DNA of 64,000 bases from Polytrichum commune (Eukaryota; Streptophyta; Polytrichopsida; Polytrichales; Polytrichaceae). This document shows positions 1-64,000 of this stretch, one piece after another. The number at the start of each line of letters is the position of its first letter. Positions within the stretch are counted from its first letter, which is position 1. Where the stretch lies: assembly GCA_950295325.1 (NCBI GenBank), contig OX485804.1, positions 41,788,001-41,852,000 on the forward strand. The letters run 5' to 3'. The position numbers were made by a program, and so were the translations under genes. The notes under the pieces were generated by a model. It was not told the origin of the DNA. It searched no databases and was given only the letters and a program-made list of their open reading frames with translations.

Positions 1-42
1 TGAAGTGATAGTTATATGGCTCAATTTCCAAGTTCTTTCAAG

Positions 43-1045
43 TCTGGATATTTGACAGATTTTTCAATTGGTGCTGTTTGTGGCCAGACCCCAGTTTTGT
101 GGCTGCATGGAATAGATGACCAAGTTGTCAAGTTCTGTGCTGGAAAAGCAGGCCCTCCAGTCCTGGCTCGTGCCAATGTGACTTGTGATTTCAAGGTAAA
201 AACCTGACCACAAGATTAATAGATGCTGATTCACTCCTGTAGTGAAGAAAGATGACTTGGGGTGAATATTATTCTAGGCTGGCAAGCAGAGGATGGTGAG
301 ACATCCCAGGTGAGCATTGGAATATTACTTGAGGATGGGTCCAACGATCTTTGTGCGCGTCAAACAACACTCATGGAATTTGTGGAGTGACATAGTAACC
401 TTGAATTCTGTATTTTATGGTAAGGAAATGTATGATGGAAACACACCATTAGTACAAGATGGTTAGCAAATTCAAATCGAGGCCGTAGCCACTATCCTCA
501 CGATTTCTAGAGCTCATATGAATATCTTATTCATTATCAAGTGAAGATTCTCATGCTCATTGAATGGTCCTATTGGTCCCCCCAAATATGGTGACTATTG
601 AGCCTAGAATGGTTATCATATTTTGAGCTAATAGTTCAATCTTTTTGAAACACATGTTGCCTTTTTGGTATCCATTCTTAGATGTTCACCTAACCGCATA
701 CCACTCAAATATAGGTGTCTGATTAAGATAAATAACTGAATTACACACGTCTACCTTAGGTCATGTCTGACTGGCTTGGTCTGAATTGTGAGAGTGCCAA
801 CACTTTCATAGTCTGTGTCTAACATGGACTACTATGTTCTCTACCTGGAAGTTAGGTTTCCGACACAATCCTGCTCTTTGATCGTGTGCCCATGTAACCA
901 AGAAATTTGCTGATTGATGATGGATTGTGTTTTTATAGATTGATTTGATGATGGTGGACATGTGCAGGCGATACCCGGTCTTGGTCACAGCATCAATCCT
1001 GAAGAACTATCCATACTACAACAGTGGATGAAGGAAAAACTATAG
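43..1045 (+). CDS. Acyl-protein thioesterase / SOBER1-like carboxylesterase, last two exons (5' part outside window)
   Basis: Proposed join is 43..195 and 968..1045, in phase, with a 772-bp GT-AG intron (AAG|gtaaaa ... tgtgcag|GCG). The product belongs to the alpha/beta-hydrolase family that removes acyl groups from proteins or hydrolyses small esters. The sequence shows TPVLWLHGIDDQVV, where the family has its catalytic Asp, then AGKAGPPVL, then across the splice junction CDFKAIPGLGHSI, which supplies the catalytic His. It ends EELSILQQWMKEKL and a TAG stop. The nucleophile Ser (GFSQGG in the family) must lie in an exon left of the window. An in-frame TGA at 1-3 means the exon starts after it, and the pyrimidine-rich acceptor before position 43 (SGYL, compare SGW in relatives) is the best choice. 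Nothing is broken in the visible part, so I read it as a live gene cut by the window edge. Family assignment is firm; the exact paralogue is not. Confidence 0.8.
425..740 (+). repeat. Foldback-like repeat arm inside the thioesterase intron
   Basis: The stretch carries the recurrent landmarks of a dispersed family in this window: 'agtacaagatggttagcaaat', 'gagctcatatgaatatcttat', 'gagcctagaatggttatcat', 'cacatgttgcctttttggta' and 'caaatataggtgtctgatta'. The same order of landmarks recurs near 1.5, 6.2, 22.5 and 59.2 kb, and in reverse near 45.6 and 59.7 kb. No coding potential is visible. It sits within the intron between the two thioesterase exons and does not touch the splice sites. Confidence 0.7.
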
Positions 1046-4000
1046 CAGGCCACATAAATTCATATCTCAAGGACATCCAGTGAGATTTTGGATGATGGTT
1101 TTGTGATCACCGTCATCATTACTCTGGAGCAGGAGTGTGTGTTTGTGTAGCCTCAAACTATCTGAGGTGCCCTGTGCGTTGATCTGCTTCTGGTTCAGTA
1201 TAGTATCAATGACAATAGTAGTCTTTCCAGTTTGTCCGTCTCCTATTATAAGTTCTCGTTGACCACAACCTGTAGGAACCAGGGCTATCTACTGCTGTTA
1301 ATCCTCTTTTGCAGAGGTTTGTGCACAGATTTATGTGCAATAATCCAGGAATTTTGAATTGCAATCTAGAAAAAATCATTCTTCACTTCACTGTATGTAT
1401 ATTCATAATGTTGCATTGTTCACTTTGAGAGGGCACTTTTGCAAGATGTTGAAAGTAGATGGGTCTTAAATGGTTACTTTTTTCCGACTAACCCACTTCT
1501 CCTATGACATGGAACATGCGATTAGTACAAGATGGCGAGCAAATCCAAATCAAGGCCTTGGCCTCATTCCTCATAGTTTTCAGAGCTCATATGAATATCT
1601 TGTAAAGATTCTTTTTACCTTATCAAAGTAAAGATTCTTGTGCTCATTGAAATGTGAAAGAGGTCTTCCTGCTTGTTTTGACTATTGAGCCTAGAATAGT
1701 TATCATCTATTGAGCACGTAGTCCAAACTCTTTTTGAATATGTTTCTTTTTGGTATCCATTCTTGGAGCCACAATTGTTTTACTGATGTGTTTAATTTTT
1801 GCCACGTCTTCCTAGTTGCTGGAAATGTATCACAGACTGGTTTAACCTTCTTGCCACGTTTTTTTCTTGGATTGAGTTTCCTTCTTTTTTCCTCTTTTTA
1901 GTTGATTTCAACATAGCCTGCATGTTGTGCAGAACAATACCCAATTTGTCTGTGTGTCCAAAATCACAACAGTAGTGCAATGAAGATGGAGGAAACAATA
2001 TAAATTGTTTATCACATTTGTTTCTGATGAAATTTAAAAGTTTGTATCATAAAATTCCCATCTATTTGGGAATCATAATTAAGTTAAATTGTATTATGGA
2101 AGGACGGCAAATGATATGCCTACTCAATGCGAAGAACAATGCATTATACAAGAAACTCATACCTTATCACAATGGACACACAACTAGCCATCGGGAACAT
2201 TAGGGAGTTGGGTAAATTGACACGAATTACATCCTTTGTGTACATGTAGGGTTGGTGTGGGTGGTGTTGCTCGCCTAAAACAAAATTGTCTTATCAATTC
2301 CAGTGTATGACAACCAACTAAGCGGCCTTGTATATAACATTTCCACATGTCTTGTGCTCTATCCAAACCAAATCTTTGAAACAAAACTCCCTAGGGTCGG
2401 TTCTTGTACTTTCTCTATCTCTCGAAGCATTATGATCAGGTCACTCTACTTGGCTTTGAACATTGTTGGATCCTTGTGTTGAATGTCATCATGTGTCACT
2501 CATTGCTGGCATACAAATTGTGGTTGGTCTACAAGTTTGATGAGTGTTTGGGACTGGGGTGATTGTCATCTTGAACCAAAACCCAATGTTGGTGAATTTT
2601 ATGTGATGCACCTTGGTCTACAACAACCTAGGCCAAGAGTAGCTTGTGTGTACACATACAAGTAACGAATGTGCTAGGTTGCAGAGCATATGGTGTTGGA
2701 ATAGCTGAAATGCATGAGACATGATTTGGTTGGCACGGGTACGCTCGTCAATGAAAGTGAATTGTTGGTCCAATAATGTAACACACAATCAATCCCTACA
2801 AGTTGTTATACGCTCTAAATATGTTGAATGTTGACATTAAACAATTCTATCTATCTCAACACACATGTTAGGTGTGTATGACAATGATTTAGTAGTGAAG
2901 ATTGCATGAAATTGCCACATTATACTAGGTGTTGGGCATGCAACCACCATTGTATGAATAACAATTGACACACACACACTAAGCACCCGCATACAATATT
3001 ATTCTGCATGACACACCTTTTGTTAGTTCATACATATCAAATGAAACAATCCATGTCTTTCAATACATCTTGACATTCATGAATCATTGGTATTATGCAA
3101 TGTCTTGCAAATATTGAGATGTCATCTAGACTTGCTAAACATGTGCATTGAGCATGCAATGTAGGTGAATGCACATATATATGAAACAATTCAAAACAGT
3201 GTGGAAGAATGCCCTCTACCCTCATGAGCATCCCAACCTTTAGGATCCCTAAAATATGTAGAACACATATTGTTAATGCCATACAACCCTCCATCCAAGT
3301 GGCAAGTCCGTCCAATTAGTCGAACACTATAGCATTATTCTCCTTTGACATCCGTCAATTATGTCAGTCTCTAGTATCTATGCTCTTGAATTGGTAGCAG
3401 TGGGCTAGATGCTTAGGCTCTAACGCCACATAGAGCTTGTAGCCTAGACGATGGCATTCGTGGCGTCTTGGATGTTTGTGATTACATGAATTACATTAGA
3501 AGTGCTCTATGATATATTAGGAACCTTTTTACCTCATTAACCAACCGCTTTTCTAGATTTAATCCCTCTCATCAAGGACGTGGTGTAAATCTATTTGAGA
3601 TTGATTGGCCATGTGCACATATATTTGGCCCCCCACAAACCTAACATGGAAGCCTCATCCTTATGTCATTCTTGACAAGGTTCTAGCCATCTCCCATAGG
3701 CCGCATACCATTAACCAGTGTGAAAGCAACCCCATAGTTGCTATTGTTGTAGTTCCCACCTAATTTGGTTGCAATGGCGCTTAAGATTTGAACACATGAT
3801 GTTAGTATGGACGTTGACAAAAAAAAATATAACAACAAAGACCATGGCCATACCCCAAGATGTATTTCATAATGAACCAAACAACTACACACTCTTCAAG
3901 TTTACTTATTATATTCATCATGAATCATGTGTATGTAATGCTCTACATGTGGATGATCTTAACTAAAATTCAAATTAAAGAGTGTTCTTGCAAGCCAAAT

Positions 4001-5650
4001 CACTTGTAGCTTGAAATTTAAAGAGTGACTTGGCATGTGTGTGGTAGTATTCTAAGGGATCTTGTAAAGTATATAGGATATGTGCACAAATCCATGGCAA
4101 ATGTTAGTTGTACTGGATAATATACACACTTCAATGGCCAATTTGTGGCACTAATGTTATATCATTGGTTTAAACTCATTCATCTCCACACATGAGAGCA
4201 CATTTTGTAACCAATATGTTTTTTTTTGTCTCAAGTAGCACAAAAATACATAGACATGTATTTTAAAATACTAAGCCTAAACTAAAAGCACATAGGTGCA
4301 TGATTGGAGTTGGGGGAGGCCCTCCACTAACAATAGTGAGATGTTGAATAGGAGTATTCTTTAGTGGTTGGTGCCAGCCATTTAAGCCCCCCCCCCCCCT
4401 CCTTAGATCATATTTGCCTCATGCATGTGTGTGAGCGGGGACTACTCCTGCTCGGCTACAAATCTAACCTTGGGCTCTAAACCTCCTCCTCTTCTCCTAG
4501 TCACCAATCCTCTTAGTTTTTCCTCTCTCCCCCACTCATGTTATTCCTCATTGTGGCATTGGCTCTAGCATGGCTGATATAGAACATGCTTAGGATTTTT
4601 AACTATAGCTTGCATTTTCCTCTTTTATTTTGATGTCATGAGTCTTCACTTGAATTGCCGTGACCTATAAGTTGTTTATATCATGAGTTGCGATAGTCTT
4701 TGAGGTTTCAATAGCTAGAGTAGAGGTATTTGTTGTAGGTCATGTAATAACTTACAATATTTTTGTCCACTACAATTTTACTTATGATATATGACACTAA
4801 CATGTAATTGTGGGCTAAATTCACCACTACAAGCACTATTTTTTTACTTGTGTTGTTTGCTATCCCCCCCCCCCCCCCCCCCTTCCTTAAATTTACTATT
4901 TGTAGTTGCCATGGTCATAGCCTAGGGTAATGAATGTTGGTGGTGGTTGAATCTTATGTGTATTTCAGGTCTACCCACCAAGCCATTTTCAAGGTCCCCA
5001 TGTATAATATTATTAAATGGTGCCATGGAATCTCACATCCAAGGTCTCCAATGACCATGATCTATCACATGGTATCTCATATTGAAGGAGCCGCAAGGAT
5101 ATATCTTATCCGGTTTGTTTTTGTATACTTTTATAATAAATGCATGATCACAAGCTGGGTTGGAGGATAGTGAATTTACTCTTTGAAAAGTAAGCATGCT
5201 AGGTAGGACAAGTAAATTAGGAGGGTTCAAACTTCCACCATATATATTTTGATACCTACTTTCCTAGCACAACCTGGCAAGTATCAATATCAACATATGC
5301 TAGAGATGCTAAAAAATATATGTAGAACCACCCTCCATGCCAATTACACTAAACATTTGATCTCATGTGGCCCACACTATTGTATCTATCATTGATCCAC
5401 ATTGTCTTGCAATCACTAGGTGGCATCTTGAGAGTGTGTCATGTGACACTAGATGCTACATGACAAGTCATGAAGACCAATCTATTTCACCTAGTACACC
5501 AACTTTAATGTCACACTTAATTACATGTTAATGAAATGAGATTGATCTTAAAGTCCGGGAGACCATAAGTGCATCAAGATGGTGTCAAACAAGCTAATTT
5601 CCTAGAGTTACAGTGGAGTGCAATAGTCTTCATGAGTTAATATAGACATA
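1046..5650. other. Intergenic, no gene recognised; repeats and homopolymer tracts
   Basis: The first few hundred bases are probably the thioesterase 3' UTR. A second foldback-family arm follows at about 1465-1785. From 1.8 to 5.6 kb I see only short spurious reading frames, AT-rich DNA and two long C tracts (4387-4399 and 4865-4882). Nothing else could be assigned. Confidence 0.6.
1465..1785 (+). repeat. Foldback-like repeat arm
   Basis: This is a second copy of the dispersed family seen at 425-740. It starts with 'gggtcttaaatggttac' and continues through 'cccacttctcctatgacatgg', 'attagtacaagatgg', 'agagctcatatgaatatctt', 'gagcctagaatagttatcat' and 'ctttttggtatccattctt'. The middle is rearranged after 'gaatatcttgtaaagattc'. 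The extra 5' sequence compared with the first copy helps to define the outer end of the arm. Confidence 0.65.
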
Positions 5651-5655
5651 CCTTA

Positions 5656-6186
5656 TGGGGCATTCCCACCTGACATTAGTTAGAAGTAGTTTTAGTCTAA
5701 AAGCGGTTTTAGTTATCTAGGGTTCACACATACGGCTCTTTTTAGTGCCGAGCCTAGTTGGCAAATGATGTGGCATGGCTTAAAAGTGGAGGTTTTAAGC
5801 CTCAACCACCGACCCTCCCATCGGTACCTAAACATGAGGCAAGAATATAGGAACTTTAAAAGTGTCGCCTCCCACCCTTGTGATTGGTTGCTTTTTAGTC
5901 TTAGCTATGAGGGCACGAGGAGCTTCATTAACAAAAACCAATGGTAAGATAGGTGAGTAGTAAGACATTTGGGGATGGGACAAAAACTACCCAACATTCA
6001 TTGCTTGGTAGATAAAACAATGAACATGTGTGAAAGCTACTTAACTAAAACCTACTTGAAAATCTCCGGAGCAAGTTCTTGTAGGTGCATTGGGATAGTC
6101 GGATGCCTCCGCTATAACCGAGGGAGCTTTACCCGGTTTTTAGGAAATACTTTGGGTCTTAACTAAAGTCGGGTGGGAATGCCCCA
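5656..6186. mobile_element. 531-bp MITE with TTA target-site duplication
   Basis: The ends are inverted repeats: left TGGGGCATTCCCACCTGAC and right, read inverted, TGGGGCATTCCCACCCGAC. Weaker similarity continues inwards to about 40 bp. The element is flanked by TTA at 5653-5655 and at 6187-6189. A 3-bp TTA duplication and this size fit Tourist-like (PIF/Harbinger) non-autonomous elements. There is no transposase; the small open frames inside are not recognisable. I saw no second copy in this window. Confidence 0.75.
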
Positions 6187-6214
6187 TTAGATGGGTATTT
6201 CTCTCATCGCCTAC

Positions 6215-6515
6215 TTCTCGAAGGATATAAAAATATGCAATTAGTGCAAGATGATTAGCAAGCCCAAATCATACCACAACCATTGCAACAAAATATTCGG
6301 AGCTTGTATAAATATCTTATTCATTATCAAATTGATAATCCTCATGCTCATTAAGTGGTCATACAAGTCCCCCTGATTGTGTTGATTATTGAACCTAGAA
6401 AGGTTAGCATATTTTGAGCATGTAGTCCAACCTCTTTTAAACACATGTGTTTTTGGAGCTAATTCTTAGATCCACTCCTAACCACATACAACTCATATAT
6501 AGGCGTCCAGATTAT
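6215..6515 (+). repeat. Foldback-like repeat arm
   Basis: The family landmarks occur in order: 'aattagtgcaagatgattagc', 'ggagcttgtataaatatcttat', 'gaacctagaaaggttagcat', 'agtccaacctcttttaaaca' and 'catatataggcgtccagatta'. This is a single arm, with no partner arm nearby. It starts about 30 bp after the right end of the 531-bp MITE. Confidence 0.65.
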
Positions 6516-7207
6516 TGTTGTGTTCGACTTAGGCACATCTATCTTAGGAGCTAATATCAACTTGATGTCAAATTGATTTTGAGAAAGACTTGAGACTCCC
6601 TAGTCTTACATTCTCAAATAGGAACTTATCTCCAATGGGAATTATAAAGGGACACTGCTTTACATCCCATAATCTGAGAATTTACAACTGTGTAACATTA
6701 ATTTGCTTTGACAAACAGGCATGGTGACTAAATTTTCTTCATGCTAAGTAAAACTCTATTGGTGGCAATCAGCTCAGTTCAAGAACACTTTGAGAGTAGG
6801 AAGCAAGATACACAATTAAGGATACAAACAAAGCTTTGAGTTCACTATCTTCAAATTCCTTCCAAAAGGGTTCACTCAGAAAAAGTTTACTAAGGTGCAA
6901 TCGTGTTACACAGTGGACTTCTTCACAGCATTAGACTTTTTGATGTCAAAGTACCACCGCAACAGGTGATCTTCCAAATATCACATCACCGAAATAATGG
7001 ACCTCTTTGTTTTTCGAGTTAGCCACACTTAACAGAGGGAAATGCACCAGAAATGCCATAAGATGGTATCCAAGGCCAAGGCATGTATGCTAGTTACTAC
7101 AGGAGGTTACTTCATTTCAGTTGCTGGTGCTGCTACCCACGGGATGTCAATGATGCCGGAAGGCTTTTTGTAATTTAGAGCTGACTTGATAGCCCATGCC
7201 AACAGCA
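6516..7207. other. SmG 3' flank
   Basis: No gene was recognised. The part nearest 7.2 kb should hold the 3' UTR and polyadenylation region of the minus-strand SmG gene. No repeat family identified elsewhere in the window was seen here. Confidence 0.4.
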
Positions 7208-8618
7208 CTACCTTGTCGTCACAGGTTCGAGGGCTTCAATCATAACCACGCTATTCCCTCGAATAACCTGCATACAAAAGAAGGATAAGCTCATGAACAT
7301 GGACACACACAAAAGCTTCCATTTGGTGTTGGATGTTCAGCATGAACCATATTTCTCATGGGTAAGAGATTATGCCCTCTACCAGACATTCAAACACACC
7401 TCGTTTAGTGAATGTCACATTGTCCAACAGATTATTTACAAAGCTCTTCAGTGATATGAATAATCTCTTGCAAATGCGGATTACAGTAGATAATGGCCAT
7501 TGGGTAGCCCTGGCTCACAGCCACCCTCCACTCGGACAGGTCACCCCAATGGTCATTTTCTACTACATAAAACACTGCACTGAAAATACACATTGATAAA
7601 AGAAGTGTTTTTTCTCCGTTTAGATTTCTTGTAGCGGATGTGGCACTATTACCGATGCAATACTATATATTATGACCAGAGTTTGTCGCTGTGACCAAAA
7701 TTTGGTGGGTTTCTTTACGAAACCAGCTACCATGATGAATGTCGTGTGGAAACTTCGCTCCCGTATCCTTCATTTCACCTCTATTTAGATGCCAGGTCAA
7801 AAAAAAATTGTGGCCATTATGGCCTTATGGGGCCACCCAAAGAATGGAAGCCATTCGGTGTCAAACAGCCCAACCAGTAGCAAGATAAAAGCCGATTTTG
7901 TACCGACACATGCAGGGGAAAAAAACACATTCGGAAAAAGCAAGATAGTGAGTAGCTCCTGCGCACTCGCATCATCACAAAGGCAAAATTCAACGTGATG
8001 CAAGGTCCTTACCACCATGCCAATCTCATTCCTGTCAGCACCATTGATCTCCACCGTGTTGTCGAGCACCAGGTTCATGAACTGATCAAACCCGCGCAGC
8101 ACGCCAATTACGTTCCTGCCTGCGTTCAGCTTGACTGCAAATCCAAACGATAGCCCTGGTCAGAAGGCAAAACCTTTTCTACACCCCAGCTTTCCAATAC
8201 TCGAAGAAAATTTCAAAAACGAAAATAAAACAACTCCCAACAGCTCCAAACAGCTCCCAAAAGCTCCAAACAACAAACCAACCACAAACCCTAATTTCTT
8301 TTTTTTTTAAAGGACAAAAGTCGCAGTTACTTACTGTTGAGCTTCTTATCCATGTACCTGCAAAAAACCCAACAACCACAACACCAAGGTCAGAGGATGG
8401 GTTTTATCAATCTTCCTCCCTGCGCTATTTCAAACAAGCCCTGAAATGGGAAGTAAAAAAAGAAGAGCCGATGTCTCCCTCGTGAAATAAATAGAAGGAT
8501 ACACCGACTTTACCAGAAGGAAGGGAAAAAACAAAAAAAAAAACACGAGAAGAAAAACAGAGAGTGCAAGGAGTGAGACTTGCTTCTTCAAATCGGGAGG
8601 CTGGCCTGATTTGCTCAT
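7208..8618 (-). CDS. SNRPG: Small nuclear ribonucleoprotein G (SmG), four exons
   Basis: On the minus strand, join exon 1 8618..8584, exon 2 8357..8335, exon 3 8134..8013 and exon 4 7267..7208. This gives 240 nt, or 79 aa, the normal SmG length. SmG is one of seven Sm proteins forming the ring on U1, U2, U4 and U5 snRNAs in the nucleus. The protein begins [19 protein letters not shown]. The Sm1 motif covers about residues 18-50 ([16 protein letters not shown]), and the Sm2 motif IRGNSVV starts at residue 62. It ends EALEPVTTR. Introns 2 and 3 are GT-AG (200 and 745 nt). Intron 1 (226 nt) has donor GCAAGT instead of GT; the GC donor is the only site that restores the reading KKYMDKK. Exon 2 is only 23 nt, so ORF scans miss it. 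All exons join in frame without stops. Confidence 0.93.
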
Positions 8619-8708
8619 GGTGGCTGATGGCACAAAGGAAGCAACAGCAACGACAGGGGTTTGGAAAGTCGGAGGAGGCCAGCGAGCGAAACCAAAGAGA
8701 CGCGAAGT

Positions 8709-8716
8709 TAGGGTTT
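8709..8716 (-). promoter_or_regulatory. Telo-box (AAACCCTA) upstream of SmG
   Basis: Read on the minus strand, this is AAACCCTA, about 90 bp upstream of the SmG start codon. Telo-boxes are known near the transcription starts of plant ribosomal and RNA-processing genes, which suits SmG. A CCAAT sequence lies further upstream near 8790-8800 on the same strand. The region between the ATG and the telo-box is probably 5' UTR. That this site functions is inferred, not shown. Confidence 0.45.
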
Positions 8717-8849
8717 TAGCCAACACCGCGAGAAGAGTTGAGGAGGGAGAGAGACGGAGGAACTAAGGGCCTCCAAAATCGAGCTATCCTATTGGTCGAG
8801 AGAGCATCATTTTCGAACCCAAGTATATGTTACCAACACTATATGTGTA

Positions 8850-9260
8850 AGCCTAAGATTGTTTGTCATTCCTTGCAATAACATTTGGGCATTATAGATT
8901 TACTATGTTGCAATTTCCGTCACTTACAAAGTGATTTTTTTCATCCAAATCTCAATCATTAGTGACATCAATTCATTACATTAATTCGCGAATGTTATAA
9001 TGCATAATATAGCACACTTTGTTTCAAAACATTTGGCATTCCAATGAACTGAAAGTGAGTTGGGATGACGGTGCTCGTAAGCTTATTCATAAGAAGTGTC
9101 ACGAGAAAATTTACCAAGGTGACATAAAATACCATTTGACACTAAATACAAGATTCAGTGTCGGTTTTGGGGTCCCAAGGTTATCTATGAAAAATGAAGT
9201 GGCATTAATGTGGCATCATTTTCCCACCAAATCTCATGTGTCCTGATTAAAAAAAAATAC
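8850..9260. repeat. Dispersed repeat, copy 1 of 3
   Basis: Landmarks are 'ttgtcattccttgcaataac', 'tttgggcattatagatttac', 'atgttgcaatttccgtcact', 'catccaaatctcaatcatta', 'cataagaagtgtcacgagaa' and 'tgacactaaataca'. They recur in the same order at about 9340-9650 and 17870-18180. The copies end near CACTAAAT/ATTTAGTG strings, suggesting a decayed DNA element, but I could not fix the termini. Confidence 0.6.
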
Positions 9261-9339
9261 ACTAAATATTGTATTTAGTCACCAATTCTATTTGTCTTGC
9301 TCAATGTTGAGTGTGAACCACTTGTGTAGTGTCACCGAC

Positions 9340-9650
9340 ACTAAATAAACCTAACAATGTTTGTCAGTCCTTGTAAAACAATTTGGGCAATAAGTATTTA
9401 TAATGTTGCAAATATTGACACTTATTCAGTGATTTTTCACCCAAATTTCAATCATCCGTGACAATATTTCATTACAGAAGATGGTAAATATACCAAACTA
9501 TGTTTCAATAATTGGCATGCATTTTATCCAAATTTCAACCACCCATGACAATACTTGTAGATTTGTTCATAAGAAGTGTCATTATAAAACTTACCCACAA
9601 TGACGTAAAATGCCTCATGACACTAAATACAACATTTAGTTTACTCCTAA
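9340..9650. repeat. Dispersed repeat, copy 2 of 3
   Basis: This copy has the same landmarks as copy 1, for example 'tttgtcagtccttgtaaaac', 'tttgggcaataagtatttat', 'cataagaagtgtcattataa' and 'tgacactaaatacaacattt'. It lies in the same orientation, with about 80 bp between the two copies, so it could be a tandem duplication. Confidence 0.6.
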
Positions 9651-10250
9651 TTTCAGAACAAAAAATTTCAAGCATGGGTTCAACCTTCAATCCCGAGGTT
9701 AGGTTCATTGAGGGGTGTTTTGGATTTCAAATTTTTAGGACCTACATTGTAATGTAAATCCACCAAGAGTGCATGTTTACATTACAGTAGTGACCAAGGG
9801 CCATTAGAAAACTTGATTTGGATTTCACCTGACCAAGAGGAATCCACATCACTCCTAAGAAAACTTTAGTCACATGACATGATGTAAAGTAGTCTCAGGG
9901 TGGGTTCACATTACGTTCCAGATGCAATAAACTTTGGGTACAAGACACCCCTTAGTGGACCTCACTTCAAGACTTGAGATTGGACCCAAGATCAAACATT
10001 CAGTTCTCAAATAAGGAGAAATGTTTTCTTGAGTGGAGATTGTTCAGTTTTGACAAGAAAATGATGCCACGTTAGTGCCACTTTGTTCTTTTCATATCTT
10101 GGACACAAACCCTAGTGTAACCTCATGGAATCCAAATTCATGCTCTTAACCAAGAGGTTTTCTTGAGTTTTGGAGTTCTAGAGATCTTGGACCTTATTTT
10201 AGACCCACCCTAAGATCATATGAAAAGGGGACGTATTTCTTGACTGATCC
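9651..10250. other. Intergenic, nothing recognised
   Basis: AT-rich, non-coding sequence. I see no gene, and no repeat family that I can match elsewhere in the window. Confidence 0.5.
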
Positions 10251-10429
10251 CATAACATTATTAAGCAATGTGCATTTGTTCATGTGGGCCCTAAGAAGAT
10301 AACCATGGGATGCCCCAACCCAGTGCACATTCAAACTTAATTTGAGTCTCCTTGCACTGGGTTGGGACATCTCATGATTATATTCTCAAGGTCCACATGA
10401 ATGAACGCACACAACTTAACAATGTTATG
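10251..10429. mobile_element. Hairpin MITE of the CATAACATTATTAAGC family
   Basis: The 179-bp element begins cataacattattaagcaatg and ends with the inverted match ttaacaatgttatg. The inner arms also pair: 'catgtgggccctaagaagat' against 'tctcaaggtccacatgaatg', and 'gccccaacccagtgca' against 'tgcactgggttgggac'. It is the same family as 16126-16278 and the units at 52.9-53.9 kb. It has no coding capacity. Confidence 0.75.
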
Positions 10430-12455
10430 CATTAAATTGGGCATTTTTAACCAAATCAAGAATCAAAACTCCAATTGTTGGTTGCTCATCTTTATTTACC
10501 ATAAATGTCGGTCCCACATTTAAAACCCCCTCCCCAAGTACCATTTTGGGACCAGTATTCATGTTTTATCATAATCAATCAAACGAATAATAAAATGGTT
10601 TTGGCAAAATTGAAATAAACCCGCTTTCATCAAAAAAACAATTGGAAAATATTGAACAAAATATCAAAGACGCATTTTAAGGTCATTGGCACTTTCTTTC
10701 CTTGGAGGTCATATTTGTTTTATGTTAAGAAAACTTATTTGCATGCTCCCTTTGCAAAATCCAAGTGACCGCCAAGCACTATTCATTTTAGGACATGTGG
10801 AATTTCATGTCAATTTCTCATCCTTTTTTCTGACCTGGTCAATATTGTTTTGACGACCTAGTGTCACGAAATGAGAGGATTTTGAAATAATTTTCATGAC
10901 TCTCGCTCACTAGCCCGAACGAGGACATTCTCTTTATATTCCATATCCCCTAGAAAAGAAAAAACCTCCACTCGAACTACACCATGTGTCACTCTCATAT
11001 TGGTTGAGGCCAATATTCAACATGTACTTGATATTGTTTACCTTGCAGTGCAGTTGAAATCAAGGCCACTTTACACATGGACCAAGAGCCGTGTTATGTT
11101 GAATTTTTTAGGACCTTTGTTGTGGAAACATAGAATTTTAATATCAAACCCCAAAATTTTAGTAGAGGCACATGTGAACCTCAAAATTCAAAACCCAACG
11201 GTAGATATGGCACAAACAATATAAAACAAAATTTTCAAAATGATGCATAGTAACCAAATGAGAGGGGGGCATGACCCCCAACAATTAACACCTTGAACCC
11301 TAAACCCTAAACCAACTGGTTGGGAGGGGGGTTGAGGGGGGGAGTGTTCTGTAGATATCCCGACTGTTATGCATTGAAAAGTTTCCCTAAGTCTCAAAAG
11401 AGATCTAGTTTGCATATATAAGTAAATAAAATTTTACGGATTCCAAATCTTATAACATCTAACATGTTGTAAATATTAAAAAGCATAAACAAAATACAAT
11501 AAAATAAAAACACACATCCCAACTAATGTTTTGGCAGATTTGGGCTTCATAGGCATTCAAGGGTTAAAGAACCGCCATGATAACATACTAGGTAGTTCTA
11601 AGATACCAATTTAGAGGAATGGTCAGCTTACTTCTTAGACAAATTAATAGTGTATTTGATAAACCCGGCTAGATTTGGTAAACTTCGTGTTTTTTTTCTT
11701 ATAATTGTTGTTTCCAGTTTATCACTATTGGTTGACCTACATCGTGCCATTGAAATAGGGTACCCTCTCTACTTATAGTAAGGGCATTGACACTTCAATT
11801 GTGAGTGGATGTATTACATAGAGAATTCAAAAATCACAATTTTCTCAACTTTGCATCATGAAGGGCTTGAAACAAACCAACTTAATAACATGAAAGGTTT
11901 GTTATTTTCTTCCTAGTGCAATAGAGTTATTTGTAAAGTAAAGTGGATGAAACCATGGGTTTAGTCCCAAACCATGAGTTTATGAGAATTAACATAAAGT
12001 CACCCAGTTTTCTTAATGCTTAAATTATCATCCACACGGAGTGCTTTCGGGCTATTAAAAACCGGCTTTCTAACTTGTTCTGCTAGGATGGGCGAGCCAA
12101 GCTAGATTTGCAAAGAGTGATCCAAGATTCAAAACAACGGATCTCATGTGTACCTTGTTTTAGATCCTAAAATTCTCTTAAAATTTGAGAGGTGGGAAGA
12201 GGAGGTCCCAAAATTTTGCACCCAACTTTCCAACTAGGCTCCAAAACATGACAAGCTTGCAAGCTCTTAAAGAAAAGTTTTCTCAAAGAAGGATCAAACC
12301 CACGATTACATATCTCTTTGAGGGACTTTAAGGACAACTCTATTGTGTATGGATTATAGTTTGTGTAAGTGAGTCATTTAATCCTTTAATTCGTTCATTC
12401 TTCATGTGTATAGAAAACTTGAAGATTCATATGTTATTGTAACTACATCATCTCA
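10430..12455. other. Intergenic, nothing recognised apart from a short telomere-like run
   Basis: AT-rich sequence with scattered short frames and no recognisable product. A short (CCCTAAA)n run lies at 11295-11312. 'cacttcacatgcaagccaag' at the right edge belongs to the next MITE. Confidence 0.5.
11295..11312. repeat. Short interstitial telomere-type repeat
   Basis: The run AACCCTAAACCCTAAACC is two to three units of the plant telomere repeat (CCCTAAA). It is too short to claim a telomere-derived origin, and could be chance or a telo-box cluster with no gene attached. Confidence 0.5.
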
Positions 12456-12954
12456 AGGCCACTTCACATGCAAGCCAAGAGCCGTGACCATGAAATTGTG
12501 AGAGCCTGAAAGAAAGTGTCCAAAGGTTGTCTCAAGACACCTCCGAAATCATGTAGTTTGGTCATGGGCCCTCAAGTGTAGTGTGAGGTCATATGTGATC
12601 GGGCCCTCAACAAATGCTATTTCAATGAATTTTTATTTCGTGTGGGTCCTTACTCATGATAAAATAGAATTAACCAACGGTTGTGAGCGTTCAAAGTGTC
12701 ATGGTCTCCCATTTTTGCGTTAGGCCTACCTCCAAGAGGTGGTTTTTGATAATAATCCAAATGACCATAAAACATGATCCATTTGATGCCAGCTAGGAAT
12801 CCATGTAGACTTTACATCCATCATGCATTCACCTACTCCGTTGGTCCTTCAAGCGTAGTGTGAAGCGAACTTGACCCGGCTCCGCCTTTTCCACCAATGA
12901 GAGTGCTCGAAGTGTAATTTTCACGGGCTCTCAGTCTCGTGTGTGAAGTGGCCC
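12456..12954 (+). mobile_element. 499-bp MITE, GGGCCACTTCACAC family, copy A
   Basis: The terminal inverted repeats read aggccacttcacatgcaagc on the left (first G changed) and, inverted, GGGCCACTTCACACACGAG on the right. Both continue into a shared AGAGCCGTGACC-type segment. The element is flanked by TCA at 12453-12455 and 12955-12957. Internal markers shared with the other copies are 'agaaagtgtccaaagg', 'caatgaatttttatt', 'cctccaagaggtggtttttg' and 'ccgttggtccttcaagcgta'. There is no coding region. Size and a 3-bp duplication suggest a PIF/Harbinger-type MITE, though TCA is not the classical TWA target. Confidence 0.85.
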
Positions 12955-15900
12955 TCAGCTAACGAGCTGAGGCTATTACAAAGCAGAGAATCCTAGAATC
13001 CAAATAAAAATAAAATATTAACCAAATACTATTGTGTGTTTTTCCATCAGCTGGCCTATATAAATCATTTGACTTCAGCATATGCTTGTGAGCATTTTGA
13101 AATTGTGAGAGTGCAACTTAAGTTCTTTATATGTTTATTTTTGGATGTTTAGTGAAGTTTATTTTGGTGTCTTTGTAAAAAAAGGTATATAAGAGTAGTC
13201 CGAAGAGGATAAGAGTTATCCCATATTGTTTGTATGAACCAATGAAAAGAAGAAAAGCAATAAAAGGCGAAGCAAGGAGAGCATGAGATCATCTCACTTC
13301 AAGCATTGTTCATGTGCCTTTGTGTACGTCTATATGCTTGTGCAATCTTATCTCTAGTCCTATTGATATCCAATAATTCGGTGGATTCTTTTTTGAATCC
13401 AAACATTCTTTGCATGATCACTATCTTCCTCAAACATTTTAGGATTAATTAAAACTTGAGTTGTCAAGACTATTTGGTGATTGATACCTACACGTTCTTT
13501 TGCTTATTCCCTAATATATAGAGTGGGCATACATGTGTGAACAGTGTTATGTCTCACGACGCTTCGTTAAAATATAAAATGAAAAGTTTCATAGAAAAAC
13601 ACATTGAAACTCACATAACTGAGAGTTTTCAAGTATAATATTTGAGAACCATGCAACATGGGATGTGTGGACCTACCTACTATGGATGTTGCAATAAGGG
13701 TCGAGTTAAAATATCCTTAACAAGTGTCGTGGAATTAAGGCATGAGGCACACTACTATTCACATGCTACACATACTCATCTACTTCATATAATAGGCTAC
13801 AACTCTTGCTTTAGATGTTGATTGCCAAAAAGCTAGGAATCATGTAACCTTTCATTCGTAACCTCCATGGAAGAAAGGACTTAGATGGCGAAATTATTGA
13901 TAGACAATGTCCTAGCTTCAGAACTTGGTGGTGAGTCCAAGCGATCTATGAAGTGAATTAAGTAGTGACAACCAATTAATAAGTTAGATGCTTTGACGTT
14001 CTTGAATCCCTACCGTGATGTGGTTGGTGGTGCGCATACCTATGCCGAGTGTACTTGTGTTGTATGATTGCCCTTGACGAGATTCTTTTTATTGGCCCTT
14101 CCCTTCCCCATATGTGCCGTTCATACCCTAGTGCGTACACCTTGGCTTCTTCCTCGTTCATACTTTTGTCATCACAACAAAACATGTGAGTTGTCCACAA
14201 TCAATCAACCAGTTTAAATTGGTGCATCTTATACCACAATTGTAGTTTTTAAATAGCCTATAAGTAAGTAAGAGCTTTGGCACCCGGGATTGGTAAAACC
14301 CCCGATTATATGTTGTTGAAGCAAAACACATTATTAACATACGAGTCCTAGGCAATTGCCATGTGCAAATGAAAGAAACATGGAAATCTATCAATGTGTC
14401 TGATTTGCATATTTTTGAGTTACGTAGGACATATCTTCAAAAGACAAGTTTATTGTCGATGACACGTATGTTTGTAGTGGAAACTTTAGCTACGATACTT
14501 TGAGGATAACATGGTGATCTAATGATAGCAACTAAATTGGCCAACTCGTTACTAATAGAATGTGCTTCGATGTCATTGTTGATCCCACACAAAATTTTGA
14601 TATTGTCACCAAAATGGTGCTCGACTAGAATATACTACAAGCATTTGAGAGTTGGACAACACAACTGAGGTTGGTGAAGTTTTTTACTGGTCTACCACAA
14701 TGGTAGATTTACAGAATTTTCAGTGACACAAGACATATTGCCCAAGTCTCATACGCTTGTAGTAATATGACTCCTGAATTACTTGGCCTCACACAAACCA
14801 ACATATTGTTCACCTATGGTTTTGTTATAACATTGCACATCATGGGATCCAAGATGAACTTCAAGCACATTTATCCGTTTGTTATATCATCGTTGTATGC
14901 ATAGTTTGACATAATATTATTAATTTTTGTGAAAATTAAACCATGGATTGTCGTTGTGTTCGCTGCGACCCTCCAAATTCCCACATAAACTTCACATTGT
15001 GACTCTCAAAGCGTTAAGCAATATTAGTGAATGGAGCAAATTGGATATCAAAATTAATTGTTTCTTTAAAAGAAGACGAAGTGATGGTATTTTGCTTTGC
15101 AGAATTAAATGTCCATATCATTTTGATTTCCATATGCCCAACAATCCTCTTGGCAAACTACTTGATCATTATTGGTCAAGACTTCGGCATGGCTTTGAGA
15201 CTTCATTCGTGAGCTCCACTATCCCGACCTCTTTGAGTGAAATGGTCCCGGGAACTTTGAGGCGTGGGCAATATGGTTATCATCACATTCTACATAATAT
15301 ACACACACAAGTCAAACTTATCATACTCCAAGTAAATGATTCATGAATCCACAACTCCTTCCATCATAGAGAGACACACTGCACATCTTCTAACTTGGTT
15401 GTCACTTTCCCTACAATCTTTGAATGGCTCACCAATCATAACCCCACACACACACACACAAAGCTTGTGAAGACCCACCACTCAAGCTACGTCGTGAGCA
15501 TGGCATGACGTATTTAAGTAAATCTCGACATGTTTTCACATTTTGGACTTTTGGTTGCTTCAATTCTACCGGCGGATTCATCAATACACTTGTGATATAC
15601 TGATGTTTTATGGGGGATATGTGCATTCTTAGTGATTGCTTGATTGTTATGTTATCAAAATATGATGGGAAAATCATTGTTTTATTTTTAGATGTCAATT
15701 CTATAGAAATCAATGTTGAATGGTGAAAGTACAATCAAAATGATTGCTATAATAATATCATAATCAACTCTACACATTCGATCGGAGGATTTTACCATAC
15801 AATCCCTATTGCAAAATCTTATGGTAGAATTCAACATGTTATAACTACGGACTTGGACTTAGTCCAATTTTACTCAATTGTCATATATGCGTTGTGGTGA

Positions 15901-16125
15901 CTTACATTCATTCTTTCCGAACAAGTTATGAACACCATGGAATGTTTAATTTAAAAAAAAATTGTTATGGTTTAGTTTGCGAGAACATATGGATAAGCAT
16001 TGCTTTGGAAAAAGAAGATAATCAAGACACCATCCCGTGTGTAAGAGAGAATCGTGCTCAAGTGGGTTTGGGTTGGCAACTGGATTAGGTAGACACAAAC
16101 ATACATAATTCTATCAACGGACCTA
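12955..16125. other. Intergenic, no gene recognised
   Basis: A 132-codon open frame at 14948-15346 (+) and an overlapping shorter one at 15027-15212 have no domain I recognise; the latter begins MNGANW, faintly like a copia gag start, but this is not enough to call. The rest is AT-rich, with short CA repeats near 15450. Confidence 0.45.
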
Positions 16126-16278
16126 CCATAACATTATTAAGCAGCGTGTGTTTGTTCATGTGGGCCCCGAGAATTTAACCATGGCATGTTGCAGCTATTG
16201 CAAATTCCGTTGCAGCATGCCATGGTTATAGTCTCGGGGCTCACATGAACGAACGCACACTGCTTAATAATGTTATGG
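16126..16278. mobile_element. Near-perfect hairpin MITE of the CATAACATTATTAAGC family
   Basis: The 153-bp element reads as one long inverted repeat. The left arm CCATAACATTATTAAGCAG pairs with CTGCTTAATAATGTTATGG. Pairing continues through 'tgttcatgtgggccccgaga' against 'tctcggggctcacatgaacg' and 'ccatggcatg' against 'catgccatgg', leaving a loop of only about 16 nt. This is the best preserved copy of the family here. A transcript would fold like a small-RNA precursor. Confidence 0.85.
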
Positions 16279-17400
16279 CAACCATGAGTAACACAACCAT
16301 AAAGACGAACGGCTTGGAACCATCAATTTCCCATTAAACAATTGACATAAGGCTCACAAATAAAAGTGACAACTTCCAAGTCTGTTTAAAACCACACAAG
16401 TTAGACGGCTCTATCTACACACACACACAAGGCAAACCTCAATACTAACATATGAGTCCTAAGCAATCATATTGATTCACTGAGAGAAAATTGTAAGATC
16501 TACCATTGTGATGAATGTGCATATGTTTTGAGTAATATAGGATAAGTTTTCAGTGACACATTACAATATGTATGATATCATGATTTGGCCTTATATTGTG
16601 CAACAATTGAAGTACTAACAATTCACATGTTAACTATCAAGATTATGTTAAATGGCATTAAGTGCCCATCAAGTGAAGAACGACCTACTTGTGTTAAGTC
16701 TGTGAAAAGTTGCAACAACATGTAACTCCGAGTAATCACCCAAACTGATTAGTGAAGGTAGGCTTGAACCCTCAAAACCTAACTAGTCATGCAATGTCAT
16801 ACTTTGTCAAATATCATGGGTTCTATTTTGGTTTCAATACATTAATTTGAATCTTATGGGTGATATGTAGCTTGTTGGAACATGTTTACTGGTCTTTATG
16901 TTTGCCCCATCACTATATTCATTAATTAGAGACTTTGGAAAGTCTCAAAATAAATGCAAATGGTTTAGTATCTTGTCCGATTTCTTACTGTGATGACATG
17001 TACTTGTGCCTAATTGGTTAGTGTTGCACATGAATCGCTTTATGAAGTCACATTGAGTATATTTTTGTGTTTTTCTTGTTTTTTATTTGAAAATATCGTC
17101 CTTAAATAGTCTCAAAATCATGAAATAGTCTCTAATTACCGAATATAGTGAACCCCAAGCTAAATTATGTCTATTTTTGGTTGGGACTTGCCCCTCTCAC
17201 GCCTCCTTCACTGCTTAGTCTTCCAGCCCGCACATGCGTGGGAACTCTTCCCCGTTGGGAACCAATGTGACACTACCCGGCCACTTAATCCATTAAGCTC
17301 CTTTGTCATTTGATCAATCTCATGTAAATCCTAATGTTGAATAACCCCCCTTCCCCCAAATTAAACTTCCACGATATAATATAGTTGATTGTTTTCACCA
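16279..17400. other. Intergenic, nothing recognised
   Basis: AT-rich sequence without recognisable genes. A short (CA)n run occurs near 16420. Confidence 0.5.
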
Positions 17401-17503
17401 TTAGCTCAAATAGTTGGTGTCTAGGGAGATTTGAATGCATGATCAATCGAGATCCTAGTGTTTCTAGAGTTGGTGGCTTAAACCCAAGGCCTTAGCCCAA
17501 CTC

Positions 17504-17590
17504 CCCTGGGAACTCATAGGTTCGGCTGCCTAAGGTCATAATAGTACTCGGATGGATGACTTTCCCAGGACTTGAATTTCGGTGCACCCT
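17504..17590 (+). pseudogene. Decayed 5S rRNA-like sequence (3' two-thirds)
   Basis: The stretch resembles the middle and 3' end of plant 5S rRNA in register and without large gaps: 'cccctgggaactc', 'ataatagtactcggatgg', 'atgactttcccagga' and 'ggtgcaccct'. The part matching the internal control region box C (ggatggatgact against GGATGGGTGACC) is best conserved. The 5' third of 5S is not recognisable. About 90 bp upstream, 'ttagctcaaatagttggtg' looks like a tRNA A box, so this may be part of an old SINE. The comparison was made by eye from memory of the 5S sequence. Confidence 0.5.
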
Positions 17591-17869
17591 ACCATCCACG
17601 ATCCACCCAATCATAGTGGGCGTATTTGGGTGAACTTTATATTTTAAACCAGCCATGCGAGAACCTAGGATCTTGCTTTTGGGAGAGATAGGTGTTGGGC
17701 GTTCAAGGTGTTCACCTTCGAAAGGAGGTGGTATTTGTCAAGAATTCTCATATTGCCCGTTTCGGGATTACATATAGACTTGCACCAACCGGTTCAACTG
17801 TAACTACACTAAATAAGATATTTAGTGTCACCAATTCTAGTTCAATACTATTTTAAAACCACGGTGTAG

Positions 17870-18180
17870 TGTCACCAACACTAAATGTTAACCCAACCCA
17901 ACATTATTTGTCATTCCTTGTAAAACAAAATTCATAGATTTACAGTGTTGCAATTACTATCATTTACCACGTGATTTGTCATCCAAATTTCAATCATCCA
18001 TGACAACATGTCATCACAAGTTGCTCATAAGAGAAGGGTAAGGGATTCGGCCAATGGACGAACTCACTCATCATCCATCGTGCGCGACACTACATACACT
18101 TGTTCACTTATTCACAAGAAGAAGTGTCATCCGAGAAGCGTCTCCCAGAGTGACACAAAACACCACACGACACTCAAACC
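17870..18180. repeat. Dispersed repeat, copy 3 of 3
   Basis: This copy shares with 8850-9260 the landmarks 'ttgtcattccttgtaaaaca', 'catagatttacagtgttgca', 'catccaaatttcaatcatcc', 'cacaagaagaagtgtcatcc' and 'gtgacacaaaacaccac'. It is flanked on the left by 'ctacactaaataagatattt' and 'gtgtcaccaacactaaat'. Overlapping frames at 18008-18401 run through it and are probably chance. Confidence 0.55.
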
Positions 18181-18775
18181 AAGGGTTGGGAAAACCCCAA
18201 CTTTTTCCCGGCCGATGCACCGGGTTCTTGGTTTTAACGCCAAACAGAAAACCCCTGATTTCTACAAAGAAAACCATGGATTCATTCCAGCACTCGACAC
18301 CTCGGCACCGCCATTGGCGGACATTGGACCCTCTGCCCTATAATCTAAACCGACCTGCAACAAAACCGAACAGAAACCAGATTTCGCTGCACCGCAGATG
18401 ATTGGACCTTTTTCTTAAGAAAAAAACCTATGAAAAACCCAACTATATATATATATATATAACCTCATGGTGCCAACCTTGACTAGACCGTGACGCACGT
18501 TTAGTGCCGCGGTCTCGCTCATTGGTCAATAGAGTTGCGATCGAGCAGCCCCGGGGCCTCGGGACTGATGCCGAGTGCACTGGGAACTCATCGAGTGGTG
18601 GTGGTGGTGGTACTACAAGAGAAACAAGGGTGGTGGGGCTGGCCTACGAAAATCAGTTACTTGCGACTGAAAGCGGAGCCCAATAATGTGCAATGAGGGA
18701 GCGCAAAAGGAAGGAACGACCGGCAATCATTCAGCATGTCGTGACAACCACAATTGGCTCGGCCCTGACCTCATA
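18181..18775. other. GC-richer intergenic stretch, no gene recognised
   Basis: The stretch contains a short (AT)n run at about 18443-18461 and a (GGT)n run near 18595-18612. Three overlapping small open frames exist, but none has a recognisable domain. Base composition is clearly higher in GC than in the surroundings and continues into the repeat array to the right. Confidence 0.4.
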
Positions 18776-19765
18776 AAAGTAACAAAAGCATCGGCGGCCA
18801 CGTCGGACGTCCTTTTCAGGTCCCATGGAGGAGGAGTAATAAGTTATCACATCACTAGCTTAGGGCCACCGCACTCCTCGGGACATGCGCTCGAGAAGGA
18901 TTCTAGTGACACCAAGGACTCAAGGAGGAGCCGGCTTGTCTTAGGGCCCCTTCGGACATGAAGCTCACAGCCCGTGACCATGTACACTTCAAGCACTTCA
19001 AGCACTTCAAGCATTGGTGGAAACGGTGGAGCCGGTCTGAGTTCGCTCCACACTGCAGTTGAGGGACCAAGGCGGAGCCGGTCCAAGTTTGCTCCACACT
19101 ACGCTTGAGGGACCAACAGAGTATGCGAAGTAAAGGAATCGGCGGCCATGTCGGATGCCGTTTTCAGGTCCCATGGAGGAGTAATAAGTTATCACATCGC
19201 TAGGGCCAATGGACTCCTCGGGACATGAGCTCAAGAAGGATTCTAGTGACACCAAGGAGGAGCCGACTGGTCTTAGGGCCACTTCAGACACGAGGCTGAG
19301 AGCCCGTGACCAAGTACACTTCAAGCACTTCAAGCATTGGTGGAAACGGCGGAACCGGTCCAAGTTCGCTTCACGCTGCGCTTGAGGGACCAACGGAGTA
19401 TGTGAAGTAAAAAGAATCGGCGGCCATGTCGGATACCCTTTCCAGGTCCCATGGAGGAGTAATAAGTTATAACAGCGCTGCCAATGGACTCATCGGGATA
19501 TGAACTCAAGAAGGATTCTAGTGACACCAAGGAGGGCCGACTTGTCTTAGGGCCACTTCACACATGAGGCTGAGAGCCCGTGACCAAGTACAATTCAAGC
19601 ACTTCAAGCATTGGTGGAAACAGCGGAGCCGGTCCAAGTTCGCTCCACACTACGCTTGAGGGACCAACGGAGTATGTGAAGTAAAAGAATCGGTGGCCAC
19701 GTCGGGTGCCTTTCCAGGTCCCGTGGAGTAATAAGTTATCACATCGTTCAGGACCACCGGACTCA
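18776..19765. repeat. Tandem array built from one end of the GGGCCACTTCACAC MITE plus other DNA
   Basis: Units begin at 18943, 19276 and 19550, with a partial unit before them, and run into the full MITE at 19766. Each has the MITE end ('agggccacttcacacatgag', 'cttcaagcacttcaagcatt', 'gcttgagggaccaacggagt') followed by non-MITE sequence. That part includes 'gaatcggcggccatgtcgg', 'caggtcccatggaggagtaa', 'taataagttatcacatcgct' and 'ttctagtgacaccaaggagg'. Unit lengths fall from 333 to 274 to 216 bp. Open frames through it on both strands repeat with the units and are not genes. Confidence 0.8.
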
Positions 19766-20264
19766 GGGCCACTGCACACACGAGACCGAGAGCCCATGAC
19801 CTCGTACACTTCAAGCACTCGCATCGGTGGAAACGGCGGAGCCGGTCCATGTTCGCTTCACACTGTGCTTGAGGGACCAACGGAGTGTGTGATTGCAAGA
19901 TGGATGTCAAGCCTACGTGGATTCCTACGTGGCATCGAAGGGATCGTGTTTCATGGTCACTTGGACTGTTTTAAAAAACCACCTCTTGGAGGTGGGCTTA
20001 ACACAAAACTGGGAGATTGATACACTCTGAACGCTCACAACCGTTTGTTTATTCTATTTGTTGTGTGTGAGGACCCGCGTGAATAGAAATTCATTGAAAT
20101 AGCATTTGGTTGAGGGCCCGGGCACATATGCCTTCACACTACACTTGAGGATCCGTGACCACACTACATGAGTTTGGAGGTGTGTTGGGACGGCCTTTGG
20201 ACACTTTCTTTTGGGCTTTCACGGTTTCAGGGCCACAACTCTTGACTCGTGTGTGAAGTGGCCC
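19766..20264 (-). mobile_element. 499-bp MITE, GGGCCACTTCACAC family, copy B (inverted)
   Basis: This is the same element as copy A in reverse orientation. The left end is GGGCCACTGCACACACGAG and the right end gtgtgaagtggccc. Internal marks are 'gagggaccaacggagtgtgt', 'aaaaccacctcttggagg', 'aaattcattgaaatagcatt' and 'ggacactttcttttgg'. The flanking trinucleotides do not match (tca and ata), as expected because the left flank is the rearranged array. Confidence 0.85.
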
Positions 20265-20394
20265 ATAGTTGCAAGCAAACAACTTCCAACTCCAAAATTA
20301 GAAGGTAAACCTCTTCAGTCCCTGGATAATTTTAAATTGTGTCAGCATCAACAACTAACAAGATTGGGCATTCGGAACCCATCTTTCCTCCTCA

Positions 20395-20891
20395 TGGCCA
20401 CTTCACACATGAGCCAAGAGCCGTGACCATGAAATTGTGAGAGCCCAAATTAGAAAGTGTCCAAAGACAGTCTCAAGACACCTCCAATATCACGTGGTCA
20501 CATACCCTCAAGTGTAGTGTGAAGCCATGTGTGACCAGGACCTCAACCAAATGCTATTTCAATGAATTTTTGATTCATGCATATCCTCGCACATGATAGA
20601 ATAAAATAAACCAACGACTGTGAGCATTTGGAGTGCCATGGTCTCATGGTTTTGTGTCAGGTCTACCTCCAAGAGGTGGTTTTTGAAAATAGTCCACGTG
20701 ACCATGAAGCATGATCCATTCGATGCCATGTAGGAATCCATGTAGACTTTACATCCATCTTGCATTCACGTACTCCATTGGTCCCTCAAGCGTAGTGTGA
20801 AGCGAACTTAGACCGCCTCCGCCTTTTCCACCAATGAGAGGGCTTGAAGTGTAATGGTCACGGGCTTTCAGTCTCGTGAGTGAAGTGGTCC
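20395..20891 (+). mobile_element. 497-bp MITE, GGGCCACTTCACAC family, copy C
   Basis: The left end is tggccacttcacacatgagc and the right end, inverted, ggaccacttcactcacgag. All the family's internal marks are present. The flanks are TCA and TTA, a possible target duplication with one change. With copy B it forms an inverted pair separated by about 130 bp, so the 19.8-20.9 kb stretch is a large imperfect palindrome. Confidence 0.85.
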
Positions 20892-21145
20892 TTAGTTATG
20901 TGAAGTAGGTGTGTACTCGCGTTGGTTCTTGAACTGGAAAATGGGTCAATGGCAAGGTCAATGGGCTTGCATATATGTATTATGTATTCCCCTTTGATTC
21001 TTGTAAGGTCCACAATGGCCCATGCCACCTACACACGAGACAAGTCAAGTTCAATAAATGCGAATGGCAATGCAACTTTTTTCCATCTCACATATGAGTT
21101 GTACCCAATGAATGGGGAGAGTTGAACGCTATACTATTTTGTCTA

Positions 21146-21334
21146 ATTAGTGTGGGTTACCACTCGGAGTTGTGTGTTGCTATATAACTATTTACCGATA
21201 TTTTTGTTTTCTACCAATCAAGTTATATCATATTCTTCAGTGTGAATGTTTGTTATTTATGTTGTTTGGGTAGAAAATGATACTCTGAACAAAATGTTAT
21301 AGCAATGCGTAACTCCAAATTGTAACCCACTAAT
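21146..21334. mobile_element. 189-bp MITE with ATTAGTG ends
   Basis: The left end 'attagtgtgggttaccactc' matches the inverted right end 'attagtgggttacaatttgg'. Further in, 'gagttgtgtgttgctatat' matches inverted 'gagttacgcattgctataac'. The inverted repeat is about 45 bp. It is related in pattern to the element at 28126-28321 and has no coding capacity. Confidence 0.65.
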
Positions 21335-22469
21335 GACAAAACAATGTAGTTACAAATAAATTGATTGGGTTTGAGAAATAACCGGTTGAAGTTTAAGACT
21401 CCAAGAAAATCACCGATCGTTTTAGAGGAATTTAGAGAATATGCCTTGAATTAATAAAGAAAACCCAAAAGATGTTAACATGTAACAAAGATGTCTTCCA
21501 ATGGGAGCGTTGGCTTGAACCGAAACTACCAACCTTCTCGTGATTGGTTCGAGATTTAGCGATTGCCTTGGGGTTTCTAGGTTAGCATTTGAAGGGTTGA
21601 AATGAAGTTAGTTTTGCGTGCAAAATATGGTGGTTTTATTTTTCATACAAAACATCCATGTATATCTATGTTGCCATTTTTATTTGGAGTTTGTGTGATA
21701 ATTGTACTTGGAGATTATTCCTACTAGCCATTTGTTTGTATGTACATCATTTTTTTCTCCATTAAAATGCAATATATAGGAGTATCAATTGAAAAGTTAT
21801 GCACACACACGGTTTATGGTTTTAACAAAGGTTACACCCCATCGTCCAATGGAACAGTGGTGGATTTTTGGCAACCTTGCCATGCTTGAGTTTTAGGCAG
21901 GAGGTCAACAACAACAACTATTTATATTTTCATGATGATATGTCCACCCCAAAGTGAGGCCAACAACCTTTTTTTTTTTTTTTTTGTGGCTAACACGCTT
22001 GCATACTTTGACGGGCTTTGTAGGTTGCGTCCCTTGTTCGATCGGGATGTTCTTTACATTTATTTGGGATAATCTTTACACCATTGGGAAGCCATTGAAG
22101 ATATGTTTTGAACAATAGTTTGATTACCCCAATCAAACAAGATCTCAATTTCATGCAATTTTAAAGAGTGTTGTTGCCTCTAGGTGGTAGAGTGAAGATT
22201 CTTTTAGGTTAACCCTCACACTTAGCCTTCATGAGGCTTAATGTGGTCACTTAGAAGTTGGTACCTCTTTGGCGTCACATGTGCATGTAATCCATGTGCA
22301 TCACTTTGTTGCCTTGTGTGACTTAGGCATCGCGCCAAGGTCCACTCCTACAAGCATTGTGTCGGGTCACTCCAGTTTTGGGTGTGACCACAACTATACT
22401 AAGCTCTTTAGATCACAATAAGGTTAGCAATCTTTAAACAAACATTTCAAGCTCTCCATCCACATCCCC
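21335..22469. other. Intergenic, nothing recognised
   Basis: AT-rich sequence with a T tract near 21970. No gene and no matched repeat. Confidence 0.5.
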
Positions 22470-22740
22470 TACAATGCAAAACACACCATTTGTGCAAGAC
22501 GACTGCCAATTCCATATATTGTTTGCAGCCATTTGTCCGATGATTTATGGAGCTCTTATAAATACCTTGTTCACAACTAAATGGAAGATTCTCGTGCTCA
22601 CGATATTGATTGTTGAACATAGAATGAGTAATATATTCCAAGTGCACATAGGCCAATCTCTTTTAAACACATGTCTTTTTGGTGTAAGTTCATACATCCA
22701 CACTTAACCACACACCATTCAAATATAGTTGTTCGATTAG
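22470..22740 (+). repeat. Foldback-like repeat arm
   Basis: Family landmarks include 'ttgtgcaagacgactgccaa', 'ggagctcttataaataccttg', 'gattgttgaacatagaatga', 'ggccaatctcttttaaacac' and 'caaatatagttgttcgatta'. This is a single diverged arm. Short frames on both strands cover it but do not resemble proteins. Confidence 0.55.
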
Positions 22741-23256
22741 AAAAGTGACCGTCAAAGGCTTGCCTACCTTACTTACAAGGAGTTCCAATGTTACGATTCA
22801 TACGATCATCCTAGCATAGCATCATTAAGCCTCACGCAAGAAAACAATACAACCCATGGCCAAGAATAAACCCATTTTATGAGTCTCAATAAAATGATGA
22901 CTTAAATCTTAGTGTTGCAACAATATCTGTTACAAACCTCTCACCGGTTGGCAGTTGATTTCTCGACAACAATATCTCAAAGTAAAGAATTGAAACAAAA
23001 AAAAATTATTTCTTTTTGAGACCACTAAGTACAATCCAAGACCAAATAAGGTTTGGTCAAAGAAGCTCTACCACCCGACCATAGGAGAGAGAGCTAACAA
23101 CAAAAAGCCCCTCTCTCCTCCCCCGAGCTTCCTCTTATGCCAAAGGCACTACTTTTACTTTCTATCTTTACATATAGTAAAAGTATTCTATTCATAGCTC
23201 TATCTTCTAGTTCTACTATGAATCTTCTATCTTTGGTTCTTCTCAAACCTTCTTCA
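22741..23256. other. Intergenic, nothing recognised
   Basis: Low-complexity, CT-rich sequence leads into the hairpin array. No gene was recognised, and the ends of a possible LTR could not be established. Confidence 0.4.
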
Positions 23257-23661
23257 AGTTAGAATTGTCCAACTCCAACTTAGTTTATCCATTCCATCTT
23301 CTAGTTGGAACTGTCTAATTCCAACTAGTTCATCCATTCATTCTTTTAGTTGGAACTGTCTAATTCCAACTAATTCATTCATTCAATCTTCTAGTTGGAA
23401 CTATCTAATTCCAACTAGCTTTATCTATTCATTGAGAGTTGTCTAACTCCAATGAATAACATTCATCTTTCCAAATATGGAGTCGTCTAACTCCATGCAC
23501 CTCATCGAGAGTTGTCTAACTCACGTGCACATGTTCTCAATTGGAATAGTCTAATTCCAATGCACTAAATGCGGAGCTGTCTAACTCCAGTGCACATGTT
23601 GTCAATCTGGAGTTGTCTTACTCCTATTCATTCATCTTCAACTGAGAGTTGTCTAGCTCTC
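23257..23661. repeat. Array of eleven short hairpins sharing a GTCTAA-type core
   Basis: Eleven units start at about 23257, 23301, 23347, 23391, 23432, 23477, 23507, 23541, 23573, 23609 and 23644. Each is a short inverted repeat around GTCTAA or a close variant. Examples are AGTTGGAACTGTCTAATTCC followed by AACT, ATGGAGTCGTCTAACTCCAT, TTGGAATAGTCTAATTCCAA, GGAGCTGTCTAACTCC and GAGAGTTGTCTAGCTCTC. Stems differ between units but both sides usually change together. Spacing is about 44 bp in the first five units and about 29-36 bp later. Spacers are partly alike (ttcatccattcattctt; gtgcacatgtt). No coding frame crosses it. I know of no named element with this form. Confidence 0.75.
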
Positions 23662-23907
23662 ATCTTTCTCTGCTTACACACTGGCACATGTAGTTAGAAT
23701 ATTCCTTAATAATTCTAGTTACATTGCAATATCATAGGTCCAATAGCCCACCCACCGCAAGGTAGGCAATAAACCCCACCCTACACCAAGGGGATTCTTG
23801 AGTAGGGTAGGGCCAATGGGACAACTAGAAGTTTAGAGACAAAGTGGGGAGCATCAAGCATGATGTATAAAAATTCCACTGAATTTAACATAATGTGAAG
23901 GATTTGA

Positions 23908-24576
23908 ATGAGAATGGTCCTAGTGGAGATCATCATTTATGAGTCTTTGGCTTTGTATCAATGCAAGCATTTCAAAGGGCATGCTTTTGCTTTTGAGAAT
24001 TGTTGGGTAATTTTACAAGAAATGCCATGTTGGGTGGAGCTCCAAAATGATTTAGTGAAGACTCGTGATTCTCTCAAGAGGAAGTGCTTTGCCGATGCTC
24101 TAGTTGCCCCTAGTGATTCAACAATAGAAAATTTGGTTGCGGATGAATCCACTTGGAGTGCTAGTGTCACTCGCCACCCTCAATCTTCGTCAAGCAACGG
24201 GAGTAAGAGATTTCCTAGTGTGAAGCAAACAAAAGAGGATTTGGGCAATGGAATGATGTGTGAGCAAGTTGCACATCATGAAGCTCAAGCTTCTTTGGAA
24301 ATGGCTAGAGCTACACGTATGAAAGCTCAAATCTTGCAAGACGCAGTGGCCCAACAACTTTTTGGCATTAACATTGTTGAAATTTATGATCCCATGGCAT
24401 GTGAGTACTATGCATTGAGAAGGGACGAGGAACTCCTCAAACTCAATAGAAGGTTGCAAGAACCTCTTCCCGCCACATTTGAGACCGATGTTGTCCACCC
24501 CTCAATTCCTCATTTTCCTCTTAGTTCTCATCATGCTCAATTTCCTCTAGTCCTCTCAACTACATCTAACACTTGA
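23908..24576 (+). pseudogene. NAM-associated / SANT-like domain protein fragment, possibly PIF/Harbinger ORF1-type
   Basis: The 222-codon frame has two parts that resemble plant proteins with a NAM-associated C-terminal domain, many of which accompany PIF/Harbinger transposons. Near residues 12-45 there is ESLALYQCKHFKGHAF followed by ENCWVILQEMPCW, the family's 'F...HCW..L...P.W' pattern. Near residues 165-190 comes EYYALRRDEELLKLNRRL. An Ala/Gln-rich helical stretch sits between. Just upstream, in another frame, the DNA reads NENGPSGD, where the family has a similar sequence, so a frameshift probably precedes the ATG and the N-terminal SANT half is missing. No transposase ORF was found next to it. 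It lies about 250 bp right of the hairpin array. I favour a transposon relic; a live gene with upstream exons is possible. Confidence 0.45.
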
Positions 24577-27314
24577 ATTAACCCTATAGACGTGGGTGAT
24601 GACTTGGGTGTTGCTATTAATGATCGTGAAGATACAATTGGTGTAGAAAGTGAGTGGGAGGATAGGGCTAATGTTAAGGAGGCCTTTGGACGGATCTAGA
24701 GATCATTCACATTCTCTATGGGCATAGGCTTCATTTTTTGAAAAGACTCATGACTCATCTTCTTGGGTTCAAGTAGAGCATTAAAGACTCAAGCATAGCC
24801 ATAGTCATCAATTTCGGTCATGAGGACTTGCTGGGTGGGGTGAGGCTTGGTTTTGGCAAGTTCATGGAGCAATGTCTTGGCTTAGAGTAGGCTTAGCCTC
24901 ATGTGCTTGTGGCTTGTGTGTAGGTGCGGTGGCAATGCCGGGTGGCCGAAGGAGTTGCATGGTAACAAGGACCTAAGAAAGGACTTAGGGTGCGAGAAAG
25001 GAGCGGCGGGGGTCTTTATGATGTTTGCCAAGTTTAGGGTTAGAATGACAAAATACCCTTTCAAATGTTAAGTCACATACATTATAACCTCAATGCTAAT
25101 GAGGATTTTGTAATTTTTTTTCACTTCCAGGTTCATTACATGCTTTTGGTTTCATTTTGGAAATGAAATCTAGTCAATTGCTAATTTACTAAGGGGAGTG
25201 AACAAATAAATTGAATATTGAACTTACTATGGGATTTGTGGAGAAACAACCTTCAAGAATGCAAGGGTGAATTTTTAAAAACAAAATTGGGCAGGGCGAG
25301 CAATAGTTGTTGGTCAAGATAAAAAATAAAATAAAATTTGGTGGGGCTACTTGGGGTACCGGATTGTAGGCCCCAGCCTTGAGACCCCCTTTCCCCATGA
25401 TGGGGTCATGACTTGGCCGGCTGGGGCCTGCCCAAATGACATGAGCTCTAGCCCCAACCTTTATACTATACCATGTAGGTAAATAGCCCTCATCCGCACA
25501 TGGTGCATAAAAATGCTATAAAGTGACCTACCTGAGGGTTTCCCAGGCTTGTGCCGGGCACATGTCAAATATGGGTTGCTCTAAGAAATTTATTCCATAA
25601 ACATTTCACAAGTACTCAAATTTAAACCAAAGATAAGAGAATATATATAATATTTCTATTCAAATTTTTGGGTCCATTTTATTTATGATTGGACGTGACT
25701 ATCCATGTTTACTTGCCTCAATGCCAAAATGCTTCCAAAATGTCCCAAGACACATCTAAAAAGCCCGAATGTCACCATGTTTTCAACAGGTTAAGAATCT
25801 TTAAATCACTATCAAATGATTTTCTAGCCATAATATAAAACCTTGCAAGACTGAATTCCTACTTTGTATGAATCGTTATCAGGCTTTGAGACCTTGGGAT
25901 GTGGACTCTTCATACTACATATGAACTAACATGAGTGTAAGAAGGGTCTTATTTGAGGCAGTAGTGTACATAGTATACATAAGACAGAGGTATTATTTTT
26001 CTTTATTGTGTACATCTAGAAAGGCTATTGATTTTTTTGAAGCAAAGGTAGATATACAAGAGGGGGCCCTAAGATTTAGAGAAAATTTTGACAATAGATG
26101 TGTTAATTTCATCCAATTCATGTTTTCATTCATCATTGTCACATGGTCATAGTCCTTAATGACTACCATGTATGTTTTTGTTAGGATTTGCATTTGGGTT
26201 CTACGTTTTTACAAACTAAAGGCTCTTGGAGTGCTCATAGACTTCCTTGAGTTTCGCTCTTCGGATTGTGGCTAATATATTGTGCACTTGTCTTTGTTTG
26301 TGTGATACAATTGTTGAATTCCATGCTATGGATGAAAAAACATTCAATGACTTTCTCATTGGAAAGTAATTTTGAAATTAATGTGTAGTAAAGGCCTAAT
26401 TGATTCATGACTTATATTTTGTATATATAGTGGAGGCATTTATCACCCTAAATTTGAAAAGCTTAATATAAATACACAAGTCCATTTTCTAGCATGCCGT
26501 TAGTATGTATACATTTGTTAAACTCTATAAACTCTTCGTATGTAGGAGTCTTAATTTCATAGTGACCCATGCACGTCATTTAGGTCTCCAAATGAAGAGT
26601 CCCCTCCCCCCCCCCCCCCACCGGCGGCAAGTTCAAGACAATGTTTGTACACCAAATCAAAATGTGCAAATTATGGCCTTCTGGTGCTATAGAGGTTAAC
26701 CACATCTGTACATATGCATAAATTTCATTACACCACTTGAATATATATATATATATATATATAGAACTTGGTTGTAGTTGGAATGGTTACTTGTGAACGC
26801 TGAAAGAGAAATTTCACTTTGACCTCCTATAACTTTTGCACCACAACCCCGATCATAGAACTTGAAACCACAATCTTCGTGATTCACAATCGCAAACTGG
26901 ATGAGACAATTCCCAATCCGATCCAACGGCCGAAATTGTCCGTATAGTTGGAAGTGCCCAAAGTAGGGCACACTAGCTTAAGTCCTCCAAATATTTTTGA
27001 CCGGGCAGTACTTGGACCACCTGCCCGCACCACCATTAACTGACTTTCAACTGCTGTAGCCTGCTCACCCTGCGGTCCAACTTAGCAGCTTTCTGTATAT
27101 TATGTACAGGAAATCAGAGAGAATACCAACCTGGGTATAATTTACCAAAGGATCCATAGATTTTCTGAATAGTACCTGTTACCAGTTGTCTGGGAAGAGT
27201 TTTTGAGCACAATTTCCAAGTTCTCCCGGTTACATGTTGACATCTTCCGGTTTTTCCATTATGAATTTGGGGTATATTCTATAGATTCCTCTACTAAAGT
27301 GATTGGGACACTAA
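24577..27314. other. Intergenic, nothing recognised
   Basis: No gene was recognised. There is a C tract at about 26607-26619 and an (AT)n run at about 26742-26761. Sequence just after 24577 ('gatgacttgggtgttgctat') may be the continuing relic of the NAM-associated fragment. Confidence 0.45.
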
Positions 27315-27818
27315 GGGCCACTTCACACACAAGCCAAGAGCCGTGACCATGAAATTGTGAGAGCCCAAAAGAAAGTGTCCAAAGGCCGTCCCAACACACC
27401 TCCAACATCATGTAGTGTGGTCACGGATCCTCAAGTGTAGTGGGAAGTCATATGTGACCAGGCCCTCAAATAAATGCTTTTTCAATGAATTTTTATTCAT
27501 GCATGTCCTTGCACATGATAGAATAGAATAAACCAATGGTTGTGAGCATTTGGAGTGCCATGGTCCCCCGATTTTGTGTCAGGTCTACCTCCAAGAGGTG
27601 GTTTTTGAAAGTAGTCCACGTGACCATGAAGCATGGTCCATTCGATGCCACGTAGGAATCCACGTAGACCTTACATCCATCTTGCATTCACTAACATACT
27701 CCGTTGGTCCCTCAAGCATAGTGTGAAGCGAACTTGGACCGGCTCCGCCTTTTCCACCAATGAGAGTACTTGAAGTGTTATGGGTCACAGGCTCTCAGTC
27801 TCATGTGTGAAGTGGCCC
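27315..27818 (+). mobile_element. 504-bp MITE, GGGCCACTTCACAC family, copy D
   Basis: This is the best copy for defining the ends: left GGGCCACTTCACACACAAG and right, inverted, GGGCCACTTCACACATGAG. It is flanked by TAA at 27312-27314 and 27819-27821. TAA is the classical target of PIF/Harbinger MITEs. Internal marks are identical to copies A-C. Minus-strand frames within it recur in copy C and are shadows of the repeat. Confidence 0.9.
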
Positions 27819-28125
27819 TAACTATCCCAACTGGTGCATGGTACTATTCAGAGTTACACGGCGCTATAACTATTTAACGAGATTATGATGGTTTACCACA
27901 CAATCATTTACATTTTTATAATACCCAAACAACTTATTGAGCTTTCGTTATCAAAACTCGAACTCTTGAGTGAGACGTGGTTGCACTGCTTGACTCCAAA
28001 TAGATAGCAACACACACACACACACACACTAATTGGGATAATCAGTGTAGCTTTCCTAAAGTCTTGAACGTGAACCGGTTACTTTCTCAAGCTTAACTGG
28101 TTCATTTGTAACTACACCAACTATG
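27819..28125. repeat. Probable decayed ATTAGTG-type element with (CA)n
   Basis: The sequence 'cagagttacacggcgctataactatttaac' near 27850 and 'ctccaaatagatagcaacac' near 27990 resemble the inner arms of the elements at 21146 and 28126. A (CA)n run (about 28010-28029) has grown beside the right arm. The termini are unclear. Confidence 0.35.
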
Positions 28126-28321
28126 ATATTTAGTGCACCTGACTATTTGGATCTACACGGTGCTATATCTTTCTACTATTGTAATAGAGTTCTACCAAGT
28201 AAAGTTGTCAATGTTCTATGCTGTCCAAACTACCAATTTAACATTTGGCAGTTAAAATATGAGATGTACAGTAAATAGATATAGCATTGCGTACTTCCAA
28301 ATAGTAAGTCACACTAAATAT
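28126..28321. mobile_element. 196-bp MITE with ATATTTAGTG ends
   Basis: The inverted repeats are about 50 bp: left 'atatttagtgcacctgacta' then 'tttggatctacacggtgcta'; right, inverted, 'atatttagtgtgacttacta' then 'tttggaagtacgcaatgcta'. It is followed directly by another 'catatttagtgtag', so the right end may be duplicated. It has no coding capacity. Confidence 0.7.
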
Positions 28322-29435
28322 CATATTTAGTGTAGCGGTCAGTGTCTCCCCACTCACTGCCAGCTACACGGGGTTTGCATATACATACACCGACCAACAG
28401 TGGGAGGGGTTCTGACACCCATCTAAGGCCTGGCAGGCCTCCGTTCTTTAAAACGATCCATAGGAGGACGGATGAAAAGCAGGCCTAACTTAATAAGCTC
28501 GTGAAGTGGTCAATCCGGGCTTCTAAGATAGCTTAATTAACTACCGGAAGTCTCCGACAACATGTATGTTATATCCTCTTCAGCTTCTGCCAATAACCTT
28601 GGCCTTCTAAAATGTGGCATTCTATTCTTAGACGCTACATTTAGATAATATAAGGTGTCCTGGACGCTGAAAATAAGAAGTGAATGTTTTGTTTGGAAAC
28701 ACTACGCAGACGTGTCATTGGAGGTGCGTTCTCTGTTGTGACATTGTTGTTGATGACTAGGTGTCCATGGAGTCGTAGACCCAACCTCGTTGTCGAGGAC
28801 GCCCAGTTAGATGGGATGATATGAAGGGATGCTTTGCGCATTTGCGAATGTTCTGCGGTGGATTGGCAAATGCTTTTGCCAACACAACAAGCGTCGTGTC
28901 GGATTTAGGCATTCTGAAATGGGGGAAAAAATGACTTTCGACAGTTCATGATGAACCTGACGTTGGAGGGCATCTTTCATGCTAATTAACGTCGTGTTGT
29001 GATGGGAATTCTTGTTCCGACTGGGTTTGATGATGGCGTTGGGGCCCGATAGAATGAGCAATTGACACTTTTACAACTTATGTCACGAAGATTGATTAAA
29101 TTCGAGGCAATTTGCCACTTTTTCTACATTGCCGATTTTGAAGATTTTTGGACGCCGAATTTAAGCTAAAAGCGGTAAAATTGGTGATTGCCATATCTTA
29201 GGAGGCCTGCAATAACCCTAACCCCCTAACTGCATAAGTGGGTGCAGTGGCTAAAAATGGACACATTTAGGAATTTCATATTGTTTCTATGACATTCACA
29301 ATTTGTTTACTTCTTAAGCATATGGATGTGATGCTCCAATGCACTCGTCCGTAATGTTTCCAAAACCCTAAATTCCAAGTTCTCAAACCCAAGGAGATCG
29401 TAATATTTGAAAGGCCACCTTCAAGGTAAACTCCA

Positions 29436-29570
29436 CACAACATTACGAAGCAACTATGGGCCTTGGGAATATAACCGTGGGATGTGCTAGGAGTTGAGTC
29501 TAAATTTGAGCCTTCTTGCACAAGGTTTGTGCATCATGTGGTTATATTCCTTTGGAGATCTTCAATTCCT
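29436..29570. mobile_element. Degenerate CATAAC-family MITE
   Basis: 'cacaacattacgaagcaact', 'aatataaccgtgggatg', 'ctaaatttgagccttcttgc' and 'atgtggttatattcc' follow the order of the 10251-10429 copy. The outer right arm is lost. Confidence 0.5.
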
Positions 29571-31834
29571 CCCCCTCTAGGTGTTTTCCTTCTACTATTG
29601 ACAACATTCATATATTTATTAGTCTCATTGACAACAACCCTCATGATGTTATATGTCCAAAATAGATTTGAGTAATTTGGTTGAATGTGTGTGGTTTAGG
29701 GATTGTTTCCTTCAATCCTAGCGGTGTTCTGGTAAATGCTTGGGGAGGGGGTGTCAAATCCAACATAAGAATTGCCATAAGTCAAGTCCCCATGTAACTT
29801 GTGGATTGTAGGAGGTTTCGATGCCTTGGGGTGCTTTCTCACCCTAATGAGGGGCGTTGGTGTGCCATGTGCCCACCGCATGAAAGCTAGATCCATGATC
29901 CTCTCTCCACGTAGCGTCCTTTACATCTGAATTAGCTATGACATGCCAACCGCTGCTTTCATAGCCAATGTCCAGCTCTTCCATAGCCAATGTCCAGCTC
30001 TTCCATCAAGCTCCCCCCATCCCCTTCAAATCCCCCCTTTCTAAAATCCTCCTTCTTTCCTCATTGTGTTTGATGCAGCATCATTTTGGTCGCCTTTGAT
30101 TGCATAGTGAAGGGGTAGGCACCGAAAGGACCACTAGTTCGACTCCTCCTTCTAGTCCTACTCTGTCCATGCTTTGCCTTGTGTTGTCAAGAAAACTGGA
30201 AAGGGCAACCCCGCAAACAAAAATATTTTGCATCTTAAGATTGTTGGATGTTAGTTTCGATAAGAAAAAAACACTTGGATTTTGAGAGGGCAGAGGAGTC
30301 GGCAAGTCATACCAAAATTTGTAGAAGGTTCAATTTGGTTGTTGTTGATTTTGTTCGCGTTTGGGGGGTTGCAAAATTGCACTCTACACTAGAGCCATGA
30401 AGGAAACAACCTTTCCCCACAATCATGTTTTCCTTCTCCGCTAGATGCTTGATTGTTGCTTGTGTTTGGTGATTGACTTCATCCTTGACATAGCTGCTGG
30501 CTTGATCAACAATTGTCCTATGGAAATGAGCACCATGTCCACTTGCCTGTGCGCACTTATTTTCTTGGGTTATTGGGCGATCAATTGGAGAAGCTGATGC
30601 GCAATTGCTTTTAATCCCCCCCCCCTCTCGGTGTAGGTTACCCATCTCCCTCGCTTGTTGGCTCGTGGGTTTGATCCCCTAGCATTGTTGCTAGCTAGAA
30701 GGTGCATCAAATCTCCTCCCTCCTTGACCCCATCGCACCACACGTCCAACCCTAGAGTTTTGTTTATTGCATCAAGTAGCCTAAGCGGATCGCCCCATCC
30801 CATTACATGCGCAAGCTAGTGGTAAAATAAATATTGACATTGTTTGGAACCCCTCTCCAATCCACTCACACTCCATTTTCTAAGTCTAGGTGGAATACAA
30901 AGTTTATAAGAATCCAAAAGTGGGAGAATTCAATTGCATTGGAAGTCTGCAACACTGCAATCTACCCTTAGTGAATGTTCAACCACCTCCCTCCCTCACT
31001 GCAAATTTGCCTTTGTGTTTGAAGGCTCTTATTGCGGCTTGGATTTTATTGCCAATTTATGGTTTGGTCTGATTTTTTGGACCCGCTTTCTCATATTTCA
31101 TTGCATCGGTTTGGTTTCAAACATGGGTGAATATCGTGGATTATGAGGCGTGCAAGTTTGAGGTTGAATCGCTTGGGTTTGAGTTCGATTTGGTCAAGTT
31201 TACATAGGGTTGTCATACCTTGCTCATCAAAGCATGCTCATTTTTTTGCTTGAATGGCATTTAACATTGTGCCACCCCATGGACACTAACACAATATGTC
31301 CTTGGGTTGCCTTCATACCCCATGGGTTGCCTATTTTGGCACCGAGCCCTACCCTAAATGTGAAAATTTTGTAGCCCTACCTAGAACAATCACCTGCCTC
31401 CTAAAACCTCTCACATCCCCATTACAACATGGGGAACACAACATTGACTGACATCCTTGAAAAAAAATTCAATTAGCCCCCTCCACTCACAATAAAGCCA
31501 CCCTAGTATTACCCAATGAAGTTTATTTATTGGGTATAAAAAAATAAACATGGTTAGAAATTTCATTACGAATAAGAAAAAAAGTTGACCATGGAAAATC
31601 CATGCATTGGTAATCTAGGGGGGGGGGGGGGATGCATATTAAGCGAACAACCATATATGGTCGATTATGGTGTTAGGAGTTAAGTACTAAGCTACAATAA
31701 GAACAACAATGTTAAGTGCTGGAAGATGATGATGATGATGATGCACAAGCGTAAGCACTTCGCTCTGCACTTTGTGAAACCAAATTTCAAGCTTGCGTCC
31801 AACATTTTTGAGTTTGACATTCATATTGAATCTG

Positions 31835-31908
31835 CACTAGCTATGGCATCCCATGGTTATATTCTCGGAACCCACATGAAGGAACGCACATTGCTTAATA
31901 ATGTTATG
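31835..31908. mobile_element. Right half of a CATAAC-family MITE
   Basis: The run 'atggcatcccatggttata', 'ttctcggaacccacatgaag' and 'cattgcttaataatgttatg' matches the right arm of the 16126-16278 hairpin. No left arm is visible upstream. Confidence 0.65.
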
Positions 31909-32209
31909 TAGTGTTGTTTCTAACTTGCAAATCTTGTTAAATGAGTACCAATACAATATCGGTATCCAATCACAAAAGAGTGACAACATAAGGCCCACAC
32001 ACCTCCAGGCCTTATGCACACCTTAACTACAAGACTAATGTTTGCTGCTGCAAGTCTCCTCATCAGCTCACAAGTTAGCTACAAATTGATTACAACTCAC
32101 TAAGATCATCATGCTATTGCAACTCATTAGAATCAGAGTGGAGCCGATGTAAAAGCTACAGGTCCAAGTCAAATTGAAGACTCCTTTTCTTTTTCACCTA
32201 GCTATCACA

Positions 32210-32660
32210 CCATCTTCATTGTTGAACCTGAAAGTATGTTTATGTTTTGAGCACACAGTCCAATCTCATCAAAACACGTGTCCTTTGGGTGTACTTTCTT
32301 ACCTACAAACCTTGGCATGTTCGTACTACCATTAAACTGAATTATAGGTACATCCAATCGAGAAGCGTAACCTTCCTCACCTGAATTACAATCAAGACCA
32401 GTGTCTGATCTTGCATGTCTCCTCGTCATGTCACTTACCTACAGTTAGGATGCAATAATTAAGTACCAATTCCAAATAAAAAATAGTGTCATAGTTTCAA
32501 GTTTCATCAGAAGGGCATCATAGTGTTTGATCTTAAACGGATACCTATATTTCAGTGGTGTATGGTTGGGTGTGAATCTAAGAATGGACACCCAAAAGAC
32601 ATGTGTTGAGAAAAGACTAAACACATGCTCACAATCCGTTAACCATTCTAGACACAAATA
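32210..32660. repeat. Foldback-like repeat, two facing arms
   Basis: The direct-orientation part ('ttgagcacacagtccaatct', 'cacgtgtcctttgggtgta') is at about 32245-32350. The reverse-orientation part ('gggtgtgaatctaagaatgg', 'aaaagacatgtgttgagaaa') is at about 32565-32625. Together they form an imperfect inverted repeat of the family seen across the window. Confidence 0.55.
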
Positions 32661-32869
32661 TGGTCAACTTAATTGAGGAGACTTGTACGATCATTGAATA
32701 ACTCTCGGAATCTTCACTTTAACAATGACCACGACATCCCTACAAACTCCAAAAATAATCAAGAAAGCGGGCATAGAAAAGAAACAATTTGGATTCGCTA
32801 ATCATCTCGCACCAATCGCATGAGCTACAAGAAGTGGGTGCGATGAGAGACGTGTTCGTTTCACGTATA

Positions 32870-33270
32870 CTTACCTTAAGGTACATGGGTCTTAAGTGGC
32901 TCGTTTTCTTAATCAGACCCCCTAGATTTGATTGGTATGCGATTCGGTGACGATCGACGAGCAAACATCATAAAAACACATGCTTGAAAGAGATTGGACT
33001 ATGTCTTCAAATATTAATAACTGCTCTACACTCAATAATGAACATAGTTGGGAGGCCTTAAATATCCAATTAAGAAACCAACATACACACAGTTCCCCTA
33101 ACCATACCTACATCAAGGGCGGTCGGATTTTCAGTCCGGTTTTTGCAAATCGATGTTTCATCGATCATTCGTGGATTCGATAATGGACCACGCGATCGGT
33201 TGTGTCAAATCTAATCGGTAGAAAGGTGGAGAACATGGGAAGCAAACCAAATAACATAGGCTAGGCACAC
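32870..33270. repeat. 400-bp repeat shared with 61.7-62.1 kb
   Basis: Matching strings in order are 'gggtcttaagtggctcgttt', 'gagcaaacatcataaa', 'tgaaagagattggacta', 'gggcggtcggatttt' (61.9 kb: gggcggtccgattt) and 'ggagaacatg'. Both copies begin with the same GGGTCTTAAGTGG end as the foldback family. The two copies are in the same orientation. Confidence 0.7.
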
Positions 33271-33299
33271 CTTAAGGAAGGTGCGAGGCTCATAAGTAC

Positions 33300-34875
33300 A
33301 CTAGTGTAGGTATGATCAGGTCGTGTGTGTGTGTGTGTGTGATTGTGTGTGTTTGTGTAAGTAAGTAAAGTAAGTAACTTGGGAGGTGGGAGACGACACA
33401 AAGACTCTCTTGATCGACTTGCTCTTTCCGCTCTTTCTCTCTGTCACCGTTGTCTTTGGTGGCGTCGTTGCTGAGTAGCTAGCGTAGTACAAGCTAGGGT
33501 TGTAAGTGATAAGTTGGCCAAGCTGCTGCTGCAGGTAGGCCCATGGCCCCATGCCTGCAGAGTGATCAGTAATCAGTCAGTGCTCAGACACACTCCAGCA
33601 CAGCAGCGGACTCCTCCACTGCCACCGGCCTCCTTTGCTGTCGCCCAATGCTGCCTGCTGCTCGTCATTATGGCCATCATCACTCAGGCTAAGCTTCCTG
33701 TTGATGTGAAGACAACAACGTAGCAACTTGTCTATGCTTAACTTAGCAGGAGAGCAGAGCAGAGCAGAGCAGAGCAGAGCAGAGGAAAGGAGAGGAGAGG
33801 AGAGGAGGTGAGGTTGGAGAATTATTGCATGTGTTGGTGAGGAGGGGGAGATTCATCACTTATAGCCAGCCAGGCTGGAGGGAATTGGTTGGTTGGTTGG
33901 TTGGTTGTGGCTGGTGCAAGATCTGGTGCCCTGCCTGACTGCCTGCCTACAGCAGAAATTTAATATTGGTGGAAGGGTTAAGCTAGCCATGCACCTGGGG
34001 GGCTATAGGATCGATGATGCATGTGGTGCCGGCTTGCGGAGATTGAGGTGGAGGTAACTGTGTTCGGAGGTGAGTTGAGATGAATGTAGGATCTAGAAGG
34101 TTTGGAAACCAGTCTTTGAAGGTGGAGGGTTTTTGTTGCGGAGCGGGCTTAGTTGTGACAAGATTCGCTTCAAAGTGTAGATTCTAGAGTAACAACGATC
34201 TGCGTTACTTTCTACTACCGGCAGCTGATTTTCAGACTGTGTAGGAGTTGTTTAGGACATTTTCGAATGCACACTGTAGGGGGCACGATTGTCTTCCTCC
34301 ACCGTACTGTGCAGCTGTTACGGAGCTGGATATGTATGGGAGGTTCTTTATGTGTTGCAGATCCAAAAAAGAGTGTTCGTTAGCAGTCGGTGCTGGGAGA
34401 CTGTTCTCCTTCTATGGAGGCGAAGTAGGTAATCAAGCAATACTAGAACAGAAGCCGAAATCTTGTGGACTTTGATGCCACTATTCAGCACAGGAGACTT
34501 GCCAAATTTACAGGAATTTTGCGCTTGTCGGCTGTATGCGGTTGTGTGTACAATCAAACAAGCAATGCGGAAGAATCAGTACTTCGTAAGGGGTCTGAGT
34601 TTTGTGTAGATGTCATCGTTAGATGACATAGTTGTCGGTCTTGTATGTTTGCCATCATCATCATCAGTGTCTCCAGCGGACATGTCGAATGAGGTAGACC
34701 TATATAGCTTTCAACTGTGAAGAGTCGGTGCACTTCTAGCGGATGACTTCATACATGCAGAAGACTGGACACTTAAATATATATATATATATGTTTTTGG
34801 CATGGTGACAACAGGAAGACCTGACAAAGGTAGGGCTGTGGAGAAATTTCGGTGAGCAGGGTTGATTGGCACGCC
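33300..34875. other. CesA upstream region: simple repeats, possible promoter/5' UTR, one unrecognised minus-strand frame
   Basis: This stretch shows no copies of the dispersed repeats and is richer in GC. It holds (GT)n at about 33320-33341, an AGAGC repeat at about 33751-33783 running into (AGAGG)n to about 33807, TTGG repeats at about 33884-33907, and (AT)n at about 34777-34792. A minus-strand frame at 33316-33552 (starts MGPWAYLQQQLGQL) has no domain I recognise. The CT-rich strand upstream of that frame would suit a plant 5' leader, so a small minus-strand gene cannot be excluded. The right part is expected to contain the CesA promoter and leader, but no start site can be fixed. Confidence 0.35.
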
Positions 34876-37800
34876 ATGGAAGCGAATGCGGGGCTGGTGG
34901 CAGGCTCCCACAATCGGAACGAACTGGTTGTGCTTCGACCAGATGCCGATGGGGTAAGCTAAAGGAAAATCACATCACCGTGGTTGCTATCTTTTCTCTC
35001 TTCACATCTCTATTGTCGCTCTAATTAATCCTGGTGCAGTATCTCAAGGATAGCATTCTCAAGAACTCAGAGCAGAAACAGGGTGATACGAGAGAGAGAG
35101 ACACACACAGGCCGTGAGAAATCCGCAATGTCCGCTGCAGCTATGACAGTAGAAAATCTGGTTGATGATTGCCATGACCATGCTTCGCTTCTCTTCATTA
35201 TCTACCCTCTGAGGGTAGGGATGGCATTTTGTCTGTGATTTCACAAAACTTAACCCCGGAGGTCAAATTTATGCAGATCCATGTGTCATGTGACACGGAT
35301 CGAGAGACGCCGAACCTTCTTGAAGCCTAGATCCGTAGTTTCTGTTCGCATTGAGAAATCCTTTTGTCCGCTGCAGCTATAGCGGTATCTGGGTTGTTGA
35401 TCGCCATCACCTGCTCGTTACTTCATCTTCATTCTCACTAGCCTTTGGAGATGGGGATTACGTTCTATCTGTAATTTCTCAAACGAAGCCTCGAAGATTA
35501 AATATATCCAGAAAGTGCTTCCCCTGTGCATGTGCCCCGAATCAAGAGACCCGAACCTCCAAGCTTAGATGGGTAGCTTCTGTTTGCATGGCGTGAATGT
35601 GACCGTTATTGAGAAAACCTCAATGTCTGCTGGAGCTATGGCGGGATCTGGATTTCTCTTCACCTTCCCTAGCCTTCGGAGATGGTGATGATGGCGTTCT
35701 TTCTGTGATTTCACAAAACCGAACCCCTGAAGTTACATGTATTGGGAAAATGCTTTCCCTGCGTCATCATATGGCTCAGATCGAGAGACACCGAACCTCA
35801 AAACCTTAAGGCTTTGATGGGCAGAGTCTCATTGCATGGGGTGAATGAAACCGCAATTGAGCAAAACCGTAGATATGTCCACTGCTGCTATGGCGGTATC
35901 TGGCTTTCTCCAAATTCATCTTCCTTAACTTATCCTAGCTTTTGGAGTTGGGGATGGCATATATGCTGTGATTTTACAAAACCTCCACGTGTGATGGGAA
36001 CTCACAGAGTGCAAACCTCGTAGACATCACCATTCGAGTTTTTCGCTTTCCAGCAGGGCTATAGGTGGGACAGGGAGTGACATGTCCTCGACATGTCCTG
36101 ACCATGTAGTTAGTAGACTCTGCTTTGTATGGGTTGTGTTTGGCAATTGAAGGGGAGGGCGGGCCGGAAGTTGTGCAATTGATTGATTCGATTCATGGGT
36201 TCTTGCATGTTTTTGCGGCGGAAGCAGCCGAAGCCGCTGAGCAATGTCAACAGCCACATTTGCCAAATCTGTGGAGACGACGTCGGAGTGACTCCGGAAG
36301 GAGAGCTGTTTGTTGCCTGCAACGAATGTGCGTTTCCCGTTTGCCGCCCATGCTACGATTACGAACGCAAGGACGGAAACCAATCCTGCCCACAATGCCA
36401 TACCCGCTACAAACGCCACAAAGGTTGGTTGGCTGAATTTCTGGATATTTGTGCTCCTTCCATGGCTTGGACGTTCATCTGTGACATTCCATTTAGTGCA
36501 AGCAATTGGCGCCTAATTATTTTTGTGGGATCAAAAACCTCTCAGAGTGTTTGTTGTGTTGGGTGCTAAAAAAAACATGCCATGTCATGTCAGATAGATT
36601 GGTAGTTAGGTCCTAGAATTTTGATGGTTCCTGTGAATGGCCGAGGAGTAAGTTTGTTCCGGGTTATTGGAGCTTCATGGATCCGGAGAATGCCCATGCC
36701 ACTCTTTCTCATTCACATACTCGGTCGTTGTTAAGTCCCTCTCTGGCATTTTCATTTAGTGAACGCAATTGGCGCCTGAAGTTTCTGTAGGATCAAAAAC
36801 CTCTCGAATTGCTTGATTTGTTGGTGCTAACTCTTGGGGTCTGAAAACATATGCCCAAATCATGTCAGGTACATTGGTAGTTAGGTTCGAGGAATTTGAT
36901 GGTTCCTGTGAATAGCCGAGGAGTAATTACTCTCTGGCTTATCGGAACTTCAGGCATCCGGAGCTTGTCCATGCCACTCTTTTGTATTTAATGTAGTGGA
37001 CACAATTGGCGCCTTTTTTTGTTTTTTGTGGATGATAACCCTCTCGAAGTGTTTGATTTGTTGGCACTAACTCCATTTGGTCGCTTCTCCTGAAAATGCC
37101 GTGGCACTTGGGTACAAAAAAAATGTACCCAAATCTTGTCAGGTTGATTGGTAGTCATGTTCTGGTATTGTGATGGTTCCTGTGAATGGCCGGGAAGACA
37201 ATATGCTCCGGGTTATCGAAGCTTCATGCATCCGCTAACATGTTAGTGGTTGTTTTTGTGCTCCTTCCATAGTTTAGATGTTGAATTCCCTCTGTGGCAC
37301 CCCATTTAGTGGAAGCAATTGGCGCCTAAATGTAATTGTGGGATCAAAAACCTCTGGGAGTGTTTCATTTGTTGGTACTATCTCCATTTGGTCGCTTCTC
37401 CTGTAGATGGCGAGGCTCTTGGGTACTAAAAGAATATGCCCAAATCATGTCAAATGCTTTGGTAGTCAGGTCCTGGAATGTTGACTGTTCCTGTGAATGG
37501 CCGAGGATTAAATTATGCTCCGGTTATGTGAGCTTCTTGCATCCGGCAAATGTCAATGTCACTCTTTGTTATTCATATACTCGGTGATTGTTGACAATGT
37601 AGGGAGTCCGCGTGTTACCGGCGACGACGAAGAAGATGACACTGACGATCTCGAGAATGAATTCAATTACAACGACGTGGACAAGACGGACAGCAAGCAA
37701 ATCATAGAGGAAATGCTGCACAACCATATGAGCTACGGCCGTGATGGGGACGTAGTGGTGACTCCAATGCAACCCCAGTATCCCCTTCTCACAAATGGCC

Positions 37801-40800
37801 ATCTGGTGCGTCTTCTTTTTGCATGCATGCACAATAAACCGCTCATGAGAGGCATAACTTCAATTTTGAGACCGAATTGCAAGAGACAATGCACATTCGT
37901 TGGATCTCCAAGAAATTAGGAATGAACAAAAGGATTGACTGTCTGAATGCAAGCTTCCGTGCAGTTTCGGTAAAGTTGAATCTAACATGCTGATCCAATG
38001 AATTCAATAGTCTGAGAAAATGACACTGACTATCCTTGGTACTCACTCTTAAATCTGACACAATTTCTCAGCGTTCATAGACTATGTTAGAACCTTGACA
38101 AAATAGTAGGTGTTTGTGGAAGCTGTTGACTTCTTTGTCAAGACATGTAGATGGTAGAGATATGAATTTTGGTAACCTGCAGGATGACATTTAGGATCTT
38201 ATAGTGTAATAAGAGGTACCTCGAAATATGACTTTGATATGTACAAGAGGTGCCTCGAAATGCGAAGATATGTTTGTAAATATATTTATGGAATTCTAAT
38301 CGAGCAAGCAGCTAATCCATATGCCGAATGCTCTGAGATTCTGACGGTGTTGAGGCTCTTTGAGCTGAAACTGCGAAAGTATGTCATTTTGTGAACCAAT
38401 TTCGAGGATTTTTTAGTAAGAGGAAGGGCGATTCCCTGTACCTTAGCAAATTGCTGAGCCATGAACATAAGGACAGCCATTCACATCAGTTGTGAAATCT
38501 GCCGTAATTTACTATCTCTTAACATAAAGTTGTGGTTTGTAAAGGACATGTAAGTGATTGGGAGAACATTGGATAGCTCCAATTGAGCGTGTAGTTTGTT
38601 TTTTAACTTTATTGTTGTGGGTTCTATCCTGTGTTCCTGGTCGCACACTCACGAATGTCACATACGCAGGTGTCTGGAACAAGTGAATCGAATGCGACTT
38701 CGCCTGAACACCATGCTCTTGTTCTCCCTTCAAACGGTGGGAAGCGTGTGCATCCTGTTCCCTATCTAGACGGTGGCCTTCCTGGTATGAAAGCAAATTA
38801 CTTGTAGGATGCTTAGATACCCGATTTGCAGCTTTATCTGAAGCCTAGAGTACACTGTAAACCGTTTCAAATCTAATAGATCTTAACCTTTTGAGGATAC
38901 ATTTTGAACTGGTTATAGAAACCTTCAGGTCAACCTCCTCTTTATGAGTAATCCTTGATTTCCGCCTCCTTCTCTCTTACCCCTCCTGAGTAGGAAAGAG
39001 GAGCTTATACTATCCATGAAGTTGACATACATCAACGTGTTATGACATAAGGTGGTCATTAATTTTTTGGCTTACGGTGTATGCAGTGGAAGCTCGCGCA
39101 ATGGATCCAACTAAAGATTTGGCTTCCTACGGCTATGGGAGCATTGCATGGAAAGAGAGGGTCGAGAGCTGGAAGCTCAGGCAGGGTAAACTGCAAGTGA
39201 CCACAACCGGAGGAGGTCAACTGCAGGCCACTGAAAAAGGCGGTCACGACGATGGCGGCCTCAACGGTCCGGACTTGCCTATGTAAGCTCTAATCTGTAG
39301 CTCTTGAAAATTCTTGAAGTAGACAGCTTTGTTTTATTTTGAAATAGCTCAAAACAACTCTGTAAATATGACTAAAGTAATTGAGTTCATTGTTCAATGT
39401 GTGTTGTGAGCGCCCCTGAAAAGGGGTTGAGCAAAAGGGAGAGGGAAGCTGGAGATGGCTGTTCCTAGTTGTGTTTCTACTTAAATTACCAAAGAAGAAA
39501 AAAAATAAGATCTGTGACTCTCTTTCGTGGATGTCAAGGCTGTTTATTGACTTGTTTTTTGTTAAAACAGAATGGATGAATCCAGGCAGCCATTGTCGAG
39601 GAAAGTGCCATTTCCATCAAGCAAAATCAATCCTTACAGAATGATTATTGTGATCCGGCTGGTGGTAATTGGCTTCTTCTTCCGCTACCGTATCTTGAAC
39701 CCTGTCAACGAAGCGTATGCTCTGTGGTTGACGTCGGTCATCTGTGAGATATGGTTTGCGGTTTCCTGGATTTTGGATCAATTTCCAAAGTGGTTGCCTA
39801 TCAATCGTGAGACTTACCTGGATCGGTTATCCCTCAGGTATCATACTCTTTTTTCATGTCTCATCCTACAATTGTACGTATTCAAATACTCTTTTCAAAT
39901 ATATAGCCCATTCAAGGTGTTAATGTTTGAAAGGACGCAGTAGTCTTTAGGGGCCCATGATACCCGTTTTGGAATTACAAATGACTTACACCAACTCAAG
40001 TATGAACAACACCATAATTCACGCTGGTGTCCACATTGGAGTCATCTCTTCTTTAATTCCTAGATCTAAAGCTTCAAAGTTTCAACTGTTCAGGTATGAA
40101 AAGGATGGTGAGCCATCTCAGCTGGCCCATGTGGATATATATGTGAGTACTGTGGACCCTGCGAAGGAACCGCCTTTGGTCACTGCCAACACTATTTTGT
40201 CCATCCTCGCGGTTGACTACCCAGTGGACAAAGTGTCCTGCTATATTTCTGATGATGGTGCATCCATGCTGACCTTTGATACGCTCTCAGAGACCTCTGA
40301 ATTCGCGCGGAAATGGGTGCCTTTCTGCAAGAAGTTCAACATTGAGCCACGGGCACCCGAGGTTTACTTTGCTCTCAAGATTGACTACTTGAAGGATAAG
40401 GTCCAGCCAACCTTTGTGAAAGAGCGCAGGGCAATGAAGGTATAACACAGACCATTGACACATTTGCGTTCATCCAAATTCCAACTTGGGAGTACTAAAA
40501 CTTTACTTTCACAAAGAGCAACCATATCATTCTCAGTACAGGATAAAAGTGGTCTTCGAATACTGAATTGGGTTTGGCGTTGAGTTTTGCAGAGGGAGTA
40601 TGAGGAGTTCAAGGTGCGCGTGAATGCGTTGGTTGCAAAAGCACAGAAGATACCTGATGAAGGATGGACCATGCAGGATGGGACACCCTGGCCTGGGAAC
40701 AACACACGAGATCATCCTGGAATGATCCAGGTTAGGGAATGACATGAAGTATCATCTACATGCTCAATGGAAACATCGATTGCTGGTACGAAGTTTTATT

Positions 40801-43800
40801 CTTGCAATGTCCAATGTGAGGAGTTGATTTGTTGATTCTCTCCATCCTTTATTGCAGGTATTCTTGGGACATAGTGGTGGTCATGATACAGATGGAAATG
40901 AGCTACCCCGCTTGGTGTATGTCTCACGAGAGAAGCGGCCTGGATTCAACCACCACAAGAAAGCTGGTGCCATGAATTCCTTAGTCCGAGTCTCCGCCGT
41001 TCTCACGAATGCCCCTTTCTTCCTCAATTTGGATTGTGATCATTACATCAATAACAGTAAAGCTCTTCGAGAAGCCATGTGCTTCCTGATGGATCCTACT
41101 GTGGGGAAGAAAGTGTGTTACGTGCAGTTCCCTCAGCGGTTCGACGGTATTGATAAGAATGATCGATATGCCAACCACAACACTGTTTTCTTTGACGTAA
41201 GTCAATCCATCTCTCAATGCATTCATGCGTAGGTGCTAAATTCATACTTATAACTAGTACACTAATATCTGATTTCATGTGGCATCAAAATTGGTGTGCC
41301 ATGTTAAGTAGAGTGGTTTTTATGACTTCTCATGTAGCACCAGTGTCATATTACACCCTGTCTAGTTGCCACCCAGTGATTGCAAGACAATTAGTGTGAG
41401 TCGTTGATGAACAGTTGGGGGTACAATAAGTTAGATCTTTGGTGTAGTTGTGCAAGCCTCCAATGTCTCTGAACTTTGCATGTCGTTTCTGTCTGTCTTG
41501 CAGATCAACTTGAAAGGCCTTGATGGTATTCAGGGTCCCGTCTACGTGGGTACTGGTTGTGTGTTCAAAAGACAAGCTCTTTATGGGTATGACCCCCCTG
41601 CTAAAGATAGAGGAACCAAAAATGGGCAGAGTATGAGTGTTTGTCCCACATGGTGCTGCGGACCTCGCAAGATAGGACCTCGGAAGGCAAAGCCAACAAA
41701 AGGTGGGAAGAAGAAGGCGCCCTCAAGAACTGACTCCAATATTCCCATATTCAACCTTGAAGACATCGAAGAAGGTATTGAAGGTATGGTCTTCTCTCAG
41801 AAATTGTTGGCTTATGTTCATTTTACTTCGTGTAGACATTTCTTGTAACAGCTCGGATACTGAATGTTGTAAATGAATGTAGGTAGGGTGAGGAGGTATC
41901 ACATCTCCGGAGTGACAACAACTATGAGCAGTTGTAATCAGTCTTTGATCCTTTGGGTTCTATGTATGCAGGCATGGATGAGGAAAAGTCATCTCTGATG
42001 TCTCTTAAGAACTTTGAGAAACGGTTCGGCCAGTCGCCGGTATTTGTTGCATCCACTTTGCTTGAGAATGGAGGCGTACCGCATTCGGCGAGTCCCGGCG
42101 CCCTCCTCAAGGAAGCCATTCATGTTATTAGTTGCGGTTATGAAGACAAGACAGACTGGGGAAAGGAGGTAGTGTTTATTTCTTTGTTTCTAGCTTGCCT
42201 ACAGCACATGCCTACACTTATTGAGTATGATTCATGTTGTCGGGTTAGGTTACACCAGCTTACTTTTCAAGCTATTCAGCAACAACAGAATTGATAATTC
42301 TTACATGTGATGTCGATGAGGAAAATTTGTGATGTTCAGTCTTCAGCAGTCAGTCTTTCATAGCATTCTTAAGCATATCCCACTTCACTATGCTTCGAAC
42401 ACAAACCCTTTTTCCATCTATCAATATTCAATTGAAGAAGTGCGTCTCCAACAGAATCAATCTTAAGTTGTCTGAATTTCGTAAAAATCATTCCATTTGA
42501 ATTGGAAACCTAAATAGGCTACATAAAGATTTTAAGTTTTTTCTAGCGAAATTGAGTAATTTGGTTGTCCTTTGGCAGATTGGGTGGATTTATGGATCGG
42601 TTACAGAGGATATTTTGACAGGGTTCAAAATGCATTGTCGAGGTTGGCGGTCAATCTACTGCATGCCGCATCGGCCTGCATTTAAGGGGTCTGCCCCCAT
42701 TAATCTGTCTGATCGTCTCAACCAAGTCCTGCGGTGGGCTCTTGGATCAGTTGAAATTTGTCTCAGTCGGCATTGCCCTATTTGGTATGGCTACAGCAGT
42801 AACAACGGTGGTGGGAAGTTGAAGTGCTTGGAGAGGCTTGCTTACATTAACACCACAGTCTACCCTTTGACATCTTTGCCCCTTCTTGCCTACTGTGTTC
42901 TTCCCGCCGTCTGTTTGCTCACAGGCAAATTTATCATTCCAACGGTATGCATCTATTTCAAAATCTGAGTCTCTTTCTTGGAAATCATGAACCTACTTGT
43001 TTGGTTTTTCTTCAATAGGATTCAGCTTGTTGCTGCAAGAATCTTTGTGTGCATGTTTTTCCCTCTTTAGGCTTTCCAGCAGATTTCCTTGCAGAACCGT
43101 AACTGCTCAAGTAGTGAGTGTTTGAGTGTGGATTTCTAGAGTTCTTTTTCCGATCCTCTATAACAGGCGGGCTCCTATGCTTCCTTGATTCAGGGTTCAG
43201 GGTTTAAGTTTTAGGATGCCATTTGGTAAACTGGATCCCAACCTTGTAAAATTTAGGCATTTCTTCGTACCCTATGCACAGGTCAGTTTAGGTGTAAACT
43301 AATTGTTTTTCCCAAAATCCACATGTCATCATGTGAGTGGCTGGAACATGTGAAAGTATGGGTACGACATTTCCTAGTGTAATAATCTCCATCGCATTCC
43401 AAAAGTGGTAAATACTGTCATTCAAACTCCACTCACTATATGTCAACTAAATTCTGATTCTGGTTTTTTGTGGCCCAATCTGTACAGATCAGCAACCTTG
43501 CAAGTTTATGGTTCATCTCTCTCTTCATTTCCATCTTTGCCACGGGTATCCTGGAGATGAGGTGGTCTGGGGTTGGGATCGATGAGTGGTGGAGGAACGA
43601 ACAATTTTGGGTGATTGGAGGTGTGTCGGCCCATTTGTTTGCCGTCTTCCAAGGTCTCTTGAAGGTGTTCGCGGGTATTGATACAAATTTCACGGTCACA
43701 GCAAAATCGTCAGAAGACGAAGACTTTGGCGAGCTTTATGCATTCAAGTGGACAACACTCCTCATCCCGCCCACCACCCTGCTAATCATCAACCTCGTTG

Positions 43801-44069
43801 GCGTCGTCGCGGGCATTTCGGATGCAATTAACAACGGGTACCAGTCATGGGGTCCCCTCTTTGGCAAGCTCTTCTTTGCGTTCTGGGTGATTGTTCACTT
43901 GTACCCATTCTTGAAGGGTTTGATGGGCCGGCAAAACCGCACACCCACAATCGTTATCGTATGGTCCATCCTCCTGGCCTCCATCTTTTCCCTCCTCTGG
44001 GTTCGCATCGACCCCTTCATCTCCAAGGTCACGGGTCCCGACACAACAATCTGTGGGATCAACTGTTAG
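34876..44069 (+). CDS. CesA: Cellulose synthase catalytic subunit (CesA), 13 exons, 1100 aa
   Basis: Exons are 34876-34953, 36228-36423, 37603-37805, 38670-38784, 39087-39282, 39571-39837, 40094-40439, 40593-40730, 40858-41196, 41504-41783, 41972-42168, 42579-42944 and 43488-44069. All introns are GT-AG, and the exons join in frame to 3303 nt. The product is the family GT2 glycosyltransferase that polymerises UDP-glucose into cellulose in plasma-membrane rosettes. It starts [18 protein letters not shown]; this exon precedes a 1274-bp intron and is easily missed. A RING-like zinc finger has eight Cys at residues 38-83. The first two membrane helices lie near 287-302 and 314-335. Catalytic motifs are DDG 405-407, DCD 572-574, TED 794-796 and QVLRW 834-838. 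The C-terminal helix cluster ends CGINC. One oddity is Val442, where relatives read Trp (APEWYF). Exon 2 could begin at 36225, adding one Gln. From memory it is closest to moss CesA. Confidence 0.96.
35105..36010. repeat. Four tandem ~245-bp units in CesA intron 1
   Basis: Each unit carries 'ttgagaaa-ccg-atgtccgctgcagctatggcggtatctgg' in variant form (starts near 35117, 35353, 35608 and 35855). Also shared are 'tttggagatggggat', 'ctgtgatttcacaaaac' and 'gatcgagagac-ccgaacct'. The spacings are about 236, 255 and 247 bp. The units have diverged by substitution and small indels. They sit entirely within the intron between coding exons 1 and 2; the short frames in this stretch repeat with the units and are not genes. 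Confidence 0.8.
36470..37600. repeat. Four tandem units in CesA intron 2
   Basis: The marker 'caattggcgcct' occurs at about 36502, 36765, 37002 and 37315. In each unit it is followed by 'gatcaaaaacctctcg-agtgttt', then 'atgcccaaatcatgtcag', then 'gatggttcctgtgaatggcc', then 'gcttcatgcatccgg'. The spacings are 263, 237 and 313 bp. The units differ in sequence from the intron 1 units, so two separate tandem expansions occurred in neighbouring introns. Confidence 0.8.
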
Positions 44070-45589
44070 ATTTATTTATTTTCCCTGTCAAATATTACAA
44101 GCTCTTTTACGTCGTCAGCATTCTCCATCATGTCCGTCCACACCCTTTTTAACGAGACTGACGACATGACCTTCACTAGATTAGGCGACCAACCGATGAA
44201 AAAATTCTTTCTCCACAGCTTCATGTCATTATGTAGCTGTTTAATTTATAACCACCCCGACGAGGGCGTATAAGCGCAACTTAAGGCCAGCCTCCAAAAT
44301 TTGTATGTGTTTTGTCAGTATGCAGTGTTGTCGTAGTCAGCCCACCTACCCACCCACTCAGAGCAGCTGGCATTAATTGAGAGTTACAGTAGAAAATAAA
44401 GGACAGATTATTAGATGACGCACCTGCAGGACAGTGAGACATAGTTGAGTTGGGACTCCAGTAACTTAGATCAAACGAAACAAGAGAAAATAGATTCATA
44501 CCTGACTGTACATTTACCACTTGGATTGCTTTTAATTCTTTGTTGTGTTGTAATCACTCTTACATTTCAAAGAATCAGCTTTATTGATTTCCAGAGTTGC
44601 ACGTACTTTTGGGACCCTCATTTACCTTATGAAAATTATGTGCTCACGTGTTTTGAGGTTCCCATAATTTGCTTTGAACTGAATTGCACGTGTGTGGTTG
44701 CCCTTGGGCCTTATCTCATGAATGCATTAGTTTGTCACCCAAATATTCAACGTGATCTTTAGTTGCAGTAACTAACTCCAAGCTTGTCCATGCAAACCTA
44801 AATCCGTTCAAGCTGGTAGACAACACTTCTAAGGTATGTGGCCCTATTATGGGCACTTCCAACTCCAGAGACATTGAGGGCTGTAAGATCAGCTCGTGAA
44901 TTTTCTCACTAGCTAGCAATTGAATTTTCAGTTCAAGTCTCAGAATTGGAGTGGAGATGCAAAACCTAGAAGAGGTCAAGGTGAAGACCATCCGACTTTC
45001 TCTTTGAGTGATCACAGAAGCCATCCCAATTGTGGTGACCCTCAAACCTGGCATGGTATCTATATTTCGGGCACATGGTCCAATCTCTTTGTAACAGGTG
45101 TGTTTGCTTGTGTCTGTCCATAACTACAAGCCTTGACATATACGACTAAAGTGGCGGCATCCAATGAGGAAGAGTGAGCACATAAGGCCCACATACCAAA
45201 GTTTGTTGGTGCTTTGTCAACAAATTCTGAACAACTTTGACCATGCATAGGACATGTATGACATCCTCGGATGGATGATCCAACATCTCAAAGAGACAAA
45301 GTCGTGTGTTATTGTATGAACTTTTAAGGGACACTGTTGTGCCTAGACCCAGTATACCATCCATTTCCGGAGAAGAATCGAATCTTAGAATCAAAATGCT
45401 AGGATGCTAGACTTTCAGAGACTTTCGGTTTGAATCTGAAGTCTTCAAGGAGGGAGAACTATTGTTCTACTCGTAATACAAAGAGAACAACTTCACATAG
45501 GTGAAGAATGTCATGGAGGCTTTGTTTGTCCATGGCTCTGTGTGTAAAGTAGACAACTCTTATTCAGTTACTGTTCTTATTAGGACACC
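44070..45589. other. CesA 3' flank and intergenic sequence
   Basis: The CesA 3' UTR should lie in the first few hundred bases. A diverged foldback-family piece ('cgggcacatggtccaatctc', 'ttgtaacaggtgtgtttgct') lies near 45068-45120. No gene was recognised. Confidence 0.45.
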
Positions 45590-45920
45590 TATATTTGAGT
45601 AGTATGTGACTTTGTGTGGCTCGAAGAATAGATACCAAAAAGACGTGTGTTCAAATGAGATTGGAGTGTGTGCTCAAGATATGATAATCACTTGAAGCTC
45701 AATAGTCAACATAATTAGGGGGATCTGCATGATTACTTAATGAGCACAAGTATGTTCATTTTGATAATGAATAAGATATTCATGTGAGTTTCAAACATCA
45801 TAAGGAAAGTAGTTGCAACCTTGACTTGGATTTACTAACCATCTTGTACTAATCGCATGTTTCGTATGCGAGGAGAATTGGGCTAGGCAGGAAAATTGCC
45901 CATTTAAGAGCCATCTACTT
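45590..45920 (-). repeat. Foldback-like repeat arm, reverse orientation
   Basis: The landmarks appear in reverse order and strand: 'ttgagtagtatgtgactttg', 'aagacgtgtgttcaaatgag', 'caatagtcaacataattagg', 'gataatgaataagatattca', 'catcttgtactaatcgcatg' and 'gcccatttaagagccatcta'. This copy helps to define the outer end (TTAAATGG-type). There is no partner arm adjacent. Confidence 0.7.
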
Positions 45921-48900
45921 TAGTTCAAAATATATGTTTATGTGCACATCGATGTCCAAATAAGGACTCCATATACTTAGGGTTAAACTTAGGCATGAGA
46001 TGCAATCCTCCTCAAATACTGGAAATTAGGCCATTTTTAGATTATAAAAAATATGTATCAATGAATCATTACATGCTCAAGTATTACCTATTATTCATCC
46101 ACTTTAGAAACATATGCCCCATAATATGTACCAAGATGACAAGGGCATGCGTCCACTCCCAAAGGATGTGTTGAATTTTGATGACATTGTCACTTACATG
46201 TGGGTTACTCAAAATATACATTTCATCTCTATGAGATCTTTGTACAACCTTATTCCAAGTCGAGAATATCAATACCTCTATGTCATTGTTTCTATTGCCA
46301 CTTTTGAGACCTATTCTAGAAGTTGATGTTCAATTATTAGAAAATGAATTTGTCGATGGTTATAGAGAGGGTGATAGGGTGATAGGTGTTGTATGTAGAT
46401 GGAAACACTATGGAAGTTAAGACACTGACTCTTAGATGAGCATTGCTTATAAATGACAAGGACTTTAAGAGAATCCCTGGGAGTTCAGATACTCCATCAA
46501 ATGAGGAGTATTGGAATGATGAAGTTGAAGGACTTCAAAGACCTCCTCATTGCTGATCAATACGCAAAAGTCTTCAGAAGGATGGGAAAGGTGCTTGGTA
46601 AATTTTCGCATTGGAGGTCTTAAGTTTACACAATTTCTTCACAAGGTACGTGTTGTTTTCTATTTTACTATACTTACATGTCACTTTATTTTACAATGAT
46701 GTTTCGAAACTCATGTACCTTTTTTTTGTAGCGTGAGATAGGCTTTGTGATGGAGGAGACATCTCGTAAAGTCGATGTGAAACCCCTTTTTAAATGAGGA
46801 ATGGCAAAAGTAATATGGGTGGCCATGCAAAATGCGACTTAAGAAGCAATAACATCCAACATAATTACTTGCGGATGATGATCATATGATATATGACTAG
46901 GATAAGGTGCCAAAGAAAGACGTAGAATCGAGTCAAAAAGATAAATTTAAACACAATGCAAACACCATAGTGTCTCTCATCTTGTTATTGCACCCAAGTC
47001 TAGACCAATTACACATACTTCTAATTCTTCAGCTCATGCTCTTAGTCCATCTTTGCATAACATATCTATGTCTCCATCCACTCCTCATACTTTGCACACT
47101 CAACAATTGCTTAAAGCTAATGTGAGTGATTCTTCAAATTCTCATATACTTTGTTCGGTCTTGTTGGAGAAAATGTCAATACCATCAATAATAAATAATA
47201 ATACAAACAAGAACCCGCTAATGATGAATTTTTTTTATTTTGTGCAGAAGGTTAGTTCATCATATTTTGTGAGAGTTTCTTTTGTATTTCTTTTTTCTTC
47301 TTCTTCAGTGCATACCAAATGTTTTGTTAATATTTTCAATCATTGTTTCAATTTTGTCTTCTTAGATGGCTTTAGGTAATAGAGCAAAGTGTCTTTGGAG
47401 GCTTGTTCATTTGAAGGGTTTGATTTAATAATTATTGACTTACCCTCGTCTTTCCATGCCAAATGTGTCTCCTCCTACTAACATCCCATCTTGAAACATT
47501 CACAAGAGTAAGAACATTGAGGCTCTTTTTGAAATTGTTTTTGCATATCTCACTGACGACAACCTTTTGCTTCTATTTTTCAATAAGAAGGATCTTAGGG
47601 ACAATGTGACAACATTTGTGGCCTCTTATGATTTTGTATTGCGGAAAGACTAGTGGGGTTATAACGAGTTGCAATTGTGTTCTCCTTTGGACACATCTTT
47701 GAAGGTACATTCAAAACTCTTTATCCAAGTCGTATTTTGTCCAATCCCTATAATATGTTCTTATGTTTCGTTATTCATCCCTCGACGTTTATTTATTCTT
47801 CACAGACTCACCGTTTCCGCATCATGTTGTTTCTCCGTTCGAATCCAATAATTGGAATTTGTTTTTCAAAAGAAAAACACAATGTTTGAGGTGGATGTGG
47901 ATGCAATGGACGTATATTTCAATCTCGTGACCGTAATAACGCAACTCATAAAAGGGAAAATGCCATGGAGAGGTGGTAGAGAATAGGACTATGAATTAAT
48001 GTATATTTTGATTGAGGCTTTAATAACTCTTTCTTATGTTGTCCTTGATGCTTACATGCTACATGTTGATTACTTCTCAAGGTTTCTAGGCCATGTGATA
48101 CTCACTTTGGATAAGTTGATGATTTGTACAAAAAACTTGATTTCTTAGTGTTTTATTGGCAGGTTCGTCTATCTATGCATGGAGATGTCGGCCATTTAAT
48201 TGCGTGCGAGGAAAACTTTGTCTTGTTTGATGCCGTTTTATCCCCCATTACACGATACAATGTCTACTCCTAATGCAGGTGGATTGCATCCAAGAATTGT
48301 TTCCCAAGATTCCAACAAAGAACCTATAAAGAAGGTTGCTTGGAAAAATCATTTGAGTACATAAATTTTGCAATTTGTCCTTATATTTATGCTCACTATA
48401 ACTATAACGCATTATATATGTATGCTTGAAATTTAACGATCATTCTTTTGTTTTGCAGAAAAAAGAAACATTTGAGTTTGCCTTCAACTCCAATATGTTG
48501 CCTCCTTATGCGGAGAGTGTCGCTCAACAAATGGCACATATTGCGTCTCCGCATATACGTTGTTGTTCTGCACAAATTGCTCGTAATCCAAATGTAAATG
48601 ACAAGGCGGATAAGAGTGATGGTCTTGATGAATAGGCTAATAGAGTGTAGGTACATTTAGATAGTTGTTAATACCATCCACTGCAAATTTGATTGGATTG
48701 GTTGGAGGTGTGACAAAGTTTGAATTATAGGATTTTTTTAAATAAATAAATTATGTCCACATTTGTGGGTTTGGATTTGTGTGAGCAATTTCTGGTTAAT
48801 CCTCAACATCTGGAACATTTTAGAGTTAACCGCAAAGTCACCAAAACTTGTTGTTGTCTAGTTTTTTGCTGGAATCTCCCATATTTGCCATTTCCAATAC

Positions 48901-49900
48901 TTCCAAAACCCAAAGAAGCCCTCCTAGACTTTCCAATTACACTCAAACAAGGGACCATTAAGGCAAAACGCTATCCCTTAAATGAGTTCAAATGGCAACG
49001 TCCACCAATTAGTTTTGTAGTTTATGGGTTTTCTTGGGAGTTGTTATGAACAAATGTAATTATTTATGCTAAAATACCATGGATGTAGGGTACTAGTGGT
49101 TGTTTTTCAAAATATTTTTCCAACCTCACCACTCACCACTCACATGATAGCACTCCCCATTAACAATCCCTACATCACATACCCCATATTCCCTACCAAC
49201 CTCCAAAAACTCCAAACAATATTTCTAGAAGACCAAATCCACAGAATAGCAAATCTCACAAAAATACTACAACAAGAGCAACTCACCCATACACAGTGAG
49301 AAGGTACACAAAACAAGCTCCAAGAAATTTCCAACCAAAGCATATAACAAATTGGGTTCCCCTAAGGAGGATGGTTTGCTCATCAATTTGTGTAGATCCT
49401 CGGAAAACTCTTTGAAGACAATGGTCATCAAACAAATAAACAAAAACTAACCCCAAAGTACATATGTTCACAATGTGAAATTGTCGTTGTAGTATTGTAG
49501 GGATTCTAATTGAATGTATGCATGGAATATTGGGAGCCAAAAGTCAATGTTGAACAAACCATAGTCTCAACTGAAAGAATGAGCCTTGGTGGAATCCCAC
49601 AACCTTTGGAAGGACTAGGTAATAAAAGGTTAAGAGGGGAAAGACCATTGATTGTTGAGGTGAAATGATTTCTAGATGCTTACCTTTTAGAAGAAGATAA
49701 GTTCAATGAGTGGAAACGAATGGTATACTTGTCAAGTTAAACTATTAAAATAAGAAAGGGATATAACAGTCAAAATTCACAAAGAATAAAGAGAAGATCC
49801 CAAAAGAAGTCTATGGTTTTCTAACTCTAATGATGTGAGGAATTATAGTGGTGCTTGGAACAAGTGTGGACAAAGTGGCTAGATATCAACAAAAGACTAT
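45921..49900. other. Intergenic, unrecognised coding-like remnants
   Basis: Between 46.1 and 48.7 kb several short frames follow one another on the plus strand, for example 46907-47125, 47669-47889 and 48426-48635. The last reads KKETFEFAFNSNMLPPYAES. Their spacing hints at a decayed gene or transposon, but I recognise no domain. From 49.1 kb onward the plus strand becomes C-rich and G-poor like the retroelement to the right, so 49.1-49.5 kb may be its detached 5' part. Confidence 0.35.
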
Positions 49901-50361
49901 AGCATTACAATTGTCTCATAGTAAAAGGACTTGATTAAAAAAACATTGTCACCTCTAGGTGAGAATCGTACTGCCCTTTTAAGTTACATTAAACTGAATT
50001 AATTAGTATGTGAAATTTAACTATACCAAAATGCCCTTGGTTTTGGTAAAAAGACCAAAATGGGATACTTTATGCAAAACTATTGTTGATGGATTTGCCT
50101 ATGATTGAGCACCACATAATGTCCAACTAAAATGAACCTACTACATATCATTGAATCGGTAAGTAAAGTGAGGTGTGTGATAGTCACAAATGCATGTACT
50201 GAAATCAAGAGATTTCCCACACCTTTTGTTTGTATAAATGAATGAATTGTCACCCTAAATCTTAAACCATTCAAAATAAACTTGTGATTATCTTGATTAA
50301 ATTTATATGAGACACCTAGAAAATACAAGAATCACTTATTAAGTCTTCCCTTATTGTTTTC

Positions 50362-52840
50362 ATGGGTTTTTATCTTATCCAAAATCTAAACTACATTACC
50401 CACCCCCACGTGCTCCTACATAACAACCCCGACATACTAACCCTTCAATCAATCAAAAACATCAACATCCCCCCAAGCCCAGTTGCCCATGCACAATGGA
50501 TAGAAGATCTAGCAAACATTGCCAAAAATGTCAAAATTGAAGCCTACAAAATCACATCAAAACACACCGCAATTAATTGTAAAATACCCCTTACCAAGTA
50601 TAGAACATCACTAGACAAAAATAAACCCAAAATTATCCACAAACAAATATTCCACCTAACAACCAATAACCTCATTGACTGCCTTCAAGACCCACAAGGC
50701 AATATCCTCACAAACCCCATAGCCATAGCCAATGCCATACAATGCTCTCAACATGCATTACTTCAAAGACAAGCACCCCTAAGTGACAACATCACATAGC
50801 ACCCAGATACATGCATGTGCACCATACGAAAATACCCACGGCACACCCCCAATGGCATCTTCTTAGATAAAAGAGACCCCCCACCACCACACAAATATAT
50901 ACACATTTCTCATGAGAAGTCTACAACAATTGTCTCAAAATATTAACATGAGAAAAAACTCTCAAACTTGGCAACATCCTAAACAAAATAATCAAAGTCT
51001 TAACCCTCCTCCCCAAATCAAAACATGACATTTTTATTCTTCCAAAAATGTTAAAAACAAAGAGAAATCCCAACCTACTAAAAACATAGTAAAACCATCC
51101 TAATGCACAAAAAGATGACCCCATCCACCTCACCAATTACAAGCCTATTGCACTTGCCAATACAATATATAAACTTTACACCATCACCCTAACCAGCCTC
51201 CTCACAAGCTTTGGACACCAACATAGATTCCTATACTTTAGCCAAGAAGAATTTGGACTCCAATGCAACACCACAAGACAAATCCAAATGATTATAGCAG
51301 CCTTTGAAGATGCACAATCCCACCAACAAAAACATATACCTAACATACATTGACTTTTGAAATGATTTTGGCTTCATCAATCACACTCAACTAATGGCCC
51401 TCATGGAAGACTTAGGGTAAACTAGATGTTGTAGAATCAATTGGCAAAATATACACAAACTCCACCGCATTTTTTTCTAGAAGCCATTTTGGATTAACAT
51501 CCCCAATACAAATTTATTGTGGAACCATACAAGGTGACACCACCTTTAATACCACTTCAACACACCCCCTTTTGCATGCACCATCACTGCATATGCCGAT
51601 GACCTCGGGATAATTATTGACAACATCAAGCCACAAATATACAAACTACAAGAATTCACCGAATGGTCACACATGGACCTAAACCTCTCAAATTGTGCCA
51701 TCACATGTTGCACAAATAAATCCAAATACTGCAAGATCATGCGTATACAACCCAAACAACAACATCCAAGCTACCAAAACATCCTATGAGCAAAGCTTAA
51801 CACCATACTCATTTCCATCAAAACCATGTACATGCTACCCAATTGGACATGCACATATTCATAGACAACCACAATAGCATAATTCTCATAACCAATGACA
51901 TACGACACTCATCCTTGCAACATTACCACCCGGACAAACTACTTACAACAACAATTGTACACCAAATACATTGGACCCTGCACAAAATCCACATACACAA
52001 AGTAAAAGCCCATACTTGCATTACTAGAAACGAAATAACCGACATGCTAGCAAACGAGTAAACACACAAAGACAACCCACTAATACACCCCACACACACA
52101 TTGCCCACACCACCTCTTGTTGGCTAGCAAGTTGCCCGATTGCCACACCCAATGGGGCCATCCACAACCTCCGTACATCCATAAATGAAGAGCATTGGAA
52201 ACAAGAATCCTATGCAACCCTAAATAAATTTCCATATGTTGAAAAATGGCTATCAAATGACATAATCAATCATAAACTCTCCTATCACTTTTGGGAAGCC
52301 ATGGATAAATCTGATGCCCAAATCACACAAACTTTGAAATTCTGATACAACCAATATATAGGTAATCATACAAAATTTTGTATTTTGGACCCTCACCCAA
52401 ACCCCAATTGCACCCTATGCCCCCAACAATAATAGGGACACATGTCCTCACCTCCTCTCCACATGTGAGAACCAACACGTAAAAGGCCTAACGATATCAC
52501 GGCACAACAAAATTGTGCACCTCATTGCCCAAACACTACAAGCCATCCACATGTCCACATGCGCACCCACACCATGCCAATGCCAAGCAAAACTAGGACT
52601 TGACATACTATGCCAAACACCAATACCCCTCTCCCCCACACACACACTCCAATTCATAGAATCCACATCTTGCCATGATAGATTCCCTGACCAAGCTCTC
52701 AAACAAGAACACACCAAATATGACTCACTAATTAACACTATACAAAACAACAGATGGGAATTAAACCCCCTCACCACCATCACAGCCATGGTAAGAAAAT
52801 ACTCACATACTCAGTCTCAAACAAAAGAAAATTAGTCAAC
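50362..52840 (+). mobile_element. Decayed non-LTR (LINE-type) retrotransposon with reverse transcriptase and RNase H remnants
   Basis: Parts appear in the order expected of a plant LINE but in different frames. A 145-codon frame (50362-50799) contains LQDPQGNILTNPIAIANAI, like the region ahead of LINE reverse transcriptase. At about 51135 the RT motif NYKPIALANTIYKLYT follows. At about 51345 there is YIDF with NDFG, and at 51592-51603 the catalytic YADD within ITAYADDLGIIIDN. Near 51996-52061 an RNase H-like tail reads KVKAHTCITRNEITDMLANE. Frame changes and stops between these parts show it is dead. The plus strand is visibly rich in A and C and poor in G throughout. The tandem array to the right begins in its 3' end. 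No endonuclease domain could be identified with confidence. Confidence 0.75.
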
Positions 52841-53941
52841 AAACAAGCACCCGTCCTCCATAACACTACTCAACACGCACTTAGCGTACATTCAGTGGGC
52901 CTTAAAAATATAATAGTCGGATGCTTAGAAGGTTGTGCATGCATGCTTGTATTTCAACTAAGATCCCAACATCCGACTACCATATTCCAAGGGCCCACGT
53001 CGCTAAGTAATAATGTTATGCCCCCCCCCCCTTTAACTTTGGATACCTTACATACTTAGTCCCAAACAAATGAAAATTAGACAACAAACGAGCACCCGTC
53101 CTTCATAACACTACACAACACGCACTTAGCGTACATTCAGTGGGCCTTCAAAGTATAATAGTCGGATGCTTAGAAAGTTGTGCATGCAAACTCGTATTTT
53201 AACTAAGCCCCTAACATTCGACTACCATATTCCAAGGGTCCACATCGCTAAGTAATAATGTTATGCCTCCCCCCCCCCCCCCCAACTTTGGATACCTCAC
53301 ATACTTAGTCCCAAACAAAAGAAAATTAGACAACAAACAAGCACCCGTCCTCCATAACACCACTCAACACACACTTAACGTACGTTTAGTGGGCCTTCAA
53401 AATATAACAGTCGGATGCTTAGAGAGTTGTGCATGCAGACAAGTATTTTAACTAAGCTCCCAACATCCGACTATCATATTCCGAGGGCCCACATCGCTAA
53501 GTAATACCTCACATACTTAGTCCCAAATAAAAGAAAATTAGACAACAAACAAACACCCGTCCTCCATAACACTACTCAACACGCACTTAGCGTACATTCA
53601 ATGGGCCTTCAAAACATAACATTGTCGGATGCTTAGAAAGTTGTGCATGCAGACTCGTATTTCAACTAAGCTCCCAACATCCGACTATCATATTCCGAAG
53701 GCCCACATCGCTAAGTAATACCTCACATACTTAGTCCCAAATAAAAGAAAATTAGACAACAAACAAGCACCCGTCCTCCACAACACTACTCAACACACAC
53801 TCAGAGTACGTTTAGTGGGCCTTCAAAACATAACAGTGTCGGATGCTTAGAAAGTTGTGCATGCAAACTCATATTTCAACTAAGCTCCCAACATCCGACT
53901 ACCATATTCCGAGGGCCCACATCGCTAAGTAATAATGTTAT
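52800..53941. repeat. Five-unit tandem array, each unit carrying a CATAAC-family MITE
   Basis: Units begin with 'cacatacttagtcccaaaca', 'aaaattagacaacaaacaag' and 'cacccgtcctc' near 52803, 53050, 53298, 53509 and 53723. Each continues into a hairpin element that starts cataacactactcaacacgc and ends 'cgctaagtaataatgttatg' or a shortened form. Inside each element 'agtcggatgcttag' pairs with 'catccgactaccatatt'. Units 1 and 2 (full MITE ends at 53020 and 53265) are followed by C tracts; units 3 and 4 lack the last ~10 bp. Unit spacing is about 247, 248, 211 and 214 bp. Confidence 0.85.
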
Positions 53942-54446
53942 CCCCCCCCTTCCCAAACACACCTTTGGATAAATATCTTACTAACTAGAGCCCACCCGTG
54001 AAGGAGGCATAGTACATTATGTTGGATTATGGATAACCATCATCAATGTAAGGCTAACAGGCTCACATTCACACCTATACTTGGCTATAGTTGTTACTTT
54101 TCTTTCTCCTTTTTTTTCCTTACCCTCAATCTAAGGGGAAAGCTCACACCGGGCAAGTCATAATTATATGCAACTGCATGCATGCGGGAGGATTTTATAT
54201 AAAGGGCCGTTGTAATTGACTTCGAGTCATTGGCGACCACCCGTGCTAGTAAACTACCGTCACCATGATGTCAACTTTTTTAAGGTGGCAGTCATGGGTG
54301 TGAGGAGCTATTCAACATTGAGTAATTAATTAACAAGTTCCATTGAGATATTCATGGGTGGATTCCCAAATGGAGTTGGTTATTAATGACACCAACAACA
54401 AATAGTATCTCAAGCCTAGCTACATTTATCATGTTAACATGCATGT
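53942..54446. other. Intergenic, nothing recognised
   Basis: No gene or repeat was recognised between the MITE array and the hAT element. Confidence 0.5.
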
Positions 54447-54454
54447 AGAACATG

Positions 54455-55827
54455 CAGTGTTCAAGATTGAAGTCTTCAATGCCCTTCAAACGCGATTTGG
54501 CCCTTCAAAATATACCTCTCTCAAAACAGCCCTTCAAAATGCAACCCCAAACTCAAAATGAAAACTTCACTTGAGGTCCTCAAAATTTTTACACCCGTCA
54601 ACACTGTAGCGCTACAGTGACGAGGAGGTCGCTACAGCAACGAGGAGGTCATGGAGAGATTGGTATTTTGTATGCCTGCAATTTTAGAAATTTGGGAGGT
54701 TGAAGAACCCACATGATACAAGGATCTAACTTCTCTTCGGTTCCAATTTTTCATTCACATGCTAGCTGATATATTATCAGAGTTGAATAAGGTCAATCGC
54801 AAGTTTCAGTTTGATCTTGTAGATATCACTAGCATAGCTTCTACGATTGATGTAACAATCAGCTTGTTTCGTAGACACTATCTAGGTGTAAGTTTTGGCC
54901 TGACAACCAAACACCTAGGAAAGTTTCTCCGCGAGGTGGTACCCAATGGGCAGATATTGTATGTTGATAGTTTTGGGTGTGAAAAAATGCATATCTTGCA
55001 TTATGATTCCATGCCCGAGTGTGACGTAGGAGGCTCATTGGAGGCATGCATCATGTTGGGGAGGCAGTATGTGCAGAAGATCATCGATTCACTCAATGAT
55101 CGATTTCCTGACTTGTCCATTTTCAATGCAGCCCGGCTTTTTAGCCCGAAGCACTATCCCGTAGATGAATTGGACAGAGGGACATTAACGGAACAATGGT
55201 TGAACCGGTTGGTGACACATTTCCGTTGGAGCGATGACCTTGTTAATCAATGCAATGCGGAATTGCTAGAATTCGTGGAGATGTTATGTTCCGTTTGTGA
55301 ACGCCGAAGTATGCAAGAAGCTTGGGTTTTTTGTGGCAATGACTGGGAGTTCATGATTAATTGGCCAACTATGATGTCGCTATGGCAAGCCATACTTGTG
55401 ATCCCAACTAGCACTGTTGTTTGTGAGCGTGGTTTTTCAAAGCAAAATTGGGTTAAGAGTGAAAGGAAAACTAGACTCAACCTTGACACACTAGATGCTT
55501 TAATGAGGGTTAGTCTAAATGGGTTAGGAGTTGAATTCATGGATTGGGATAGTATTTTTGAATCTTGGAAAATTGGCACAAGAACCAACAAGCGTAGGGC
55601 ATTATCACTAGAAGAGGTGGAGTTAGATGGTTGATTCTTAATTCTTCACATTATATTGGAAGCATGCACCATATAAATCACGCATAAGTTTAATATGAGT
55701 TTTTTATATTTTATTTCTATATTACTGAATTGGCGTCTTGAATTTGAACTAGCCCTTCAACCGAAGGGCTCAAATTTTAGAGCCCTTCAAAATGAAACTC
55801 ATATGAGGGCTTCAATCTTGAACACTG
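54455..55827 (+). mobile_element. hAT transposon, 1373 bp, perfect TIRs and 8-bp target duplication
   Basis: The terminal inverted repeats CAGTGTTCAAGATTGAAG (54455-54472 and, inverted, 55810-55827) are identical over 18 bp. The flanks are AGAACATG at 54447-54454 and 55828-55835, an exact 8-bp duplication as hAT elements make. Copies of 'gcccttcaaaatg' or its start occur near both ends (about 54480-54545 and 55750-55800), like the subterminal transposase-binding repeats of hAT elements. 'acagtgacgaggaggtcgct' and a near copy lie side by side near 54610-54650. The element is far shorter than autonomous hATs and keeps only the C-terminal half of the transposase. Confidence 0.93.
54759..55634 (+). 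pseudogene. hAT transposase, C-terminal half with dimerisation domain
   Basis: The frame has 291 codons; hAT transposases usually have 600 or more. The visible part resembles the second half of the large plant/animal group of zinc finger 862-like hAT proteins. ILSELNKVNRKFQ is near the start. The hAT dimerisation motif follows in the last third as WQAILVIPTSTVVCERGFS, then TRLNLDTLDALMRVS. The frame stays open upstream of the ATG only to a TGA about 45 bp earlier (DLTSLRFQFFIH), so the start codon is probably not original. The BED zinc finger and the N-terminal catalytic residues are missing, consistent with an internal deletion. The absence of other stops suggests the loss was recent or the remnant is under constraint. 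Confidence 0.85.
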
Positions 55828-55835
55828 AGAACATG

Positions 55836-58800
55836 TGACGTGGATGGAATCTCAACCCATTTGCCATAAACGTACATGCCATGCACCATGAATTGGCCCG
55901 GCCCTCTTTTGATGGATTGGTTCTTTTATGCTTCTTTGGGTTTATTCTCCCGAGTTTCTTCTTCCTTTTTCCTTTTTCCCTTTTTCTAAATGTTCAAGAG
56001 ATCGACGTTGGCGACAATGGTTGGAGTGGCGAAACCACGTGTGGATGATAATACATGTGTTCGTGTAAAGTTGTACACATTCATCCTAATTGTAGCAATT
56101 TTATGTGGTTTATGTGATGATATTTGGAGGTTTTTGAGGTGATTTTGTCCATAGAAAGAACATGGACGAACCATAAGATATGAAAAAATATGCTTTTGAA
56201 ATTGTGATTTGACGATAGATCCCGGATTCTTAATAGGGTGCTTGAGTGGGTTTAACATGATTGTTAAGGTAAGGTATATATGGCCCTATTTGTACTCCAC
56301 ATGCATGTCCAACCATTGGATTGGCTCAAGAATTGTCTCATCCATTCAACAATTGCGAATCACAACAATTGTGGATTCTAATTTCATATTAAAAGTTGAG
56401 ATTGGAAGTTATAAGAAGTGGAAGGGAAGATTTTATATTTAGTTCAATTTTCAAGAGATCACATAGGTCCTCCCATTTGTGTAAAATGTCGAACCTAGAA
56501 TGGTATTAGTATTTTAAGCACATAGTCTAATCTCATCATGACATGTGTCATTTTGGTGTTTGCTCTTAACCGCGAACCTTGTCATTACCATTCAAATATA
56601 GGTGTTTGAGTAAGCAAAGTACCCATGTGAGCCCCACAAACACATTTTACAGCCTTATGAGGTCATTGTTCTCAAACAATCAACCTATAGTTGAGTAGCA
56701 TATGGCAAGGGTTGTGGTAATAAATAAGGACCAGAATGACATAAGTTTTTTTCGCTAAGGCTGCACCATGTGCTCATAACATAGACACCTTTCTAAGCTT
56801 ACGAATGTATACACTTGGGAGGGCGGGTGTAATGACCTAACCCTTGATGGCCTAAATGTCCCAAAACACGACTTACTGTTTCAAATGATTGGATCTTGTT
56901 AAACGAATTAAGAAATTTTAAGCAATTGATTTTCTTACGAACGTAGCTATTGTAATTGTCTTATCATCTCCAAAAAGCTCAACCATGGATTTTTGTGCAT
57001 AGTCATCCTCTATACCTTATTAAGTGCTCACACCTCCAAAGACATCGTGACAAATTGATTGCTTCATGATGATTCACGATTGCAACTTTCCATCAAACTA
57101 ATTCTACCAAACTTCTCATCAAAATAATGAGATATGTGATCGTGTTAAATTTTCAACCTCTTTACTTTATCCATAATAGGAAATGTTGTCTCCTTTTTTA
57201 ATTTTAACCATATGGGGGCCATATGGATGTGATTGTGTGATCATTTGATAGTCTCACGACTCCTCCCTTGTGATAGTTCTCAAGAAACCCTTAGGAAAGA
57301 CAAATAAAAACATTGGCTTCTGATGGAGGCAAGTGTGAATGCAAAGTCACTTTGCCCACATGTTACTGTCACCATACAGTGGTGGACTCTATCCACCTAG
57401 GATTCTTTTTAATATATCACATCTTAGAAAATGCTTTCCCTTGCATATCCTCTATACATTATGAAGTGCTCTCATCTAAAGAATAATCATGACAAATTGA
57501 TACTTTTAAGTTGATTTATGATTGCGACTTTCCATCAATCTATAATATATGTAGTTGAAACTATCTTACCAAGCTTCTCATCGAAACAATGAGATTTGTG
57601 ATTGTGATGAACTTTCAATGTTTCTCTTTATTAGTGATAAAAAAAAAATTGCCAGGTGATTTTAGCCATGTTTATGTGATCATTTGATGTTGTCTCACAA
57701 CTTCTTAATAAAAGAATCAAGAAATATTTATCATATAAAAAATATTAGATAATACTTTACATTTCGTACCATTAAGGGTTAAAATGAACAATCAATCTTC
57801 ATTGTGACCATTCATAACTTTTGTAACTCAACAATTGGTGTAAGAAAATAAGTAGGTTTAGTGTTACAATTGTGAAGAGCATGCATCACATGTCCCCACA
57901 CCATCCACAAAACCAAGAGAGAGGATAAGTTGCGTACACAAGGTGAGTAGTAACAAAGCTCAACTATTATGTCACATGATTTGGGAACAAAATATAGAGA
58001 AACTTATTATTTTGATTCCCTCTTACATGCTCTTTGACCATGCCACATTTGTCTACACATTCTACCACAAGGTAATGAACGTATGGCAAGAGCTTAATTA
58101 GTCACATATTAAAACACAACTTTGCCTCTAGTTCCACGCACCAAAGAGAGTCGATGCGTGTTAGATGCTTACAAGACACGTGTTTAAAATTTAGCACTGC
58201 AACTTACTTAGGGTAACTTACCCTAATTGAGGTGCAACTTGAATACTTTATTAACCATATATCACGCAGAGAGGTCGATTCCTAAACTCAATAAATATTT
58301 TTGATGTTGTTCATGTAAAACATGTAAGAATATATGTCATTGTTCTTCTTTTTTATTATATATACACACATATATGTTACTGCCGAGAGAGAGAGAGTCC
58401 ACATGAATTAAAAGCCCTTCATCTTTCTATTTTGTGCATTCTTATTTTGTGGGTATAACACATGTATTCAAAAAACTGAGTGTGCAAGCTTACCTAAAGT
58501 GCTCCATCCAAATAAATGTAGACTCGTCATTTGTTACTTCGTGTCTATAGGTGCAACTACACCTAAATTGACATGGCCATTGCTATGTGCCTTGTTCTTC
58601 GAGTTAGGAGTTTGGTTCATGCCACCTACCATGGGGATTGCAATAACAATGATAATAATAATAGTAAGAATAATTGATCCTTTCAACTTCATTGTTCATG
58701 CATTCCGATTAGGGCACACTAGTCTAAGTCAAGGTTTTTGACCCCGATTTACAGGTCATGTTGGATGTATAAGAAGATCAGGGCTACACAATGTTCTATA

Positions 58801-59224
58801 CATTTGACCCTCCCTCATGGTAGGTGTTAGAAAACTTGATCCCTTCTGAGTTGGGCCTTGGGCCAACGATCTTATCCGATATTGCAACACCGACATTGCG
58901 TTCTTTAGATGATTTGACTTAGAAATTTGCATGAGAAACCCCAAATTAGTCAACCGGGACCCGATTATGAAGAATTAAGCACAAACCTATGGGGGATAAG
59001 TGTAGGTATTGTGTACCCTTCTCATTTTGACAAGACTTGTGGGAACTCAACCATGAGAGCAAGACACCTAGATTATAGCCTTGCCATGAAAAAAAATTGA
59101 TTCGTTATATGTTATAAGAGCCTTTTTACTAGACATACTCTTAGAAACTTGGTCCAATGGAATAGCGTGTTACATTATTGTAAAAGCTATGCCACAATGG
59201 ACTTTGGAATTTAAGGCAAGCATG
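55836..59224. other. Intergenic, no gene recognised
   Basis: The stretch contains a foldback-family piece at about 56480-56620 ('gaacctagaatggtattagt', 'cacatagtctaatctcatca', 'tcaaatataggtgtttgagt'). Two similar segments near 57000-57250 and 57430-57700 share 'gtgctca', 'gacaaattgat' and 'aacaatgagat' landmarks, probably an old duplication. A (GA)n run is at about 58386-58397. No protein was recognised. Confidence 0.45.
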
Positions 59225-59950
59225 TCTTAAATGGACACTTTTAGCTTTGCACCCACTTCTCGTGTGATATGAAACACGCACTTAATGCAACATGATTCAC
59301 AAATCCATATCGTTATGTATCCATTTTCCTCATAATTTGTGGAGCTCATATGAATATCTTACTCATTGTCAAATTGAAGATTCTCATGTTCATCACGTAG
59401 CCATGTAGTCACATGCTACTCGGTCTCCGCTAATGTAGATTTTCGAGTTTAGAATGGTTAATATGCTTTGAATACGTTGACCAATCTCTTTTACACATAT
59501 GTCTTTCATACCCATTCTCGGAGCCCCAATCACCCATGTATAGTTGTTTGATTAAGAAAAGTAACCAAATAATAGTTGCATGCAAAACTCCCTTGGCACT
59601 AAAGGCGAACCCAATTTGCTGACTAGTCACCTTGATTTGAGTGGTGTATAATTGAGTGTGAATCTAAGAACATACACGAAAAATACATGTGTTGAAAAGA
59701 GAGTGGACTGCATGCTTGAAACTTGTTACATGCTTCTAGACACAATAGTCAACATAATTGGGGGCGGGGGGAGGGGACTCTATGGTTATTTAATAACTCA
59801 TGGGATCTTCACTTTGACAATGAATATGATATTCATACAAGCTCCGAGAATTACGAGGGTAGTCGTATGGCACATGGCTTTGCTAACCATCTTGGACTAA
59901 CTTTGTGTTTAATATCCTACGGAGAAGCGGGTGCAAAGAGAAAAATGTTA
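59225..59950. repeat. Foldback-like element with both long arms
   Basis: The left arm (about 59225-59565) and the right arm (about 59640-59950) are inverted versions of each other. 'ggagctcatatgaatatctt' matches inverted 'gatattcatacaagctccga'. 'tagaatggttaatatgcttt' and 'ccaatctcttttacacatat' match inverted 'aaatacatgtgttgaaaaga' and 'tagacacaatagtcaacata'. The spacer is under 100 bp. This is the clearest two-armed copy and explains the single arms elsewhere. No transposase is present. A G-rich run (about 59760-59776) interrupts the right arm. Confidence 0.7.
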
Positions 59951-61559
59951 ATTTGAGAGTTGAGGCCCTATACCTTAGAGGTCGAGTTGAAACCTCAAGT
60001 CTTGCATGTTTCGGGAGCTTCATATTTTGTACTTGTATTTGACAAGATTTTATTTGAAGCTCAAAATGTCAAGAGCATGGTCAATCCTCACGGTTTTGAT
60101 GGTTTGAGCATGTGCAAAGTGCCCATCCTCTAATTTAGATTTCATGGGGAGGATGATAAGCACACGAGAATCGATGTGAAGCCAATTTAAAATGATCGTA
60201 ACTTTATGGCTTGGGGCCCGTATAACAAGAGCTTGTATTCTTAACATTTCTAAGTGACCTCCATGAGGCAACTCCGAATATCAACCAAGAACGTGTTATA
60301 GACGTTGCACTTGCGACTCTAATGAGCGTTGTTAGCCCGGTGAAATGTTCAAGCTCGAGTGTAAATTGAACTAGAGTGAGAGAATGCGTAAGAGGCTCCC
60401 CACCAATGAGAAGGTTCCATTCTTTGTTCTCGTCGAGCTTTGAGCTCTTAACCTCTCTAATGTAAAAGGATGGTTGTGACTTATATAGAGCTCAACCTTG
60501 TATTGTGGAGACCATCAACGCATCTTGCCCTTCCTTATCCCTAAATGTTTAGCCATCGTTAGTCATTGTTAGTCACCAACCACCTTGGTTGCCATTGTGT
60601 GTAAACGAGTGAACAAAATTTCACTAACACATGTGGGCCATGCCACAAATTGGTAGAAATGAAACATGACAAAATGAGTCATTTTAACTTGTTTAGAATG
60701 CTTAGCGTATGTCTTACGGTACGAATGACTATGATATAAGGTCATTATATAACGGTTGTCGCAAATAACCTCGAGGTCGCATGAGTTCAAGAAATCGACA
60801 TCTAGTCTATGCATCAAGGTAGGATCCCTCGGTCAATTCACTATGTAATGAAACTCCACATGTTACGGGTAGTGGTAGCTTTGCTCAAACATCAAGTTTA
60901 TCTTACACAACGAGACTCGCCAAGGCTAGGGACCGACAACCAAAGCGGATGCAATGACATGCCAAGCAATGGAGCAAAGCCTAACAAACATTGGGTGAGA
61001 TGCTTATGTGCCAACGTTAATGTTAAAACCTCTTCAAGCTCTCAACTTCTCTTACCAACCTTCCTAAGAATCCACGAGCATATGCTCTACATGTCTCTTT
61101 TGATCACGATAGTTAGTTCCAGAAATCAATTTGAGCCTCGCTTGTTTGACACAACTCAAAATCACATTATTTCTCGATTTTGGACTGCGATGGTTCGCCC
61201 GGGTTGGTTGTGTTTTGAGTTCTTTCATGTAATTAATTTTTCAATTTGTGCCAAAAAAAAAACACCAAAAAAAAACACGACTCAAGATTGTGTGGTGGAT
61301 GCAAACCTACGTAGATTCACGATGAACACCATTAGCTACTAAACATGAATGGAGGTGATGCAACTACATGTTTGTGCATGTTGGAGACCTAGATAGGCTC
61401 TCTTCTCCACTCGGGCCAACAACCAACGTGGATGCAATGATGTGCCCACAAATGTGAGTACGAGCGGCACACATGACCCCAAAAACGTTGAGTAAGAGGC
61501 TTTCTTGGAGCTCGCACCCTTGGTAGCTAAGTTAGTTATCATGGGCTTAAGGTGAGTGG
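59951..61559. other. Intergenic, no gene recognised
   Basis: A 177-codon open frame at 60809-61342 (+) has no domain or composition that I can interpret. A-rich runs are near 61250-61280. No named repeat was identified. Confidence 0.35.
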
Positions 61560-62240
61560 AGAGATTTTTGTTTATTTGTTCTAATTGGACACCTAAATTT
61601 GAGTGTAGTGTGGTTAGGTGTGGATTTTTAAAACACACACCAAACAACTACATGTTTGAAAGAGATTGGCCCACGTGCTCAAAATAAGGTAATTCAATGT
61701 AAGGTATACGGGTCTTAAGTGGCTCGTTTTCTTAATGGTACCCCTAGATGTGATCGGTGTGTGTTTCGGCGAGGATCAAAGAGCAAACATCATAAAGACA
61801 CTTGTTTGAAAGAGATTGGACTACGTCTTAGAATATTGATAATTACTCAACACTCCATAGTATACATGATTGGGAGGACATCTGTATCTAGTTATGAAAT
61901 CAACAAACATGCATTTCCAATAACCGTTACTAAATTAGGGGCGGTCCGATTTCCAAACCGGGTTTTGCAAATGTTTCGTTGTAGATTTGCTAATGCAATG
62001 CGAGTTTTGTTGTGTAGATCTAATCAGTAGAAGTTGGAGAACATGAAAAACAAACCAAGTAACATTCACATACCTTAATTGGGGGAGGGGGGGGGGAGAC
62101 CTCTATGATTATTCAAGAAGCAATGGAATCCTTTCTTTGATAATGAATATGATATCCATGTGAGCTCCATAAATTATAAAGAAAAATGCTATGGGCTCGT
62201 CTTGGACTTGCTAATCATCTCATACTAGGTAATTATATGC
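61560..62240. repeat. Foldback-family cluster; contains the partner of 32870-33270
   Basis: The first piece (61590-61700) reads 'gtgtggttaggtgtggattt', 'tgaaagagattggcccacgt'. The second (61698-62080) matches 32870-33270. The third (62080-62240) has 'gataatgaatatgatatcca', 'tgagctccataaattataaa' and 'cttgctaatcatctcatact', the inner arm in reverse orientation. A G tract (about 62081-62096) lies at the join between the second and third pieces. Confidence 0.6.
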
Positions 62241-63694
62241 TTAGTATCATAGGAGGTGAATGGAAAGGTAAGAGTGTCTAGTTTAGTGCCCTCTTGCCTC
62301 AAGTTCACCTTTAAACTCCCAAGGAGCCTCAAAGATGCGGTTAATGGTATTTGGTGTCGCATGCATAATAGTGTGAATGACCCTATTTTGAGGTGTATGT
62401 TGAGTTACACTAAATATCAACAACTCCACCACGAGTGTCACCTCATGACACTTGGCGTTCAAGTGAGCTTCCTAATATCTTGGCATGAGTATGTTCACTA
62501 TGCTACGAGGTGTATGTTTATGTTATACAAACGTCTAGAACATGGCTGAAAGTGTGCATAAATGACACTTGGCATTAGTATTATGAATAGAATCTTCCTC
62601 TTGCATACTAGAATGTAGATACGTGACACTTGTCACTAGTATGCTCAATAATATTCCCCCCTTGCATACTAAGTTGTGGAACTATCATCCCAATTATCCC
62701 AACGTGTTATGTTAAATGTCATCATATAATTAAAAATTCACTTCAAAAATGTACATATGTTGATGAATAGTATCGTGTTAACAATTCGCACATGTGACAC
62801 TTTGAAACCTCTAGGCATCTAGTTTAGATTGTTCACCAATAGTATGTGTGATACTACATTCCTTAAATGGTGTACCTCAATGCAAGTTTACTATATTATA
62901 TTACATTTCTCTACATAGTGTGTTGTTGTAACCGGTCTTGATTTCATATACTTCGAGAGAGAACAAGTATTCAAATAATAAAATACACACATATGCTAGT
63001 ATGAGAATTATGTCTATATGTAATACATTTGATTATTGTCATAAGACACAAATGCGTTTCTACTTAATTAGTGTAACGTGTTGTGCTAAATACAAGTTCC
63101 ATGTTGTATGTAAACAAATGCATCATTTGATTAGCACATGGTTTAAACACGGGTTCTTTAACATCACAAACATGGAAAGTGGTTTTCATGCAACACACGC
63201 ATTTATACAACTTCAAGCCACATAGATGGCATATTCCAATCGTTTCAACAACTCTTATAGTTTCAACCCCTAAAGGTCAAGAAGGGCCTTTGTTTGGACA
63301 ACTACCTTTACCTGACCATACAAGCATACACGTCTACATTATACTCTCATGATTCGGAGCATGTGAATGATTGACATTTGGTGTGAAGAATCCTCATTTT
63401 ATAAGAATACCATTTGTATAGTTAAGTCCACCATTAAAGGACATTCGTTCCCTTAACATGCCATTGAATTGGAATGAACTTTTCTAAGGCAATTTTGGGG
63501 CAATTTCGCTTTGGGCCCTTAAAGTAAGTTACCTCACCGACTGTCCTCCTTGAGCACTTGATGTACGTGTGGAGGTAAAAGCCACCTTAGACCCAGTCAG
63601 CCTTGTGGTCAAGGGAATTATTTTGGGCCTCAATTTGCTGCATGGCTCCGAGCTTGAACCTATTTAGGGTTTATGATTGAGAGACTCACGCTTA
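62241..63694. other. Intergenic, nothing recognised
   Basis: AT-rich sequence. Between about 62550 and 62690 a segment with 'gacacttg-cattagtat' is present twice. No gene was recognised. Confidence 0.4.
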
Positions 63695-63830
63695 GGGCCA
63701 CTTCACACATGAGCCAAGAGCCGTGACCTTGTAATGGTGAGGACCCTTGACTCTCATCCAAAGGCCGCGTACCATGGGTGTTGGGAAAGCCGTTTTAGTG
63801 GTCACGGGCCCTCAAGCCTAGTGTGAAGTG
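63695..63830 (+). mobile_element. Truncated MITE, GGGCCACTTCACAC family
   Basis: The intact left end (GGGCCACTTCACACATGAG, then 'ccaagagccgtgacc') is followed by 'aaaggccg' and 'ggtcacgggccctcaagcct' with 'agtgtgaag', matching the first quarter of copies A, C and D. The remaining three-quarters are missing. The left flank is TTA. Confidence 0.7.
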
Positions 63831-64000
63831 AGAATGGACCATGTTGCAGGACCATTGCATATTTTGTTGGCGGAAAAACAGGGGAGAATTTGGTTTAATA
63901 TAATATGTCTCAAACTTTGTCAATTCAAGAGAATTGTTTGGTGGTGTTTGTGTGTCATGGAGTCTGCCCTGAAATATGTCGTATTGGAAAAATATTAAAA

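Follow-up and report, generated by a model that had tools for sequence, protein, structure and literature searches.

A tandem array of dyad-symmetric units with co-varying arms in the LTR of a Ty3/Gypsy chromodomain retrotransposon of Polytrichum commune

The window, a 64,000-nucleotide stretch of Polytrichum commune DNA (contig OX485804.1, positions 41,788,001 to 41,852,000), carries at 22928-23728 an 801-bp solo LTR of a Ty3/Gypsy chromodomain retrotransposon. The LTR is inserted antisense, its coding sense being the minus strand of the window. Its status as a solo LTR was deduced from the ATATC target-site duplication (+ strand) found on both sides (22923-22927 and 23729-23733) and from the existence of full-length relatives with LTR pairs around gag-pol. 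A TATA-like box, reading CTATATG in sense, was recognised by inspection at 23171-23177 on the minus strand. Upstream of it, an array of eleven hairpin or dyad-symmetric units occupies positions 23257-23664, also on the minus strand. On the plus strand, the centre of each unit is GTCT or a close variant of it, GTCT corresponding to AGAC on the minus strand. In sense order, and all on the minus strand, these are unit 1, GATGAGAGCT AGAC AACTCTCAGT (23641-23664); unit 2, AATAGGAGTA AGAC AACTCCAGAT (23605-23628); unit 3, CACTGGAGTT AGAC AGCTCCGCAT (23569-23592); unit 4, CATTGGAATT AGAC TATTCCAATT (23539-23562); unit 5, CACGTGAGTT AGAC AACTCTCGAT (23504-23527); unit 6, GCATGGAGTT AGAC GACTCCATAT (23475-23498); unit 7, CATTGGAGTT AGAC AACTCTCAAT (23431-23454), the stem of which grows to 15 pairs with one bulged base in the predicted fold; units 8, 9 and 10, with the arms AGTTGGAATT and AGTTCCAACT around AGAT in unit 8 (23393-23416) and around AGAC in units 9 (23348-23371) and 10 (23303-23326); and unit 11, AGTTGGAGTT GGAC AATTCTAACT (23257-23280).

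All eleven units had 6 or more matches among the 10 flanking position pairs when G.T was allowed; one site outside the array (23024-23047) passed the same filter. The loop-to-loop spacings, in minus-strand order, were 36, 36, 30, 35, 29, 44, 38, 45, 45, and 46 bp. A previous sequence-only reading had described eleven consecutive inverted repeats on GTCTAA-like centres, with a spacing shifting part-way from about 44 to about 33 bp, and both observations were confirmed, the measured spacings shifting from about 45 to about 33 bp. Tandem Repeats Finder reported in the array only four 45-bp units (23251-23431) and a 14-bp repeat (23291-23326). The array had a GC content of 0.373 and a CpG observed/expected ratio of 0.30. 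The window gave no Rfam match at the gathering score, which ruled out a known RNA family for the array, and a tRNA scan (bacterial settings) ruled out a tRNA.

Beside the LTR, at 23908-24576 on the plus strand, we found a 222-codon open frame with a NAM-associated C-terminal domain (PF14303; E 4.2e-6, 28.1 bits for a cut-off of 27.7). Elsewhere in the window, two overlapping arrays at 52802-53934 are built of tandem units of 249 and 214 bp, repeated about three times each, in a region (50001-54000) of strong GC skew (about -0.4). A GC-rich tandem repeat with a 274-bp unit is present at 18784-19892 (GC 0.52 over 18001-20000), and pieces of about 130 bp of this repeat match, in inverse orientation, a repeat of about 500 bp found at 12457, 20396, and 27316.

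A DNA search of the organism's own genome (408 Mb, nearly all in seven contigs of 42-78 Mb) with the window repeat yielded at least 45 matches, 40 of the 642 candidates having been scored. Two pairs of same-strand matches, at the loci L005 and L006, were 5.3 kb apart and represent elements with two LTRs each; the identity within the two LTR pairs was 98.8% and 99.0%. The frames of these two full-length relatives, from which the gag-pol content was read since the window copy itself is a solo LTR, contained the Pfam domains Ty3_capsid, RVP_2, RVT_1, RT_RNaseH, Integrase_H2C2, Tf2-1 SH3, and Chromo, two RVT_1 pieces scoring just under the Pfam cut-off (29.2 and 28.8 vs 29.6). Judged from these domains, the window LTR belongs to a Ty3/Gypsy chromodomain retrotransposon (chromovirus). 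In L005 and L006, a primer-binding site, TTGGTATCAGAGC, which we take to be that for initiator tRNA-Met, directly follows the LTR, and a purine tract precedes the 3' LTR. Of 96 other loci, 22 could be delimited by LTR-end patterns, L015 twice, which gives 23 delimitations. A 5-bp target-site duplication with at most 1 mismatch was present in 18 of the 23 delimitations, and it was exact in 12 of these 18; the window copy and most delimited copies had TG...CA ends together with the 5-bp duplication. The suggestion that the array was part of an LTR, one of three offered by the sequence-only reading, is thus borne out by the target-site duplication, the LTR pairs around gag-pol, the primer-binding site, and the purine tract.

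Some 65 bp of LTR precede the array, and a further 80 bp or so separate it from the TATA-like CTATATG. Because it lies upstream of this box, the array probably belongs to the U3 part of the LTR. By inspection, 8 of the 12 LTRs displayed had TATATG at the corresponding position, that is, all 6 LTRs of groups A and B and 2 of the 6 of group C (A, near relatives of the window LTR; B, a second group; C, diverged arrays).

The array is not confined to one locus, this possibility being ruled out by genome-wide motif and DNA matches. The core motif, GGARTTAGACNRYTCC, occurred 1597 times in the genome, compared with 4 times for a reversed control. Three exact TTAGAC in a row within set gaps were found 1325 times and the corresponding control 1057 times, a high control count that we think is due to unrelated tandem repeats. 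The TTAGAC search also returned other regular tandem repeats, such as the TTAGACTATGGCC family, which appeared unrelated by eye. Our sample comprised 99 arrays (the window and L002-L099) with a total of 720 units, 51 arrays belonging to groups A and B and 48 to group C. L001, being the window itself, was left out, and L005 and L006 contributed one LTR each. The loci are not a random sample; they were the top matches of two DNA searches and the first-listed pattern matches on one contig. Units were chosen by the presence of TAGAC, which fixes stem position 1. The number and order of the units turn over among copies. In two cases, two LTRs of opposite orientation lie close together on one contig (L013/L017, C5:52370240 + and 52376934 -; L018/L029, C5:39772159 - and 39772765 +).

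Subfamily C is known from single LTR-like copies and is taken here to be older than A/B. When 34 C loci were compared with the window LTR, between 26 and 34 matched most of the array part, 12-22 matched the downstream stretch that includes the TATA-like box, and none matched the LTR ends, in a comparison that favours the array, as the arrays had served to select the C loci, which were trimmed to about 1 kb. By eye, group C contained other stems (e.g. TTGGGT/ACCCAA, ATGGGC/ACCCAT, and GGGAG/CTCCC) and a first unit reading TTTGGAGT-CAAACA-ACTCCAAA. DNA and motif searches of the genome thus revealed many related arrays, spread across diverged LTR families.

Perfect inverted repeats (stem of at least 7, loop of 3-8) occurred at 6.5 per kb in the 99 arrays, 2.4 per kb in their flanks, and 0.63 per kb in dinucleotide shuffles. 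AGAC was in the loop or at most 2 nt away in 207 of the 263 inverted repeats inside the arrays and in 19 of the 185 outside, with arrays delimited by TTAGAC. We then compared the pairing of matched arms with that of arms redealt, i.e. shuffled within one array, a procedure that ignores relatedness. In A/B, the Watson-Crick fraction was 0.93 for matched vs 0.51 for redealt arms at stem position 3, 0.78 vs 0.50 at position 8, and 0.41 vs 0.21 at position 9. Pairing was weaker in subfamily C, with the same trend (0.81 vs 0.58, 0.70 vs 0.58, and 0.38 vs 0.28, respectively), and position 10 showed no difference between matched and redealt arms. Perfect stems were found in 241 of the 720 units, as compared with 109 after redealing (maximum 129). 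The number of distinct perfect 6-bp stems was not clearly higher (7, for a redealt mean of 5.7 and a maximum of 9). Stem position 2 behaved differently, its pairing being lower with matched than with redealt arms (0.46 vs 0.56 in A/B and 0.52 vs 0.59 in C). Among 425 distinct units, this position was T-A in 213, T.G in 79, C.A in 70, and C-G in at most 1, as if one changed side were tolerated and two were not.

Relatedness was taken into account with a tree-based null, a home-made stand-in for R-scape run on a noisy tree of 565 distinct 48-mers. The covariation summed over positions 3-9 amounted to 718, a value reached in none of 300 null runs (mean -5, sd 121, maximum 353), while the sums for slid positions ranged from -74 to 76. 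The Watson-Crick fraction at stem positions 3-9 was 0.72, for a null mean of 0.40 and a maximum of 0.57. Single-pair covariation was weak: the true pairs ranked 1, 2, 5, 6, 7, and 9 of 169, and the best one, position 3 (E 0.17 per matrix), was alone in nearing significance. Branch-wise co-changes from one Watson-Crick pair to another numbered 10 at the true positions vs 2-6 at slid positions, a modest excess, and by eye the independent covariation events are few, about ten at most.

We also aligned the A/B arrays (50 rows, from which the C-like L046, L055, and L058 were removed to leave 47) and counted as lineage-fixed those variants present in at least 4 copies. There were 7 lineage-fixed two-sided changes from one Watson-Crick pair to another, vs 0 or 1 in each of six slid controls; 5 of the 7 sit in units 10-11, where units turn over and the alignment is poorest. 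Two-sided changes from a Watson-Crick pair to an unpaired state numbered 8, all in units 10-11. The sequence-only reading had noted that both arms mostly change together. This holds; the window alone contains few ancestral events, and it is the related arrays that carry the case. Loss of paired stems in other copies of the LTR, which that reading had named as evidence against its own view, was looked for in the related arrays, and the other copies were found to keep their pairing. The covariation test that it had called for gave a joint score above all 300 null runs in our substitute for R-scape, with weak single pairs. Covarying base pairs, which are a criterion for a conserved structured RNA, are thus indicated by the joint test; a DNA site would also display them.

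The distribution of fixed variants in the A/B alignment was uneven. A lineage-fixed variant was found in 2 of 40 loop columns and 5 of 80 inner-stem columns, compared with 15 of 80 outer-stem columns, 7 of 40 columns for positions 1-2, and 53 of 169 spacer columns. These counts cover ten of the eleven units, excluding alignment ends and columns with fewer than 35 rows, and 8 of the 47 rows (L040, L041, L047, L050-L053, and L059) had entered via the TTAGAC pattern, which favours intact loops. The load of rare variants, which we take to be mostly changes that followed insertion, was equal across all column classes (0.017-0.022), and lay at 0.020-0.022 in the loop, inner stem, and spacer. The scarcity of fixed variants in the loop and inner stem, together with the uniformity of rare variants, points to selection in active elements. 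We infer that the constraint acted in the lineage that moved and not on dead copies. Neither mutation rate nor the copying of arms would by itself account for the sparing of the loop.

With moderate confidence, we interpret the array as a U3 cis-regulatory module of dyad-symmetric protein-binding sites in a Ty3/Gypsy chromodomain LTR family, a protein-binding array and a structured RNA having been the other two suggestions of the sequence-only reading. It would consist of about ten dyad-symmetric sites, all in one orientation and upstream of the core promoter, each with a half-site of approximately GGART around a fixed asymmetric centre, TAGACN. Most likely, a nuclear protein that is a dimer or has two domains would bind each unit as duplex DNA and control transcription from the LTR, and the many unit copies would give redundancy and strength. 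Another explanation, possible but of rather low probability in our opinion, is that the units are RNA hairpins in the 3' UTR part of the transcript (U3 of the 3' LTR), just past pol, whose AGAC loops would be presented to Gag or to an RNA-binding protein of the host and serve packaging, export, or stability. This would be in keeping with the end of the pol frame in L006, about 45 nt ahead of the 3' LTR, and with stems that vary yet stay paired around a fixed loop in one orientation (583 TTAGAC and no GTCTAA). Co-varying arms fit a hairpin more naturally than a DNA site. An ordinary dimer operator does not require its arms to change together, and conservation of the centre equals that of the inner arms, both of which speak against the U3 module. 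The constant orientation fits an RNA hairpin as well, or plain descent. Other observations against the U3 module are the presence of an exact TATATG in just 2 of the 6 C LTRs displayed and the absence of a helical phase in the spacings (R 0.31-0.33 for each of the four periods examined), on which such phasing of the units was rejected.

Strand symmetry bears on both explanations. In the unit tree, one-sided changes led to G.U 31 times and to A.C 37 times on internal branches, and 74 and 77 times, respectively, at the tips; at positions 3-8 of the 425 distinct units, there were 162 G.T vs 157 A.C cells (summed over rows). Such a balance is expected of a double-stranded site, and a clear excess of sense-strand G.U, an idea derived from the window copy, failed on this larger set of units. 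Because the one-sided mismatches are strand-symmetric, a reading specific to RNA is not favoured. Pointing the other way, the lineage-fixed one-sided changes of the A/B alignment (47 arrays) leaned toward sense G.U (18 vs 8 A.C; 13 vs 7 without position 2), and, for 11 of 12 arrays, the sense strand of the whole array had the lower folding energy. These 12 arrays also out-folded their shuffles (12 each), with z values of -3.5 to -9.2 in sense; antisense equalled sense in this respect (-4.8 to -14.3, with the stronger z value in 8 of the 12), and single units (n = 359) folded at lower energy in antisense in 199 cases, in sense in 142, and equally in 18. Overall, a dyad-symmetric double-stranded site appears somewhat more likely than an RNA hairpin, mainly on account of position and strand symmetry. 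The palindromic motifs described upstream of the TATA box of Sireviruses in passages of PMC2829016 would be a precedent, by analogy, for the U3 module.

The symmetry could also be of mutational origin, template switching in reverse transcription or repair copying one arm onto the other and tandem duplication spreading the units, with no function. The turnover of units among copies and the occurrence of two-sided changes with no excess of the wobble of one strand would agree with this. We consider it improbable, given that fixed variants are depleted in the loop and inner stem and not in the spacer, while arm copying would not protect the loop, and that pairing is lower in C, taken as the older group, than in A/B, meaning that standing copies do not regain it. 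For dicer-like enzymes, stems of roughly 6-15 bp are short substrates, which argues against a role as a host silencing substrate, in which hairpin transcripts would feed small RNAs and the array would persist through a need for it in cis. The latter explanation, to which we assign a still smaller probability, finds support in the excess of small RNAs reported at the LTR palindrome clusters of maize Sireviruses, with a conflict proposed, in passages of PMC10760457. A plain minisatellite of the LTR, palindromic by accident, would account for the four 45-bp units, which form a clean tandem repeat, and for the weakness of the single covarying pairs; it is disfavoured by the symmetry, the joint covariation, and the selective conservation, and its likelihood seems to us very slight. 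A minisatellite and nothing else was rejected on the excess of inverted repeats, the joint covariation, and the conservation. Finally, the array might be a retrotransposon RNA element of at least ten tandem hairpins, in which the stems evolve freely but stay paired and the AGAC loop is constant. It would be recognised by a host RNA-binding protein or by the element's Gag and carried in U3, so that one module would serve both the DNA and the RNA stage; we regard this as unlikely.

The putative U3 module has partial counterparts in other LTR elements. The Drosophila gypsy insulator, also from a Ty3/Gypsy element, packs approximately 12 degenerate Su(Hw) protein sites into about 400 bp, to which the putative sites described here may be likened; the Su(Hw) sites are in the 5' UTR and are not palindromic, whereas the present units are dyad-symmetric and probably placed in U3. 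Gammaretroviral packaging signals share with the array tandem hairpins with a constant four-base loop in the RNA of an LTR element, but these GACG-tetraloop hairpins are few and located in the leader RNA, whereas here there are many units, probably in U3, with AGAC. Tandem repeats in U3 are described for retroviruses and tobacco Tnt1 in passages of PMC3601003; the present array differs by its ten or so units, each of them an inverted repeat with co-varying arms.

The closest case is that of the Sireviruses (Ty1/copia). The sequence-only reading knew of no described element of this form; this claim does not stand, since clusters of palindromic motifs upstream of the TATA box of Sirevirus LTRs are described in PMC2829016. 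According to the passages of that paper, each element carries at least eight motif copies, 3-14 of them in the 3' LTR; they gather in the LTR's upstream half, before the TATA box, and some have bases between their arms. The same passages call the motifs Sirevirus-specific, meaning absent from the classic Ty1/copia elements compared, and suggest a regulatory role with no experiment; a CGG-CCG core is found in 12 of the 13 elements tabulated (Tnd-1 lacks it), and the motif cluster forms a CpG island in most RM-bearing elements. A later paper on the Sirevirus palindromes (Genome Res 2016 26:226) is cited in passages of PMC10760457 and PMC5311732, and the maize survey reported in the former found no obvious structural peak in Ty3 elements. 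The window LTR resembles the Sirevirus cluster, as known from these passages, in having eleven dyad-symmetric units upstream of a TATA-like box (by inspection). It differs in having Ty3/Gypsy chromodomain domains instead of those of Ty1/copia, GGAR...YTCC around TAGACN instead of a CGG-CCG core, a low CpG ratio (0.30) with no CpG island, an array that starts after about 65 bp of LTR instead of 200-400, and several different stems inside one array.

A literature search, based on passages of papers, brought up no similar case from a bryophyte or a chromodomain element, which is not proof of absence in print; the array is not described in passages of PMC5311732, PMC6911290, PMC2864245, and PMC3601003. 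The feature is real and conserved, and represents a kind of U3 array that is already described, now in another superfamily, with another motif and with co-varying arms. Finding such an array in a chromodomain Ty3 lineage, where the motif is different and the arms co-vary, suggests a repeated origin of arrays of this kind and selection on the symmetry itself. As the stem variants around one centre form a natural series, the question of DNA or RNA can be tested directly.
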